From a virus, in the IMG/VR virus record IMGVR_UViG_3300031211_000007, positions 1 to 52,664 of that record: DNA of 52,664 nt; one strand, written 5' to 3'. A program made the position numbers and the translations under genes. The first letter of the stretch is position 1; the number at the start of each line of letters is the position of its first letter. A model generated the notes under the pieces. It saw only the letters and a program-made list of their open reading frames with translations. It made no database searches and was not told the DNA's origin. Shown piece after piece: positions 1-52,664 of the stretch.

Positions 1-6
1 ACACTA

Positions 7-384
7 TTATACTTTCAATACATATGCTTTACAGAAGTTTTTCATAACTTCATTAATATTTTTAACTCTAACCAAACCTTCATTTGCAAAGGTGTATAAT
101 GGTTTATCTTTTTCGAGGTACTCATCGCTGCTGTCTTCCGTGTTAACCCTTAGCAAATTTGAATTTGTCTCTCTCATCTCTTCAATCAATTCGTTGTGGG
201 TGTCAATGTAACCTGAATCGGTTTTGCCTATTGTCTCAAGGTCTAACATCCCTGCCCATACTTTAGCCACATCGTTTGAAATAAACCAAGTTTCATCTCC
301 TTTGCTACTTTTAGTAAATGAAAATCTATAGTCGAACGGTAAAACTAATGGTACTAAATCTAATATGGTTTCTTTTTTTAACAA
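7..384 (-). CDS. Hypothetical protein, 125 aa
   Basis: I do not recognise this protein. It is a soluble, mixed-charge protein with no membrane segment and no metal-binding motif. Its start overlaps the end of the upstream minus-strand gene by 7 bases, so the two are probably co-transcribed and translationally coupled from the promoter at 645-690. It begins M-L-K-K-E-T, close to the M-K-K-E-T of the upstream gene, which may reflect a shared leader. It belongs to the block of small, probably early, phage genes. Confidence 0.7.
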   Translation of the reverse strand: MLKKETILDLVPLVLPFDYRFSFTKSSKGDETWFISNDVAKVWAGMLDLETIGKTDSGYIDTHNELIEEMRETNSNLLRVNTEDSSDEYLEKDKPLYTFANEGLVRVKNINEVMKNFCKAYVLKV

Positions 385-626
385 CTATTTCCATAATAAA
401 ATACTTTGTTTATTTGTTTTAGTGTTTCTTTGCTCGGTTCGTCTTGTAAGACCTCATGACTCCTTTGCTTATGAAGTAAGCAGTTATTCTCAAAAGTCAT
501 ATCATTGGACATTACTTTATCTTTCACTTCCCTCCACTTAACGGATGTTGGCAAACCTTCGAACTTCATATACATATAATCTTTGATGTTAATGTCATTG
601 ATTCTAATCAGGGTTTCTTTTTTCAT
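378..626 (-). CDS. Hypothetical protein, 82 aa
   Basis: Unknown small protein. The open frame reaches upstream to 647, but that ATG lies inside the promoter -7 box. The ATG at 626, about 20 bases downstream of the TATATTTG box, gives a normal short leader and is the start chosen here. The protein has several Lys/Glu-rich stretches and two Cys residues but no recognisable motif. It overlaps the next minus-strand gene by 7 bases. Confidence 0.7.
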   Translation of the reverse strand: MKKETLIRINDINIKDYMYMKFEGLPTSVKWREVKDKVMSNDMTFENNCLLHKQRSHEVLQDEPSKETLKQINKVFYYGNSC

Positions 627-644
627 TGTGTTTTGATTACGATA

Positions 645-690
645 CAAATATAAGAATAATATCTTGTTTATTATGTTAATGAAATGTTAA
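645..690 (-). promoter_or_regulatory. Host-type promoter with TTAACA direct repeat
   Basis: On the minus strand a TATATTTG -7 box (645-652) follows two TTAACA copies separated by 5 bases (674-690) with a gap of 21 bases. This fits the Bacteroidota primary sigma consensus TAnnTTTG. It drives the gene starting at 626. Confidence 0.75.
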
Positions 691-692
691 AA

Positions 693-962
693 CTATAAAT
701 GGGTAGTATGTCCACAATCTAAGCATTCGATATAAGCTTTACCGCCTTGAGTTACCGCCACGGTCTCATCAGCTAACATCATCCAACGAGTTTCTTTTTT
801 ATTAGTTATCCCCTCGTCTTTACAATTAGGACATTCAGCATCCCCAAGCCTTTCTTTCATTGTAGGCATATATTTAGTATCAACTAAATTAGGGTATGCA
901 CTTTCAAGTACCTCTTTGTCATTCTTCATCGGCTTAAGTACCGCTTGATAAAACTTTGCCAT
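693..962 (-). CDS. Zinc-ribbon small protein, 89 aa
   Basis: Small protein with two CxxC pairs, C-P-N-C near the middle and C-L-D-C near the C-terminus, followed by G-H-T-T. This is the arrangement of a zinc ribbon (inference from motif). The open frame extends upstream to 1004, but those codons lie within the promoter. The ATG at 962 (M-A-K-F-Y-Q) sits about 25 bases after the TATCTTTG box and is preferred. Zinc ribbons of this size are often nucleic-acid or polymerase-binding adaptors, but no specific function can be assigned. Confidence 0.75.
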   Translation of the reverse strand: MAKFYQAVLKPMKNDKEVLESAYPNLVDTKYMPTMKERLGDAECPNCKDEGITNKKETRWMMLADETVAVTQGGKAYIECLDCGHTTHL

Positions 963-986
963 TATCTTGTGTTTTTGATTACAATA

Positions 987-1033
987 CAAAGATACGAATA
1001 ACATTCGGTTTAAACTGTTAATGAGATGTTAAA
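987..1033 (-). promoter_or_regulatory. Host-type promoter with TTAACA direct repeat
   Basis: Minus-strand TATCTTTG (987-994) lies 21 bases from a TTAACA-like direct repeat (1016-1033, read TTAACATCTCATTAACA). It drives the zinc-ribbon gene at 962. Confidence 0.75.
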
Positions 1034-1034
1034 T

Positions 1035-1316
1035 TTATTCACTATAAAAGTCTGGGTTATTTACGTGCTGGTTATAGTATTCTTTAATCTCTTCAATGCT
1101 TTCCTTAAATTCATCTGTCAAGGTTATAACATCCCCATTTTCTCCACGCTCTTCGATGCATTCTTGATGAAGGTCAAATATACCCTTTAACCAATTATTC
1201 TCTGCCTGAAGCAAATCTAATGCCCTTTTACTGTATAGATACTCTTCAACTAATATCTCTTTCTTAACCCTTAATAATGATTTAACATTCTTGTTGCTTT
1301 TATCTAGTTCGCCCAA
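1035..1316 (-). CDS. Hypothetical protein with TTG start, 93 aa
   Basis: Unknown, strongly charged and probably largely helical protein (many Glu, Lys and Leu). No ATG is available in frame. The frame opens with TTG at 1316, about 17 bases downstream of a good TATCTTTG box, so a TTG start is likely. A palindromic element upstream of the promoter suggests specific regulation. No family recognised. Confidence 0.65.
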   Translation of the reverse strand: MGELDKSNKNVKSLLRVKKEILVEEYLYSKRALDLLQAENNWLKGIFDLHQECIEERGENGDVITLTDEFKESIEEIKEYYNQHVNNPDFYSE

Positions 1317-1332
1317 TTTAATAGTGTTTAGG

Positions 1333-1385
1333 CAAAGATAACAAAATTAAATGTAATATCAAAGGTTTAGGACACTTTCGTGTAC
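1333..1385 (-). promoter_or_regulatory. Promoter with upstream palindromic operator candidate
   Basis: Minus-strand TATCTTTG (1333-1340) and TTTG (1360-1363) are separated by 19 bases, a canonical Bacteroidota promoter. Just upstream of the -33 element is GACACTTTCGTGTA (1371-1384) with the half-sites ACAC/GTGT. A near-copy occupies the same position relative to the promoter at 1775. Confidence 0.7.
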
Positions 1386-1387
1386 TA

Positions 1388-1421
1388 TAAAAAAAAGGGA
1401 TAGCCCACAACAGCTATCCCT
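1388..1421 (-). terminator. Rho-independent terminator
   Basis: A 9-bp perfect stem (1396-1404 with 1413-1421, AGGGATAGC) and an 8-base loop are followed on the minus strand by a run of T. It lies just past the stop of the gene ending at 1449. Confidence 0.85.
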
Positions 1422-1448
1422 CACACTAATCAAAACACAGAATAAACC

Positions 1449-1754
1449 CTATTTGTTTTGTATTTCCTTTGCAATATCTTTTAAGTGATTATGGAATTTA
1501 GTAAAGTCTTCCAAACTCTCCCTAACCGTAAAGTTACTTTTATATAATGGGTCTTGAATATAAGTAGTTACCTGCTCATCCACATCAAATTCGTTAGCTA
1601 TCTCAATAAAAGACTTAGTGTTGAGGTCTTCAAAATAAAATATCATATCTACACCACCATCAGTCCATTTCTCAATCTCAGCTGAGTTCCCGTGAATCTC
1701 ATGTATTATAAAATCATTACTCTCTAAAACCTTAATTAATTCATCTCTACTCAT
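1449..1754 (-). CDS. Hypothetical protein, 101 aa
   Basis: Unknown acidic protein without membrane segments or Cys motifs. It starts at ATG 1754, downstream of a TATCTTTG promoter, and ends just before a strong terminator, so it forms a monocistronic unit. The promoter carries the same upstream ACAC/GTGT palindrome as the neighbouring unit, which suggests co-regulation of the two. Confidence 0.7.
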   Translation of the reverse strand: MSRDELIKVLESNDFIIHEIHGNSAEIEKWTDGGVDMIFYFEDLNTKSFIEIANEFDVDEQVTTYIQDPLYKSNFTVRESLEDFTKFHNHLKDIAKEIQNK

Positions 1755-1774
1755 AGTATTTATTTTTTAGTTCA

Positions 1775-1827
1775 CAAAGATAATAAAAACCTAGGACTCT
1801 TCCAAGCCCTAGGACACTTTTGTGTAT
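1775..1827 (-). promoter_or_regulatory. Promoter with second copy of palindromic operator candidate
   Basis: Minus-strand TATCTTTG (1775-1782) has a TTG (1803-1805) 20 bases away. The element TAGGACACTTTTGTGTA (1810-1826) lies immediately upstream and matches the copy at 1368-1384 at all but one position. CCTAGG also occurs at 1791 and 1808. Confidence 0.65.
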
Positions 1828-1828
1828 A

Positions 1829-2389
1829 TTAGTAATTTTGTATTTGTGTTAGTTTGAACTCAGCCGTATATCTACCGCCGTTATGTTTTCTACAGCAATT
1901 CCCACAGGCTGATAGTCTCTTTTTTCTTCTGTGGCTTGCAGTTTCCTCACCGCAATTATGACACTTTAACGTGTATTTAGATTTATTTACATCTACTTTA
2001 GTACTCCCACATCTTTCCCCATCACATCCGATTGATAATGCAATAGTCCTCCAATGCCAATCGTGGTTGGATTTACCTCTAATCTCTTTGTCTATTGCGT
2101 GGGCTATTTCGTGTAGCATTGTATTTTCCCAATCCGCAAGTGTCTCACTAGAGTTTTGAATTAACCACATAGATAATTTTATCTTTTTATCAACTAAGGT
2201 AGTAACACCTAAACCTTTACGTATACGTCTTGAACTACATACGCCAAAAGAACTTTTTTTATTGTTAAATTCGAATCTCCAATTTAGCTTATTCATGTTG
2301 AATACTTGACCCTGAACCTCAAAGTCTGTAGCCATTAATTTAGATGTCATTTCTCTAACTTTCGATAGTGTAAAATCTTGTTTTCTCAT
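1829..2389 (-). CDS. SprT-like zinc metalloprotease
   Basis: The 186-aa protein carries the zincin motif H-E-I-A-H at residues 93-97 and a downstream H-D-W-H-W (109-113) that can give the third metal ligand, the arrangement of the SprT/Spartan family. The C-terminal third holds a zinc ribbon with C-H-N-C (143-146) and C-G-N-C (162-165), preceded by an extra Cys pair near 122-127. Family members are DNA-linked proteases in eukaryotes; the role of phage versions is not established and may be cleavage of host or DNA-bound proteins (inference). It is transcribed alone from a TTAACA-repeat promoter, consistent with early expression. ATG 2389 sits 23 bases after the -7 box. Confidence 0.88.
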   Translation of the reverse strand: MRKQDFTLSKVREMTSKLMATDFEVQGQVFNMNKLNWRFEFNNKKSSFGVCSSRRIRKGLGVTTLVDKKIKLSMWLIQNSSETLADWENTMLHEIAHAIDKEIRGKSNHDWHWRTIALSIGCDGERCGSTKVDVNKSKYTLKCHNCGEETASHRRKKRLSACGNCCRKHNGGRYTAEFKLTQIQNY

Positions 2390-2412
2390 TGTGTGTGTGT
2401 TTGATTATGATA

Positions 2413-2458
2413 CAAAGATACAAATAATATTTAGTTATTTATGTTAATGAAATGTTAA
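2413..2458 (-). promoter_or_regulatory. Host-type promoter with TTAACA direct repeat
   Basis: Minus-strand TATCTTTG (2413-2420), a 21-base gap, then two TTAACA copies (2442-2447 and 2453-2458). It drives the SprT-like gene and overlaps the stop of the upstream gene. Confidence 0.8.
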
Positions 2459-2694
2459 ATAATTTTACCAATGTATTTATTGATGTCATTGCCCGCCATT
2501 TGTTTAGCCCTTGCAATAAATTCATTACGGCTAACATACATTAGAGTATCTTTAACTTTCTCATCAAACCAATATGATACTCCCTCATCTTCCGTATGTT
2601 CCAGCAGAATATCGTTTGTGACGTTATATAAACCATCACTCATACCAATCCCTTTATTTAAACTGAATTGACCTACTTTTCTTAAAATTTCCAT
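2455..2694 (-). CDS. Hypothetical protein, 79 aa
   Basis: Unknown small soluble protein with a mixed alpha/beta appearance. ATG 2694 follows a TATCTTTG promoter. Its stop lies within the upstream repeat of the SprT-like gene promoter, so the units are tightly packed but separately initiated. Confidence 0.7.
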   Translation of the reverse strand: MEILRKVGQFSLNKGIGMSDGLYNVTNDILLEHTEDEGVSYWFDEKVKDTLMYVSRNEFIARAKQMAGNDINKYIGKII

Positions 2695-2720
2695 AGTGTA
2701 AATGTGTTTTGATTACAGTA

Positions 2721-2766
2721 CAAAGATACAAATAACATCCTGTTTATTATGTTAATGAAATGTTAA
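2721..2766 (-). promoter_or_regulatory. Host-type promoter with TTAACA direct repeat
   Basis: Minus-strand TATCTTTG (2721-2728), 21 bases, then TTAACA copies at 2750-2755 and 2761-2766. It drives the gene at 2694. Confidence 0.8.
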
Positions 2767-2785
2767 AGTTTAAATTAATTCACTT

Positions 2786-2850
2786 AAAAAAAAAATAGGC
2801 GTAGGTTGGAGTCTACTCTTCCAGTGTTGATGTTACACTGCGCCCGTCGT
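2786..2850 (-). ncRNA. Candidate small RNA, about 65 nt
   Basis: A complete TTAACA-type promoter at 2857-2902 points into a short stretch with no convincing ORF. The predicted transcript starts near 2850. It contains a CAGTGT/ACACTG stem-loop (2822-2840 region), a GAGT-AG-ACTC palindrome and a GGGCG that can pair with CGCCT, and it ends in about ten U residues. It is more GC-rich than its surroundings. A 13-codon TTG-started frame exists inside but looks incidental. The RNA is inferred from promoter plus terminator-like end only. Confidence 0.45.
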
Positions 2851-2856
2851 CCAATA

Positions 2857-2902
2857 CAAAGATAAGAATAAACATTGGTTATTTGTGTTAATGAAATGTT
2901 AA
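2857..2902 (-). promoter_or_regulatory. Host-type promoter with TTAACA direct repeat, no ORF downstream
   Basis: Minus-strand TATCTTTG (2857-2864), 21 bases, then TTAACA copies at 2886-2891 and 2897-2902. Same architecture as the promoters at 2413 and 2721. It faces away from the plus-strand promoter beginning at 2919. Confidence 0.75.
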
Positions 2903-2918
2903 AACTATTAAAATTAAA

Positions 2919-2975
2919 TTAACAAACCTTTAACAGTTATTTGCATTGTAGAACCTATTAATATTTCTATCTTTG
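2919..2975 (+). promoter_or_regulatory. Host-type promoter, long-spacing TTAACA variant
   Basis: TTAACA copies at 2919-2924 and 2930-2935 are followed 32 bases later by TATCTTTG (2968-2975). A TTG (2946-2948) provides a -33 element with 19-base spacing. It drives the 39-aa gene at 3002 and is nearly identical over its core to the promoter at 3118-3174. Confidence 0.75.
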
Positions 2976-3001
2976 TATCATAATCAAAACACATTTACAC
3001 T

Positions 3002-3121
3002 ATGGGAATTTATGAAATTGAGACTTTAATTGAGGTTAGTGACGTTGACGGAGTTTGGAGTATGTTAAATGATATGGGCGACCTTGAAGGAATGGCTTAT
3101 ATTGAAGGGAAATACTTTTAA
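3002..3121 (+). CDS. Hypothetical small protein, 39 aa
   Basis: A 39-codon acidic ORF begins M-G-I-Y-E-I-E-T and ends K-Y-F. It starts 26 bases after a strong TATCTTTG box. The next promoter begins inside its stop codon. Length and acidity fit a small phage early protein, such as an inhibitor of a host enzyme (inference). No homologue recognised. The supporting evidence is the dedicated promoter. Confidence 0.6.
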   Translation: MGIYEIETLIEVSDVDGVWSMLNDMGDLEGMAYIEGKYF

Positions 3122-3174
3122 CAAAATATTAACACTTTTTTGCATTACAGAACCTATTAATATTTGTATCTTTG
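3118..3174 (+). promoter_or_regulatory. Host-type promoter, long-spacing TTAACA variant
   Basis: TTAACA copies at 3118-3123 and 3129-3134, then 32 bases, then TATCTTTG (3167-3174). The segment between them closely copies that of the 2919-2975 promoter (shared AGAACCTATTAATATTT). Confidence 0.75.
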
Positions 3175-3199
3175 TATCATAATCAAACACACAAAAACT

Positions 3200-3346
3200 A
3201 TGAACACTATCAAAAACCAAGTTAAAAGTTACTTAACTCACTTAAAAGTTTATTTAGAACTTTATATTTTTGTTTTCTTTGTTGTAACTGCATTACTCGT
3301 TGTAATGGCTTATTTAAACTTTTTTATTAATGAATTGTTATTTTAA
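3200..3346 (+). CDS. Small single-pass membrane protein, 48 aa
   Basis: ATG 3200 begins M-N-T-I-K-N-Q; the upstream in-frame ATG at 3164 lies inside the promoter and is rejected. A basic N-terminal half (about residues 1-20) is followed by one hydrophobic segment (about 21-42) and a short tail, so the protein is probably N-in and inserted in the inner membrane. Small early membrane proteins of phages often act in superinfection exclusion or host modification, but nothing here identifies the role. Confidence 0.65.
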   Translation: MNTIKNQVKSYLTHLKVYLELYIFVFFVVTALLVVMAYLNFFINELLF

Positions 3347-3388
3347 CACTTCATTAACAATTTAAACTAAATATTATTTGTATCTTTG
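3343..3388 (+). promoter_or_regulatory. Host-type promoter with TTAACA direct repeat
   Basis: TTAACA at 3343-3348 and 3354-3359, 21 bases, then TATCTTTG (3381-3388). Same spacing class as the minus-strand copies. Confidence 0.8.
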
Positions 3389-3418
3389 TACCATAATCAC
3401 ACACAAAAACCCAATACT

Positions 3419-4078
3419 ATGAATACTCAAAACACAAATTTCTTAGATTTCTTACTTACTTTAAACGGTTTAAATGGTGCTTCAATAGTTAGTATCAAAG
3501 ATTATTTCGTAGATGCTAACAGAAAAGCGAGTAAATGCATTGTAAGTGGTTACAAAAACATTACTATCAATGTCAATGTCAATAGAGAGAGACAAAAAGA
3601 CAAAAACAAAGAAACTCTATTGAATTTAGATAGAGAAGCATTTTTTAATCAGTTTGTTAATGGCAAAGATGATAAATTTACTTTTGACGTATTCAATAAG
3701 GCGGTAAACGCTTTAATTGACCAAACTACAAAAGTAGGTGGTAAATTATCAAATGGTAAAATTAAAACCGAAAGAACAAACGGACAGCAAAATCAACTAG
3801 ATACTTATACAAATATCAGCAAAGGCTTAAAAATACATAACGAGACAAAGCAAGTTTATATAAGTGGTAACTTTCAAACTTCTAGCAAATCAGATAAAGG
3901 AAATTTACCACAATACAGAAAAACCAATAAGCAAACCAAAACTAAAATTCAGGATATTCTTAAAAATGAACTAAATTTAAAGAGTTTTCAATATAGAACT
4001 TTAGTATTAAGTAATACGGAACTAATTAAAACCTCTGGCGTTCAGTTTAACGGACAAAAAATTACTATCGGACTGTAA
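3419..4078 (+). CDS. Hypothetical protein, 219 aa
   Basis: Unknown basic protein, rich in Lys, Asn and Thr. The in-frame ATG at 3386 overlaps the -7 box, so ATG 3419 (M-N-T-Q-N-T) is preferred. The first 100 residues look globular. A Lys/Gln/Asn-rich low-complexity stretch spans about 110-180. The C-terminus looks beta-rich. Basic charge and the position among early genes would fit nucleic-acid binding, but no motif proves it. A terminator-like hairpin follows at 4121. Confidence 0.7.
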   Translation: MNTQNTNFLDFLLTLNGLNGASIVSIKDYFVDANRKASKCIVSGYKNITINVNVNRERQKDKNKETLLNLDREAFFNQFVNGKDDKFTFDVFNKAVNALIDQTTKVGGKLSNGKIKTERTNGQQNQLDTYTNISKGLKIHNETKQVYISGNFQTSSKSDKGNLPQYRKTNKQTKTKIQDILKNELNLKSFQYRTLVLSNTELIKTSGVQFNGQKITIGL

Positions 4079-4120
4079 GTAAACTATATCTGAAACAAGT
4101 CCTTACAAACCATTAAAATG

Positions 4121-4149
4121 AGCCTATTAAGTTAGGCTTATTTTTTTTA
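4121..4149 (+). terminator. Terminator after the 219-aa gene
   Basis: AGCCTA (4121-4126) pairs with TAGGCT (4133-4138) and is followed by a TATTTTTTTTT tract. It closes the plus-strand early unit. Confidence 0.65.
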
Positions 4150-4215
4150 CCTTATAATAAAAACTTTAACACTATATAGTTGCATATGTCAAGAATCCAT
4201 ATAAGACGTTCTAAC

Positions 4216-4288
4216 TACCCCTCCCCCCGCAGGAGACCCTATATACCCCTCCCCCCGTATACCCCCTTACGTATACCCCTATAGGGTC
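4216..4288. repeat. C-rich direct repeats inside a perfect 9-bp inverted repeat
   Basis: TACCCCTCCCCCCG occurs at 4216-4229 and again at 4244-4257. GACCCTATA (4235-4243) and TATAGGGTC (4280-4288) form the arms of a hairpin whose 36-base loop contains three C-tracts. The minus strand therefore has enough G-tracts for a G-quadruplex. Confidence 0.75.
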
Positions 4289-4317
4289 GCTCATATATGG
4301 CAGTCGGACCTACACGT

Positions 4318-4441
4318 AAATTTTTTTCAGAAATTTTTAGCAAATCTTAAGACCCCTTTTTTATACGTCGAAACATTACCCCTAAAAAAAAAAGGCACCC
4401 CTTCTTATATACAGAATCCAAAATTTTTTTCAGAAATTTTT
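4318..4441. repeat. 21-bp direct repeat, two copies
   Basis: The same 21 bases (A3-T7-CAG-A3-T5) occur at 4318-4338 and 4421-4441, 103 bases apart, in non-coding DNA between the C-tract hairpin and the promoter at 4462. Confidence 0.75.
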
Positions 4442-4461
4442 TGGCCCTTTTTTAAGGTCGG

Positions 4462-4493
4462 TTTGTATATGTGGATTCTTTTACGTATATTTG
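4462..4493 (+). promoter_or_regulatory. Host-type promoter
   Basis: TTTG (4462-4465), 20 bases, TATATTTG (4486-4493). Canonical Bacteroidota spacing, 26 bases before the ATG at 4520. It lacks the TTAACA repeat. Confidence 0.7.
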
Positions 4494-4519
4494 TCTCCTA
4501 ACATTAAAAAGATATCATT

Positions 4520-4690
4520 ATGATTGCAACAGCTTTAATTGTTACAGCATTCTTTTTCACATTCAATGTGACATGGGATAAGATATATTTCAAGAGATAT
4601 AATTGGGTAAACAATTTACTCCTATCTTTATTAACCACCCTTATTATGTTTTACATACTTGATTTGGCATATACTTATTGGTATGTTTGA
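4520..4690 (+). CDS. Small membrane protein, 56 aa
   Basis: The ORF begins M-I-A-T-A-L-I-V-T-A. It has two hydrophobic segments (about residues 1-16 and 33-53) with a charged linker containing D-K and K-R. It is the first gene of a tight cassette: the next ORF overlaps its stop by 8 bases. The promoter at 4462-4493 is correctly placed. No family recognised. Confidence 0.6.
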   Translation: MIATALIVTAFFFTFNVTWDKIYFKRYNWVNNLLLSLLTTLIMFYILDLAYTYWYV

Positions 4691-4784
4691 TATGATGATG
4701 AATCGGGATATCAACTGGAATTACAATATGGTCCTTTCGGCTGTGTTTGTTGTTCTATATATCATAATGAGTTCATTAAATTAA
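4683..4784 (+). CDS. Very small membrane protein, 33 aa
   Basis: A 33-codon ORF overlapping the previous stop, with further in-frame ATGs at 4692, 4695 and 4698. One hydrophobic segment lies in the C-terminal half. It is supported by position between two similar small membrane ORFs and by the 8-base overlap. Its reality is less certain than that of its neighbours. Confidence 0.45.
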   Translation: MFDMMMNRDINWNYNMVLSAVFVVLYIIMSSLN

Positions 4785-4790
4785 ATTGCT

Positions 4791-4967
4791 ATGTTTTTAC
4801 TACAGATATTTATGATTACTTTCCTTTTGCAAATGTTTATTTTAATAATCTTGACCTTATCTATATTTGGTGAGGTTAAATGGAAGTTTGTTTTATTATT
4901 TTCCATTTTTGTTGCGGCGGTATGTACCTTTGTTGTTTACGTATTGAAAGATGTGTTAATGCTGTGA
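4791..4967 (+). CDS. Small membrane protein, 58 aa
   Basis: The ORF begins M-F-L-L-Q-I-F and contains two hydrophobic segments (about 1-26 and 32-50) around a short G-E-V-K-W-K linker. It lies 6 bases after the previous stop, in the cassette of tiny membrane proteins. This size and topology fit holin-like or exclusion proteins, but there is no endolysin next to it, so the role is open. Confidence 0.55.
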   Translation: MFLLQIFMITFLLQMFILIILTLSIFGEVKWKFVLLFSIFVAAVCTFVVYVLKDVLML

Positions 4968-4990
4968 TACTTATATATAAATCATAGGTT

Positions 4991-5299
4991 ATGGGAAATA
5001 CATTGAATGGTGTTGCAAGTAGTATTGCACGTTTTAGCAAAGAGGTATTGGTTAAGGTAATACCAGCACATGATAAGTTAAAGCATTTTTATATTGGTGC
5101 ATTGGGATATTATTTATTTGATATGTTCTTTGATTGCTTTACATCGCTTATTATGGTGCTATGTGGTATTGTTATATCGGAGATAGCTCAAAAGTTATCT
5201 GGTGGTAAGAATGATTTTAAAGAGATTGTGTTAGATATTATATTTACGATATTGCCAGCTTTGTTGAGCAATGTTGTTATTGAGTATGGATTAGTTTAA
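4991..5299 (+). CDS. Membrane protein with D-K-x-x-H motif, 102 aa
   Basis: The N-terminal 25 residues are amphipathic, followed by D-K-L-K-H-F-Y-I-G and about three hydrophobic segments (roughly 34-46, 50-64 and 80-97), with G-G-K-N-D-F-K-E before the last. The D-K-x-x-H start of a membrane domain, with a downstream Glu and a D-x-x-E segment, resembles small VanZ/DUF2279-like membrane proteins seen in Bacteroidota and their phages (resemblance by eye only). It ends the small-membrane cassette. Confidence 0.6.
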   Translation: MGNTLNGVASSIARFSKEVLVKVIPAHDKLKHFYIGALGYYLFDMFFDCFTSLIMVLCGIVISEIAQKLSGGKNDFKEIVLDIIFTILPALLSNVVIEYGLV

Positions 5300-5317
5300 T
5301 TATTTAAAAAGAGGTAA

Positions 5318-5677
5318 ATGGCTACAATATTAAAGAAGAATTTGGTTAGGGAAACAACTGAGGTGGTACATGATAAAGAAATCATTGTTACATTGACCGT
5401 TGACCAAGAGGTTGAATTAAAGCTTAAGGGTACTAGGGGTTCTGGTGAGACCATAGGTATCAAAGAGTTATATGAACAGTTATATGGGTCTATTGAGGCT
5501 CAAAAGAGAGATGGACCTATAAGTACTTCTACGGTTAAATCTAAGAAAGGTGATAATAAGATGATTTCCCTATATGATTTAAGGACTCACAATGCGATAT
5601 CTACTTTAGATGTTGAGACATTATCTAAATTTGATGGTATCATTAAAAATTTGATAGATAGTCACAAAAAAAGTTAA
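5318..5677 (+). CDS. Hypothetical protein, 119 aa
   Basis: Unknown soluble protein. Residues 1-40 look like beta strands with a Val/Thr/Glu pattern. Residues 55-85 are flexible and Ser/Lys-rich, and the C-terminal 35 residues look helical. It is preceded by an AAAGAGGTAA stretch (about 5307-5316) that could act as a ribosome-binding site, which is unusual for this window. Confidence 0.65.
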   Translation: MATILKKNLVRETTEVVHDKEIIVTLTVDQEVELKLKGTRGSGETIGIKELYEQLYGSIEAQKRDGPISTSTVKSKKGDNKMISLYDLRTHNAISTLDVETLSKFDGIIKNLIDSHKKS

Positions 5678-5726
5678 AATCTTAGCAATTATACATAAAC
5701 ACCTGATTTTTAGGGTGATAATTTTA

Positions 5727-5734
5727 TATTTATA
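5727..5734 (+). promoter_or_regulatory. TATTTATA late-promoter candidate
   Basis: ATATTTATATAG lies 17 bases before the ATG at 5752. It is one of at least ten similarly placed TATTTATA-type sites in this window (see findings). Confidence 0.45.
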
Positions 5735-5751
5735 TAGTATACAATACAATT

Positions 5752-6030
5752 ATGTGTAATGTTGCCAAAGCTAAGAAATTATTAAAAAAAGTAAAAGACA
5801 GAACTGAAAGGGACTTATATTGCTTAAGAAATGCTTCATTAGAGTCTGTAAAGGTGGACTCTGACATGCTACCTACTATTGAAATCATGTGTAATGGCGG
5901 TGGATATAATTCTCCCTTGTATGAGGTTGACGGTAACATAAAGCTTAAGTACTTAAGTGATGAGAACAGTAAAACTTTGGCTTATCTAGCCTCTGAATAT
6001 TCCATCGTATTTGATTTAAGTAAACTTTAA
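5752..6030 (+). CDS. Hypothetical protein, 92 aa
   Basis: Unknown. It opens with a Lys-rich helix (M-C-N-V-A-K-A-K-K-L-L-K-K-V-K) and has an acidic C-terminal half. It converges with the HNH gene on the opposite strand, with 18 bases between the stop codons and no clear terminator. It has its own TATTTATA motif upstream. Confidence 0.65.
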   Translation: MCNVAKAKKLLKKVKDRTERDLYCLRNASLESVKVDSDMLPTIEIMCNGGGYNSPLYEVDGNIKLKYLSDENSKTLAYLASEYSIVFDLSKL

Positions 6031-6048
6031 CGTTTTAAAATATGATTT

Positions 6049-6630
6049 TTATTTCTTCTTAGTGGGTCTTTTTCTTTTGGCCTTTACTTTACCTTTATTC
6101 TTTTTTTTCTTTTTACGTTTCCATGTGGGTTTACCCAGCGTTTTGCTACGCAGTCCTTCATCGATTAGGTTTCTATCAACACCTAGCTTCTCGTTAAGTA
6201 TTTTAACGTTTAGTTTCCATTTAATCTTAGACCTTTCTTTATGTTCTTGGAAGCAGAATCCGACATATTTTTCTACGTCTTCCTTTTTCCATTTATTTAC
6301 TTTAGCTATGTGCGCATAGGCTTCTTTCTTTTTACCTATTGCTATGGTCCTACCTATATGTTTAACTTGATGACATCTAGGACATAGGCTTACTAATCCT
6401 TTAAGTAATTGTACACCATCTTTTTGGTAAATCCAAATTTCATGACATTCTAAATCATGTCTGTAACCTTGATTTGTACCCACGTCTTTACATATCTCGC
6501 ATTTGTGATTAGCTTTTGCGTAAGATTGTTTTCTAAGTCTATCCCATTCTTTTTTTGGTAATATGCTTCTGACGTTGGAGTAGAAGGATGTTGATGGGAC
6601 CAGTTCTATTTTAAGTTTTATTTTCGACAT
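6049..6630 (-). CDS. HNH endonuclease-like protein
   Basis: The 193-aa protein has a zinc-HNH architecture: C-E-I-C at 44-47, E-C-H-E-I-W at 61-66 (catalytic His) and C-P-R-C-H-x-x-K-H at 83-91. The N-terminal sequence L-V-P-S-T-S-x-Y-x-N-V-R-S and the W-K-L/R-S-K pattern match a bacterial and phage HNH family in which the domain follows that same leader. The last 30 residues are almost all Lys/Arg, a probable DNA-binding tail. It may be a packaging-associated nicking enzyme or a free-standing endonuclease; context does not decide. Confidence 0.82.
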   Translation of the reverse strand: MSKIKLKIELVPSTSFYSNVRSILPKKEWDRLRKQSYAKANHKCEICKDVGTNQGYRHDLECHEIWIYQKDGVQLLKGLVSLCPRCHQVKHIGRTIAIGKKKEAYAHIAKVNKWKKEDVEKYVGFCFQEHKERSKIKWKLNVKILNEKLGVDRNLIDEGLRSKTLGKPTWKRKKKKKNKGKVKAKRKRPTKKK

Positions 6631-6657
6631 ATACTAATAAATATATGCGAGGTGCGA

Positions 6658-7140
6658 TTATGGTTGTATTCTCTGTAAAGTGTTTGAGTTGTATACTAAA
6701 AAGTCTTTAGTAAATTTATATCTTGGGACCATCCATCCTTTTGTTTCTGACGCTGGGTCACCAGCATTATCTTTAAAGATAAAATTTTGTTTATATTTTT
6801 CTATGATATCGAGTAGTTTATTCTTTCTTATATACCAGATTTCGTTAAGGTTTATGAAATAAGTTACAAACCATTCGGCTTCGCTAACCATGATACCAGA
6901 TTTTTTACCTCTACATTGCACCTCTACAAAAATATTACCAGTATCCCATGTTGGTTTGCAGAATAAATCTGTCTTTATTTCGTATTTTATATTTTTACCT
7001 TTCCTTCGTATAATGGCATCATATCGATTATCATCATTTTTGGATATCAGTTCACCACCAAGTTTTTTAAGGTGATTGATGACAAAGTCTTCCCCTTCCT
7101 TGCCCTCACTGAGGTCTTCTCTAAAACTGTAGTTCGCCAT
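6658..7140 (-). CDS. PD-(D/E)XK nuclease-like protein
   Basis: 160 aa with the restriction-endonuclease-fold signature: an N-terminal G-x-x-G-E-D-F-V helix (E17), N-R-Y-D-A (D41) and Y-E-I-K-T-D (E54, K56), followed by a beta strand and G-N-I-F-V-E-V-Q. This spacing is typical of PD-(D/E)XK phage nucleases and Holliday-junction-resolvase-like proteins. It lies beside the HNH gene on the same strand. The substrate is unknown; host DNA breakdown or recombination intermediates are possible. Confidence 0.78.
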   Translation of the reverse strand: MANYSFREDLSEGKEGEDFVINHLKKLGGELISKNDDNRYDAIIRRKGKNIKYEIKTDLFCKPTWDTGNIFVEVQCRGKKSGIMVSEAEWFVTYFINLNEIWYIRKNKLLDIIEKYKQNFIFKDNAGDPASETKGWMVPRYKFTKDFLVYNSNTLQRIQP

Positions 7141-7186
7141 AAGAAATTTTATTTAAAGATAACCCTTATTTATAAAAAAATCAAGA

Positions 7187-7194
7187 TATTTATA
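7187..7194 (+). promoter_or_regulatory. TATTTATA late-promoter candidate
   Basis: GATATTTATAG lies 24 bases before ATG 7219. Same motif as at 5727 and upstream of the structural genes. Confidence 0.4.
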
Positions 7195-7218
7195 GTAGTA
7201 AGCAGACAATAAAAGACA

Positions 7219-7473
7219 ATGAAAGATAAAAAAAGGATAGTGGCGTTTATTTATAAGTTATTCATGATAGTGTTGATATTATCTCAGATATATTTACTGA
7301 TATTCCCTGTTGTTAATTTATTCACGATATTAACCAATCTTGTTTTGATAGTATATTTAAGTTTTAGGTTTTACCTATTACATAAATTATGTGAGAATAC
7401 AGATAAGATAAATAAGAGCGTAATACGTTTGATTGAGACCTATTGCGAGGGCTGTGATAAGGAGTCTGAGTAA
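7219..7473 (+). CDS. Two-pass membrane protein, 84 aa
   Basis: A basic start (M-K-D-K-K-R) is followed by two hydrophobic segments (about 8-28 and 31-50) and a charged cytoplasmic tail with two Cys (C-E-G-C near the end). The positive-inside rule suggests both termini are in the cytoplasm. Size and topology fit a holin-like protein, but no lysis partner is adjacent. It converges with the next gene, leaving one base between the stop codons. Confidence 0.6.
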   Translation: MKDKKRIVAFIYKLFMIVLILSQIYLLIFPVVNLFTILTNLVLIVYLSFRFYLLHKLCENTDKINKSVIRLIETYCEGCDKESE

Positions 7474-7474
7474 A

Positions 7475-7747
7475 TTAAAATTTAAAATTCGATAAATGTC
7501 GTTCCGTTAGTTTTTTAGCTAAATCGGTATCGATATTGAATACGTTAGTTATGGCTGCTATGATATCAGCTGATACCATTGCATGGTTTAGTGTATTGCT
7601 AGTTTTATAATACTTCTTAGTTTGACGTATGTAACCTTTGGGTATTATTATAGCGCTACTCCACTTACGTTTTTCATTTCGAATTCTTTTTATTCTAAAT
7701 TCTTTTGAAATAAAATCGGTTATTATATCTTCTATTGTTTCTCGCAT
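7475..7747 (-). CDS. Hypothetical protein, 90 aa
   Basis: Unknown basic protein, probably alpha-helical at both ends, with an R-I-K-R-I-R-N-E-K-R-K-W cluster at about 18-29 that could bind nucleic acid or membrane. A TATTTATA sequence on the minus strand ends only 3 bases before the ATG at 7747, too close for a normal promoter, so the start or the motif may be misjudged. Confidence 0.6.
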   Translation of the reverse strand: MRETIEDIITDFISKEFRIKRIRNEKRKWSSAIIIPKGYIRQTKKYYKTSNTLNHAMVSADIIAAITNVFNIDTDLAKKLTERHLSNFKF

Positions 7748-7815
7748 AGTTATAAATACTTGCCAAATATTTAAAAAAGTAGTATATTAGGCAATAAACT
7801 AAAAAATTAAAATTT

Positions 7816-8133
7816 ATGGAATTAGAAATTAACAGTGATGGACTAGATAAGTTATTATCAGATAAAGAAATTGTAATAATTGACTTTTGGGCACCTTGGT
7901 GTGGTCCTTGTAAGACGTTAGGTCCTATCGTAGAGGATGTTGCTGAGAGTAACACTGATGAAAATGTTGCTATTACTAAGGTAAATGTTGATAACGACAG
8001 TGCGTTGGCTAGGACTTATGGTGTTAGGAGTATACCTACAATAGTATTTATTAAAGAGGGTGTGGTTGTAGACCGTACAGTGGGGGTTAAATCCAAAGAT
8101 GAGATAGAAGAGATTATAAAAGGCCTTAAATAA
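7816..8133 (+). CDS. trxA: Thioredoxin
   Basis: 105 aa, the standard thioredoxin length. The redox site W-C-G-P-C is at 28-32, the buried Asp is in the I-I-D-F strand, and the cis-Pro lies in R-S-I-P-T (P74). It would reduce disulfides such as those of ribonucleotide reductase using host thioredoxin reductase. Phage thioredoxins commonly support deoxynucleotide synthesis, which fits thymidylate synthase elsewhere in this window. It ends 9 bases before a strong terminator and so forms its own unit. Confidence 0.95.
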   Translation: MELEINSDGLDKLLSDKEIVIIDFWAPWCGPCKTLGPIVEDVAESNTDENVAITKVNVDNDSALARTYGVRSIPTIVFIKEGVVVDRTVGVKSKDEIEEIIKGLK

Positions 8134-8142
8134 TGTACTTAA

Positions 8143-8166
8143 CCCCTCTGCTAGAGGGGTTTTTTA
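8143..8166 (+). terminator. Rho-independent terminator after thioredoxin
   Basis: CCCCTCT (8143-8149) pairs with AGAGGGG (8153-8159) across a 3-base loop, followed by T7. Confidence 0.9.
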
Positions 8167-8188
8167 TTTTATTAAGATATTTAATAGT

Positions 8189-8524
8189 ATGAGTAAGAAG
8201 TTAATTATAAATGAAAAGCAGTTGAAGGTTATCGAGTCGCATATTAATGAGACGGTGGCCAATGTTAAGTTGAATAATAGGATTCAGGATTTTCTTGAGG
8301 CTGATTATGAACCTAGTGTTGGTGTTAAGCAGGTTGCCAATGAATTTTATAATCAACCATTAATTAAGAAGAAAATAGACGGTAGTTCTATAACCCCTAA
8401 GGCCTTATCTGAGTATCTACAACATAAGTTTGCTGGATTACCTGTATCGCAGATAAATGATAACATCAAAGGGTGGTATTATGGCGATTACGATAGGGAG
8501 ATAGGTATGCGAAGAAAGAAATAG
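8189..8524 (+). CDS. Hypothetical protein, 111 aa
   Basis: Unknown basic protein. The N-terminus K-K-L-I-I-N-E-K-Q-L-K-V-I resembles the I-x-E-x-Q-L leader motifs at both ends of the 70-aa product at 11104, suggesting a shared short linear motif in this phage. The C-terminus is Arg/Lys-rich. It lies between two strong terminators, so it is monocistronic. Confidence 0.65.
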   Translation: MSKKLIINEKQLKVIESHINETVANVKLNNRIQDFLEADYEPSVGVKQVANEFYNQPLIKKKIDGSSITPKALSEYLQHKFAGLPVSQINDNIKGWYYGDYDREIGMRRKK

Positions 8525-8545
8525 TTTTTTTTTTCGATAAAAGTT

Positions 8546-8588
8546 AAACCCTATCTTACACAGAACGTAAAAGATAGGGTTTTTTTTT
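8546..8588 (+). terminator. Rho-independent terminator
   Basis: A 12-bp perfect stem, AAACCCTATCTT (8546-8557) with AAGATAGGGTTT (8571-8582), with a 13-base loop and a T-tract. It follows the gene ending at 8524. Confidence 0.9.
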
Positions 8589-8631
8589 GAAATTAATGGT
8601 GGTGTAATTATGATTTAGCTGGTAGATTTTA

Positions 8632-8639
8632 TATTTATT
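8632..8639 (+). promoter_or_regulatory. TATTTATT late-promoter candidate
   Basis: TTATATTTATTATAAAG, 22 bases before ATG 8662, directly after a strong terminator, so a promoter is required here. Confidence 0.5.
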
Positions 8640-8661
8640 ATAAAGACATAAACGTAAGATT

Positions 8662-8994
8662 ATGAGAAATACAAACCAGAGTTTTAGTACGTTGGGAGAT
8701 AAATTTTCAGGTAAAATACACGAGGCTTTTAAAAAGAGTTCATTAAATAAATTATATTCTGATATTGAAATTGACCGTATAATAACGTATAACGAAATTC
8801 TTGGGGAATTTATAGATTTAGGTTACCAAGAATTATATAATGAGTTTGAAACTAGAATTTGTTTGGGTGAGTGCCCTAATTTAATTTTAAAATCATTGAT
8901 AACCAAAAATGATGAGTATAAGTCGACCTTAGGGTATCTATTAAGCCAGATTGAATATTTTATTGATAAAGATTTAATGGAATTTTTCAAATAA
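8662..8994 (+). CDS. Hypothetical protein, 110 aa
   Basis: Unknown mostly helical acidic protein with two Cys (C-L-G-E-C near residue 70). No membrane segment. It has its own promoter candidate after the 8546 terminator. No function can be assigned. Confidence 0.65.
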   Translation: MRNTNQSFSTLGDKFSGKIHEAFKKSSLNKLYSDIEIDRIITYNEILGEFIDLGYQELYNEFETRICLGECPNLILKSLITKNDEYKSTLGYLLSQIEYFIDKDLMEFFK

Positions 8995-9045
8995 AACTTA
9001 CTTATTTAGATTTTTTCGTTTATATTTGTCTATTAAAACATAGTT

Positions 9046-10458
9046 TTGGGTAAAAATAAGAATCCAATTAAACGTATAGAATTTCTTGCGAAGAGATTCA
9101 ATGTGTTTGATTTAGAAGACATCGAGAGTTTATCTGAGAATGATAATATATCAGATGATGGTATTCATTACGTTGAAGTTCGTGATGATGGTGATGAGGA
9201 TAACCCAATATATGCTTTACATAGTTTTAATGAGCGTAAATTAGCTAATGAGGGTATCAAGGTACCTAAAAACATAAGAGTGGCTGATTTTGTCTTTATG
9301 GATATTGTGAGGACGGACCCGACTGAACATAAGGAGTATGTTCAATGGATGTTGACTACCTTTACTAGATTTATTAAAGAATCGGATTATACTTCCGCTT
9401 TAATGTTTGTAAAAGAAGATTTGTGGATGGCCACTGAATATCTTAAAGTGTTTCATAAGCAGAAGAACAAGCCTATATTTAAAGAGTTATGTTCTAGGAA
9501 TCGAGCATTTAAAGATATATCGGACCCATCTAACATTAACAACTATAAGAGTTTATCTCAGTTGTTTGATGCTGTTGACCCTCATATTGAAAAGGACGTA
9601 AGTAAGTTAGAGAAGGATTTAAGGAATATGGTCACGCTAAAGTTAGGTGACATACCTTATGAAGATAGAAAAGTTATGGTTTTTACACCATTGAGTGTAA
9701 AATCTAGTAGGTTATTTGGTGGATTAACTAATTGGTGTACAACTGCTAGTAAAGACAGTTATAATAATTATGTTAATCAAAAAACACCTTTTAAGACTAA
9801 AAGTAAGTTATATATAGTCATATTTAAGACGTATTTTTTAGAAGATACTGACCCTAATAAGACTCATGAATTATATCAACTTCATTTTGAAACTTATATG
9901 TTTATGGACCGAAAGGATAGGCGTATTCAGAATGTAGGTAAGTTGATTGAGGGTAATGATGGGTTAAGTAAGTTTTTCTATCACATTTTATATAAAATGG
10001 CGGTAAAAGCTGGTAAAGAAGAGCGAAAATATGTAGATATTCTATATGGTTTTGGATTTACGGATATTTTATTTGATATATTGCCTAGTGACACTAGTAC
10101 TATTAAATACATCGATTATAATATTGGTACTACACCAAACCTTAGTAGATTAAAAAACACTGTGTTCTTTTATCTGTATAATACTGGGTTGACAGAATTA
10201 CACCCTAGTATAGGTGGCCTTGATAAATTGAGTATTTTGTCTTTGCCGCATAATAAGTTGGCTACTTTACCTAAAACAATAGGTAAATTAAATGAGTTAA
10301 AATTTTTAAATTTGTTTGGAAATGAATTAAAGGAGCTGCCAGAAGAAATTAAAATGTTAGATGAGTCTAATGGTGGTTCATTAAGATTTTTGAGTATTAA
10401 TAATGATTTAGTTGACATGGCCCAAGCTTTGTTACCTAGTGTAGAAATTAACAAGTAA
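9046..10458 (+). CDS. Leucine-rich-repeat protein with W-C-T-T domain, 470 aa
   Basis: The frame opens with TTG at 9046, 17 bases after a TATATTTG box (9021-9028); no upstream ATG is available. The middle contains G-G-L-T-N-W-C-T-T-A-S followed by a conserved-looking L-Y-I-V-I strand and a Q-L-H-F strand. This W-C-T pattern recurs in large phage proteins of unknown function. The last 95 residues form about three leucine-rich repeats (L-x-x-L-P-x-x-I/L-x-x-L, for example L-P-K-T-I-G-K-L), a protein-binding fold. A host-interaction role is plausible but unproven. Confidence 0.75.
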   Translation: MGKNKNPIKRIEFLAKRFNVFDLEDIESLSENDNISDDGIHYVEVRDDGDEDNPIYALHSFNERKLANEGIKVPKNIRVADFVFMDIVRTDPTEHKEYVQWMLTTFTRFIKESDYTSALMFVKEDLWMATEYLKVFHKQKNKPIFKELCSRNRAFKDISDPSNINNYKSLSQLFDAVDPHIEKDVSKLEKDLRNMVTLKLGDIPYEDRKVMVFTPLSVKSSRLFGGLTNWCTTASKDSYNNYVNQKTPFKTKSKLYIVIFKTYFLEDTDPNKTHELYQLHFETYMFMDRKDRRIQNVGKLIEGNDGLSKFFYHILYKMAVKAGKEERKYVDILYGFGFTDILFDILPSDTSTIKYIDYNIGTTPNLSRLKNTVFFYLYNTGLTELHPSIGGLDKLSILSLPHNKLATLPKTIGKLNELKFLNLFGNELKELPEEIKMLDESNGGSLRFLSINNDLVDMAQALLPSVEINK

Positions 10459-10514
10459 ACATTACCCTCTTTATGTTTATTTGTTATTAATAATAAGTAA
10501 ATAAATTAAATGAA

Positions 10515-11051
10515 ATGGAATTAAAAGACATTACTTGGAAAAGAGTAAACCATGGTTCAATTAACGAACCATTAATCGATTATTTAGAAAAAATGATTGA
10601 TGAGCAACACGAATTAGGTGATAAACTTAAGATTTGTGTAGGTACTGATTCCCAAAAAAGAGGGAAGGGTTTTAAGTATGCTGTTGCTATAATTGTTGAA
10701 ATGAAAAAGCCTATGGGTAAAGTAAATAATGAAACTATTTACAAAGGTTTAGGTGCTAAAGTAATTTCAGGAGTGTTTCAAGAAAAATACAGACCAACTA
10801 TTAGGGAAAGAATGTTGAAAGAGGTTCAATTATCTATCAACGTATGTTTCCACATACTTGATTTAGTTGAGCTGTATGACATTGATTTGGAAATACATGC
10901 CGACGTAAACCCTAACCCATTATGGGCATCTAATGTTGCTTTTAGTGAGGTTGTAGGTTTCTGTAAAGGTATGCAGTTAACTTATAGAGTAAAACCGAAT
11001 GCGTACGCAGCCTCAAGTGGCGCAGACAAGCTGTGTAACAGTGGTTCCTAA
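10515..11051 (+). CDS. YkuK/DUF458-family RNase H-like protein
   Basis: 178 aa, close to the family length of about 170. It carries the family pattern V-G-T-D-S-Q (42-47) followed by an A-V-A-I-I-V strand, E-V-Q-L-S-I, I-H-A-D-V-N-P and a C-terminal K-P-x-A-x-A-A-S-x-x-A-D-K-L. These acidic and His positions correspond to an RNase H-like fold. Members occur in Firmicutes, Bacteroidota and their phages; the substrate has not been established to my knowledge. The gene ends about 30 bases before the next late-promoter motif. Confidence 0.85.
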   Translation: MELKDITWKRVNHGSINEPLIDYLEKMIDEQHELGDKLKICVGTDSQKRGKGFKYAVAIIVEMKKPMGKVNNETIYKGLGAKVISGVFQEKYRPTIRERMLKEVQLSINVCFHILDLVELYDIDLEIHADVNPNPLWASNVAFSEVVGFCKGMQLTYRVKPNAYAASSGADKLCNSGS

Positions 11052-11079
11052 TTTTTTAGATTTTTATCTGTTTTGGTTA

Positions 11080-11087
11080 TATTTATA
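11080..11087 (+). promoter_or_regulatory. TATTTATA late-promoter candidate
   Basis: TTATATTTATAATAAA, 16 bases before ATG 11104. Confidence 0.5.
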
Positions 11088-11103
11088 ATAAAACATTAAA
11101 ACC

Positions 11104-11316
11104 ATGGCAGATAAAAATCCTAAAATAGTTAAGATACAAGAATCTAAATTAATTAATCTAATCAACGACCTTGTTGAAGAAGCAATCGTTGAAAGAAACT
11201 TGGTACCCGCTGAGAGTAAACCTAAGACTAAGAAAGTAACTGTTACTGAATCTCAGTTAAAGGAATTACAAAAAAAAGGTATTAAAATAAGTAACATTAC
11301 TAAAAAAAAAAGTTAA
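11104..11316 (+). CDS. Hypothetical protein, 70 aa, with possible -1 frameshift extension
   Basis: The zero-frame product is a basic protein carrying two I/V-x-E-S-x-L motifs, one near the N-terminus (I-Q-E-S-K-L-I-N-L-I) and one near the C-terminus (V-T-E-S-Q-L-K-E-L). The frame stops just after a run of ten A (11302-11311) followed by G. A -1 shift there (A-AAA-AAG context) continues for 69 more codons to a stop at 11520-11522, giving a 139-aa product. Either slippage yields two products, or the run is one A short through mutation or base-calling. Confidence 0.7.
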   Translation: MADKNPKIVKIQESKLINLINDLVEEAIVERNLVPAESKPKTKKVTVTESQLKELQKKGIKISNITKKKS

Positions 11317-11522
11317 ACGAGAATAACTCTATCCCAAGTCATGAACTATTAAACGGTTCTAGTGGTTCAGTTCAAGATTCAGCCGAAGACATAGCTAGAA
11401 TCTTGTCTACCAATAATGATTATAAACCAACTTTATTTGGTAATGAGACGGCCCTAGAATTAGTAGATAAGTTAGTTGACCAACTGAACAATAATTGGCA
11501 GGCTTTTAAAGAACAAATGTAA
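11312..11522 (+). other. -1 frame continuation of the 11104 gene
   Basis: The open frame has coding character (N-N-S-I-P-S-H-E-L-L, then A-E-D-I-A-R-I-L, ending W-Q-A-F-K-E-Q-M) but no start codon. It joins the 11104 gene only through a -1 shift in the A10 run. Its last two codons, ATG TAA, fall inside sequence shared with the IS element at 13163-13352 (ATGTAAGCG), so the original C-terminus may have been cut off by the IS insertion. Confidence 0.6.
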
Positions 11523-12030
11523 GCGGACAAAACAACGCCTTGCCTTATTACATGAGAAGGTAGCAAACAAACGCAAAGATTTTTTGCACAAAACATCTAC
11601 TAAGTTAATCCGTGAGAACCAAACGATTTGCTTAGAGACACTCGCAGTAAGTAATATGGTTAAGAACCACAATTTAGCGCAAGCAATTACCGATGTAAGT
11701 TGGTCAACTTTTGTAACTATGTTAGAATACAAAGCTGATTGGTATGGTAAAAACATCCTAAGAATAGGACGTTTTGCACCGTCAAGTAAAACTTGCTCTT
11801 GCTGTGGAAATATAAACAAAGAACTCACACTTAAAGACCGTGAATGGACTTGTTCTGTGTGTACTTCTGTTCTTGACCGTGATGTAAATGCTTCCATAAA
11901 TATTAAATCTTTTGCTTTAAAAAATAATTTGAGTGGGGAACACACTCTTAAAAATCAGGACGAACTGTTGACGTTAGTCAAAGTGCTGACTCCTGAAGCC
12001 CATCCCATCGCCTCTGGCGTGGGTGGGTAG
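11518..12030 (+). pseudogene. tnpB: Truncated TnpB (IS605 OrfB) C-terminal fragment
   Basis: The frame is open from about 11518 without a plausible start; TTG 11584 is the first usable codon. It shows the family pattern in order: K-Q-R-L-A-L-L-H-E-K-V-A-N-x-R-K-D-F-L-H-K, the catalytic-Glu segment I-C-L-E-T-L-A-V, the four-Cys zinc finger C-S-C-C ... C-S-V-C, and L-D-R-D-V-N-A-S-I-N-I with the last RuvC Asp. The first RuvC Asp and the whole N-terminal half are absent, so RNA-guided nuclease activity is not expected. Full-length TnpB is about 370-400 aa; about 170 codons remain. Confidence 0.88.
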
Positions 12031-12035
12031 TTCAC
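11995..12035 (+). repeat. IS right end, inverted copy at 13163-13203
   Basis: 41 bases are identical to the reverse complement of 13163-13203. They begin GAAGCCCATC and end GTAGTTCAC, and contain the imperfect palindrome typical of an IS200/IS605 right end. Confidence 0.9.
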
Positions 12036-12145
12036 TTGTTTAATAATTTCTTATAACTTTGCTTTGGCACAAAACGTTTAGGTACACCTATACCATATAC
12101 AAAAATGTTTTGTAATATTGGTGGTACATATGTAAAATGAGACAT
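12032..12145 (-). CDS. Small ORF abutting the IS end, 37 aa, possibly truncated
   Basis: The frame reads M-S-H-F-T-Y-V-P-P-I-L-Q-N-I from ATG 12145 and stays open upstream without an ATG to about 12255. Its stop codon lies inside the IS right end, so the natural C-terminus was probably replaced by the insertion. It lies directly after the gene ending at 12238 on the same strand. It is probably the remnant of a phage gene that once converged with the 11104 gene. Confidence 0.4.
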   Translation of the reverse strand: MSHFTYVPPILQNIFVYGIGVPKRFVPKQSYKKLLNK

Positions 12146-12237
12146 AAGCTCAAATTCTTTACTTGACTTTGAATCGTTGTAGTCTTGTAACTTATTATTT
12201 AATTTAATAAGTATTTTTTCTATTTCATTGCTGATAT

Positions 12238-12567
12238 TTAATCGTCTATTAAATTTAAATTATACGTACTGGCCACCTTAGTTAGTGCGACCCTTAACTT
12301 TGATACTACATCATCTATTTTTGAACCATCATTATCGTCAACCATGAAATATCTTTCCCACAACCAACCTCTTAATTCACTTAACATTTCAAAAGTATTT
12401 ATGAACTCTTTTTTATTCTTAACCTCATTAAGGAGGTGGTTAGAATAGTTCAGTATGTGAACGGTTGCTGATAATTCAACAAAATCACCACGTTCATCAT
12501 TGCTATTAGCCCATACCTCAACTTCAAATAAGGTTTTATTATTATCATTTCTTAAAAATAGTACCAT
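12238..12567 (-). CDS. Hypothetical protein, 109 aa
   Basis: Unknown acidic protein beginning M-V-L-F-L-R-N-D-N-N-K-T-L-F-E-V-E-V-W-A, a beta-hairpin-like start, followed by helices with a W-L-W-E-R motif. It lies one base after the stop of the receiver-domain gene on the same strand, so the two form an operon and may work together. Similar small partner genes of unknown function often sit beside phage receiver-like domains (inference). Confidence 0.6.
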   Translation of the reverse strand: MVLFLRNDNNKTLFEVEVWANSNDERGDFVELSATVHILNYSNHLLNEVKNKKEFINTFEMLSELRGWLWERYFMVDDNDGSKIDDVVSKLRVALTKVASTYNLNLIDD

Positions 12568-12568
12568 A

Positions 12569-12997
12569 TTATTGTCTCATAAAATTAATTAAATACTTAG
12601 TTATGTTTTTGGCACCTTCTGGATTTGCACTATGTACGGTCCACTTTGGTAACGTTACGTCATTATCTAAACAATAATCTACTAAGTATTTTGCACAGTC
12701 CATTCCAGTTTTCTCTTTGGAGTTCATTTCGGAAGACCATTTATTATAATCACCGTATCTTTCAACAGGTGTGTAGTGTTCATCAGCTAAATCATGGTCA
12801 AAAGATATTTTATCTGGTAAACCATTAGTTTCTATCCAATTCTTGAACTCATTATAGTTTTTGACCCATATAACACCCTTTCTATGGGCTTCAAACTCAG
12901 GACAGAATTTAGTTAAGAATTCAGTATCTTTTGGGTCTCGATAATCATCAAGCCACAGTAAAACGTCTTTCACGATATTATTGTTTTGATGAATCAC
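12569..12997 (-). CDS. Cyclic-phosphate-processing receiver-domain (cPPRD-like) protein
   Basis: 142 aa. The N-terminus L-L-W-L-D-D-Y-R-D-P, the central I-S-F-D-H-D-L-A-D-E, the T-G-M-D-C-A-K-Y-L helix and the C-terminal L-P-K-W-T-V-H-S-A-N-P-E-G-A-K-N-I together form the signature of the receiver-like family described as a cyclic-phosphate processing domain in RNA-repair and conflict contexts. The paired Asp (D17-D18), H-D-L and H-S-x-N-P residues are all present. The reaction (handling 2',3'-cyclic phosphate ends) is a family-level prediction. Its start overlaps the end of the IS-split gene by 20 bases. Confidence 0.8.
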   Translation of the reverse strand: MIHQNNNIVKDVLLWLDDYRDPKDTEFLTKFCPEFEAHRKGVIWVKNYNEFKNWIETNGLPDKISFDHDLADEHYTPVERYGDYNKWSSEMNSKEKTGMDCAKYLVDYCLDNDVTLPKWTVHSANPEGAKNITKYLINFMRQ

Positions 12998-13391
12998 TAA
13001 TCCATCTGATTAATAATTTACCTTCCACCTCTACATTAAAATCAGCGTCACCCATATCATCTACAGGTACCTCGAAATTAACTGTTTGTTCTTTTAGGTC
13101 GGCGTAGTAATATGCAACACCTTTCCTAATAAATCTAAGTCTGGCTTTAGGTTTTTGTTTATGTGAACTACCCACCCACGCCAGAGGCGATGGGATGGGC
13201 TTCGGAGGTCATAGACTCACCTAATGGCAACGCCTTACTCCGTTTTTGTTTTATATCCGAGTCAGTTCCTGAACCAGATAGTATTGGTTAATCATTACCT
13301 TTGTCGCTTACATCCCACCCACGTAAAAGCGATGGGTGGGTTTTACGCTCCGTTTATATAAATCTTTTTTAATTTCATTCTTATTCTCCAT
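12978..13391 (-). pseudogene. Small gene split by a 190-bp IS-derived insertion
   Basis: The 5' part is M-E-N-K-N-E-I-K-K-D-L-Y-K from ATG 13391. The 3' part resumes at about 13157 with Q-K-P-K-A-R-L-R-F and runs to a stop at 12978. Removing the insertion together with one copy of the flanking TTTAT repeat joins them in frame as D-L-Y-K-Q-K-P-K-A, giving about 73 aa. A GTG inside the IS end (13175) could still start a 65-aa product lacking the native N-terminus. The product is basic at first and acidic later; function unknown. It precedes the receiver-domain gene. Confidence 0.75.
13163..13352 (-). mobile_element. 190-bp MITE-like IS200/IS605 derivative
   Basis: The insertion is bounded by TTTAT at 13158-13162 and 13353-13357. 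On the minus strand it has a left end with a perfect 8-bp hairpin (CCCACCCA/TGGGTGGG with an 11-base loop, about 13312-13338) and, at 13163-13203, a right end identical to that of the 11517-12035 remnant. About 105 bases of internal sequence show no ORF. It lacks TnpA and TnpB, so it would need a helper. It interrupts the gene at 12978-13391. Confidence 0.85.
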
Positions 13392-13405
13392 ATTATTTGT
13401 TATTT

Positions 13406-13573
13406 ATGAAACTTTTAGCTAAAGTATTTGATAGGTTTACTAACCCTTTTCTTGAATCAGGGTTTTTTAGCATCCTTGTTGTGTCAGTTATATTTGGGTT
13501 ATTAATCAAGGCCACGTATATCTTCTCAGCTAAACTTTCCATATATTATTTTAAACAAATATATCGAAAATAA
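13406..13573 (+). CDS. Single-pass membrane protein, 55 aa
   Basis: The ORF begins M-K-L-L-A-K-V-F-D-R and has one hydrophobic segment (about residues 20-40) and a basic tail. It is the only plus-strand gene here, starting 14 bases from the divergent start of the IS-split gene. No family recognised. Probably real, given a balanced ORF with a positive-charged N-terminus before the membrane segment. Confidence 0.5.
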   Translation: MKLLAKVFDRFTNPFLESGFFSILVVSVIFGLLIKATYIFSAKLSIYYFKQIYRK

Positions 13574-13590
13574 ATTAATTAAACAAGTTT

Positions 13591-14316
13591 TTAGTGACCT
13601 CTGTTTGAAATTAGGTAGTTTGGTGATATTCTACTGAACCCTAGTTTGTTCCAGAATTCAATGCTTGCTGACTTAGGGGCTACAAGGATAGAGTTAGCAT
13701 CCTTAAATAAAGGCCATAGTTCATTTACCGCTTGAGATATTATGTGTAATTCCTCGTACTCCTTTTTAAATTTAATACCTGTGATTTCTATGACATCCTT
13801 TTTAGTAGGCGACGGAGATACTACTATTAAACCAGCTTTCCTACCGTTATAATTAACTAAAACGTTTATAGATTCTGGATTTTCGTCAACCACCTTTAGG
13901 TCAACATCTTCTCTAAGAAACTTTTTAATGACTTTCTTTGTGGATTCATTTGTAGCTTCTTCCATCTTTTTAAGTTTGGTATAGTACTTAGGGTCTTCAA
14001 ATATGTGGTCTTTTGCTATCTCGTATGCAACGTTTTTATCTGAAGTGTGTTCCATTTCTACCTTAACGCCAGCTTTAATTTCATCGTTGATTACGTTTAC
14101 TGGTACTTGGTGTTTCTTAGCAATATCTTGAACTGGTAAATTATCGGCCAAACCACCTATGACTTTATTTTTATCCTTAGGGTCATCCTCACCTTTATCT
14201 TGAATAGGCTTTTTGTTAGGGCCGCCACCGATTATATTGTTTTTAGATTCTTTATCTTTAACTGGTTTATCGGTTGGTAGGTTATTTATGTCCTTAGATT
14301 TACTTTCGTTTTTCAT
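13591..14316 (-). CDS. DUF5661-like and GNAT-like protein, 241 aa
   Basis: Residues 1-65 are low-complexity and charged (repeated N-K-K/P-V-K-D-K and I-G-G elements). Residues about 66-120 carry M-E-H-T-S-D-K-N-V-A-Y-E-I-A-K-D-H and P-K-Y-Y-T-K-L-K-K-M-E, the pattern of DUF5661 in phage and environmental proteins. Residues about 140-241 resemble an acetyltransferase fold ending A-S-I-E-F-W-N-K-L-G-F-S, typical of the last GNAT motif. The combination recurs in large phage virion-associated proteins (from memory). It follows a terminator and a TATTTATT motif on the minus strand. Confidence 0.7.
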   Translation of the reverse strand: MKNESKSKDINNLPTDKPVKDKESKNNIIGGGPNKKPIQDKGEDDPKDKNKVIGGLADNLPVQDIAKKHQVPVNVINDEIKAGVKVEMEHTSDKNVAYEIAKDHIFEDPKYYTKLKKMEEATNESTKKVIKKFLREDVDLKVVDENPESINVLVNYNGRKAGLIVVSPSPTKKDVIEITGIKFKKEYEELHIISQAVNELWPLFKDANSILVAPKSASIEFWNKLGFSRISPNYLISNRGH

Positions 14317-14345
14317 AATATATACTTTTAATTCTTTATCACATT

Positions 14346-14353
14346 AATAAATA
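14346..14353 (-). promoter_or_regulatory. TATTTATT late-promoter candidate
   Basis: Minus-strand TATTTATT lies 29 bases before ATG 14316 and immediately after the terminator of the Clp gene, where a new promoter is needed. Confidence 0.5.
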
Positions 14354-14356
14354 CTA

Positions 14357-14380
14357 AAAAACCCGCTAAAAGCGGGTTTT
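14357..14380 (-). terminator. Terminator after the Clp-like gene
   Basis: A perfect 10-bp stem AAAACCCGCT (14357-14366) with AGCGGGTTTT (14371-14380), with A/T runs on both sides. It lies 14 bases past the stop at 14394 on the minus strand. Confidence 0.88.
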
Positions 14381-14393
14381 TGTTTTAAAGTAT

Positions 14394-17300
14394 TTATTTA
14401 GGATTACTAACCTTTGTCTTAATGCCACTCTTGGCGGTGTAAGATAGTTTGATATTACCACCTTCTTTTAGGTTACCATCCATAACCTCATCAGTTATAG
14501 GGTCCTCAACGTACTTCTGAATTGCTTTCTTAAGTGGTCTAGCACCATATTCTTTATGATACCCCTCTTTAGCAATGTAATCCATAGCACTCTTATTCAC
14601 TTGCAAGTAATAATTTAACTCGCTTACCCTACTTTTAACAATATCAATTTCGTTTTTAATTATTTCATTGATATCTGTTTGTTTAAGTGAATTAAAGATG
14701 ATTGTTTCATCTATCCTATTTAAAAATTCAGGTTTAAATTTATCTTTTAAAGCCTTTTGAATTATTGATTTAGCACGTTCTTCCTCGTTTATAATAGAGT
14801 TCTTGGTCTCAAAACCAATGCCCTTACCAAAATTACTTAACTCTCTAACACCAATGTTAGAAGTCATAATAATGATTGTATTCTTAAAGTCTACCTTCCT
14901 ATCATTACTGTCAGTTAAATAACCTTCATCTAGAAGCTGTAACATTAAGTTGAAGATGTCTTCATGGGCTTTCTCAATTTCATCAAATAAGATTACAGAA
15001 TAAGGTCTACGTCTAACTGCTTCAGTAAGTTTACCCCCTTCTCCGTATCCAACATAACCTGGGGGTGCTCCAATTAATTTAGTCATGGAGAATTTTTCCA
15101 TGTACTCTGACATATCTACCTTTATTAAGGATTCTTTATCACCGAATACCTGTTCAGCAATTACTTTAGATAGATGTGTTTTACCTACACCTGTTGGACC
15201 TAAGAAGATAAAAGAACCCATTGGTTTATATGCGTTTCTAATACCTAATCTACTTCTTCTAATACATTTAGATATCTTACTAACTGCCTTATCTTGACCG
15301 ATAACGATATCTTTCAAGTCTTTCTCAAGGTTCTTAAGAGTGTTGGCCTCTACTGACGTCAATTTGGTTAATGGGATACCTGTCATAGTTGATATTACAG
15401 TTTCTACCATTTCACTAGTTATCTCCGTAAAGTTAACTTCATTATTATTTTCCCACTCAAACATCATGTTTTCAAGCTCTGTCTCTAACTTTAATCTATC
15501 GTTTTTAAGCTTAGCGGCATCTTCAAAGTCTTGCTGTTTGATGACAGCTTTCATCTCTTCTTGAATATCAACTATCTTATCCCTTATAGTTTTTATTTTT
15601 TTAGGTAGCTTAACGTCTATGTTGGTAAACGCACCAGTTTCATCCATTATATCAATGGCCTTGTCTGGCATAGCTCTATCAGACACATACCTGTCAGCTA
15701 ATTTGATAATTAGGTCAATGACCTTATCACTGTACTTAACTTTATGATAATTTTCGTAATTATCTTTTATGTTGGTTAGAATATCTTTAGTCTCGTCTAA
15801 AGATGGTTCTCTAACTAGAACTTCTTGAAACCTTCTTGTTAAAGCACCGTCAGTTTCAATATTTTCACGATATTCATCCAATGTTGTAGCACCTATGATT
15901 TGAATTTCACCTCTAGCTAAAGCTGGTTTAAAAATATTAGATGCGTCTAGCGCTCCTGATGCGCCACCAGCACCTACTATGGTGTGTAACTCATCAATAA
16001 ACAAAACAACATCGGTGTTGTCTTTAAGTTCTTCTAAAATAGCTTTCATTCTCTCTTCAAATTGACCACGGTACTTAGTACCTGCAACAATAGAAGCTAA
16101 ATCTAATGAGAATATGCGCTTACCTAATAATGGTTTAGGTGCGTCACCACTGTTTATTAATAAGGCCAAACCTTCTACTATTGATGTGTTATGAGTCACA
16201 ACATAATTATCCGTGACATATAAGTGGTTCTCATCTTCAATTTTAATACACTTAGCCTCTTTAACACCAATAAAATTAATATCGGTAATATTATTTTTAA
16301 GAGTGTCTGAATATTGATAATTTAATGGAAGTCGCTCTATTTTTCTTTGTAACCTAAATAAATTTCTAGGGGTTTTATACCTAATTGTTAAAACGTAAGA
16401 TAATTGCCCTTTTTTACGTTCATCTTTATAAGTGAAAAAAGTTTGTTTTTCTTTAATTTTTGCTACACCACCTATAGACCAAATTAATTCTTGAATATCT
16501 TTTATTAATTGTTGACTAACACTAGAATATTGAATTGTACCTGTTTCTGTTACCGTACCATCTGAATCTAACAACCCTTGTAATAAACTAATTTTTTGAT
16601 TAAAAGAACCATTTTTATATTTTTCTGGTATAAATTTGGTTTCAGATTTTGTTTCAGTCAAATTTAATGAATTTGTTTCTTTTAATAATGGATGTACCCT
16701 ATCATTCTTATAATGTCTAGTTCTAGCCTCTAAATATTTAGAATCACTTAAACCTAATCTATAAGAATTTGTTTTATTTTTAACTTTATTTAAGTTTAAT
16801 TGATAATCCTCACCAATTATTTCACTTACTAACTCAGGGATTTCAATATCAGCACTTGTAAATGATAATTCACTTTTACCAAAATGACCATCACCCAATA
16901 ATAACCCCATTAAATATGGGTCAATTATATAATTCTTATTATTTTCAATTTTAGAAAAGAGTTGATTTGATACTAAAGGAATTTTCAGTTCATAATTAGT
17001 GTTTTCGATTTTATCCTTTATATCAAGGGTATTGATAGTTGACCATGTGTGGTTTCTATTTTCGCCTTTTGGAATTCCATATACTTGCCATAAATGTTCA
17101 CCACATGCTTCAGTACTCCTACCATCTTTAAATGTTATTTGATAAATATCTTTCTCACCTTGTGGATAGGTACCAATTACCTTAGTTACGTCACCATTAG
17201 GTGTTAAAACATCATCACCAACTTCTATTTCACCCATAGTAGTCCAACCATTAGGTGTAAGTATTTTAGCTGTTAGAGGTTGTGCCTTACCCACACCAGC

Positions 17301-17972
17301 TTCACCAATCAGCACTGGGTTATTTTTCTTTCTTCTAGATAATATTGCTGTGACTCTTCTAATCTCATCACCTCTGCCCACAACTGGGTCGATTCTGTTT
17401 TCGGATGCTGCTCTAGAGATATCTCTACAAAAATTATCTAGTACTTCAGTTTTAGAAGAGTTTTTGGATTTTCTTTTTTTAGGGTTATTAAGTGGAATGT
17501 TCTCAAACTCACTATCGGTTGGTTCATTTATGTTGTTTTCGGGTTCCATTAGTAATTGTTTAAAAGTTTTATAATTCATTTTAAGTTTATTGAACGATTT
17601 TTGTGCATCACACTTCGTTTTAAGTAGCGCTAACATCAAATGCTTTTCTGAGATAAGATTCTCATTCATATTATCACACTCTTTCTTCATTTGATTGATT
17701 AAAAACTTAGTAGACTCACTAGGTAATATCTCTGGTGAAGAACTATAAGCTTTATTTGTATTTATAACACTATTAGTTAAGAGTGAATCAACTTGGTCAA
17801 ATAAACTTTCAATATTGAAATTCGCATTCATCAATATTTGATAAACAGCATTGTCGGCATGTAAAATAATCGATAAGGTTATGTGCTCTGGTCTTATTTT
17901 ATTGTCTTCATAATCTTTAGCACTACTCATAGCACCTCTCATAATTTCACTTAACGTTTTATTGAATTTCAT
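14394..17972 (-). CDS. clpC: ClpC-like AAA+ unfoldase with an intein in its first Walker A motif
   Basis: 1192 aa before splicing, about 826 after removing the 366-aa intein. Order: Clp N domain (about 1-140), linker, AAA+ module 1 with V-V-G-R and G-E-A-G-V-G-K (223-229) interrupted by the intein and resumed by T-S-I-V-E-G-L, Walker B F-I-D-E, a UVR-like coiled-coil (Q-D-F-E-D-A-A-K-L-K), then AAA+ module 2 with G-P-T-G-V-G-K-T, F-D-E-I-E-K-A-H and the G-Y-V-G pore loop. A G-I-G-F loop matches the ClpP-docking loop position of ClpC/ClpA. It would unfold substrates for host ClpP (inference). It is driven by a host-type promoter, so expression is probably early. Confidence 0.93.
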   Translation of the reverse strand: MKFNKTLSEIMRGAMSSAKDYEDNKIRPEHITLSIILHADNAVYQILMNANFNIESLFDQVDSLLTNSVINTNKAYSSSPEILPSESTKFLINQMKKECDNMNENLISEKHLMLALLKTKCDAQKSFNKLKMNYKTFKQLLMEPENNINEPTDSEFENIPLNNPKKRKSKNSSKTEVLDNFCRDISRAASENRIDPVVGRGDEIRRVTAILSRRKKNNPVLIGEAGVGKAQPLTAKILTPNGWTTMGEIEVGDDVLTPNGDVTKVIGTYPQGEKDIYQITFKDGRSTEACGEHLWQVYGIPKGENRNHTWSTINTLDIKDKIENTNYELKIPLVSNQLFSKIENNKNYIIDPYLMGLLLGDGHFGKSELSFTSADIEIPELVSEIIGEDYQLNLNKVKNKTNSYRLGLSDSKYLEARTRHYKNDRVHPLLKETNSLNLTETKSETKFIPEKYKNGSFNQKISLLQGLLDSDGTVTETGTIQYSSVSQQLIKDIQELIWSIGGVAKIKEKQTFFTYKDERKKGQLSYVLTIRYKTPRNLFRLQRKIERLPLNYQYSDTLKNNITDINFIGVKEAKCIKIEDENHLYVTDNYVVTHNTSIVEGLALLINSGDAPKPLLGKRIFSLDLASIVAGTKYRGQFEERMKAILEELKDNTDVVLFIDELHTIVGAGGASGALDASNIFKPALARGEIQIIGATTLDEYRENIETDGALTRRFQEVLVREPSLDETKDILTNIKDNYENYHKVKYSDKVIDLIIKLADRYVSDRAMPDKAIDIMDETGAFTNIDVKLPKKIKTIRDKIVDIQEEMKAVIKQQDFEDAAKLKNDRLKLETELENMMFEWENNNEVNFTEITSEMVETVISTMTGIPLTKLTSVEANTLKNLEKDLKDIVIGQDKAVSKISKCIRRSRLGIRNAYKPMGSFIFLGPTGVGKTHLSKVIAEQVFGDKESLIKVDMSEYMEKFSMTKLIGAPPGYVGYGEGGKLTEAVRRRPYSVILFDEIEKAHEDIFNLMLQLLDEGYLTDSNDRKVDFKNTIIIMTSNIGVRELSNFGKGIGFETKNSIINEEERAKSIIQKALKDKFKPEFLNRIDETIIFNSLKQTDINEIIKNEIDIVKSRVSELNYYLQVNKSAMDYIAKEGYHKEYGARPLKKAIQKYVEDPITDEVMDGNLKEGGNIKLSYTAKSGIKTKVSNPK
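16188..17285 (-). other. Class 3-type intein with LAGLIDADG endonuclease in the Clp gene
   Basis: Residues A230-N595 of the precursor (366 aa). The first residue is Ala, not Cys or Ser; G-W-T-T-M-G-E follows. Block B reads C-G-E-H-L-W (W at intein residue 66), block F K-C-I-K-I and block G V-V-T-H-N followed by +1 Thr. Trp, Cys and Thr at these places are the W-C-T hallmark of class 3 inteins, which use an internal Cys as first nucleophile. Two LAGLIDADG motifs (L-L-L-G-D-G-H at 357-363, L-L-D-S-D-G at 467-472) indicate a homing endonuclease. Splicing restores G-V-G-K-T. Confidence 0.9.
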
Positions 17973-17995
17973 CTATATATGTTATTTGTTCAAGG

Positions 17996-18025
17996 CAAAG
18001 ATACATAAATTATTCCAAAAAACAA
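17996..18025 (-). promoter_or_regulatory. Host-type promoter for the Clp gene
   Basis: Minus-strand TTG (18023-18025), 19 bases, TATCTTTG (17996-18003), 23 bases before ATG 17972. It faces away from the promoter at 18027-18057. Confidence 0.75.
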
Positions 18026-18026
18026 G

Positions 18027-18057
18027 TTGTTTTCTCTTTCATTTTATAGTATATTTG
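18027..18057 (+). promoter_or_regulatory. Host-type promoter for the KTSC-thyA unit
   Basis: TTG (18027-18029), 20 bases, TATATTTG (18050-18057), 18 bases before ATG 18076. Its -33 element is one base away from the -33 element of the divergent Clp promoter. Confidence 0.7.
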
Positions 18058-18075
18058 ATTTAAAATAGAAATAAT

Positions 18076-18513
18076 ATGTTAATAAAAAAGAAAGTGGATG
18101 GTGATATTGTAAGAAGTCATTACAAGTCATCTAATTTGCTGGTCTCTGAATACGACCAGACTAACAAGGATTTAACCATTACATTTAAAAACGGTGGTCA
18201 GTATAAATACATAGATGTATCACCTACTGATTATATGCGTTTTGAATTGGCTGACAGTCAAGGTAAGGTTCTGAATTCAAAAATAAAACCTAATTATAAA
18301 TTTGAAAATCTTGGTAAGGTTGATGTATCATTGATGATTGAAGAAATTAACAAGGTTGATAACGAAGAAAAGAAAGAATATCAAGGTGTTGTGATATCTG
18401 CAATGAAAGGTATGATTCAAGATTGGGATGATAATGATGAAGAATTCTCAGACGCTAAACTTGATAAGGTTGTTAAATTTATTGAAAAGTATAAAGAAAA
18501 AATAAATTCATGA
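18076..18513 (+). CDS. KTSC-domain protein, 145 aa
   Basis: Residues about 14-75 match the KTSC pattern: S-S-N-L, Y-D, L-T-I-T-F-K-N-G-G-Q-Y-K-Y, a V-S-P-x-x-Y segment, then A-D-S-Q-G-K-V-L-N-S-K-I-K-P-N-Y. The domain is named after a Lys-tRNA synthetase fusion and occurs widely in phages and plasmids; its molecular role is not settled. An acidic C-terminal helical tail follows. The stop overlaps the next ATG (ATGA), so translation of the 54-aa gene is coupled. It is the first gene of the unit that includes thymidylate synthase. Confidence 0.82.
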   Translation: MLIKKKVDGDIVRSHYKSSNLLVSEYDQTNKDLTITFKNGGQYKYIDVSPTDYMRFELADSQGKVLNSKIKPNYKFENLGKVDVSLMIEEINKVDNEEKKEYQGVVISAMKGMIQDWDDNDEEFSDAKLDKVVKFIEKYKEKINS

Positions 18514-18674
18514 TAGATACGGAATGGTTATATCAATATTTAGAAGAAGAATCTTTACATTATTTAACTCAGCACGACCCATATGATGGGGTTGTTAGTG
18601 AATTTTATTTCAATACTTTTGCTGAGATAGACCATTATGTTGAGAAGTATAACATACCAGTTACATTAAAATAG
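18510..18674 (+). CDS. Hypothetical protein, 54 aa
   Basis: The ORF starts in an ATGA overlap with the KTSC stop and ends with TAG 4 bases before the thyA ATG. It begins M-I-D-T-E-W-L-Y-Q-Y and is strongly acidic and aromatic, with no recognised motif. The tight coupling on both sides supports it as a real gene. Confidence 0.65.
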   Translation: MIDTEWLYQYLEEESLHYLTQHDPYDGVVSEFYFNTFAEIDHYVEKYNIPVTLK

Positions 18675-18678
18675 AAAT

Positions 18679-19740
18679 ATGAACAATAGAATAGATTACG
18701 AATACATAGACTTAATTAATGACATTTTCGTTAACGGTAGAGAAAAAGGTGATAGAACTGGAACTGGAACTAAGTCTGTTTTTGGTCGAGAGATAAGGCA
18801 TAATATGGCTGACGGTTTCCCTCTGTTGACAACCAAGAAAATGCCATTTAGGATTTTAGTAACAGAGTTAATATGGTTCCTAAAGGGTGATACTAACATA
18901 AGGTATTTAGTTGATAACGGTTGTAATATTTGGAACGGCGATGCCTACAAAGGATGGGTTAGAGGCATTAAAGACACCTATACTGAAAAATCTGAACTAA
19001 GGGAAATTGACTGTTTTTTAAAAGGTGACGGTAAAGCACCGTCCTTTTTATTAACTCAGAAAGAGTTTCTTAATAAAATAAAAACGGACAATGATTTCGC
19101 TAAGAAATATGGAGAGCTAGGACCCATATATGGTGGCCAGTGGAGAAAGTGGGGTGATGAAAACATTGACCAAATAAAAGATTTAATACATAATCTTAAA
19201 ACAAACCCAGACTCTAGGAGGCTTATGGTTAACGCTTGGAATGTAAGTGATATTGGTGATATGACATTACCGCCATGTCATTATGGTTTTCAAGCGTATA
19301 CTAGAGAATTAAGTGATAAAGAGAGGATAGGGTACCTTGGTAATAATGTAGCAGACATTAATCTTGCGCCAGTTGAGGACTTGATTAGGTTTTGTGACGA
19401 GAATAACGTTCCTACTAGAGCAATTTCATTAAAATGGAATCAACGTTCAGTTGATACATTTTTGGGCTTACCCTTTAATATTGCTTCTTATGCATTATTA
19501 TTACTTCTATTAAGTAAGGAAGTTAATATGGTACCTGAAGAGTTGATTGGTAGCTTAGGTGATGTCCATTTATATAGTAACCACATTACTCAAGCAAATG
19601 AGTTGGTAACAAGAATCCCTTTCGATTTACCTAGTGTCACAATAAACGACTCATTTGATATTGACAATTTAGGGTTTGGAGATTTTACTCTAAATGGTTA
19701 CGAAAGTCATTCTGCAATTAAAGCTCCTTTATCCAATTAA
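18679..19740 (+). CDS. thyA: Thymidylate synthase (ThyA type)
   Basis: Converts dUMP to dTMP using methylene-tetrahydrofolate. 353 aa, longer than the usual 264 because of insertions around residues 100-145. Diagnostic segments are R-T-G-T-G-T (folate/phosphate loop), L-P-P-C-H-Y-G-F-Q with catalytic Cys200, N-Q-R-S-V-D-T-F-L-G-L-P-F-N-I-A-S-Y and the C-terminal H-L-Y-S-N-H-I-x-Q. It belongs to the host-promoter unit with KTSC, consistent with early nucleotide metabolism for DNA synthesis. Thioredoxin at 7816 would serve the same pathway by supporting ribonucleotide reduction. Confidence 0.97.
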   Translation: MNNRIDYEYIDLINDIFVNGREKGDRTGTGTKSVFGREIRHNMADGFPLLTTKKMPFRILVTELIWFLKGDTNIRYLVDNGCNIWNGDAYKGWVRGIKDTYTEKSELREIDCFLKGDGKAPSFLLTQKEFLNKIKTDNDFAKKYGELGPIYGGQWRKWGDENIDQIKDLIHNLKTNPDSRRLMVNAWNVSDIGDMTLPPCHYGFQAYTRELSDKERIGYLGNNVADINLAPVEDLIRFCDENNVPTRAISLKWNQRSVDTFLGLPFNIASYALLLLLLSKEVNMVPEELIGSLGDVHLYSNHITQANELVTRIPFDLPSVTINDSFDIDNLGFGDFTLNGYESHSAIKAPLSN

Positions 19741-19804
19741 TACAATTATAAGGGTCTAAGGTTACATTACTTGCTCAAAATATTGATTTTAATATATTTT
19801 CATA

Positions 19805-19812
19805 TATTTATA
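19805..19812 (+). promoter_or_regulatory. TATTTATA late-promoter candidate
   Basis: CATATATTTATATAG, 17 bases before ATG 19830, at the start of the plus-strand head-gene region. Confidence 0.55.
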
Positions 19813-19829
19813 TAGTAAAAGGTATAATA

Positions 19830-20060
19830 ATGAGAAATCTTGAGCAAGTAATTCACCCTGCGGCTGATGCTAATTTTGATGAGTATGTTTATATTAAAGT
19901 GTACGCATCTAGCGCTGCTACGCCTACTATTAATGGCACAGAAGTCGGATTGATTGCAGGTGTAACTTTAGATATATTAGTCAAAACAATAAGTTCAACG
20001 GCTAATACTTTTGTAATAGGTTATAAGAAAATGATACCACCTAAAGTAATAAACGGATAA
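19830..20060 (+). CDS. Small probable virion protein, 76 aa
   Basis: Beta-rich, neutral protein (Y-V-Y-I-K-V-Y, T-P-T-I-N-G-T, F-V-I-G-Y-K-K) without Cys. It is the first gene after a late-type promoter and precedes the structural cluster. The appearance fits a head decoration or head-tail joining protein (inference from position and composition). No family recognised. Confidence 0.6.
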   Translation: MRNLEQVIHPAADANFDEYVYIKVYASSAATPTINGTEVGLIAGVTLDILVKTISSTANTFVIGYKKMIPPKVING

Positions 20061-20075
20061 AAAACAAAACAAATA

Positions 20076-20924
20076 ATGAAAAATAATATTAGACCAACTA
20101 GTTTAAAAGGTAATGACCAAATAAAAAGAATGAGAGGGTTAATGGGAATGGCACCTATTAATGAAGACACTAAAACTTCTGTCGTTGAATTAACTAAGAA
20201 AGGTCCTGATGGTAAAATTTATGGTATTGTTAGAGAGAACCATAAATATTTTATTAAAGTAACTGATAAATCTGAAAACTTAATCGCCGAGGATTTTAAT
20301 TACATCGGTGGTCTAAAGAATAAAACTGATAAGGCTTATGATAGTTACTCTCAAGCGACTAAACAATTAAACCTTAAGTTTATCAGTCTTAACGAAGCTT
20401 TAGGTAAAAAAGATTCTATCAACGTATTAAAAAATGACAGCTTACTAAACGAAAACTCTGATTGTTATTCGGAAAGCCCTAAACCTAGTCAACCTGACAC
20501 GCCACTTGGTACTGTTAAGACTATGGGTGGTAATGAAGGTCATGATGAAGAAATTGCTTCTGATAATGACACCGTTAAAGAATATGGTGACAGCATCAAT
20601 GAAAAAGCTGAAAAAGATGATGAGTATAAAAAACTATTCAACGCTGAGCTAAAGAAAATGGGTCACGAACCAGAAGACTTTGGTAAGCTTTCTGATAAAG
20701 AGAAAAAAGATTTATTTGATACGCTTGATAAAAAGTGGGATTCTGATAAAGAAAAAAAATACTCTGATTCTGACGCAGAGGAAAATGTTGAATTAAGTGA
20801 AAGTGAAAAAGCTATTGACGCTATCATTCTTGAAATGATAGGTGAGTCTACAAATGGCCTTAAGATTACTACAGCTATTAATAACATTATTAAAGGTGAA
20901 GGTAATTCAAAAAAAAAAGCATAG
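20076..20924 (+). CDS. Probable head-associated protein, 282 aa, with -1 frameshift site at its end
   Basis: Residues about 40-110 look globular (S-V-V-E-L-T-K-K, then Y-F-I-K-V-T-D-K-S-E-N-L-I-A-E-D-F). The rest is highly charged and flexible. S-L-N-E-A and L-L-N-E-N sequences resemble prohead-protease sites of the L/I-x-E type. The zero frame stops just after ten A (20909-20918). A -1 shift there joins it without any stop to the frame holding the 20984 ORF, making a 637-aa protein. Either programmed slippage or a missing A explains it. It probably acts in the capsid interior. Confidence 0.7.
   Translation: MKNNIRPTSLKGNDQIKRMRGLMGMAPINEDTKTSVVELTKKGPDGKIYGIVRENHKYFIKVTDKSENLIAEDFNYIGGLKNKTDKAYDSYSQATKQLNLKFISLNEALGKKDSINVLKNDSLLNENSDCYSESPKPSQPDTPLGTVKTMGGNEGHDEEIASDNDTVKEYGDSINEKAEKDDEYKKLFNAELKKMGHEPEDFGKLSDKEKKDLFDTLDKKWDSDKEKKYSDSDAEENVELSESEKAIDAIILEMIGESTNGLKITTAINNIIKGEGNSKKKA
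20909..20918 (+). promoter_or_regulatory. A10 slippery run joining two ORFs
   Basis: Ten A followed by GC. The 0 frame ends TCA-AAA-AAA-AAA-GCA-TAG; the -1 frame reads through AGC-ATA-GCT-GAA and on to the ORF containing ATG 20984. The context equals that at 11302-11311. Confidence 0.6.
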
Positions 20925-20983
20925 CTGAAACTAAATATAAGTTAAAACTTGATGACCCATCTCCTGAGCCAGAAGCTAATGAG

Positions 20984-21988
20984 ATGGGTTCTTCTATTCC
21001 TGACGATAGCTCTTCTGAAGAGATGCTAGAACCTAGCGCAGAAGAACCTTCTGATAAACCTTTTGATGAAGAACCTTTTGATGCGGGTGTTGAAGCTGAC
21101 GAAGATGAAAACCCTGAAAAATACATACAACAGTTATCTGGTAAATTAGGTCAAAGCCTTAGAAGTTATACGGATGACCTAGCTGAACCTGATTATGATT
21201 TAGAGAAGTTTGCAATAAACTCTGTTTTATCGGCTACTAATTCAGGTGAAATGGATAGTGAGGACCAATCTGATATCATTCAAAAAGTAAAATCATCGTC
21301 TACTGATACAATTGATGATGAGTCTGATGATGATAATGAACCTGAAGTAGAAGATGATGATGTCGATAGTGAAGGTGGGTTAGATTTAGACGATATAGAT
21401 ATGGAAGAAGGTGATAACAAGAAAACTGTTTTTGCCGATTCTACTTTAGGTGTTGGTAACGGTGGTATGGAAGAAAATAAGTACTCAACTAATGAGTCTA
21501 AGGAAGGAACCGATGTTTTTAAAGATAAAATTAAAAATATGTTAAAAGAAAATTTTATAGATGAGTTTGAGATGATGACAACTCAACCTGAACCTCAAAC
21601 TAAGCCTAAAACCGAACCTAAGACTAAGCCTAACAGAAGGTCTAAACCTTGGAGAATAATCCCTGAACAGTTACCAGACCCTCAACCAAAGGCTGATGCA
21701 ACTAGTGTTAAATTCATAGATTCTAGTAATTTTAGTAGTGATGGTAATAGTGTTACTTTAACCTTTGATATTAAAGGTAAAAGATTTAACGGCGTTAACT
21801 TTACGAATAGCGGTCAAGTTGTTAGTAAACCATCAGAAGAAGATGAACCTTATGTTTACTTGTACACAACAGATATTTTAGATAACGGTAAACAATATAT
21901 GATTAACGTTTCTAAATATGGTGAACCAGATAACCACAGTAACCCTAGTTTTACTAACGGTAATAAACCAGAGATTAAAGAATTTTAA
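20984..21988 (+). CDS. Acidic protein, 334 aa; probably the C-terminal part of the 20076 product
   Basis: The frame is open back to the A10 run at 20909-20918, and the coding character starts there (A-E-T-K-Y-K-L-K-L-D-D-P), well before ATG 20984. Residues 1-40 and 95-140 are Asp/Glu/Ser-rich, with G-G-L-D-L-D-D-I-D-M-E-E at about 125-136, a motif shared with portal and scaffold. A Pro/Lys/Thr linker (about 200-220) precedes a beta-rich C-terminal domain (about 240-334). Most likely the second half of a 637-aa fusion. Confidence 0.65.
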   Translation: MGSSIPDDSSSEEMLEPSAEEPSDKPFDEEPFDAGVEADEDENPEKYIQQLSGKLGQSLRSYTDDLAEPDYDLEKFAINSVLSATNSGEMDSEDQSDIIQKVKSSSTDTIDDESDDDNEPEVEDDDVDSEGGLDLDDIDMEEGDNKKTVFADSTLGVGNGGMEENKYSTNESKEGTDVFKDKIKNMLKENFIDEFEMMTTQPEPQTKPKTEPKTKPNRRSKPWRIIPEQLPDPQPKADATSVKFIDSSNFSSDGNSVTLTFDIKGKRFNGVNFTNSGQVVSKPSEEDEPYVYLYTTDILDNGKQYMINVSKYGEPDNHSNPSFTNGNKPEIKEF

Positions 21989-22395
21989 TGGAAGAGTTAT
22001 ATCTAATATACATACATAAAATAGGTGCCAGTTATAGGGACATGTTTTTCTATGAATTTATATTTAGTGACGATATAGAATCAGTGGACGGTGAGGAATG
22101 GGATTCTTACCCAGCAAACGGTAATCCAAAACCACCATTTGATGATATGATATTGAAAGTAGGTAAAATAGCCGTTGATTTTGAGTTACATGTAGCACAA
22201 GACAACGAACTATTCTCAATGTACGACTCTATGGATGGTATAATACCTTTAGGTTGGCAAAATATTGACGGCCTAGACGAGTACCCAGAAGATAGAGTAA
22301 TATTCCCATTTGGGATGCCAATAAAAGACGTAGTAGACAAGCTTTACGAGAAAGATGTCGAAATGGAATTAGAAAATACAGACGACGATGAATAA
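21988..22395 (+). CDS. Hypothetical protein, 135 aa
   Basis: Its ATG overlaps the previous stop (TAATG) and its end overlaps the next gene by 8 bases, so it is translationally coupled in the head operon. It is strongly acidic, with a Y-R-D-M-F-F-Y-E-F-I-F-S segment near the N-terminus and a repeated P-F-G-M-P-I. No recognised family. Probably a structural accessory or assembly factor. Confidence 0.65.
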   Translation: MEELYLIYIHKIGASYRDMFFYEFIFSDDIESVDGEEWDSYPANGNPKPPFDDMILKVGKIAVDFELHVAQDNELFSMYDSMDGIIPLGWQNIDGLDEYPEDRVIFPFGMPIKDVVDKLYEKDVEMELENTDDDE

Positions 22396-22747
22396 ATTAA
22401 GAAAAAAAATTGAAGAAGAGGGTGTTACATACTCAGTTACTAAAGATAGCTTAGAAGATATTAGCCCAGAATTAGAAAGAGCTGTTGAAGACGGTGACAC
22501 TGTTAAGGTAACTCAAAACGAAAGTAAGGGTGAAGAAAACGAAGATAATGAAGTGGATTCATTATATTCAGATGCTGATGATAGGGCCATTGAGTACGGC
22601 GTTAAAAATGAAGCTTTTAATAAGTTCTTAGAAAGTTTAGGTCAAAGCACATCACCTAAGGTTAATATAAATGAAAATATTTCTGAATCTGTTAACCCTA
22701 GAATAAAAAAGAGTGAATTAATAAACTACTTTAAAAACAAAAAATAA
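22388..22747 (+). CDS. Hypothetical acidic protein, 119 aa
   Basis: Overlaps both neighbours (8 bases before, 1 base after). It has a charged helical N-terminus, an acidic middle (E-G-E-E-N-E-D-N-E) and a basic C-terminus. N-I-S-E-S fits an L/I-x-E protease site. It looks like a flexible, core-type capsid protein, but this is inference only. Confidence 0.6.
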   Translation: MNKLRKKIEEEGVTYSVTKDSLEDISPELERAVEDGDTVKVTQNESKGEENEDNEVDSLYSDADDRAIEYGVKNEAFNKFLESLGQSTSPKVNINENISESVNPRIKKSELINYFKNKK

Positions 22748-23979
22748 TGGATAATAAAAGGATAAAACTTTTAGCTATCAGGTCTTTAAAAAAAGCTGAC
22801 GGTGAAAGTAAGTTAAATGAGAGTCGTATAAAATATGATGATAATCATAATGAAAGAATGGACCCTACTCTAGCTAAGCAACTTAGGGAGCGTAAACATT
22901 CTTTGGGTAATCACCCAGCTTTTCCAGAAGATGATGAAATGCATTTTGAAGAAAAGATGATGTCTAAGAGATTTTCTGATGTTTTAAAAAGGTTTAAAAG
23001 ACACCATGGCGTAGATGAAATTAATGTCAATGAGGTTACTAAAGGTCAAAGAGATTTGATGTTGAAAATAATCGATTTAGAAGAGTCTCACAAAGATGAG
23101 TTAATTCAAAAAGCTAAGGAGATGATTATGGAAGACTTTGACGTTGATGAAGGTGATTTAGTTATTGAAGCTGATTTAACAACAGATTTCACTTTAAATC
23201 TCGATAAAACTAAGATTAAGATGAACCCATCAACTGACATTGAATTTGATAGCCATGATGAGTTAGTCCAAGCTAATAAAGAAGTTTACAAACGTAGAAT
23301 GGTTAATGCTTTAATACAAGGTTCAGCCAAGAAGGTTAATCATATGTTTAATCTTATTGACGAGGACCTACAAGATATGGAACCTGTACTACCTAGTTTA
23401 TATTCTAAATTAATGTCTAGTGCAGATTACATGTATATGGTTCAAGATGATACTAAACCTAGAATGATAGGTGGTTTAGTTAATGTTGAATTCCCTAAGA
23501 CTGAAAATGATGTACCAAAGATAAAAGCTCAAGCCATTTGCTTACCTGTATTGATACATGAGATGGTCAAGGGTCTAATGGAAGTGTTAGCTTATCACAG
23601 CCTACCTAAAGACCCTAAGATAGCCCAGTTTGTTATCGATAAAGCCGACTTTATGTCTGCTGAGACTTGGGATATGAGATTAGGTCCACCTTTATGGGAA
23701 AAATTCTTGGATGCGTTACCTAGTGACGACTATAAATTAAAGCATCACGTGTTTGTTGATTTGGTCTCATTACCACCTGAGAAGTTTAATGATTGTTTCA
23801 GAGAAATCCTTATGGGTTCAAGAAAGGGTAAGGCTATTGTCAATGATATGTTGAATGATGTTAAAGACGAATTAATAGATGACGAGTTCGACAATGTGGT
23901 AGATAGAATAAGTGATGATGAATTTTTAGGTCCAGAGGATTTAGATAATTTAGATAGTGGAACTTGGTTTAATAACTAA
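22747..23979 (+). CDS. Conserved-looking phage protein upstream of terminase, 410 aa
   Basis: Unknown. Residues 1-60 are charged and contain K-L-N-E-S, a possible prohead-protease site. The central part (about 100-330) looks globular and helical, with I-C-L-P-V-L-I-H-E-M-V-K-G-L-M-E-V at about 263-280. The H-E sequence is not followed by the HxxEH or HExxH pattern of a metalloprotease. The C-terminal 40 residues are very acidic. Position directly before the terminase suggests a head or packaging protein. Confidence 0.65.
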   Translation: MDNKRIKLLAIRSLKKADGESKLNESRIKYDDNHNERMDPTLAKQLRERKHSLGNHPAFPEDDEMHFEEKMMSKRFSDVLKRFKRHHGVDEINVNEVTKGQRDLMLKIIDLEESHKDELIQKAKEMIMEDFDVDEGDLVIEADLTTDFTLNLDKTKIKMNPSTDIEFDSHDELVQANKEVYKRRMVNALIQGSAKKVNHMFNLIDEDLQDMEPVLPSLYSKLMSSADYMYMVQDDTKPRMIGGLVNVEFPKTENDVPKIKAQAICLPVLIHEMVKGLMEVLAYHSLPKDPKIAQFVIDKADFMSAETWDMRLGPPLWEKFLDALPSDDYKLKHHVFVDLVSLPPEKFNDCFREILMGSRKGKAIVNDMLNDVKDELIDDEFDNVVDRISDDEFLGPEDLDNLDSGTWFNN

Positions 23980-24000
23980 AATTCTATAAAATTAAGAATA

Positions 24001-24026
24001 AAGGGCGCTAATAAGCGCTCTTTTTA
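24001..24026 (+). terminator. Terminator before the terminase gene
   Basis: AAGGGCGCT (24001-24009) pairs with AGCGCTCTT (24014-24022, with one G-U pair), followed by a T-rich tract. Confidence 0.85.
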
Positions 24027-24044
24027 TTTTAGATAAGTTTAGCA

Positions 24045-24052
24045 TATTTATA
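24045..24052 (+). promoter_or_regulatory. TATTTATA late-promoter candidate for terminase
   Basis: GCATATTTATATAG, 11 bases before ATG 24064 and right after a terminator, so a promoter is expected here. Confidence 0.6.
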
Positions 24053-24063
24053 TAGAAAGATAG

Positions 24064-25896
24064 ATGTTAACTGGAAATGAAATTTTAAATGAGTATACTA
24101 AGTGTTTAGTCGACCCATGTTATGCAATTACCGAATATTTAAAAACCTTTGATAAAACAAAAGAAGGGTTTGTTCCGTTCAAACTATTCCCTAAACAAAG
24201 AGATATTATAAAAGCCTATAAAAATCACAGGTTCACTATGGTTACTAAACCTAGACAGGCTGGTGTATCTACAACAACAGCTGCTTATGCCGCAGTAAAA
24301 GCTATATTCGCTGACCCTAATAACCCAGAGGCTATTCTAATTCTTGCAAATAAGCAAGATATGGCCTTTGAATTCCTTGATAAGATTAAAGATTTTGTTA
24401 ATCAATTCCCTAGATGGGCATGGGGGTCTGAGTATTATGGTACTGAAGAAAAAGAAAATAAAAAGATTTATTCAACTGAGTCTAAAAAAGAACTTAAATT
24501 ACCTAATGGTAGTAGAATTAGGGCTGTTGCTACATCTAAAAACGCATTAAGGGGTTTTACACCTACTTGGTTAATTATGGATGAGGCGGCGTTTATCGAA
24601 AACGGTGCTATTGTTTTTGGTACAGCTTTGACGGCTTTAGGTACTGGTGGTAGAGCTTCTTTGGTTTCTACACCTAACGGTATGGATTCGTTATACTACA
24701 AAACCTATGAACAGGCTATGAGTGGTGATAACGATTTTCATGTTATTGAAATGAAGTGGTATCAAGACCCTAGATATAACAAAGACCTGCGTTGGATTAA
24801 TGAAGATGATGATGATGATATTATAGAAGAGGTTAAGTTTACGAAAGAGGGTGATTCTGAGGAAAGTGTTAGAGCTATCCACGAACACTACGACAAAATG
24901 TTACAGAAAGGTTATAAACCTGAATCTAGTTGGTATCGTGAAATGTGTCGTGGTATGAACAACGATAAAAAGATGATTGCTCAAGAGCTTGATGTATCTT
25001 TTATTGGTTCTGGTGGTGCTGTTATTGACGATAAATACATCACAATGCAAGAAAAGGAGAATGTTATTGAACCTGAATTTATTTCTGGTGATGAAAAAGA
25101 AATTTGGATATGGGAGGAACCTAAAGAGGGACGTCAATATATTTTATCTGCTGATGTTGCTAGAGGTGATGGAGAAGATTCTTCAACTATAGTCATTATA
25201 GATTTTAATACCATGACTCAAGTTATGGAATATAAAGGTAAATTGAGACCAGACTTATTAGGTAATTTGGTTAATGAATATGGTAGAATATATGATGCAT
25301 TGGTGGTTGTAGATATTACTGGTGGTTGGGGTGTTGGTACTATTAACCGTTTATTAGATTTGGGTACACCTAATTTATACTACGCCGACAGTTCAAGCAA
25401 ACCTCTAGAAAAGAAGAGTAGAACCCCAAAGAATTATTCTGATGAAGGTAAATTCCCAGGTTTTAATGTAGGCGCTGGTCTCAGAGCGCCTATTGTAAGT
25501 CATCTAGAAATGATGGTCAGGATGAATGGCGTAAAAGTTAGGTCTAGAAGACTAACCTCAGAGATGAGAACGTTTGTATTTAAAAACGGTAGGGCCGACC
25601 ACATGGATGGGTATCATGATGATTTACTTATGGCTCTAGCTTATGCTTTATGGGTTGCTGAATACTCATTTAAAAAATTAAACGAATCTAAAGAGAAAAG
25701 TAAGGCTATGTTATCTGGTTGGATGGTTAATAAGGGTGAAGTTAGTAATGAGGAATATAGACGTAATGGTTTTACATCAAAAAAAGATAGAAAGAAGAAA
25801 TTAACCACGAAACAACCTAACTTTAGTCACACTGTAGCTAAGAATATGCAAGACCCTAAGGGTAAGTATATGTGGTTATTTAGTGGTTCAAGATAA
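24064..25896 (+). CDS. terL: Terminase large subunit (T4 gp17 type)
   Basis: The packaging motor: it cuts concatemeric DNA and drives it through the portal. 610 aa, equal to the T4 gp17 size. ATPase motifs are T-K-P-R-Q-A-G-V-S-T (Walker A-like, 61-70), W-L-I-M-D-E-A-A (Walker B, 169-176) and V-S-T-P-N-G (motif III, 201-206). The nuclease domain has I-L-S-A-D-V-A-R-G-D, V-V-V-D-I-T-G-G-W-G and a late D-G-Y-H-D-D-L acidic cluster. The C-terminal tail after about residue 545 is Lys-rich and carries K-L-N-E-S-K. No small terminase was recognised next to it. Confidence 0.96.
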   Translation: MLTGNEILNEYTKCLVDPCYAITEYLKTFDKTKEGFVPFKLFPKQRDIIKAYKNHRFTMVTKPRQAGVSTTTAAYAAVKAIFADPNNPEAILILANKQDMAFEFLDKIKDFVNQFPRWAWGSEYYGTEEKENKKIYSTESKKELKLPNGSRIRAVATSKNALRGFTPTWLIMDEAAFIENGAIVFGTALTALGTGGRASLVSTPNGMDSLYYKTYEQAMSGDNDFHVIEMKWYQDPRYNKDLRWINEDDDDDIIEEVKFTKEGDSEESVRAIHEHYDKMLQKGYKPESSWYREMCRGMNNDKKMIAQELDVSFIGSGGAVIDDKYITMQEKENVIEPEFISGDEKEIWIWEEPKEGRQYILSADVARGDGEDSSTIVIIDFNTMTQVMEYKGKLRPDLLGNLVNEYGRIYDALVVVDITGGWGVGTINRLLDLGTPNLYYADSSSKPLEKKSRTPKNYSDEGKFPGFNVGAGLRAPIVSHLEMMVRMNGVKVRSRRLTSEMRTFVFKNGRADHMDGYHDDLLMALAYALWVAEYSFKKLNESKEKSKAMLSGWMVNKGEVSNEEYRRNGFTSKKDRKKKLTTKQPNFSHTVAKNMQDPKGKYMWLFSGSR

Positions 25897-25915
25897 ACAA
25901 GTCAATAACTTGACA

Positions 25916-25923
25916 TATTTACA
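25916..25923 (+). promoter_or_regulatory. TATTTACA late-promoter candidate for portal
   Basis: TTGACATATTTACAATATATAG lies 31 bases before ATG 25955. One mismatch to the TATTTATA core. Confidence 0.4.
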
Positions 25924-25954
25924 ATATATAGTATCATTAATAAAATAAATTAAA

Positions 25955-27976
25955 ATGGCAGAAAAACCAACAGTATTTCAAAAATTAAGCAATGTCTTCG
26001 GTAAAGAGGGGATAAATCCAGAGGTTAAAAAAACCAATAGATATTCATTGGGTAATGGTACTGAATTACTAAAAACTAAATCAAAAGAGGAATACGAGAC
26101 TACTAAGTTGCAAGCTCAACAAGATAAGTACTTACAAGGTCAGTGGTCTAAAGTAGATGGTGAGCTTTATCAACAAGCAATACACTATGAAACAACTAGA
26201 GTTGGGTCATATTCGGATTTTGAAACGATGGAATTCTATCCAGAGATTTCTGCCACATTGGATATATTCATGGAAGAGTCTACAACCCCTAATGATAAGG
26301 GTGATGTAATAAACATATACTCTGGTAGTAAGAGGGTTAAAAGAATATTGCAGGATTTATTCATTAATAGATTAGACATACACACTTCACTACCTATGTG
26401 GTCTAGGAATTTATGTAAGTATGGCGACAACTTTGTACACCTAAACATTAATAGTAAAGCTGGTGTTGTTGGTGTTAGACAGCTACCTAACTTTGAAATC
26501 GAAAGAAGAGAGAATGACATTAGAGGTGTTATATCCCCATCGCAACTATCTGATGTAAATCAAGATGAGGCTAGAAATAAAACACAATTTTATTGGAAGA
26601 GAAATGAGATGACATTTCAATCATGGCAAATAGGTCACTTTAGACTATTAGGTGATGATAGGAAATTACCTTATGGTACTTCATTTTTAGAGAAAGCTAG
26701 GCGTATATGGAAACAATTGATACTGGCTGAGGATGCTATGTTAGTTTATAGGGTAACTAGGGCACCAGAAAGACGTGTCTATAAAGTTTATGTTGGTAAC
26801 ATAGATAATGAAGACGTTAGTGGTTATGTTGATGATATTGCTAATAGATTTAAGCGTACCCCACTTATTGACCCTCAAACAGGTCAAATGGATGTCAGGT
26901 ATAATCAATTAGGTATTGACCAAGATATTTTTATACCAGTTAGGGATGAAAATGCTCAAACCCCTATTGATACCTTACCTGGTGCTCAGAACTTAGACCA
27001 GATTGCTGATATTGAATACCTACAAAGAAAGTTATTTACGGCGTTAAGGGTACCTAAAACCTTCTTAGGTTTTGAAGAAGCTCAAGGTGAGGGTAAGAAT
27101 TTAGCATTGCTAGATATTAGATTTTCTAGAACAATCAATAGAATACAACAAGCCCTTTTACACGAGCTGAATAAAATTGCTATAATTCACTTACATTTAT
27201 TAGGTTTTACTGATGATTTAGATAATTTTACACTTACATTAAATAACCCATCTACACAAGCTGAAATGCTTAAAGTTGAACATACAGCGGCCAAGGTTAA
27301 TCTATATAAAGATGCAGTTGCTGATTCTGGAAATGGTTTTGGTGCAATGTCTATGACTAGGGCTAAAAGAGAGATATTAGGTTGGAGTGATGAAGAAATA
27401 AAACAGGATTTACTTGAACAAAGAATTGAAAAGGCTGCGGCTCAAGAGTTAGAAAACACAGGTAATGTTATTAAGAATACAGGTGTGTTTGATAACGTTG
27501 ATAGAGTTTATGGTGATATGGAAATGGCCAGACTAGGTGGTGTTGTTGATGAGGAAGGTGACGGACCCGATGGTGGTGGTGGTAACACTGGTAGTGTCGG
27601 CGGTGGCTTTGGTGGTGGCTTTGACGATAATGGTTTAGACTTAGATGATACTGACGTTGAAGACGGTGGTTTTGGTGATACCGAACCTTTAGATGACGCT
27701 GGTGCGGATAATGCCGATGTAGATACTGAAGACACCACTGATGAGTCTAAGAAAAAGAAAGGTAAGATAATTAACGAAAATTTAAAACGTAACCCTAAAA
27801 ATAGTTCAGTTAATAAATTCATTAACATGTTAGATGAGAGTAAAAAGGCTGAAAAGAAAAAGAAAAATGAGGTAACTAAATTTTATGATAAATCAGTTAA
27901 ATTTAACAAAACAATGGATTCTATGATAAATGAAATTGATGATAAATTGGGCGAGACTGAAGATATTAATGAGTAA
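25955..27976 (+). CDS. Portal protein (T4 gp20 type)
   Basis: Dodecameric head vertex through which DNA enters. 673 aa compared with 524 in T4 gp20; the excess is a C-terminal extension. Characteristic segments are Y-P-E-I-S-A-T-L-D-I-F-M-E-E, R-N-L-C-K-Y-G-D-N-F-V, D-T-L-P-G-A-Q-N-L-D-Q-I-A-D-I-E-Y-L-Q-R-K-L and R-V-P-K-T-F-L-G-F. After about residue 525 the sequence is a Gly/Asp-rich low-complexity tail with G-L-D-L-D-D-T-D-V-E, then a Lys-rich end containing M-L-D-E-S. The tail is not typical for gp20 and may contact the scaffold. Confidence 0.94.
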   Translation: MAEKPTVFQKLSNVFGKEGINPEVKKTNRYSLGNGTELLKTKSKEEYETTKLQAQQDKYLQGQWSKVDGELYQQAIHYETTRVGSYSDFETMEFYPEISATLDIFMEESTTPNDKGDVINIYSGSKRVKRILQDLFINRLDIHTSLPMWSRNLCKYGDNFVHLNINSKAGVVGVRQLPNFEIERRENDIRGVISPSQLSDVNQDEARNKTQFYWKRNEMTFQSWQIGHFRLLGDDRKLPYGTSFLEKARRIWKQLILAEDAMLVYRVTRAPERRVYKVYVGNIDNEDVSGYVDDIANRFKRTPLIDPQTGQMDVRYNQLGIDQDIFIPVRDENAQTPIDTLPGAQNLDQIADIEYLQRKLFTALRVPKTFLGFEEAQGEGKNLALLDIRFSRTINRIQQALLHELNKIAIIHLHLLGFTDDLDNFTLTLNNPSTQAEMLKVEHTAAKVNLYKDAVADSGNGFGAMSMTRAKREILGWSDEEIKQDLLEQRIEKAAAQELENTGNVIKNTGVFDNVDRVYGDMEMARLGGVVDEEGDGPDGGGGNTGSVGGGFGGGFDDNGLDLDDTDVEDGGFGDTEPLDDAGADNADVDTEDTTDESKKKKGKIINENLKRNPKNSSVNKFINMLDESKKAEKKKKNEVTKFYDKSVKFNKTMDSMINEIDDKLGETEDINE

Positions 27977-28002
27977 AGTTGTTTTTTATTGCATATTGAC
28001 CA

Positions 28003-28010
28003 TATTTATA
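28003..28010 (+). promoter_or_regulatory. TATTTATA late-promoter candidate
   Basis: ACCATATTTATAATAAAA, 13 bases before ATG 28024. Confidence 0.5.
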
Positions 28011-28023
28011 ATAAAAAAGAACA

Positions 28024-28797
28024 ATGCAAAATTTTGGTCAAATACATGAAACTTTTAAGGATATTTTAATAGATGGAATCGTCGAAGGTAATAATAAAAA
28101 CAGAAAAGTTTTTAAAGCCTACGCTAAAACCCTTAAAGAGAATTCAACACTAAGAGTACAATTTGAAGTTTATGATAGTTTAGAGAATAAAGTAAATGAA
28201 GACTTGGAAAATTCTAAACTATTTGTTGATGAATGTTTATCTCTATTGAGTAAATTAGATGTTAATAAGGTTAATGAATGTAACAATAAACTAACTAAGT
28301 TTTTAAATAAGAACGGTTATATGTTAATTGAGGATTATGACAATAAAGAGTTACATGAGCACATCTATAGGTTAACCGTAACACCTAGGTCTGCTAAGAA
28401 TTTATCATCTATTGTTGAATCTAGAATGTACCTGAATAATTTCACAGGTAAAAAGATTATGACTGAGAACACTAAGGTTGAACCTTACACTAATAAATTC
28501 TTGGCTCCAATAATGATTGAGAAGTTCAATAAAAAATACTCTACTGTTTCAGAAAGTGAAAAGAAAGTTATTAGAACCATTATTAACGGTGATGAATCTC
28601 AAAAGAAAGACCTTTACAAAACAACAATAAGAGAATGTTTAGATGTTGTAAATACTAAATTGAAAGAGGAATGTTCAATTGAAGAAAAAGATACTTTTTT
28701 AAGAGTTAAAGATAAAGTACTAAGGTACGACTATAATCCAGAGACTTTTATTAGTGAAATGACTGAGCTTAGTTATTTAAAAGAAACATTAAATTAA
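28024..28797 (+). CDS. Hypothetical helical protein of the head operon, 257 aa
   Basis: Unknown, nearly all-alpha and Lys/Glu/Asn-rich protein located between portal and prohead protease. In T4 the small prohead core proteins occupy this interval, so a core or head-assembly role is possible (position only). V-S-E-S and I-S-E-M sequences resemble L/I-x-E sites. It lies one base before the next gene, so the two are coupled. Confidence 0.6.
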   Translation: MQNFGQIHETFKDILIDGIVEGNNKNRKVFKAYAKTLKENSTLRVQFEVYDSLENKVNEDLENSKLFVDECLSLLSKLDVNKVNECNNKLTKFLNKNGYMLIEDYDNKELHEHIYRLTVTPRSAKNLSSIVESRMYLNNFTGKKIMTENTKVEPYTNKFLAPIMIEKFNKKYSTVSESEKKVIRTIINGDESQKKDLYKTTIRECLDVVNTKLKEECSIEEKDTFLRVKDKVLRYDYNPETFISEMTELSYLKETLN

Positions 28798-28798
28798 A

Positions 28799-29098
28799 AT
28801 GACTCATATACTATTTCAAGCAGATGTAAACATAATTAATTGGTTAGTGCAGCAAGCGCCAGTGGTGGTTGTTATGGGTGCTGCTATATACTGGTTGGCT
28901 AATAGATTAAAGAAAGCTGAAAATGATAAAGACGAGTTAGCTAAAGACGTCATCAAACTTACAACCCTATGGGAAGAAAAGAGTGATGAGTTAGACGTTA
29001 AGAACGAAAAGTTAGGTGAGAAAAACACTAAAGTTAACGAAGAAATTTTAGTTTTATTAAGGGAAATAAAGATGATAGTTACTAAAAGAGGTTTATGA
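28799..29098 (+). CDS. Membrane-anchored coiled-coil protein, 99 aa
   Basis: One hydrophobic segment (about 12-31, W-L-V-Q-Q-A-P-V-V-V-V-M-G-A-A) is followed by a long charged coiled coil (about 36-90). N-terminal anchoring with a cytoplasmic or periplasmic coiled coil fits spanin-like, holin-like or prohead-membrane-attachment roles; T4 proheads assemble on the membrane. The gene sits between head genes, and its stop overlaps the next ATG (ATGA). Confidence 0.6.
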   Translation: MTHILFQADVNIINWLVQQAPVVVVMGAAIYWLANRLKKAENDKDELAKDVIKLTTLWEEKSDELDVKNEKLGEKNTKVNEEILVLLREIKMIVTKRGL

Positions 29099-29574
29099 AC
29101 AGTTTTATGGATAACATTTTTGGAAAGAAAAATGAAAATTACAATAAGGCCGTTGATGGTCTAAAGAAAATCAAAGATAAGTTTGATGGTTTAATTATGT
29201 CCTTCCCTGACGTTACTCCAATAGAGATTGTTTTAGTTACAGACACATGGCAAAAATTACCTAAAGAGATTTCTAAAGGGGTTGAAGTCATGATTCTTAA
29301 AACGAATATGAGTGAATGCAAAGTTTTTATTACTAGCTATGACCCATACTCTTATGTGATACCACATAAGCATGACGAAAGATATGAATATGGGTTAATA
29401 TTAGAAGGTACTATAATTAATGAAACCATTGGTTGTGAATATAAAAAAGGTGATGTTTATAAGTTTGGACCTAACGAGATGCATTACTTGGTTTCTGGCC
29501 CAAAAAAAGCTTTAGTTTATTCTTTACACTCTAAGAAGTCAAATTTAGATGATTACTTTCACCTATCCATATAG
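29095..29574 (+). CDS. Cupin-domain protein, 159 aa
   Basis: The C-terminal half is a cupin barrel. Motif 1 is H-K-H-D-E-R-Y-E-Y-G-L-I-L-E-G (H91, H93, E98), an exact H-x-H-x4-E-x6-G pattern. Motif 2 is G-D-V-Y-K-F-G-P-N-E-M-H with H130. These four residues could bind a metal. The N-terminal 50 residues look helical. Cupins range from sugar isomerases to storage and binding proteins; the substrate here is unknown. ATGA overlap with the coiled-coil gene indicates coupled expression inside the head operon, an odd place for an enzyme. Confidence 0.8.
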   Translation: MNSFMDNIFGKKNENYNKAVDGLKKIKDKFDGLIMSFPDVTPIEIVLVTDTWQKLPKEISKGVEVMILKTNMSECKVFITSYDPYSYVIPHKHDERYEYGLILEGTIINETIGCEYKKGDVYKFGPNEMHYLVSGPKKALVYSLHSKKSNLDDYFHLSI

Positions 29575-29667
29575 ACAAAGCATTAAAATCGCTTAATAAT
29601 TTAGAGATATTAAAATAAAGTTTTACCAAATATTGACTAATCCATTTTTTTCCATTATACTTGAAGT

Positions 29668-30147
29668 ATGAAAAAAAGCAGAGGTACAGAGAAAGAAATA
29701 CAAATCGATAATAACTTAAATACACATTTTGGTTCCGTAGACAAAAACGACCCAAAGAGCATATATATCAAATTTAGTTCGTGGTCCAACACGATTAGTT
29801 ATGATGAAAGTAATAATTATAAGAGGATTATTACTGACCTAACTAAAAAAATTAAAAGTTATTTATATAGAGATATAAACACAGATATATTCCATAACGA
29901 TATAGTTATCGTGGATATGGATATGAGAGAGTCTGGGATATCAGGTGATAAACCTAGTTTCATGAGTTGCGAAGTGACTCTATATCAAAGAGGTAATTAT
30001 AAACTGAATAATAATACGTTGTTGGATGAAATGAATAAGTTAAGTGAAACCGCATGTAAAGAGATATTTAATAGACATCGACATTTCGAGTTTTATAAAC
30101 ATAAGGAAGAAGCACTAAAAGTAGCAAATGAAAGCCTAATCGTTTAA
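29668..30147 (+). CDS. Hypothetical protein, 159 aa
   Basis: Unknown, mixed alpha/beta. It begins with a Lys/Arg/Glu-rich leader, has a central D-I-V-I-V-D-M-D-M-R-E-S strand-loop and a helical C-terminus with N-R-H-R-H. Its stop codon lies inside the terminator hairpin. Position suggests a head accessory protein. No family recognised. Confidence 0.6.
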   Translation: MKKSRGTEKEIQIDNNLNTHFGSVDKNDPKSIYIKFSSWSNTISYDESNNYKRIITDLTKKIKSYLYRDINTDIFHNDIVIVDMDMRESGISGDKPSFMSCEVTLYQRGNYKLNNNTLLDEMNKLSETACKEIFNRHRHFEFYKHKEEALKVANESLIV

Positions 30148-30165
30148 GATTAGGCTTTTTTTATT
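30131..30165 (+). terminator. Terminator overlapping the stop codon of the 159-aa gene
   Basis: A perfect 11-bp stem AAAGCCTAATC (30131-30141) with GATTAGGCTTT (30148-30158), then T-rich. The TAA stop (30145-30147) is in the loop. Confidence 0.88.
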
Positions 30166-30174
30166 TTATTAACA

Positions 30175-30182
30175 TATTTATA
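30175..30182 (+). promoter_or_regulatory. TATTTATA late-promoter candidate for prohead protease
   Basis: AACATATTTATAG, 16 bases before ATG 30199 and directly after a terminator. Confidence 0.55.
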
Positions 30183-30198
30183 GACAAAGCATTTAAAG

Positions 30199-32010
30199 AT
30201 GACCAATGATTATAAAATATTAAGAGGTGGAAAAACTGGTAGCGGTTTATTGATTGAAGGTGACGCTGGTTTTATTGAACCTAGTGACATTAGAAATAAA
30301 TCTTTTATTTCAGAAGTTAATAAAGCTGGTAATGGCCTTGTTATGGCTGAACCGTTAGTTCTATTTGTAATTCTACAAAAATATGGTATTGAAAACAGAA
30401 ATGGTAGGATATATCCAGAAGACATTTTAAGGAGAGAAGCGAACAGATATCAAGAGTTAATTGACCAAAGATTATCTATTGGTGAATGCGTACCAAGAGG
30501 TACTGAAATATTTACTAAAGACGGTTGGAGGGAAATTCAGGATATGGTTATTGGTGATGAGATATTCACTTTAAATACTAACACTAATGAATTAGAAGTA
30601 CAATCAGTTTCTAGAACCACAGATAAAAAATATAATGATGATATGATTCATATATACAACTCTTCATCATTAGATATGTTAGTAACCAAAAAACATAAAA
30701 TTGTTTTATGGGATAGGAATGACAAGCCATATATTTTAACAGCTGAAGAATTATATGATAAAATTAATAATGGTGATTCTAAAGTCTCACATTCATATAT
30801 TAAAAATTCAGGTGAGTGGGTTGGTGAGGATTCTAAAAAAATAAATATCCCGAATTCGAATTATGAAATAGATTCTGAATTATGGGCTAGATTTCTAGGT
30901 ATATTTATCGCTGATGGTCATTGCTCTGGAACTAGAGGGGGTAAAAATAAAAATTCGGTTACTATTACTCAGGTTAAAAAAGAATCTTCAGAAAAAATAA
31001 TAAACTTATTAAATGAGTTACCATTTGAATATTCGATTAGTGATGATAGACAATTCATAATTTATGATAAACCATTATATAATTTTCTATTTGATTTAGG
31101 AAATTCCGAAGAAAAATATATACCTAATTACGCAAAAAATTGGAATGTTAATTTATTGAATATTTTATTAGATTGGATGCTTTTAGGGGATGGTAGAAAT
31201 AGAAGTGATAAAAATGGTAAATTAATGAAAGAATATTATACTATTTCAGATAAATTATCAGAAGACGTTTTTGAAATTATGCTTAAGATTTCTAATGGCG
31301 CAACTTTTAATACCCGCATACCAGAAGATAGGTATATTACAGATACTAAAATAATTAATGAAGAGGTTGAAACTGATGGGATGTTAGAATTAGTTAAACG
31401 TAAAGTTAAAACTAAGCGATTAATAGAAGCGTCTAATTCTAAACCATTGCATATCATTTCTGAAAGACGTTCTAAGGGGATTTCACTAGATACACGTTTT
31501 ACTAAAGCAGAAAAAATACCATTTAATGATAATGTTTATTGTGTTACTGTTGATAATGGAACTTGGTTAATGAGACATAATGGTAAAATTTCTTGGACAC
31601 ACAATAGTGACCACCCAGAGTCATCTGTTATTTCAAATAGAAATGTATCACATGAAATTAAAAAAATATGGTGGGAAGGTACAACCTTAGTTGGTGAAGT
31701 CGAAATCATCATGTCACCTGGTTTTATTAACCAAGGTATAATATCTTGTGAGGGTGACCAAATAGCTAACATGTTAAGAAAGGGAATCCGTGTAGGTGTA
31801 TCTTCTAGGGGTGTTGGTTCGTTAGATAATATAAATGGTAAATTAATTGTACAAGATGATTTCGAAATCATATGTTGGGATATAGTAACTAGTCCTAGTA
31901 CGCCAGGTTCTTATATGTTCAACAATAAGTCTGACGCACAGCCATTTATGGAATCTAAAATGAAGAAAGACAATCTATTAATTGATAAATTAAACAAGTT
32001 TTTAATTTAG
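30199..32010 (+). CDS. Prohead core protease (T4 gp21 type) with an intein at its catalytic His
   Basis: Serine protease that matures the capsid by cleaving scaffold and capsid N-termini. 603 aa before splicing, about 230 after removing a 373-aa intein (T4 gp21 is 212 aa). The N-extein ends R-L-S-I-G-E96; the C-extein starts S470-D-H-P-E with catalytic His472. The Ser motif V-G-V-S-S-R-G is at 532-538, and a W-D-I-V-T-S-P-S segment follows. The intein separates I-G-E from S-D-H-P, so the precursor should be inactive until spliced. It lies between the portal block and the scaffold, as in T4. Confidence 0.93.
   Translation: MTNDYKILRGGKTGSGLLIEGDAGFIEPSDIRNKSFISEVNKAGNGLVMAEPLVLFVILQKYGIENRNGRIYPEDILRREANRYQELIDQRLSIGECVPRGTEIFTKDGWREIQDMVIGDEIFTLNTNTNELEVQSVSRTTDKKYNDDMIHIYNSSSLDMLVTKKHKIVLWDRNDKPYILTAEELYDKINNGDSKVSHSYIKNSGEWVGEDSKKINIPNSNYEIDSELWARFLGIFIADGHCSGTRGGKNKNSVTITQVKKESSEKIINLLNELPFEYSISDDRQFIIYDKPLYNFLFDLGNSEEKYIPNYAKNWNVNLLNILLDWMLLGDGRNRSDKNGKLMKEYYTISDKLSEDVFEIMLKISNGATFNTRIPEDRYITDTKIINEEVETDGMLELVKRKVKTKRLIEASNSKPLHIISERRSKGISLDTRFTKAEKIPFNDNVYCVTVDNGTWLMRHNGKISWTHNSDHPESSVISNRNVSHEIKKIWWEGTTLVGEVEIIMSPGFINQGIISCEGDQIANMLRKGIRVGVSSRGVGSLDNINGKLIVQDDFEIICWDIVTSPSTPGSYMFNNKSDAQPFMESKMKKDNLLIDKLNKFLI
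30487..31605 (+). other. Class 1 intein with LAGLIDADG endonuclease in the prohead protease
   Basis: Residues C97-N469 (373 aa). Cys1 opens C-V-P-R-G-T-E-I-F-T-K-D-G-W. Block B His is in V-T-K-K-H (H166). Block F reads V-Y-C-V-T-V-D-N-G-T-W-L, and the end is W-T-H-N followed by +1 Ser. LAGLIDADG-type motifs are F-L-G-I-F-I-A-D-G (232-240) and L-L-D-W-M-L-L-G-D-G (323-332). It is a full-length, probably mobile intein, unrelated in class to the one in the Clp gene. Confidence 0.92.
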
Positions 32011-32079
32011 ATTTTAATAGCTTAAATACTTAATAATAATTTTTTTTACTAAAATCATGTGTTTTGTAGAAATAATACA

Positions 32080-32087
32080 TATTTATT
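32080..32087 (+). promoter_or_regulatory. TATTTATT late-promoter candidate for scaffold and capsid
   Basis: TACATATTTATTAAG, 58 bases before ATG 32145. The leader contains CATGTGTTTT (32056) and AACACACAAAA (32093), partly complementary sequences around the motif that may form a leader structure. Confidence 0.4.
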
Positions 32088-32144
32088 AAGTAAACACACA
32101 AAATTTACTGTGTAATAATTTAAATTATAAAAAATTATAACCAA

Positions 32145-33776
32145 ATGAAAGACGAAAAAAACAAGTCTATTATAGAAGAAGCCTTAGCGGAATTTAATCT
32201 TATTGAAGAGAATATAAATTCGAATACCAAAGAAATACTTCGTTCGGTTGCGAAGGAAGAAATTACAGGTTCGCTAAAAGAATCCTTGAATGAGGATGAT
32301 TATGATATCGAAGATATCGAAGATATCGAAGATGTTGATGCTGACAGTGATGTTGATGCTGACACTGACAGTGATGTTGACGTTGATGAATTACCAGTTG
32401 ATGATGCCGCTGAAGAAAGTGGCTCAGAAGAACTAGAACTTGATGACATGGATATGGACTCTGAGGAAGAAGGTGAAAGCCTTGACGGAGAAGGTAGCGA
32501 AGACTACGGAATGGACATGACAGGTGCATCAGACGAAGAAGTTATCTCAGTTTACAAAAAATTAAGCGGAGATGATGAAATTGAAGTTGTATCATCAAAT
32601 GAGGTAGTAATTACAGACCCAGAATCAGGTTCACAATATAATGTGAAGATGGATAAGGGTGATAGTCTTATCGACCAAGGCGAAATGGAAGCTTCTAGTT
32701 TAGAAGCTGAAGGTTACCATAAAATGGAAGAAGAAAATTATGAAATGGAAGATGGTGACCACAAAATGCAAGAAGAAGAAGATGAGGGTGTAGTTTACGA
32801 AATTGAGTTATCAGAAGAAGAAGATGACGTAAATGAAGAAACTAAAATTGGAGCTACCGCTGGAAACAGTAATAATCCACAAGTAAGTGATGTAAATAAA
32901 GGTTCAGATGTAGCTGCTGTTAACACAGGAGATATTGACAACCAAAAAGCATCTACTGACACTGAAACTTCAGGTGATAATCTTGAAGGTGGATTTGATG
33001 AAGAAGGACAAAACGGTAGTGGTGACGCTCACGCAGAACACGTTATGGAAATGGATAGTTTCAATGGCGGTGGAAGTGATGTCGAAGGAGCCGCAGCTGG
33101 ATTAGGCGAAATAATCGATGGTCTTAAAAAACTTATGAAAATGGGTGGAGCTGTCGGTCAAAGAGCTAAAAATGCTTTAATGGGTCTATCTAAAAATTCA
33201 GAAATGGATGAGGAAGAATCAATTGAAGAGCATATTCCAAAAGCTAAAGGTGAAGCGCACAGAGCACCAGCAAAAGCTGACATTGGTCAGCCAGTTGGAG
33301 CGGGAGCTAAGAATGTTAAAGGTGTTAAAGGTGAAAGTGTTGCAGAAAAGAAATTAGCTACAGCAATTTCAAAATATAACACACTTTTAGGTGAAGCTAA
33401 AAAGATTAAGGAAGAGAACGAAATGTTCAGAAACTCTCTTAAAGATTTTAGAAAGTCAATTACTGAGACTGCCGTATTTAATACTAACTTAACTTATGCT
33501 ACTAAATTATTTTTAGAGCACTCAACTACTTCAGAAGAAAAACAAAATATCTTAAGTAGATTTGATGAAGAGGTTAGTACAATCGGAGAGTCAAAGAAAT
33601 TGTATAAATCAATAAGCTCTCAATTAGGTGAAAAAACTCCTATCACAGAGTCAATTGAAAATAAATTAGGTTCTGAGAAAAGTACAAGTCAGTCAAATCA
33701 ATTAAATGAGACGACAGCTTATGTTGACCCAGCACAAAAAAGAGTTCTTGACTTAATGAAAAGAACAAATAAATAA
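32145..33776 (+). CDS. Prohead scaffolding/core protein, 543 aa
   Basis: Internal scaffold for capsid assembly, later degraded (family role of T4 gp22-type proteins). The first 250 residues are extremely acidic, with tandem I-E-D repeats and V-D-A-D-S-D/V-D-A-D-T-D-S-D repeats (about 45-80), E-L-D-D-M-D-M-D, and Gly/Asn-rich stretches. The C-terminal third (about 400-520) is helical and probably coiled-coil. L-K-E-S, L-G-E-A and I-T-E-S fit sites for the upstream protease. Position between protease and major capsid gene matches T4 gene order 21-22-23. Confidence 0.85.
   Translation: MKDEKNKSIIEEALAEFNLIEENINSNTKEILRSVAKEEITGSLKESLNEDDYDIEDIEDIEDVDADSDVDADTDSDVDVDELPVDDAAEESGSEELELDDMDMDSEEEGESLDGEGSEDYGMDMTGASDEEVISVYKKLSGDDEIEVVSSNEVVITDPESGSQYNVKMDKGDSLIDQGEMEASSLEAEGYHKMEEENYEMEDGDHKMQEEEDEGVVYEIELSEEEDDVNEETKIGATAGNSNNPQVSDVNKGSDVAAVNTGDIDNQKASTDTETSGDNLEGGFDEEGQNGSGDAHAEHVMEMDSFNGGGSDVEGAAAGLGEIIDGLKKLMKMGGAVGQRAKNALMGLSKNSEMDEEESIEEHIPKAKGEAHRAPAKADIGQPVGAGAKNVKGVKGESVAEKKLATAISKYNTLLGEAKKIKEENEMFRNSLKDFRKSITETAVFNTNLTYATKLFLEHSTTSEEKQNILSRFDEEVSTIGESKKLYKSISSQLGEKTPITESIENKLGSEKSTSQSNQLNETTAYVDPAQKRVLDLMKRTNK
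32304..32398 (+). repeat. Short tandem repeats encoding acidic residues
   Basis: GATATCGAA units (9 bp) recur three times in a row near 32305-32331, followed by GTTGATGCTGACAGTGAT-type units. They encode I-E-D and V-D-A-D-S-D repeats in the scaffold. Such arrays can expand or contract by replication slippage. Confidence 0.7.
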
Positions 33777-33806
33777 TAAAGTAAATTAAAATTAAATAAA
33801 TAAATT

Positions 33807-35609
33807 ATGTCAAATTTTTTAACCTCAGGTAAAGTTGGTAATGTAGGTCTTAACCACATGAAAACAATTCGTGAAAACACTATCAACAAATGGAATTCTT
33901 TAGGATTCTTAGATGGTCTTAAAGGTCACGTTAAAGAGAACATCGCTCAGTTATATGAAAACGAAGCTTCTCACTTGTTAAACGAGTCTACTGACGCTGG
34001 TGGAAGTTCAGGTTCATTCGAAACTGTTGTGTTCCCTATCGTAAGAAGAGTATTCTCAAAGTTATTAGCTAATGATATTGTATCTGTACAAGCTATGAAT
34101 ATGCCAATTGGTAAATTATTCTTCTTTGTACCACAAACATCATCTAGATATGACTCTGCTAGTGGTAGCTACGGTGACCCTTACAAAGACGGTCCTGAAT
34201 TCTCTGCTCACACTTCAATGGGTTCAGATGGTTTACCAGTTGTAAAAGGTGTTGATGGATATACTCCAACAAAATACCAAGAGAAAAACCTATATGACCT
34301 TTATTACAATGATGGATTATTTGATGCATCAAAAGGTGAAATAACAATTCAAACAGGTTCTCTTAACCTAGTAACGTTAAATGAAAGCGGTAAGTTTGAA
34401 GCTGCAAGTAATTTAGCTGAACTTCCAACTGGAACTGATGGTTCTTTAAGGAATGTCATTGTTCAAGTTTCTGGATTTAGTTCAGAGAACAAAGGAAGAT
34501 TAACTGGACCAGATGGTAACCCAATGGACACTGAATCTTTCATGGCATCTTTAAAAGTTACTAACAACACGTCTCTTGATTTAGATGACCAAGATGGTAA
34601 TGTAATTTTTGGTCAAGGGGAAGAAATTCCTTTCAGATTAGTAACTCAAAAATACGGTAAAGGTATTGTTGAATATAATGATGTGTGTGATGACGCTGGT
34701 GTTATCTACTTAGAATTAGATTTAACTCACCCAGTAGAAGCTAACGGAACGTCAACATACGATGGTTATGTAGGTGTTGAATCGGATGCGGATGTAACTG
34801 GATTAACTTCTAATGACTTTGCAGTATCATGGGCAGAATATGCTCCATTAGAACTTGAAACTGAAATGGGAGAAGTATCTTTCAAATTAGACGAAGTTGT
34901 TGTTTCTGTTGAAGAAAGAAAATTGAGAGCTACATGGTCTCCAGAATTAGCGCAAGATGTTAGTGCATTCCACAACATTGATGCTGAAGCTGAATTAACT
35001 GCAATGCTTTCTGAGCAAGTTGCTGCTGAAATTGACAGGGAAATCTTAAGAGACTTAAGAAAAGCTGCTGCATGGCAACTAAGATGGGATTGGAACGGAT
35101 GGAGAAAAGCTTCATTGGCAGCCAATGCTTATACTCAAAAAGACTGGAATCAAACTTTAATTACTAAAGTTAACCAAATTTCAGCACAAATCCACAAGTC
35201 TACTCTTAGAGGTGGTGCTAACTTTATCGTAGTTTCTTCAGAGATTTCTGCTGTATTCGATGATTTAGAGTACTTCCACGTAAGTGATGCATCTCCAGAG
35301 CAAGACCAATATAACATGGGTATCGAGAAAATCGGTTCATTATCAGGTAGATATCAAGTATATAGAGACCCTTATGCACCTTCATGGTCATTGATTATGG
35401 GACACAAAGGTAAGTCTTTATTAGATACTGGTTACATTTACGCACCATACGTGCCAATGCAACTAACACCTACAATGTATAACCCATTCAACTTTGCACC
35501 AGTTAAAGGTATAATGACACGTTATGCTAAGAAAGTGGTAAACAACAGATTCTACGGAGCTGTTAGAGTTGATGGATTAACAACATTTAACCCGAACGAA
35601 TTAAGATAA
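33807..35609 (+). CDS. Major capsid protein (T4 gp23 type)
   Basis: Forms the hexamers of the head shell. 600 aa compared with 521 in T4 gp23. The C-terminal part contains L-S-E-Q-V-A-A-E-I-D-R-E-I-L-R-D-L, a conserved gp23 segment, and a Y-A-P-Y-V-P-M-Q ending region. H-L-L-N-E60-S61 fits the L/I-x-E cleavage consensus of gp21-type proteases and would remove a 60-residue charged leader, close to T4 gp23 processing after residue 65. Codon use is noticeably richer in C-ending and AAA/GAA codons than in neighbours, as expected for a highly expressed gene. A strong terminator follows. Confidence 0.95.
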   Translation: MSNFLTSGKVGNVGLNHMKTIRENTINKWNSLGFLDGLKGHVKENIAQLYENEASHLLNESTDAGGSSGSFETVVFPIVRRVFSKLLANDIVSVQAMNMPIGKLFFFVPQTSSRYDSASGSYGDPYKDGPEFSAHTSMGSDGLPVVKGVDGYTPTKYQEKNLYDLYYNDGLFDASKGEITIQTGSLNLVTLNESGKFEAASNLAELPTGTDGSLRNVIVQVSGFSSENKGRLTGPDGNPMDTESFMASLKVTNNTSLDLDDQDGNVIFGQGEEIPFRLVTQKYGKGIVEYNDVCDDAGVIYLELDLTHPVEANGTSTYDGYVGVESDADVTGLTSNDFAVSWAEYAPLELETEMGEVSFKLDEVVVSVEERKLRATWSPELAQDVSAFHNIDAEAELTAMLSEQVAAEIDREILRDLRKAAAWQLRWDWNGWRKASLAANAYTQKDWNQTLITKVNQISAQIHKSTLRGGANFIVVSSEISAVFDDLEYFHVSDASPEQDQYNMGIEKIGSLSGRYQVYRDPYAPSWSLIMGHKGKSLLDTGYIYAPYVPMQLTPTMYNPFNFAPVKGIMTRYAKKVVNNRFYGAVRVDGLTTFNPNELR

Positions 35610-35632
35610 TATCTTAAAAACGTAATGATAGT

Positions 35633-35664
35633 AAAAAGGCCTAGATTAAATCTAGGCCTTTTTT
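35633..35664. terminator. Bidirectional terminator after the capsid gene
   Basis: AAAAAGGCCTAGA (35633-35645) pairs with TCTAGGCCTTTTT (35651-35663). A/T runs flank both sides, so it can end both the capsid unit and the convergent minus-strand unit. Confidence 0.92.
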
Positions 35665-35675
35665 ATTGTCATAAA

Positions 35676-35834
35676 CTAATACCCTTTAACTACTTTTAAA
35701 ATCACCTCATCTATAGTGGCACCTATTAACCCTCTATTATTTATTAAGGTTTCATTGTCAAATCCTCTCATTAACAATTTATTCCTTATATCAGTTTCAA
35801 AACTTTTCTTTATTTTAGCATCAAACTTATCCAT
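35676..35834 (-). CDS. Hypothetical protein, 52 aa
   Basis: The ORF reads M-D-K-F-D-A-K-I-K-K from ATG 35834 to TAG at 35676. It is soluble and charged, with an I-R-N-K-L-L-M-R-G-F segment. It lies 2 bases after the upstream membrane-protein gene on the same strand and just before the bidirectional terminator, so it is the last gene of a small operon. Confidence 0.6.
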   Translation of the reverse strand: MDKFDAKIKKSFETDIRNKLLMRGFDNETLINNRGLIGATIDEVILKVVKGY

Positions 35835-35836
35835 AG

Positions 35837-35992
35837 TTAATTGTTTTTATTATTTTCGTATATTTCATATCGTATAATAAGTAGGGTGAACATTATTAGA
35901 GCAAATCTACTAGGTTCTCTAGCTCCTTCAGGTAGAATGGCTATCATTAATAAACATAACGCTGTTAATACTATAGCGTATATTAATTTCAT
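35837..35992 (-). CDS. Small two-pass membrane protein, 51 aa
   Basis: The ORF reads M-K-L-I-Y-A-I-V-L-T from ATG 35992. Two hydrophobic segments (about 3-20 and 30-41) are joined by P-E-G-A-R-E-P-S-R, and the tail is Asn/Lys-rich. It is separated by 2 bases from each neighbour in the operon. Small size and two segments fit a holin or antiholin-type protein, but this is not proven. The plus-strand ORF on the same DNA is considered a shadow. Confidence 0.6.
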   Translation of the reverse strand: MKLIYAIVLTALCLLMIAILPEGAREPSRFALIMFTLLIIRYEIYENNKNN

Positions 35993-35994
35993 AC

Positions 35995-36567
35995 TTATCT
36001 TATTAGGTGTACGAATTGTTCAAACAAATATAATTTTGGGAAAAAAGTGACTTTAATCGCATCAGATATATTAACCAGTATGATGATAATACCGATTAGT
36101 GTAAACAAGATGTCAATTATTAACGTTAAGACTTGCTCGTAGGTAAAGTCATTATCATCTGCATCATACCTTAACCAATTATCTCGACTAACGTATCTAT
36201 AATCTACATGTCTTTTATCAGATGTTGGTTTATCTTTTGATTTGACATAAAAAATGGTTTTAACACCATATCTTATAATAGTCATGAGTGATATTGCAAA
36301 TAATATCAATAACCAGTAAATAATGGCTTCAAAATATAGATATTGTTTAATGACAACAGGAGTTTCTTCAACTACAAAATCAACACCCTTTTCAGCAGAC
36401 CTCATTAATTTTTCAATGTAAGGTTTGGATATTTTAAGAATTTCACCACCGCTGGATGTAATTTCTGAGACGCTTACATCATTTGATGTATTGGTCCCTT
36501 CTGATTGATTAAATGACAGTACTGACAATGGTAATAACACCATAATTGTAATTAGTAATTTTTTCAT
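35995..36567 (-). CDS. Secreted or membrane protein with signal peptide, 190 aa
   Basis: Residues 1-19 form a signal peptide (M-K-K-L-L-I-T-I-M-V-L-L-P-L-S-V-L-S). A Ser/Thr/Glu-rich region (20-45) follows, then a membrane segment at about 80-98, a charged domain with R-Y-V-S-R-D-N-W-L-R-Y-D (about 125-140) and a second membrane segment at about 147-167. It is the first gene of the operon with the small membrane proteins. A lysis-related or envelope-interaction role would fit the topology; no family recognised. Confidence 0.65.
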   Translation of the reverse strand: MKKLLITIMVLLPLSVLSFNQSEGTNTSNDVSVSEITSSGGEILKISKPYIEKLMRSAEKGVDFVVEETPVVIKQYLYFEAIIYWLLILFAISLMTIIRYGVKTIFYVKSKDKPTSDKRHVDYRYVSRDNWLRYDADDNDFTYEQVLTLIIDILFTLIGIIIILVNISDAIKVTFFPKLYLFEQFVHLIR

Positions 36568-36569
36568 AT

Positions 36570-36803
36570 TTACTTGTTTTCTTTAATTAATATATATCTA
36601 GCAAATTTAATTTTATCACCAAATCTGTTCACTCCTTTTTCAGTAACGGTTTTAATTTCATGTCCGTCTTTCTTCAGTTCTAATATGGTAGCCGCCAACC
36701 TAGTGTTGCCTAAGTGATTAATCGCATACTATGAAGTAATCGACTTTGATGAATGATTTCTCATTGCATCTAAAACTCTTTGTTTACGTGTTACTTTGCT
36801 CAT
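36570..36803 (-). pseudogene. Winged-helix-like protein gene with an in-frame amber codon
   Basis: From ATG 36803 the frame reads M-S-K-V-T-R-K-Q-R-V-L-D-A-M-R ... S-I-T-S, meets TAG at codon 25 (36729-36731), then continues Y-A-I-N-H-L-G-N-T-R-L-A-A-T-I-L-E-L-K-K-D-G-H to TAA at 36570. The pattern I-T-S-x-x-A-I-x-x-L-G-x-T-R-L-x-A-x-I-x-x-L-K is that of a common phage helix-turn-helix protein in which the amber position is an ordinary residue. TAG is used as a normal stop elsewhere here, so general recoding is unlikely. The rest is undamaged, so the mutation looks recent or is suppressed. Confidence 0.75.
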
Positions 36804-36818
36804 ATATTTATTAGGTTA

Positions 36819-36849
36819 CAAATATAAAAATAATCTTTTAGTTACGCAA
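36819..36849 (-). promoter_or_regulatory. Host-type promoter (TTGCG, N20, TATATTTG)
   Basis: Minus-strand TTG (36847-36849) and TATATTTG (36819-36826), 20 bases apart, 15 bases before ATG 36803. It shares TTGCG with the next promoter upstream. Confidence 0.65.
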
Positions 36850-36993
36850 GTTTTTATTAATTAATTCTAGTTTTTTATTTTCCATTTTATTAATCAAATC
36901 CAAAGACTTAACAACAGGGTTGGTCTCAACCCAGAATTTAGCCCTATTTAGTTCAGTGTTTAATTCATCCAATGACATTTTCTTTATCTTCAT
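36838..36993 (-). CDS. Hypothetical protein, 51 aa
   Basis: ATG 36993 (M-K-I-K-K-M-S-L-D-E-L) lies about 21 bases after the -7 box. The in-frame upstream start at 37044 falls in the promoter and is rejected. The product is an all-alpha, Asn/Lys/Glu/Leu-rich short protein (W-V-E-T-N-P-V-V-K-S). Its stop overlaps the promoter of the next gene. It resembles a small DNA- or protein-binding helix bundle, but nothing specific. Confidence 0.6.
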   Translation of the reverse strand: MKIKKMSLDELNTELNRAKFWVETNPVVKSLDLINKMENKKLELINKNLRN

Positions 36994-37013
36994 AATTAAA
37001 TTTATTACTCTCA

Positions 37014-37044
37014 CAAAAATACATAAAAAAAAGGAGAAACGCAA
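37014..37044 (-). promoter_or_regulatory. Host-type promoter (TTGCG, N20, TATTTTTG)
   Basis: Minus-strand TTGCG (37040-37044) and TATTTTTG (37014-37021), spaced 20 bases. It drives the 51-aa gene. Confidence 0.6.
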
Positions 37045-37081
37045 GTCCCTCCCTTTTTATCTTAATTACATACTTTAATGA

Positions 37082-37501
37082 CTACTCATCATCAACCAAA
37101 TTGTCCGTATTTACATTTGACATATCTGTTGAATTCATTGCCGTTGCAAAATACATTTGCTTAGATTTAAGTCTGGTATTGTTAGCGCTTCTAGTTCCCA
37201 TTACATCGTTACTGTATTGCATGGTATTACCAGCCTTAATTCCCCAAGACTTAGCGGACTCTACAGCGTCTTTTGTTGTACCCATGAAGGTAACACCCCA
37301 GTTACTATCTTCCGCTTCACTGAACAACTCCTCAACGTCCTCAACGCTGTATTTCTTAGAGTCATTCTCGTCACCATCAGTTAAGATGTTAACAAAAACC
37401 CCGTCTTGCTTCTTACCTACCAAATCAAATGATTCACCAATGGCATCAAATAAAATGCAGAAATTAACCCTTTCTTTGGTCAACTTGACTTGTGATATCA
37501 A
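37082..37501 (-). CDS. Truncated vWA-like domain protein, 139 aa
   Basis: Contains the C-terminal half of a von Willebrand A-type fold: L-F-D-A-I-G-E-S-F, then V-N-I-L-T-D-G-D-E-N, W-G-V-T-F-M-G-T-T-K-D-A and A-K-S-W-G-I-K-A-G-N. In this phage and bacterial family the first half carries the D-x-S-x-S metal site, which is missing here. The only start is TTG 37501, inside the end of the upstream tail gene (38-base overlap in another frame). Probably a 5'-deleted gene, or expressed by frameshift from the tail gene. Confidence 0.65.
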   Translation of the reverse strand: MISQVKLTKERVNFCILFDAIGESFDLVGKKQDGVFVNILTDGDENDSKKYSVEDVEELFSEAEDSNWGVTFMGTTKDAVESAKSWGIKAGNTMQYSNDVMGTRSANNTRLKSKQMYFATAMNSTDMSNVNTDNLVDDE

Positions 37502-38885
37502 AACTAATAATGTTTTGCATTGTCCTCACTTCAGAATTTGACGTAACTTTAACATCTAAATGATACCTAGTAGGTAATAAACTCTGAGTATCAAGTAGGA
37601 AGTAATTGTAATTAAACGCCCTATTAACTGGTGTGTAATCAATTACCGTGTATTCGGCCTGACCCTCTCTTGTATATAGTCTATATTCAATAGATGATAA
37701 CACTTCTTGGTCATTAGTAGTATAAGGTACTTTAGCCATAACCCTCACTTTCCTAATATCACCACGTTTTATTTTTTCTGAATCTTTAATACCTGATACA
37801 TTAAATTTGTAATTCTTAGGTGTTGAGTTGTCACTACCAATGCTATAGTATTCATTAGAGTCTTTTAATTCGAACTCTAATTCAATAGGTGGTCTAGTTA
37901 TACCGTTTACAGTAATTCCTTCCCAAATATCTTCATATAAAACACAACCTATTTCTGTAGTAGGTACGGTTAGTTCTATTGAATACACTCCTATGTCTTC
38001 ATGAGTTATGTCTGAAGAAGTAAAGGCTGAAAATGTCTCACCTAAATTATCTAATATTGTAACGCTCATACCAGACATTGAGTCTACGTCTGTTGGTATA
38101 CCTCTTAGATTAACATATAGGTAAAGTTTATTTGGTTTATCTAAATAAAAGTCAGCTCTGTCATCTTGTATTGAATTTTCATATCTAGTTTCAACGTATG
38201 GTTCATAAAAAGTTTGTGTATGTCTTGTAAAGAAACCTACGTACTGTAATTCTTCTCTAATTGTATTTTCTAATGACTCATCAAAAGCTAAACCTAAACC
38301 ATTATTTGTATTACCAGTTAAATAACCATTAACAATATCAGTAACATCAATCTCTAGGTTTTCATTACCATCCTCAAAACTTTGCGTCGCTAGAGTAGTG
38401 CCACTGGTCCATCCACTAAAGACACCATTACCATTATCCCAAGTATCACCATTTCTAGGTTGTAACCAATTAGATGGTTCTGTACTTGTCACCGTACTAT
38501 CACTGGATGTAAAGTATTTTTGACCAGCAAAGTCATAACCAACACCCTCATCCCATTCTTGATTGATTTCAAATAAATTCAAGTCGAAAGATGAAGCTCT
38601 ATCTTTACCGTCAGCAGTTTGACCACCTAATAGTGAGGTATCAAACGTACTGGTGTTAGTCATTTTTAGAGTATGTTTTAATTTAGATATATCAGGGTAT
38701 AAACCTTTGGTCCTTAAGTCTATTATACGTTGTACGTCAAATTGGAATAAATATCTGCTAAAGAATGGTTCGTCCTTTTCAACGTTACCGCCATAAAACA
38801 TTTCAGCTACAGGGTTTTTACCTGTATTTTCGGTTCTATTATATATAATTGTGTTGTTTCTATCAAAGTAAGTCCTGATTACCAT
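37464..38885 (-). CDS. Putative tail/baseplate structural protein, 473 aa
   Basis: The N-terminal half (about 1-240) resembles phage and secreted beta-sandwich domains that begin with a D-R-N-N-T-I-I-Y motif and contain R-Y-L-F-Q-F-D-V-Q-R-I and E-I-D-V-T-D-I-V-N-G-Y. The C-terminal half is a series of beta-rich, possibly Ig-like, domains. It follows the OB-fold baseplate gene on the same strand with a late-promoter candidate between them. Likely a baseplate-attached or short-fibre protein (inference). Confidence 0.7.
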   Translation of the reverse strand: MVIRTYFDRNNTIIYNRTENTGKNPVAEMFYGGNVEKDEPFFSRYLFQFDVQRIIDLRTKGLYPDISKLKHTLKMTNTSTFDTSLLGGQTADGKDRASSFDLNLFEINQEWDEGVGYDFAGQKYFTSSDSTVTSTEPSNWLQPRNGDTWDNGNGVFSGWTSGTTLATQSFEDGNENLEIDVTDIVNGYLTGNTNNGLGLAFDESLENTIREELQYVGFFTRHTQTFYEPYVETRYENSIQDDRADFYLDKPNKLYLYVNLRGIPTDVDSMSGMSVTILDNLGETFSAFTSSDITHEDIGVYSIELTVPTTEIGCVLYEDIWEGITVNGITRPPIELEFELKDSNEYYSIGSDNSTPKNYKFNVSGIKDSEKIKRGDIRKVRVMAKVPYTTNDQEVLSSIEYRLYTREGQAEYTVIDYTPVNRAFNYNYFLLDTQSLLPTRYHLDVKVTSNSEVRTMQNIISFDITSQVDQRKG

Positions 38886-38898
38886 ATTAATCTTTATT

Positions 38899-38906
38899 AA
38901 TAAATA
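38899..38906 (-). promoter_or_regulatory. TATTTATT late-promoter candidate
   Basis: Minus-strand GATATTTATTAATAAAG, 13 bases before ATG 38885. Confidence 0.5.
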
Positions 38907-38915
38907 TCTATTTAT

Positions 38916-39857
38916 TTAGTTAATTTTTATATTTTTAGATAAGAAGGACTCAAGGTTGAACTCTAATAAATCATCGATGTCGTTTGAACCTGATAAATCT
39001 TGTGGTTTCATACCTGGGTATGTGTGTACGTGATTTACGAATGCATTGATTAAAACTTTTAAGAATTCGATTAAGTTGTCACCATATACCAAAGGATGTG
39101 CATCTTTAACAATTCTCTGCAACTCTTCATCAGATATCATATTGTTTTGGTCATTTAAAGCAAATCTAGGACTTCCATTCTTATGTGTTAGTAGGTTAAT
39201 TTTATTACTAACAACATTAATAGCACCACCTATTTCGGTTTCTGTATTCTGTGTACCTCTTTTTAAGGTAGCATCGTGCTTTATTTGTATGTAAGAAGGG
39301 TTTACCTTGTTGAATTTAGGTATTTCACCCTTGGGTGTGTCAGACTCAAACTGCCCTGCTCTAATTAATACCTCTTTTTCTTTTAACCTAATGTCAGTGT
39401 TGTCCCTACCTTGTAATGCAATGTCTTTTAAGTCTGGATAAACACCCCTATTTTCAGGTATTGTAAATGGTGCTGGTTGTGGTTCTTTCACACCACTATC
39501 TAAAGCTGATTTTGATGAGAATAATTCACTATCTTTGAACAGTAGTTGAGGTTGGGATATGATTGGTCCCATGTACATTCTATCAATGTTAGGATTCTTA
39601 ACGTCTGGTATAAAAACTAACACACTTTCACCCACTTTAGGTATGACATGTAAAAATTTCTGTACCATAGGGAAAGCGAATGGAATATTATCTCTAGTAA
39701 CACTATCATCAATACCAGTAATCCTAGCTTTTATCCTATTAGCGCCAAGATTATCTTCATTTGATACAACTTTACCATAATAAAATACAGTGGTCTCTAG
39801 ACGTTCTCTAGCACCCTTATTGTATATACTACTACCACCAAAAGCAAACTTACTCAT
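38916..39857 (-). CDS. Baseplate hub/spike OB-fold protein (gp5/VgrG-like N-terminal domain)
   Basis: 313 aa. Residues about 25-115 carry the OB-fold pattern G-K-V-V-S-N-E-D-x-L-G-A-N-R-I-K-A-R-I, then P-F-A-F-P-M-V, V-G-E-S-V-L-V-F-I-P-D and D-R-M-Y-M-G-P-I-I-S, as in phage gp5/gpV-like hub proteins. No lysozyme domain is present, unlike T4 gp5. The C-terminal half includes I-Q-I-K-H-D-A and N-H-V-H-T-Y-P-G, a possible metal-binding His pair of a spike connector. It belongs to the baseplate operon. Confidence 0.85.
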   Translation of the reverse strand: MSKFAFGGSSIYNKGARERLETTVFYYGKVVSNEDNLGANRIKARITGIDDSVTRDNIPFAFPMVQKFLHVIPKVGESVLVFIPDVKNPNIDRMYMGPIISQPQLLFKDSELFSSKSALDSGVKEPQPAPFTIPENRGVYPDLKDIALQGRDNTDIRLKEKEVLIRAGQFESDTPKGEIPKFNKVNPSYIQIKHDATLKRGTQNTETEIGGAINVVSNKINLLTHKNGSPRFALNDQNNMISDEELQRIVKDAHPLVYGDNLIEFLKVLINAFVNHVHTYPGMKPQDLSGSNDIDDLLEFNLESFLSKNIKIN

Positions 39858-39860
39858 ACT

Positions 39861-40058
39861 TTAAAATTTTAATCTTTCATCCAACACTTTTTTAGATGTT
39901 AAATATTCAGCGTCCATGTCATCTAACTTACCTTTCAGTTTGTTTATTTTAGTGGCAAGACTAGCAATTTCTAATTTAATAGCCTCATATTCCTGATGCA
40001 TCTCAATTTGAGCTGACCTTATCTCATTATTACTTTTATGTTCCCATTTATATTCCAT
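39861..40058 (-). CDS. Small coiled-coil protein, 65 aa
   Basis: Almost entirely helical with heptad-like spacing of Leu, Ile and Ala (I-A-S-L-A-T-K-I-N-K-L-K-G-K-L). It is separated by 3 bases or fewer from both baseplate neighbours, so it is co-translated. Probably a baseplate assembly factor or chaperone (inference from context). Confidence 0.65.
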   Translation of the reverse strand: MEYKWEHKSNNEIRSAQIEMHQEYEAIKLEIASLATKINKLKGKLDDMDAEYLTSKKVLDERLKF

Positions 40059-40059
40059 A

Positions 40060-40464
40060 CTATCTAATTACACCGTTACCAGAAGCAATATTTGTTGTAA
40101 CTCCTTGGCTAATTATTGGACCACCTAAATTACCGACACCAGTGGTTGTTACTTGAACACCAGGTGGTACAGCTATTTCTATTTTGGCGTCTAAAACTAA
40201 CGCATTAACAATTTCTTCAACCATTATAGATGTCATAGATTCCATTACATTACTATTTTCTGAAAATATATCACCAGACGGAGCGCCAGCTTCAGATTGC
40301 CTAGATATAACATTAGATGTTATTTTACGTGGACTTAAACCTGGCCTTAGGTTAGCGCCAACAACTAACAATTGAGGTGGTAATGGTTCTATTGGTTTTC
40401 TAGTTGCGTTGAAAGCGGCTTTAAGACTTTCAATAACTTTTGTCATTGAGCTTTTATTTGCCAT
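40060..40464 (-). CDS. Putative baseplate protein, 134 aa
   Basis: A basic N-terminal helix (T-K-V-I-E-S-L-K-A-A-F-N), a Pro-rich section with L-R-P-G-L-S-P-R-K-I, a helix (V-E-E-I-V-N-A-L-V-L-D) and a Gly/Thr/Val-rich beta tail. The genes on both sides are baseplate proteins, so a tail-structure role is likely. No named family recognised. Confidence 0.62.
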   Translation of the reverse strand: MANKSSMTKVIESLKAAFNATRKPIEPLPPQLLVVGANLRPGLSPRKITSNVISRQSEAGAPSGDIFSENSNVMESMTSIMVEEIVNALVLDAKIEIAVPPGVQVTTTGVGNLGGPIISQGVTTNIASGNGVIR

Positions 40465-40470
40465 ATTATT

Positions 40471-41913
40471 TTATGTTAATCCAGATATATTTCTAAGTAT
40501 CTCAGTATCTACACCAACCAAGCTGCTTAGTTGTGCCTGACTATACTTAACTCTTTCTACTTGAGTTCTTATTATATTATCCGCTACTAGAGTTTTAATT
40601 TCTTTTAAAACCCTTTCCAGTAATATTGACACCACTGAATCACGAATTGTTCTTAACACTGAAGTTAGTAAACTTTTATTTTTAATCATGAATTCCTCTA
40701 TATCTTTAAATGTTTCTCCGTAAACAATTAAATGATTTAAAGCTAATATACCTATTAGTTTAGGTGATAATATAACACCTACGATAGAATTCATTATATT
40801 CCTTAACATCTCTTCAATAAGATTGACCTTAACGTTATACCTATCTCTACTGTCGACATTACTTGCTGACTCTTCGGCCAGAGAATCTAATGCATTTCTA
40901 ACAATCCTAGTCTTTCTTTCAATTAATTGAGGTGTTACAGTCTGAGTATTGAATTCATCTAGTTCACTATCTAAAGACTTTATTGACTCGAATGATATTT
41001 CAGACTCTACGTTATCGCATGTAGTTATAAGTCTTTTACCTTTGCTTTTCATTTCAGCCTTGCTCTCAATGTTTGATAGTTCTTCATTACTAAACTGAAA
41101 AAAACTATTATCTACTATTTCCTCTTCATCTAGGTTAATAACTCTATCTATTATCTCCTGAATTTTAATTTCATTCTCAATAGTGTTTTTATTTTTAGAA
41201 GTGTTCAGACTAATGCTACCAAATAAAGACTCTATAACTGAGTTTATTAATTTATTAGTCTCAAATAGTTTGATGCTGTCGATATAGTCGTTATTTATGT
41301 CGGTCAACTTACTATCCTCATAATTTGAACTAGGTTTAATGTTTAAGGTATTATTATTACCGTTAGATGTGGTTGCATTTTGTGTGAATCTGATGTTTAG
41401 TATATCTTCACCTAAAGTCTGATTCCCCCAAGAACTAGTACCACCGTTGTCTTGTATTACTTCGTATAAGAAAGTATTGAAGTCAGTGCTGTTGGTCCCA
41501 GAGTTTACATCATTGTAAAGCAATTTACCAGCCCCTGAATTTGGGTTCACCTTAAACTTATCTAGTAAATCTACTCTATCGATTTCCAAAGTAATTCCAT
41601 CCTGAACAAACGAATCTGGTAATGAAGGGTTAATACTACAACTAACGAGCGATTTTAAAGCCTCCTTAAGGGCCTTTTTAACATCTAACTCTATATCTTC
41701 TAGGTTATGGGTTAAAACGTCTATAAGGCCTTCCTTTAAAGGCTCAAAACCTATTAACGACTTAGTTAAGTCTAATAAGAAATCTAAACTGTTAGTTTCC
41801 TGTGAAATTGAGTCAATAGAATTTGTATTAGAGAATTTAGGGTAACCTTCTGAAGATACCCTTAAAGCCGCTATTTGAGCAAATATGTCAGATTTTTCTC
41901 TAGTAACATTCAT
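40471..41913 (-). CDS. Putative baseplate/tail protein, 480 aa
   Basis: Begins with a helical region containing L-I-G-F-E-P-L-K-E-G-L-I-D-V-L-T, followed by S-L-V-S-C-S-I-N-P-S-L-P and F-K-V-N-P-N-S-G-A-G-K-L-L-Y-N-D. The pattern recurs in large Bacteroidota phage tail clusters (from memory). The middle (about 200-300) is Asn/Asp/Glu-rich. The C-terminal 150 residues are helical. Its position between two small baseplate-cluster genes supports a wedge or hub role. Confidence 0.65.
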   Translation of the reverse strand: MNVTREKSDIFAQIAALRVSSEGYPKFSNTNSIDSISQETNSLDFLLDLTKSLIGFEPLKEGLIDVLTHNLEDIELDVKKALKEALKSLVSCSINPSLPDSFVQDGITLEIDRVDLLDKFKVNPNSGAGKLLYNDVNSGTNSTDFNTFLYEVIQDNGGTSSWGNQTLGEDILNIRFTQNATTSNGNNNTLNIKPSSNYEDSKLTDINNDYIDSIKLFETNKLINSVIESLFGSISLNTSKNKNTIENEIKIQEIIDRVINLDEEEIVDNSFFQFSNEELSNIESKAEMKSKGKRLITTCDNVESEISFESIKSLDSELDEFNTQTVTPQLIERKTRIVRNALDSLAEESASNVDSRDRYNVKVNLIEEMLRNIMNSIVGVILSPKLIGILALNHLIVYGETFKDIEEFMIKNKSLLTSVLRTIRDSVVSILLERVLKEIKTLVADNIIRTQVERVKYSQAQLSSLVGVDTEILRNISGLT

Positions 41914-41919
41914 TAAATC

Positions 41920-42288
41920 TTATTCTTTACTTTTAGACTCGTTAATCATTTCTCTAATCTTAGCAAAACTATCGTTAGATACTACTTCTGGATTATTATC
42001 TAAAGCGGTTTTAATTTCACCACTAAATTTAATAATATCACTTTGAAGTCTACCTACATCTAATTTAGTTTTTATTGCAGAATCTTTAACCTTTAAAGCA
42101 TCAGTTTTAGCTTTGGCTACTTTAGCCCAATCATCTACATCTTCAGGTACCGAACCAACACCAATTTCATTAACGACCTTTTGAGCGTCAGTTATTTGAT
42201 TACAAGCGTTATTGTAGACTTCTTGTAACAATCCTTGAAGAGAACTGTTATCATTTATTTTTATTTCTTGTTTTTTACTTCTAGGCAA
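41920..42288 (-). CDS. Putative small tail-cluster protein, 122 aa
   Basis: An all-helical, Lys/Asp/Ala-rich protein (I-T-D-A-Q-K-V-V-N-E-I, A-K-A-K-T-D-A-L-K-V-K-D). It lies 6 bases before the 480-aa gene in the same operon and is the first intact gene of the baseplate block. It resembles small packaging or DNA-binding adaptors by composition, but context favours tail assembly. A small-terminase-like role cannot be excluded. Confidence 0.6.
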   Translation of the reverse strand: MPRSKKQEIKINDNSSLQGLLQEVYNNACNQITDAQKVVNEIGVGSVPEDVDDWAKVAKAKTDALKVKDSAIKTKLDVGRLQSDIIKFSGEIKTALDNNPEVVSNDSFAKIREMINESKSKE

Positions 42289-42300
42289 AATCTTATATTT

Positions 42301-42414
42301 TTAATATTTGTTATACTTATTTAGGTTACCTTCATATATCATACCATTAATTTCCCTTGTAGTTGCCCACAATGGTTGTAAATTACTTAAAGCATTAATA
42401 ATACATGTGTTTAT
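42301..42414 (-). pseudogene. C-terminal remnant of an HNH-type homing endonuclease
   Basis: A 37-codon open frame without a start reads N-A-L-S-N-L-Q-P-L-W-A-T-T-R-E-I-N-G and then Y-E-G-N-L-N-K-Y-N-K-Y. The N-L-Q-P-L-W and R-E-I-x-G-x-x-Y-x-G-N-x-N-K elements are typical of the end of phage HNH endonucleases. The catalytic part is missing. It marks an old homing-endonuclease insertion between the sigma factor and the tail operon. Confidence 0.6.
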
Positions 42415-42415
42415 T

Positions 42416-42423
42416 TATAAATA
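42416..42423 (-). promoter_or_regulatory. TATTTATA late-promoter candidate
   Basis: Minus-strand TCTATTTATAAATAAAC, about 128 bases before ATG 42288. It sits just upstream of the HNH remnant and could serve the baseplate operon. Confidence 0.35.
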
Positions 42424-42471
42424 GATAAAAACTTTATTTTTATTAAATACCTAAAAAAAAAAAGATAATAA

Positions 42472-43212
42472 TTATAAAAAACCCTTATCTATTTTATCAG
42501 CTTTAGTTAGCTCATATATTGTCTTATATCTCCGCATAGCAATCCTAATGTCTTTAGTTACTAACCCTGTGTATTCTCTAATTGTACTAAGTATGCTATT
42601 CTTATTGAATTTGGAACCGCCACTTAGTGACTCAAATAAAGTTTCCCAGTTTCCTAAAATAGAAATTAGAGCTTCGCCTACTTTACGTTCATTCTCTGTT
42701 AATTTCTTTTTACCCTCATCTTCGCCGTTTAACTCACTTTTAATCTCATCGCACATGGTATCTATTAAGTCGCTTAGCATATAATCGGTATCCGATAAAT
42801 GGTAAATAAACTCGTCCTTTTCATGCACCTTATTAATTGATGACGTGAACTCCAGCGTCTGCCTCATATTCTTCTCATCTTTAATCAATAATCCTAATAT
42901 ATAGTTTTTACATATAGTTCCGTAATACGAGTAAGCTCTTTTACCTTTTTCTGGTTTAAATTTATCAGCTTTTAACATAAGGTAAGAGAGTGTGTCACCA
43001 TGTAGGTTTTCAAAAGTATAAGTTTTCCTATATAATTTATAACGTCTAATAATAGACTCAATCATTGTATTAAAAGCAGCTCTTAAGTGCTTATTATAAA
43101 TTTTATCTCTTTTAATAGGGTCTTCTTCATTCAAAAACCTAACAACGGCTTCCTCTTCTTCAGGGCCAAAATATAAACCTTTGATTCTTTTACGTCCTCT
43201 TTTTTTTGCCAT
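42472..43212 (-). CDS. Phage RNA polymerase sigma factor (T4 gp55-like, late transcription)
   Basis: 246 aa. Residues about 30-125 match a divergent sigma-70 region 2: a helix with A-F-N-T-M-I-E-S-I-I-R-R-Y, then H-G-D-T-L-S-Y-L-M-L-K-A-D-K-F-K-P-E-K-G-K-R and A-Y-S-Y-Y-G-T-I-C-K-N-Y-I-L-G, the pattern of T4 gp55-type late sigma factors. The C-terminal part (about 170-240) may be a region 4-like helical domain. It would direct host polymerase to late promoters; the TATTTATA sites are the obvious candidates. Its stop-to-start junction with the glycosyltransferase gene upstream is overlapping. Confidence 0.82.
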   Translation of the reverse strand: MAKKRGRKRIKGLYFGPEEEEAVVRFLNEEDPIKRDKIYNKHLRAAFNTMIESIIRRYKLYRKTYTFENLHGDTLSYLMLKADKFKPEKGKRAYSYYGTICKNYILGLLIKDEKNMRQTLEFTSSINKVHEKDEFIYHLSDTDYMLSDLIDTMCDEIKSELNGEDEGKKKLTENERKVGEALISILGNWETLFESLSGGSKFNKNSILSTIREYTGLVTKDIRIAMRRYKTIYELTKADKIDKGFL

Positions 43213-44000
43213 TAAGATTTTTCTGTTTTTTCATAAAGGATATTTCTGTCATTGACGTGGAAATATTCTTTCTTAGCCAAAGATAACCACCATCTTGATT
43301 CATCTGGCGTTAACTCTTTTTTATAAGAGTTAAATAAGCTACCTTCTCTGTCATTTAGATGTTTATACCCTAATTTAGGGATAATCATCACTTTACATGA
43401 ATTGAATGTAAACCTTAATAGGAATTCACTTATAAAACTCAATTTCATGCTTTCTTTAAGTCCACCGAATTCTTGATATGCTTCTTTTAACATGGCCATT
43501 CCATCCATATTAAAATTTTGATACCTCAATAGTGCAGCATTATCCAACACACCCATTTCATCTGAGAATTGAGATGCCCATACAGCTTCGTTAGTGAACC
43601 CAATAAAATTGCTTTGAGGGTCCACGTCTAATATTATTGGTAGAAATATTTGAGTGTCAGTATAAACTTCTCTATACTTCACAACGTTACTTACCCATTT
43701 TCCACTTAACTCATCGTCTTGCTCTAAAAAGATAAACCATTTACTTTTGCAATTTTCAACACCTAGATTCATTTGAGCTTGAAAATCAGTTGATTTGTCA
43801 TGTTTAATAACATCAAAATTCAAATCGTAATTTTTCATTAAATCAGATAAAACACCATGGTCTTTATCGGTACCAACAACAAACATTACCGTATCTGGTT
43901 TTGTTTCTTGCATTGCTATCGACTTGATAGCATTATTAAGTAAAGTCTCGTCCACATTATAAAGAGGCGTGATTACTGTGATATCATTTTTATTTTTCAT
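43212..44000 (-). CDS. GT2-family glycosyltransferase
   Basis: 262 aa with a GT-A fold start (I-T-V-I-T-P-L-Y-N-V-D-E, then S-I-A-M-Q-E-T) and the metal-binding acidic motif F-L-E-Q-D-D-E at 91-97. Transfers a sugar from a nucleotide-sugar donor to an unknown acceptor. It overlaps the next glycosyltransferase gene by 11 bases and touches the sigma gene, so it is expressed in the same minus-strand operon. Probable role: modification of virion proteins or of the host surface (inference). Confidence 0.85.
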   Translation of the reverse strand: MKNKNDITVITPLYNVDETLLNNAIKSIAMQETKPDTVMFVVGTDKDHGVLSDLMKNYDLNFDVIKHDKSTDFQAQMNLGVENCKSKWFIFLEQDDELSGKWVSNVVKYREVYTDTQIFLPIILDVDPQSNFIGFTNEAVWASQFSDEMGVLDNAALLRYQNFNMDGMAMLKEAYQEFGGLKESMKLSFISEFLLRFTFNSCKVMIIPKLGYKHLNDREGSLFNSYKKELTPDESRWWLSLAKKEYFHVNDRNILYEKTEKS

Positions 44001-45105
44001 CTTTGTTTTCTTTTTCTTTTTCTTTAGTTATATCAATAAGTGCTTCAAACTCACTTCTTCTATTAGCAATTAGATTACCATATACACGTTTGATATTTTC
44101 AACTTGCTTATCTTCAGTGTATTGACCTTTAGATTTTTTAACACCTTCCATTAAGGTACTAGGTACATTATCTTCTAACCATACTCTCATGAACTCTGAC
44201 ACTAAATTAGGTATAGATAATTCGTTATTAGTCCAAACACCATTATCTTTCAAACTAATTTGTTGTTCATCCGAACTATCGTCTTCCATCCATTCAGGAA
44301 TCATAGCAGGTATCTTACCTATAACAGGTGTGTCACACTCCATAGCTTCAATAGGGAATGTTCCAAAACTGGATTCATCATCAACCCATATAGCTAGACA
44401 AGACTCACCTAGTTGCTCAGCAAACGTTTTTCTAGGTAAACCTCTAAGTTCTCTAAACGTAATCCATTTATACATTGGATGTTGTAAGTAGAACGACTTA
44501 ACCAATCTTAGTGCAGCTTTCTGGTCTCTAGTTACAATAGAGACAATCGGTTTTTTAATCTTATCAGTCGTTTTAAAGTACTCAGGTATTGACGGCGGTA
44601 TGATATGAGTGTCGATACTTGGAAATAGGTCTTTGATGTACTCTGACTGTCTTTCAGATGTTGTGATTACATCAGTAAAGCCAAAGTTTAAATCCCACCT
44701 ATTACCAATTGGTAAAAATTCTAAGATGTAAGAATAGGACTGTGAAAATACTATTTTCTTACATGGGAAGTCTTTTACTTGCTCCATTACGTTAGCAAAA
44801 ATCTCAGGTACAATAATGTAATCTATTGCAACTAGTTTTAAATTTTGTTGTTCAATTGAAACGTGTGGTAGTTTAGCGTACTCTTCACCTAACCATTCTT
44901 CAACGCCATGATAGTCATCTTTTTCGTGTAATATATGAGCTTTATACCCTAAATCATTTAAGACTTTAACGTGCTCGTATATATTAGCAATACCAGCAGT
45001 TGGGTTACCTTTTGTATCCAAAGTAAAGAAATATAAACCAAAATCTTTATTATCAATTTTACTTATAAATTCTTTTACTTGTACTTGTTTTTTTTCGTTT
45101 TCCAT
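43990..45105 (-). CDS. GT-B-type glycosyltransferase (GT4-like)
   Basis: About 371 aa from ATG 45105; a TTG at 45117 would add 4 residues. The N-terminal domain (G-L-Y-F-F-T-L-D-T-K-G-N-P-T-A-G) and a C-terminal donor-binding half with A-I-W-V-D-D-E-S-S-F-G-T-F-P-I-E-A-M-E-C-D-T-P-V-I-G match the GT1/GT4 pattern of E-x7-E, with acidic residues in the right region. The tail is Lys/Glu-rich. It is immediately upstream of the GT2 gene and overlaps it. Confidence 0.83.
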   Translation of the reverse strand: MENEKKQVQVKEFISKIDNKDFGLYFFTLDTKGNPTAGIANIYEHVKVLNDLGYKAHILHEKDDYHGVEEWLGEEYAKLPHVSIEQQNLKLVAIDYIIVPEIFANVMEQVKDFPCKKIVFSQSYSYILEFLPIGNRWDLNFGFTDVITTSERQSEYIKDLFPSIDTHIIPPSIPEYFKTTDKIKKPIVSIVTRDQKAALRLVKSFYLQHPMYKWITFRELRGLPRKTFAEQLGESCLAIWVDDESSFGTFPIEAMECDTPVIGKIPAMIPEWMEDDSSDEQQISLKDNGVWTNNELSIPNLVSEFMRVWLEDNVPSTLMEGVKKSKGQYTEDKQVENIKRVYGNLIANRRSEFEALIDITKEKEKENKDEK

Positions 45106-45109
45106 TTTT

Positions 45110-45460
45110 TTAATCAATTTTTTTTAATATCTTATAAAAAATTAGAGTATTATACGCTAATTTAAATTTTACATCGGTTTTAATTAGATTATTAGACCCC
45201 AACATTTCATCATGTTCGTCACTTGTACCACCAGCCATTGAGATATCGTCAATGAAATTTCTAATTATTTCATATCTCACGACGTTAACTTCTTTAGTGG
45301 TAGGTTCAGCAGCTTCAATTATTTTCGTCTTTACCAATTCATTATCATAGTTATATTCTTTATCCACTGTTTTAAATACATTATCTTTTTGACCATCAGC
45401 CACAAAGGCATCTAACTTTTCAAAGTCGATGTAATATAAATCTCCAAATATTTTAATCAT
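45110..45460 (-). CDS. Hypothetical protein, 116 aa
   Basis: Unknown mixed alpha/beta protein, I-K-I-F-G-D-L-Y-Y-I-D-F-E-K-L at the start. It has a central E-V-N-V-V-R-Y-E-I-I-R-N-F-I-D-D-I segment and a helical C-terminus. It overlaps the upstream gene by 8 bases. In the context of tail and glycan genes it could be a tail-assembly or accessory protein; no evidence distinguishes these. Confidence 0.6.
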   Translation of the reverse strand: MIKIFGDLYYIDFEKLDAFVADGQKDNVFKTVDKEYNYDNELVKTKIIEAAEPTTKEVNVVRYEIIRNFIDDISMAGGTSDEHDEMLGSNNLIKTDVKFKLAYNTLIFYKILKKID

Positions 45461-46034
45461 TATTCATTATTTTTTTAAATTGCTCTTCATTATTTATAAA
45501 ATCTAATATTGATTCTAATGTATAATCAGACTCAGTATTTTCATTGTAAGTTGCTTCGATTTTAACTGAAATTTTACCTTCAGGTTTACTATCTAAAGCT
45601 ACTGGGTTTGCTGTAACTAAAACATCTACATCATCCCATAATTTCTTAGTATCAAGTGCGAATTTAATGCTATTACCAGTAAACCCTAGTTTTGATAAAA
45701 AGAATAGTGTTGCGGGTCTACTTTTATGTACGTCTCTACTTAATAATATAACCTCGTGTTCTTCGTAGTCGTTTATGTCGTTAATAAAACTGTTTAGAAT
45801 TGGACCGACATTTTTATATGATTGGTCAGCGTGTGCGAATATTTCCATTGGACTCTCGCTGTATAGAAACTTATGAAAAGCTTCCTGTGAGTCAAACTTG
45901 AAAAAACTGGCTAAGTCAAAGTCTTCTACTTTAACATCTTCTAAATCTTCACCGTAATATTTCTTATAAACGTACTTTAGTTGACCTACATAGTCTCTAA
46001 TTACTTCGTTTAATGTTATTCCTATCTGAGCCAT
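45453..46034 (-). CDS. HAD-like phage protein lacking the catalytic Asp pair, 193 aa
   Basis: The opening I-G-I-T-L-N-E-V-I-R-D-Y resembles the D-x-D-E-V-x-R-D start of HAD-fold phage phosphatases, but the two Asp positions are Thr and Asn. Later segments E-V-I-L-L-S-R-D and D-V-D-V-L-V-T-A-N-P fit HAD strands. If the relationship is right the protein is an inactive family member, perhaps structural or sugar-nucleotide binding. It starts the minus-strand unit next to the homing endonuclease. Assignment is tentative. Confidence 0.55.
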   Translation of the reverse strand: MAQIGITLNEVIRDYVGQLKYVYKKYYGEDLEDVKVEDFDLASFFKFDSQEAFHKFLYSESPMEIFAHADQSYKNVGPILNSFINDINDYEEHEVILLSRDVHKSRPATLFFLSKLGFTGNSIKFALDTKKLWDDVDVLVTANPVALDSKPEGKISVKIEATYNENTESDYTLESILDFINNEEQFKKIMNND

Positions 46035-46143
46035 TTTTTATTTTTAATATACCACCTAAAAATAAAAAAGGTATATCTTTTTATTTATTATTCACTTTTA
46101 GTGAAAATTGGTTATAATTTATTATTATAAATGAGAGATTATT

Positions 46144-47142
46144 ATGTGGACTACAATGCAAGAAAAGAAATTAAAAGAAATTTATTCAAATAAAACTAAT
46201 TTAGAAATAGCAACAATTTTGAATAAGTCTAAATCTTCAATTGACAATAAAGGGTATAGATTGGGTTTAAAAAAAAGTGAAAAATTTTTATTATGGAGAA
46301 ATAAAAAAGGTCACAAAACTAAAATAAATCTAGGTTATAGAGATTTAAATTATAATGAATTAAAAAAAATTTTTAATAAATATACTTCAATAAGAGAATT
46401 AAAAGAGTTTGATGAGCCAGCTTATCAATCTGCTCGTTTAAAAGGTTATTTAGATGAATTAACGTCTCATATGACCCCATTTAAATATAGTATCCCACAG
46501 ATGATTTTAGAAGACTTAATGAATCAACTTTTAAATTTAAAAGCATCATATAACAATCGAAAAATAATTAAACCATATGAACTAGATTTATATTACAAAG
46601 AATATAAATTGGCTTTTGAGTATCAGGGTAAATATTGGCATACTTTAGAAAATAATGATGAATTAAAAATATCTTTAACCAAGAATAAAAATATCACATT
46701 GATTCATATTTACGAAAAAAGTAGAAATTATATTAAAGATATTAAGAAACAAATTAATGATAATCTTAAACTAATAAATAAAACCACTGACTTAACTTTA
46801 AGAGAAGATGATGTTAACAAAATAAAAATAAATAATGTATATAATAAAATATATAATAAACAAAAATTATTTAAATTATGTAAAAAATATAATTCGTTTA
46901 ATGAATTTAAAAATAAACATGAGAAAGAATATAGAATGTTGTTGAAACTTAAAATTGTTGATGAAGCCGCTAAACATATGCCTGATAAAAAGTCTAATAT
47001 TAAATTAACAATAAATGAATTAAAAAAAATTATAAATAAATATAATAATTTAACGGATTTTAGAAAAAATGAATTGAGGATTTACAAACATTTAAAAAGG
47101 ACTAATAAAGATTATCTCATATCACATCTTAAACGTGAATAA
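46144..47142 (+). CDS. Free-standing homing endonuclease, EDxHD/Vsr-like, with repeated modules
   Basis: 332 aa on the strand opposite to all neighbours, between two minus-strand genes, and more AT-rich than they are. N-terminal HTH (W-T-T-M-Q-E-K-K-L, then S-S-I-D-N-K). The nuclease core is P-Y-E-L-D-L-Y-Y-K-E-Y-K-L-A-F-E-Y-Q-G-K-Y-W-H with E146, D148, E159 and H166. About three copies of a 40-residue module (68-110, about 240-281, 288-329) follow an L-x-K-x-x-x-K-Y-x-S/N-x-x-E/D-F pattern and probably read DNA. The likely target is the sequence at this junction in relatives lacking it. Confidence 0.8.
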   Translation: MWTTMQEKKLKEIYSNKTNLEIATILNKSKSSIDNKGYRLGLKKSEKFLLWRNKKGHKTKINLGYRDLNYNELKKIFNKYTSIRELKEFDEPAYQSARLKGYLDELTSHMTPFKYSIPQMILEDLMNQLLNLKASYNNRKIIKPYELDLYYKEYKLAFEYQGKYWHTLENNDELKISLTKNKNITLIHIYEKSRNYIKDIKKQINDNLKLINKTTDLTLREDDVNKIKINNVYNKIYNKQKLFKLCKKYNSFNEFKNKHEKEYRMLLKLKIVDEAAKHMPDKKSNIKLTINELKKIINKYNNLTDFRKNELRIYKHLKRTNKDYLISHLKRE

Positions 47143-47207
47143 TGTTATTCCTATTTTCATATTATTATTGTACGTATTTTTTGTCTAAAGTGAACAGAAT
47201 GTCTTTA

Positions 47208-47954
47208 TTATTTATCCATTACTTTATTTTCTACTTTATAGTTGATAAGCATTTTGGTTATCAATGGATTTCTTACAATGTCGTTTTCATTAAATTCAAA
47301 AAACCCTAACTCTTCAATAAACTTATGTCTATTGATAGCGTCATATAATCCACTTTGTTTACTGTCTTTGTATCTATCTGATTGGTCCATATCACCTGAG
47401 ATGATGTATTTAGACCCATACCCTATCCTTGTCAATAGAGTTTTCATTTGAGAAGGTGACATATTTTGAGCTTCTTCCATAACCAATATGGAATTATCAA
47501 TTGATTTACCCCTAAGGAAGCCCAGCGGTTCAATCATAATCTCTTCAGACTCTTCTAATTTTAGTCTATTTGGTTTACCTATTATTTTGTCTACGATATC
47601 AATTGATGATGCCATATGAGGTGCCATCTTTTCTTTTAAATCACCTGGTAAGAAACCTAGGTTTTCTTCAGCTTCTACAGCTGGTTTAACAATTAATATC
47701 TTATTGAATGAATTATCTCCATCTTGAAGTAGTTTCAAAGCTACGGCCATTGCCACATAACTTTTACCTACACCAGATGGACCTGAGCAGAATATGATTT
47801 CTTTTTCTTTAATTAAATTAGCATATTCTTTTTGTTTAACATTCTTACACTTTAAGGTAACTCTTTTAGTTAGTATCTTACTTGTCGGCTTACTTCTAGT
47901 AGCCTTTTGGTCTCTTTCTGTTTTTTCTGTCTTTTTTGGTTGTCTCTTTGCCAT
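47208..47954 (-). CDS. phoH: PhoH-like ATPase
   Basis: 248 aa with Walker A S-G-P-S-G-V-G-K-S at 57-65, V-K-P-A-V-E, L-P-G-D-L-K-E-K, the Walker B-region I-L-V-M-E-E-A-Q-N and T-R-I-G-Y-G-S-K-Y-I-I-S-G-D, all typical of the PhoH family. The N-terminal 30 residues are Lys/Thr-rich. PhoH is common in large phages; the role is debated (RNA-linked ATPase/helicase). A terminator hairpin lies directly upstream of the ATG, so PhoH either has its own promoter or is controlled by read-through. Confidence 0.93.
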   Translation of the reverse strand: MAKRQPKKTEKTERDQKATRSKPTSKILTKRVTLKCKNVKQKEYANLIKEKEIIFCSGPSGVGKSYVAMAVALKLLQDGDNSFNKILIVKPAVEAEENLGFLPGDLKEKMAPHMASSIDIVDKIIGKPNRLKLEESEEIMIEPLGFLRGKSIDNSILVMEEAQNMSPSQMKTLLTRIGYGSKYIISGDMDQSDRYKDSKQSGLYDAINRHKFIEELGFFEFNENDIVRNPLITKMLINYKVENKVMDK

Positions 47955-47988
47955 AAAAAAATGCGAGGCTTTTTTTAACCTCGCATTT
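47955..47988 (-). terminator. Terminator hairpin directly before the PhoH start
   Basis: A perfect 10-bp stem AAATGCGAGG (47959-47968) with CCTCGCATTT (47979-47988) and a 10-base loop. On the minus strand the T-tract runs straight into the PhoH ATG (47954). It follows the stop of the 325-aa gene at 48020. Confidence 0.88.
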
Positions 47989-48019
47989 AATATATGTATA
48001 AAAAATAAAAACTAAACCA

Positions 48020-48997
48020 TTAACTAGATTTTTTACTCTCTTTATTCCTATAACGCTCTTCTAAAGCTTCTTGCCTGTATTTATCAAAAATGAATCTACC
48101 ATTGACTTCTGGTGTGGCTAAAAACTTTAACACATAGTGACCATTGTGTTCAATTATTTTGTCAAATTTATTTATAACATAAGAATATTCCATGCCATTA
48201 TCGGCGCCTATTGCTCTATCAGTTATAAAATCAACGCCGTTTATATCTAACATATTCACAGCTCTAGGGTTTTTACTTATCTTTTTAACCTCACTCAACA
48301 TCAATCTACTTTTTCTGTTGTATTCGTCAGGATATTTAGAAATATAAAACTCTAATAACTTACTTTCATCATTTATATTCCTAATCACTAATTTTTTAGC
48401 GTACTCTTCAATTTCAAATTTAGGTTTTAATTCTCTGGTAATGTTTATTGACCTACCAGTTTTCATATCAGACACCATATCGTGAAATGATATCTCACCT
48501 ACCGTTGACCCGTCACCTTCCATTCCAATAAGGTCAAATTTATCGTTGTTTTTTTCATATTCTTCAATTTCTTTTTCCTTTAAAATTTTTAGACTTTCAT
48601 TAGATATTTCATCATATGTAGATTTTGTTGTTTCCTCGTTATTAATAACTAACTCAACTTCATAATCGTCATACGAATCAACATTAACCTTTTTAAGGTT
48701 TCTTTTTTCGGAAGTAGTAGTTTCAGTTATTGGTATACCGTCTTCGTCATAACCACTTATCTTAGTTTTAAAATTTTCACTCTCATTTAATACTTTATAA
48801 GTTCTCCACCTTAAATCTTTTACTTCAGTCGTTATTTCACCCTTTAATAAGGCGTCGGCCATGGTACCTTGGTTCATAGTTTGAGATAATAAGCTTTCGC
48901 TATCAAACCCACCCGACTCTTTATTGAGTGAAGATTTTTCTACTTTAGACAATGCTAATGAAAGCATAGCCATTTTTCTTTTAAATTTATCTATCAT
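48020..48997 (-). CDS. Hypothetical protein, 325 aa
   Basis: Unknown. A helical N-terminus with K-R-K-M-A-M-L-S-L-A-L-S-K-V-E and S-L-L-S-Q-T-M-N-Q-G-T-M-A-D-A-L-L-K-G-E-I-T, then L-R-W-R-T-Y-K-V-L, an acidic middle and a beta-like C-terminal domain (about 250-310, Y-V-I-N-K-F-D-K-I-I-E-H-N-G-H-Y). The phrase pattern suggests a virion or tail-associated protein in large phages (from memory), but it is embedded between PhoH and glycan genes. It overlaps the upstream gene by 4 bases. Confidence 0.6.
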   Translation of the reverse strand: MIDKFKRKMAMLSLALSKVEKSSLNKESGGFDSESLLSQTMNQGTMADALLKGEITTEVKDLRWRTYKVLNESENFKTKISGYDEDGIPITETTTSEKRNLKKVNVDSYDDYEVELVINNEETTKSTYDEISNESLKILKEKEIEEYEKNNDKFDLIGMEGDGSTVGEISFHDMVSDMKTGRSINITRELKPKFEIEEYAKKLVIRNINDESKLLEFYISKYPDEYNRKSRLMLSEVKKISKNPRAVNMLDINGVDFITDRAIGADNGMEYSYVINKFDKIIEHNGHYVLKFLATPEVNGRFIFDKYRQEALEERYRNKESKKSS

Positions 48998-50043
48998 ATA
49001 CCTATTATTTTTTTTAAATCTGAAACATTATATTTTTCGAAAAACTTGTACTCTTTATTAATTGATTTTTTATACTTCTCGAAAAGGTTGTTCTCATTAC
49101 ATTTAACCTTAGTTTCATGCCAAGTGTTTTGATACCTATCAATTTTCTTGACACTGTTAAGTGGTAAATATTTAACCCCGTAACTGTTAGCTACCATCAT
49201 TAAGTGTAGGCTAGTACCAATGCACATATTACTATTAGCAATTACCTTAGTTATATTGATTATGTTTTTATCCTTAAATAATTTGACGTTGGGTAGATTG
49301 ATTTCTTTTTCCAACTCAGCCAATATTTTGTCGTCGTCATGTTCGTTACAATAAGCCACTGGTAATAGTATTACGTTTTCTACTTCACTTAACTTTATTA
49401 TTTCATTCTTCAACACCTCCTTAGATTCGAATTTAGCTTTACCCACTTGAATAACAACGTAGTCATCAAACAAATCATTTGTTAAGCTTTCTAAATTTAG
49501 TATTTCTCTAGTGAATTGACCTAAGTCTGGAAATGTTTTTACATTCTTAACACCTTTTTCTTTAACTAAGAAAGATGTCAGTGAATCTCTAGCGTATACA
49601 ATATCACCTTCATTAAATAATTTAGCTACTTGTGGTGCATTTGGCATTACACCACCAAATGATATAAACTTAACACTAAGATTTATATCCGAATCAAACA
49701 GTGATTTATCCACCATAAAAGGATACCTTAAAGTTCTGTCTATTGATTTTTTAAGGTTGTTATCTATAAAAGACTTTAAGCCACCATAAGCAGAGTTTAA
49801 AAACTCACCACCTCCAACGTATATTGTAACATCAGTGTAAATTTTACTTATTTCAATCATCTTACTGACTGGTATAACAACCCCACCTCCTAACTCTGTC
49901 ATATCAATGTCCACCAACCCAACATAGTAAAAGTCAACGTCTTTATCAGCATAAAGTTTGTTTAATAAATTACCATATAATATATCACCATAGTTATGTC
50001 TATCATGGGGTGCTAGACTAAAAATTGCAGTTCTTTTACTCAT
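48994..50043 (-). CDS. Polysaccharide pyruvyl transferase-family protein
   Basis: About 349 aa from ATG 50043 (M-S-K-R-T-A-I-F-S); an in-frame start at 50076 lies inside the upstream gene and is less likely. Typical elements: R-H-N-Y-G-D (15-20), I-Y-V-G-G-G-E (74-80), Y-A-R-D-S-L-T-S and the C-terminal C-I-G-T-S-L-H-L-M-M-V-A. The family transfers pyruvate ketals, or in some members acts on other sugars of surface glycans. In this cassette it probably modifies a glycan made by the adjacent transferases. Confidence 0.85.
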   Translation of the reverse strand: MSKRTAIFSLAPHDRHNYGDILYGNLLNKLYADKDVDFYYVGLVDIDMTELGGGVVIPVSKMIEISKIYTDVTIYVGGGEFLNSAYGGLKSFIDNNLKKSIDRTLRYPFMVDKSLFDSDINLSVKFISFGGVMPNAPQVAKLFNEGDIVYARDSLTSFLVKEKGVKNVKTFPDLGQFTREILNLESLTNDLFDDYVVIQVGKAKFESKEVLKNEIIKLSEVENVILLPVAYCNEHDDDKILAELEKEINLPNVKLFKDKNIINITKVIANSNMCIGTSLHLMMVANSYGVKYLPLNSVKKIDRYQNTWHETKVKCNENNLFEKYKKSINKEYKFFEKYNVSDLKKIIGI

Positions 50044-50686
50044 TAATTTTAAAATATTTGTTTGACCTAATGTCATCTTTTATATAGTGTGGTTTAAAAT
50101 CATTTTTCCAAGCAACATAATTAAATGATAATTGGTCTCTAAAACTTCCTTTTATAATTTCACTCCACCATTCATCCATAATTTTATTAATTAAGTCTGT
50201 ATTCTTTCTTAATAAAACCCCGCCACATATTAAACCATTATTTTTCGGAAATCCTTCTGATTTATACTCACCTATTTGTTTATTGATTGTTGATTTCTTA
50301 TCTAAACCTTGAGACATGACCACTTTAGCTTCGTCATATATGCAATCTCTTTTATCAAATGTAGTGTGATTATGGTCAAAAACAACCATTTCATTTTTAT
50401 TATACAATTCAATGAATTCGACTATATTTTTAGTTTTAATACTACCATCAACCCAAATTGTTGTATCATACTCAGGTAAGAATTTATGTGGTAAAAGTTT
50501 AAATTGTTTGGCATTCAATACACTACTATTGAATTCTTCACCTTTAGATTTTCTTATTTCCCAACCTTTATAATACTTAGGGGTAATGTCATAATCTGTG
50601 TACATTATGTTACTAACACCATCAATTTCAGGTACCTCAAGTATTTTATTTTTATTTCCGTAAATAGCGCTATATATTACAATCAT
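50036..50686 (-). CDS. DUF616/TOD1-like glycosyltransferase-domain protein
   Basis: 216 aa. I-Y-S-A-I-Y-G opens the Rossmann-like half; Y-D-T-T-I-W-V-D-G-S (about 73-82) is the acidic metal/donor site; F-D-H-N-H, G-L-I-C-G-G-V-L-L-R and S-F-R-D-Q-L-S-F-N-Y complete the pattern known from DUF616 proteins and related glycosyltransferases in surface-polysaccharide loci. It overlaps both neighbours by 4-8 bases, so it is coupled in the glycan operon. Confidence 0.78.
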   Translation of the reverse strand: MIVIYSAIYGNKNKILEVPEIDGVSNIMYTDYDITPKYYKGWEIRKSKGEEFNSSVLNAKQFKLLPHKFLPEYDTTIWVDGSIKTKNIVEFIELYNKNEMVVFDHNHTTFDKRDCIYDEAKVVMSQGLDKKSTINKQIGEYKSEGFPKNNGLICGGVLLRKNTDLINKIMDEWWSEIIKGSFRDQLSFNYVAWKNDFKPHYIKDDIRSNKYFKINE

Positions 50687-51300
50687 TTTAGTTTTTCTTT
50701 GATTAAATTATGTAAGTTGACGTTACTAGTTGTTAAGTCTTTACAATATAACTCTACATTTATGTTATTACTTTTTAATAGGTTGACATAATAATTAAAT
50801 TTATCCTTTATTTCACCCACTTTTTTTATATCCACACCAACGTGTGACCCTAAAAAAATCTTAAAATCTTTATGAATCTTTTTATTGATAATGTCTTCCA
50901 TAAGTGGTAATTCGGCACCTTCTATATTAAACCTTAGTATATTGAAATTGTTCTTATAATTTGTTACATTTTTAATCATCCAGTCAGCGAATGAAACACT
51001 TTTAACTTCAATAAAATTTTTAGCGTCAACATTATTTTTACTTTCGTATATTGAATTTCCCTGACCGCTTTTTTCTAGAAAAAGTTTAACGTAAGAATCA
51101 CTATTAGAAATTGCTAAATTATTTATGTTAACGTTATTGTTATCACTAAACAACTCACATATATTTTCGTAAAACGGTTGATACGCCTCAAACCCATAAA
51201 TGTATGGGTCAACGTTTAAACCTTTAATATCTTCTAAAAACATTAAGGATTCAGCTCCATCAAACATGCCTAAATCAAAAAAATTGACCCTAGTTTTCAT
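50683..51300 (-). CDS. FkbM-family methyltransferase
   Basis: 205 aa. The SAM-binding start F-F-D-L-G-M-F-D-G-A-E-S (7-18), the Y-G-F-E-A-Y-Q-P acidic end of strand 2, and I-L-R-F-N-I-E-G-A-E-L at about 120-130 (the family usually has K-x-D-I-E-G-x-E) identify an FkbM-like O-methyltransferase. It probably methylates a sugar of the glycan assembled by this operon. The usual Asp in D-I-E-G is Asn here, which may affect activity. Confidence 0.83.
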   Translation of the reverse strand: MKTRVNFFDLGMFDGAESLMFLEDIKGLNVDPYIYGFEAYQPFYENICELFSDNNNVNINNLAISNSDSYVKLFLEKSGQGNSIYESKNNVDAKNFIEVKSVSFADWMIKNVTNYKNNFNILRFNIEGAELPLMEDIINKKIHKDFKIFLGSHVGVDIKKVGEIKDKFNYYVNLLKSNNINVELYCKDLTTSNVNLHNLIKEKLK

Positions 51301-51311
51301 ATCAATTTTTA

Positions 51312-51902
51312 TTAAATTCTGGCTAATACGGTTAAACCGTTATTATTTTTATAATGTTTTTCAATAACCCAACTTTTATTTACTTCTAAAAAATCTTCGA
51401 CCGCTGTCATTAGACCAACTTTACCCTTTTTCATTTCTTTCAATGTTTGTGAGGCATGTGAGTATATACTTTCATCTTTCCTACCAAAGCTTTCGGTGTC
51501 ATGTAGGATGATGTAGTTGGTTACCTTACCCTCGTGCAACTCCAATTCTTTACTTAATTGATTGTAGGTGTGTAGCGTGTCAATAAATAACATTTGAGTT
51601 TCTTCAATCTCAATGTTAAGTGTATCACCTAGAATAAAACTGAAATCTATCTCAGATGCTTCTAATAAGTTTACAGCTTTCAACATGTCATATGTTTTAG
51701 TAATGTCATATGATATCATTTTCTTTGGGTTAGCGACTCCTATTGCAATAGTAGAAGCACCCCATCTAACACCCATTTCCGTTACATGGTCAACTTCACT
51801 AGCGTACTTGCGTATAACAGGTAAGTGTTCATAAATGTCTTTTGATTTATAGACTATTGGTTTTGATTTATAACCTTTATATAATTCTTCAATTTTTTCC
51901 AT
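51312..51902 (-). CDS. Class I SAM-dependent methyltransferase (cephalosporin-hydroxylase-like)
   Basis: 196 aa with V-T-E-M-G-V-R-W-G-A-S-T-I-A-I-G (about 40-55) as the SAM-binding loop, I-S-Y-D-I acidic strand end and M-L-F-I-D-T-L-H-T-Y, then Y-I-I-L-H-D-T. These match the Rossmann methyltransferases annotated as CmcI-like or methyltransferase family 24-like proteins in sugar-modification loci. One base separates it from the upstream glycosyltransferase stop. Substrate unknown; probably a sugar or peptide. Confidence 0.78.
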   Translation of the reverse strand: MEKIEELYKGYKSKPIVYKSKDIYEHLPVIRKYASEVDHVTEMGVRWGASTIAIGVANPKKMISYDITKTYDMLKAVNLLEASEIDFSFILGDTLNIEIEETQMLFIDTLHTYNQLSKELELHEGKVTNYIILHDTESFGRKDESIYSHASQTLKEMKKGKVGLMTAVEDFLEVNKSWVIEKHYKNNNGLTVLARI

Positions 51903-51903
51903 T

Positions 51904-52617
51904 TTAATTTTTAAATTCTTTGTAAGTTGGTTTTATGTTACTAAATTCATAATTTATTTTTAAATAATGTTTAAAACCTAAATCTTTATAGGTTTTTATA
52001 TCCTCCACACCAGTAGTTCTCATGAACTTTTTAGATTGACCCTCATAGTGTATTATCGGAGAGCTGACTATGTATGCTAAATCAAAGCCTTTTAAATATG
52101 TTTGGTGAAATAAAAAGTCGTCACCGCAATATATTTTTAATTCTTCTGGTATTTGCGTGAAACATTCTTTTCTTATTGTGTAATCCCAACCTTGCATGTA
52201 TTTAAATTTGGGAACAATAGCATACATTAGTTTAGATTTAACATGGCTGTAATGAGGGTGATTTGTTGCGTGAACAGCAATACCAACTTCTTCCTCTTTG
52301 TGGAAGGTCTCAATAGTATCTAAAATAAAGTTTTTTGGTATTCTTACATCGTTGTTTAAAAAACATAACAAATCTTCATCGTAGGTGTTGGCAAACCAGT
52401 TCCACATTTTATTAACTGGTTCATTGTTTTCGTTAAAAATAATTTCAAACCTACTATCATTTATAGACTCTAAAAATTCTCTATTACCTTCTTCAGTTGA
52501 ATCTTGGTCGATTATGGTTACTTTAAAATTAAAATGGGCCTGCGCTCTCAAATCTGAAACACAGTCCCTTATAAAATTTAAGTTATTTAAGTTTAATATT
52601 AAAACTCTTATTGTCAT
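51904..52617 (-). CDS. GT2-family glycosyltransferase
   Basis: 237 aa: I-R-V-L-I-L-N-L-N-N at the start, I-I-D-Q-D-S-T (35-41), L-C-F-L-N-N-D-V (84-91, the metal-binding D-x-D equivalent) and Y-C-G-D-D-F-L-F-H-Q. It belongs to the GT-A fold, GT2 type with an N-N-D-V motif common in rhamnosyl- and galactofuranosyl-type transferases. Its ATG overlaps the stop of the next upstream gene (TAATG). It continues the glycan operon beyond the window. Confidence 0.86.
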   Translation of the reverse strand: MTIRVLILNLNNLNFIRDCVSDLRAQAHFNFKVTIIDQDSTEEGNREFLESINDSRFEIIFNENNEPVNKMWNWFANTYDEDLLCFLNNDVRIPKNFILDTIETFHKEEEVGIAVHATNHPHYSHVKSKLMYAIVPKFKYMQGWDYTIRKECFTQIPEELKIYCGDDFLFHQTYLKGFDLAYIVSSPIIHYEGQSKKFMRTTGVEDIKTYKDLGFKHYLKINYEFSNIKPTYKEFKN

Positions 52618-52664
52618 TATTTTAAAACTTCTTTATATTCTTCTAGTATTTTATCAGCCACTTC
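52617..52664 (-). CDS. C-terminal end of a further gene, partial
   Basis: The minus-strand frame ends K-I-L-E-E-Y-K-E-V-L-K with TAA overlapping the ATG of the GT2 gene. Only 15 codons are visible. From operon context it is probably another glycan-related gene, but this cannot be checked here. Confidence 0.5.
   Translation of the reverse strand, partial: EVADKILEEYKEVLK

What the first reader, a model, noticed from the sequence alone, without database searches (positions are those of the whole stretch)
16188..17285. Class 3-type intein in the Walker A motif of a phage Clp unfoldase
The intein starts with Ala, ends V-V-T-H-N with +1 Thr, has Trp after the block B His-Leu and an internal Cys in K-C-I-K-I: the W-C-T signature of class 3 inteins. 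It still has both LAGLIDADG motifs. Class 3 inteins are uncommon, and a ClpC Walker A insertion site in a phage is notable. Splicing restores G-V-G-K-T, so ATPase activity depends on it.
Basis: partly seen in the sequence, partly recalled or inferred. Interest (0 to 1): 0.8.

Follow-up and report, generated by a model that had tools for sequence, protein, structure and literature searches.

The report
Class 3 intein in phage ClpC
A virus of bacteria carries, inside the ATP-binding loop of its protein-unfolding machine ClpC, a self-removing protein parasite (a class 3 intein with its own DNA-cutting domain); the intein and its insertion point are of a known kind, but the host gene is not one we found described, and relatives show that both ATP loops of phage ClpC are repeatedly invaded by different inteins.

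Summary
Confirmed. The 1192-aa ClpC-type ORF (window 14394-17972, minus) holds a 366-aa intein at exactly 16188-17285, between Lys and Thr of the D1 Walker A motif (GEAGVGK|T): Ala1, block B His-Leu-Trp, block F Cys, Thr-His-Asn end, +1 Thr, two LAGLIDADG motifs. One correction: the T of 'WCT' is Thr593 (motif G position 5, in V-T-H-N), not the +1 Thr596. In 155 distinct sequences block B His and block F Cys are invariant and Trp is present in 154, while residue 1 varies, as expected if Cys575 is the nucleophile. AlphaFold (pLDDT 93) and Foldseek give a HINT fold like class 3 DnaB inteins plus a PI-SceI-like endonuclease. Orthologous phage ClpC genes have the site empty; dS and trees show horizontal homing. 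'Uncommon' is overstated: 721 of 50,697 phage records hold a relative, and 140 of 154 relatives follow Gly-Lys. The ClpC/ClpB site seems undescribed in the open literature searched, but also occurs in two bacterial ClpB-like genes. A larger lead lies in relatives: other phage ClpC genes carry split inteins at one or both Walker A motifs, two of them with ClpC encoded in three pieces. Splicing itself is inferred.

The parts
14394..17972 (-). ClpC-type unfoldase precursor gene, 1192 aa
   Evidence: Clp_N, AAA_2, AAA_lid_9, ClpB_D2-small; phrog_4871 ATP-dependent protease 9.6e-229
17286..17972 (-). N-extein, residues 1-229 (Clp_N domain and start of D1)
   Evidence: orthologous in intein-free loci
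17286..17306 (-). N-terminal part of the D1 Walker A motif, GEAGVGK (residues 223-229)
   Evidence: intact GEPGVGKT in L029, L030 and others
16188..17285 (-). class 3 intein, residues 230-595 (366 aa)
   Evidence: fold
17094..17096 (-). His293, block B position 10
   Evidence: invariant in 155 of 155
17088..17090 (-). Trp295, block B position 12: W of the WCT signature
   Evidence: 154 of 155; aligns with Trp of class 3 DnaB inteins
16887..16913 (-). LAGLIDADG motif 1, LMGLLLGDG
   Evidence: PI-SceI-like fold
16557..16586 (-). LAGLIDADG motif 2, LLQGLLDSDG
   Evidence: Pfam LAGLIDADG_3 2.5e-10; last Asp is Tyr in L008/L009/L011
16248..16250 (-). Cys575, block F position 4: C of the WCT signature, presumed first nucleophile
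   Evidence: 155 of 155
16194..16196 (-). Thr593, block G position 5: T of the WCT signature
   Evidence: THN in 154 of 154 relatives (partly ascertained by the search pattern)
16188..16190 (-). Asn595, last residue of the intein
   Evidence: 155 of 155
16185..16187 (-). Thr596, +1 nucleophile and Walker A Thr
   Evidence: Thr 137 or Ser 17 in 154 relatives
14397..16187 (-). C-extein, residues 596-1192 (rest of D1, D2 with intact Walker A, D2-small)

Best explanation
The insert is a full-length, mobile class 3 intein. Inferred splicing route: after translation the HINT domain folds; Cys575, activated by His293 and packed with Trp295 and Thr593, attacks the Lys229-Ala230 peptide bond directly (no residue-1 nucleophile is needed); the N-extein passes from Cys575 to +1 Thr596; Asn595 cyclises and releases the intein; an acyl shift leaves GEAGVGK-T, an intact D1 Walker A motif. 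The LAGLIDADG domain would cut intein-free ClpC genes at this codon boundary, so the intein spreads between co-infecting phages. Until splicing, the D1 ATPase site is interrupted and should be inactive. Shown here: boundaries, motifs, predicted fold, intein-free alleles, horizontal transfer, purifying selection. Inferred from characterised class 3 inteins: the chemistry, the DNA cutting and the effect on ATPase.
For: Exact junctions and restored GVGKT against intein-free orthologues. WCT set conserved in 154-155 of 155 sequences while residue 1 drifts among nine residue types. Closest solved structures by sequence are class 3 DnaB inteins 6bs8, 6rix, 6riy. Model pLDDT 93.2, pTM 0.92 matches PI-SceI over its length and class 3 inteins in the splicing domain. 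Transfer: L008 intein 84-86% identical to L005-L007 where exteins are about 62%, dS 0.39-0.53 against 1.22-1.51, trees conflict. Intein dN/dS about 0.2.
Against: No splicing, cutting or ATPase measurement exists. A predicted fold does not prove activity. Extein dS values are near saturation, so the dS contrast is rough. The search patterns partly favoured the Thr of THN.
Confidence: 0.92

Rival explanations
1. A decayed, non-splicing intein that leaves ClpC D1 permanently broken, like the Arthrobacter Arth_1007 intein.
For: Such pseudogenes exist (PMC3196547); nothing measured here shows splicing.
Against: All splicing residues are present, the frame is open through 1192 aa, dN/dS is about 0.2, and the ClpC extein is complete and conserved.
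Confidence: 0.04
2. A class 2-type intein in which +1 Thr attacks the N-terminal junction directly.
For: Residue 1 is Ala, as class 2 also allows.
Against: Class 2 inteins lack the WCT signature and were reported only from KlbA (PMC3196547); this family conserves Trp and Cys; nearest structures are class 3.
Confidence: 0.02
3. The intein splices and has been kept as a regulator of ClpC (timing or redox switch through the catalytic Cys), not merely as a parasite.
For: Splicing of mycobacterial class 3 DnaB inteins is reported to respond to stress (abstracts of PMC6195587 and PMC8557812); Walker A of phage ClpC is invaded repeatedly.
Against: Presence is sporadic with many intein-free orthologues, which fits a mobile parasite; no condition-dependence was tested.
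Confidence: 0.08

Closest known systems
Class 3 DnaB inteins of Mycobacterium smegmatis (6bs8) and M. chimaera (6rix, 6riy)
   Same: WCT signature, no nucleophile at residue 1, HINT fold; best sequence matches in the PDB and Foldseek matches
   Different: Mini-inteins of 125-146 residues in a replicative helicase; this one has a LAGLIDADG endonuclease and sits in ClpC
Class 3 inteins in P-loops of phage terminases and helicases (for example TerL1-a of mycobacteriophages, PMC5050341)
   Same: Phage genes; the Lys|Thr site of the Walker A motif; 140 of 154 relatives collected here follow Gly-Lys
   Different: Host protein is an Hsp100 unfoldase, not a terminase or helicase
Class 3 inteins in D1 Walker A of bacterial ClpB-like proteins (L188 Thiorhodospira sibirica, L189 Planctomycetia MAG)
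   Same: Same bond, full-length, WCT signature, 43-45% intein identity
   Different: Cellular genomes; a common origin with the phage ClpC inteins is neither shown nor excluded
ClpP inteins of green-algal chloroplasts and bacteria (PMC5784728)
   Same: Inteins in the Clp protease system
   Different: In the peptidase subunit, not in the ATPase P-loop

Membership tests
Class 3 inteins | No Cys, Ser or Thr at intein residue 1 | tested here: met
   Ala230
Class 3 inteins | Trp at block B position 12 | tested here: met
   Trp295, aligned with 6bs8 and 6rix
Class 3 inteins | Cys at block F position 4 | tested here: met
   Cys575, aligned with 6bs8 and 6rix
Class 3 inteins | Thr at block G position 5 | tested here: met
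   Thr593 in V-T-H-N (definition)
Class 3 inteins | Branched intermediate on the block F Cys, splicing without residue-1 nucleophile | not testable with these tools
   needs a precursor assay
Class 3 inteins | Falls in the class 3 clade against class 1 inteins | not tested
   trees hold only members of this family; class 1 rows were not added
LAGLIDADG homing endonucleases | Two LAGLIDADG motifs with both acidic residues, two-fold fold | tested here: met
   (PI-SceI, I-DmoI matches)
LAGLIDADG homing endonucleases | Cuts the intein-free site | not testable with these tools
   homing is inferred from sporadic presence and transfer
ClpC-type Clp/Hsp100 unfoldase (extein) | Clp_N, two AAA domains, short middle region, D2-small | tested here: met
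   Pfam; phrog_4871
ClpC-type Clp/Hsp100 unfoldase (extein) | Assignment to ClpC rather than ClpA or ClpB | tested here: inconclusive
   UVR motif weak (8.5e-4, below its cut-off); ClpB and ClpA equivalogs match below cut-off; a ClpP partner was not sought

The most novel reading that the evidence does not exclude
The two Walker A motifs of phage ClpC are a contested intein niche: the same D1 Lys|Thr bond is taken in some phages by this contiguous class 3 intein and in others by a split, Cys1 intein, and in some phages ClpC is made as three polypeptides joined by two protein trans-splicing reactions, so that ClpC activity is gated by splicing, possibly as a timing or stress switch. The invasions and three-piece genes are read directly from sequence; trans-splicing and any switch role are untested.
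Probability: 0.15. Interest if true: 0.7.

Novelty: new member of a known kind. Interest (0 to 1): 0.48.

Why it matters
It adds the Clp/Hsp100 unfoldase P-loop, in phages and in two bacterial ClpB-like genes, to the proteins interrupted by class 3 inteins, with intein-free orthologues and a clear case of transfer between phage lineages. The wider pattern in relatives (one bond invaded by two kinds of intein; ClpC encoded in three pieces with two split inteins) would give a natural system to study competition between inteins for one site, and related split-intein pairs that must avoid joining the wrong pieces.

Tried and rejected
Assembly artefact or chance frame: rejected, near-identical copies occur in three other contigs and diverged copies at the same codon in seven more. 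Cellular contig: rejected, terminase, portal, head protease and major head protein lie in the window and it is a virus record. Purely vertical descent of the ClpC intein: rejected by identities, dS and tree conflict. One origin of all Clp-site class 3 inteins: the first test was invalid because I left a ClpC row (L004) unlabelled; the repeat could not decide (AU p 0.18 with L139, 0.44 without). Reading the short ClpC of L008/L009/L011 as decay: rejected, the rest of D2 follows downstream behind a split intein. Cys at block F alone as a class 3 marker: rejected, the window's Cys1 intein in the head protease has it too. Literature on ClpC, ClpB or Clp ATPase inteins: none found in the open-access library (only ClpP inteins); subscription papers and InBase could not be searched, and Tori and Perler 2011 is not held.

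Full report
Observation. The ORF at window 14394-17972 (minus) is 1192 aa. Residues 230-595, window 16188-17285, interrupt the first Walker A motif: NNPVLIGEAGVGK | AQPLTAKI...VVTHN | TSIVEGLALL. The flanks match Clp_N, AAA, D2 and D2-small domains. One correction: papers on class 3 inteins place the Thr of the WCT triplet at motif G position 5, before the penultimate His (PMC3196547; PMC5050341). Here that is Thr593. Thr596 is the +1 nucleophile and the Walker A Thr.

Context. The window is a virus record with T4-type packaging and head genes: large terminase 24064-25896, portal 25955-27976, head protease 30199-32010, major head protein 33807-35609. Neighbours of ClpC, the ORF at 18076 and thymidylate synthase, also lie beside ClpC in relatives with and without the intein.

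Class. By sequence the closest solved structures are the class 3 DnaB inteins of M. smegmatis and M. chimaera, with the block B Trp and block F Cys aligned (6bs8 is titled 'class 3 DnaB intein'). I collected 154 distinct relatives from viral contigs and bacterial genomes and aligned them with the window. His B10 and Cys F4 are present in all 155 and Trp B12 in 154, while residue 1 is Ala in 130 and otherwise Cys, Ser, Pro, Gly, Met, Asp, Gln or Thr. The patterns of the two broad scans did not include the Trp or the Cys; one did include the TH of THN, so Thr G5 (154 of 154) is partly ascertained. In 140 of 154 the intein follows Gly-Lys. Cys F4 alone is not diagnostic: the window's own Cys1 intein in the head protease has it too.

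Fold. AlphaFold on alignment A2 gave pLDDT 93.2 and pTM 0.92 for residues 224-601. Foldseek matched PI-SceI over the whole chain, and the class 3 inteins 6rix, 6riy and 6bs8 over part of the splicing domain.

Mobility. Copies 99-100% identical occur in three other contigs, and about 70% identical copies in seven more, all at the same codon of ClpC. Orthologues at 75-76% identity (L029, L030) are empty: GEPGVGKTSIIEGL. On the extein tree the six class 3 carriers need six changes and do not form one clade (AU p about 1e-80; quick tree). L008 is the clearest transfer: its ClpC groups with the window, L029 and L030 (SH-aLRT 97-99), but its intein groups with L005-L007 (100/99). L008 against L005-L007: inteins 84-86%, exteins about 62%; intein dS 0.39-0.53, extein dS 1.22-1.51. 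In L008/L009/L011 the last Asp of LAGLIDADG motif 2 is Tyr while the splicing residues are intact, which looks like the loss of endonuclease expected once a site is fixed.

How rare. 721 of 50,697 phage records hold a relative of the intein, but in none of the records does one place cover 80% of the ClpC precursor, so no record of that collection shows this ClpC with this intein. Outside phages, the same Clp D1 site carries class 3 inteins in Thiorhodospira sibirica (L188) and a Planctomycetia MAG (L189), both ClpB-like by my reading, and in viral contigs L115 and L139. Whether these share one origin is open.

Related loci. Phage ClpC has more invaders, all read from sequence. Site D1 G|[T/C]GK: L066/L067, L088 and L286-L288 carry a Cys1 intein with a short N-part; in L066 and L088 the two halves are in separate ORFs with a third ORF between them. 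Site D2 Lys|Thr: L008/L009/L011 (in addition to the class 3 intein in D1), L272-L274, L276, L278, L282 and others carry a Cys1 intein; in L008 and L282 the halves are in separate ORFs. Site D1 Lys|Thr, the same bond as in the window: L271, L277 and L279 carry a Cys1 split intein there and a second interruption at D2. In L271 and L277 ClpC lies in three ORFs: N-piece with IntN; IntC, middle piece and IntN; IntC and C-piece. The N-piece of L271 starts at the edge of the locus, and L279 ends before its C-piece. This resembles the fractured-gene arrangement with split inteins that I recall from Dassa and colleagues (2009); that is memory, not a test.

Mechanism and limits. The class 3 route in the best explanation is inferred from characterised inteins. 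No tool here measures splicing, DNA cutting or ATPase. I judge the intein a new member of a known kind, in a host gene that I could not find described in the open literature searched; the three-piece ClpC genes are the more surprising lead.

Noticed in passing
L271 1-5230; L277 17-5245; L279 2758-5884: Phage ClpC split at both Walker A motifs by Cys1 split inteins (GVGK|C... in D1 and in D2); in L271 and L277 the gene is in three ORFs, implying two trans-splicing joins.
   Followed up: partly
L008 3299-9091 (also L009, L011): The same ClpC carries the class 3 intein in D1 and a split Cys1 intein in D2, with a long ORF (6260-7432) between the halves; LAGLIDADG motif 2 of the class 3 intein has Asp to Tyr.
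   Followed up: partly
L066 1594-5827; L088 2091-5818: ClpC split in D1 Walker A three residues upstream of the class 3 site (GEPG|TGKT or GEPG|CGKT) by an intein with a very short N-part, with a separate ORF between the halves.
   Followed up: partly
window 30199-32010 (+): Head maturation protease interrupted by a Cys1 intein (GE|CVPRG...SWTHN|SDHP), next to a conserved-looking DHP motif; block F Cys present but no block B Trp.
   Followed up: no
window 46144-47142 (+): Free-standing homing-endonuclease-like ORF (phrog_3339, 2.3e-12) beside a phoH-like gene.
   Followed up: no
L118, L123, L126, L135, L137, L141, L148, L172, L187: Nine relatives have Cys at residue 1 together with the full Trp, Cys and Thr signature; seven of them that were in the tree form one branch of it. 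They could be natural tests of whether residue 1 matters in this lineage.
   Followed up: no
L188 3001-4074; L189 2555-3640: Class 3 inteins in D1 Walker A of ClpB-like genes of bacterial genomes (Thiorhodospira sibirica and a Planctomycetia MAG).
   Followed up: partly
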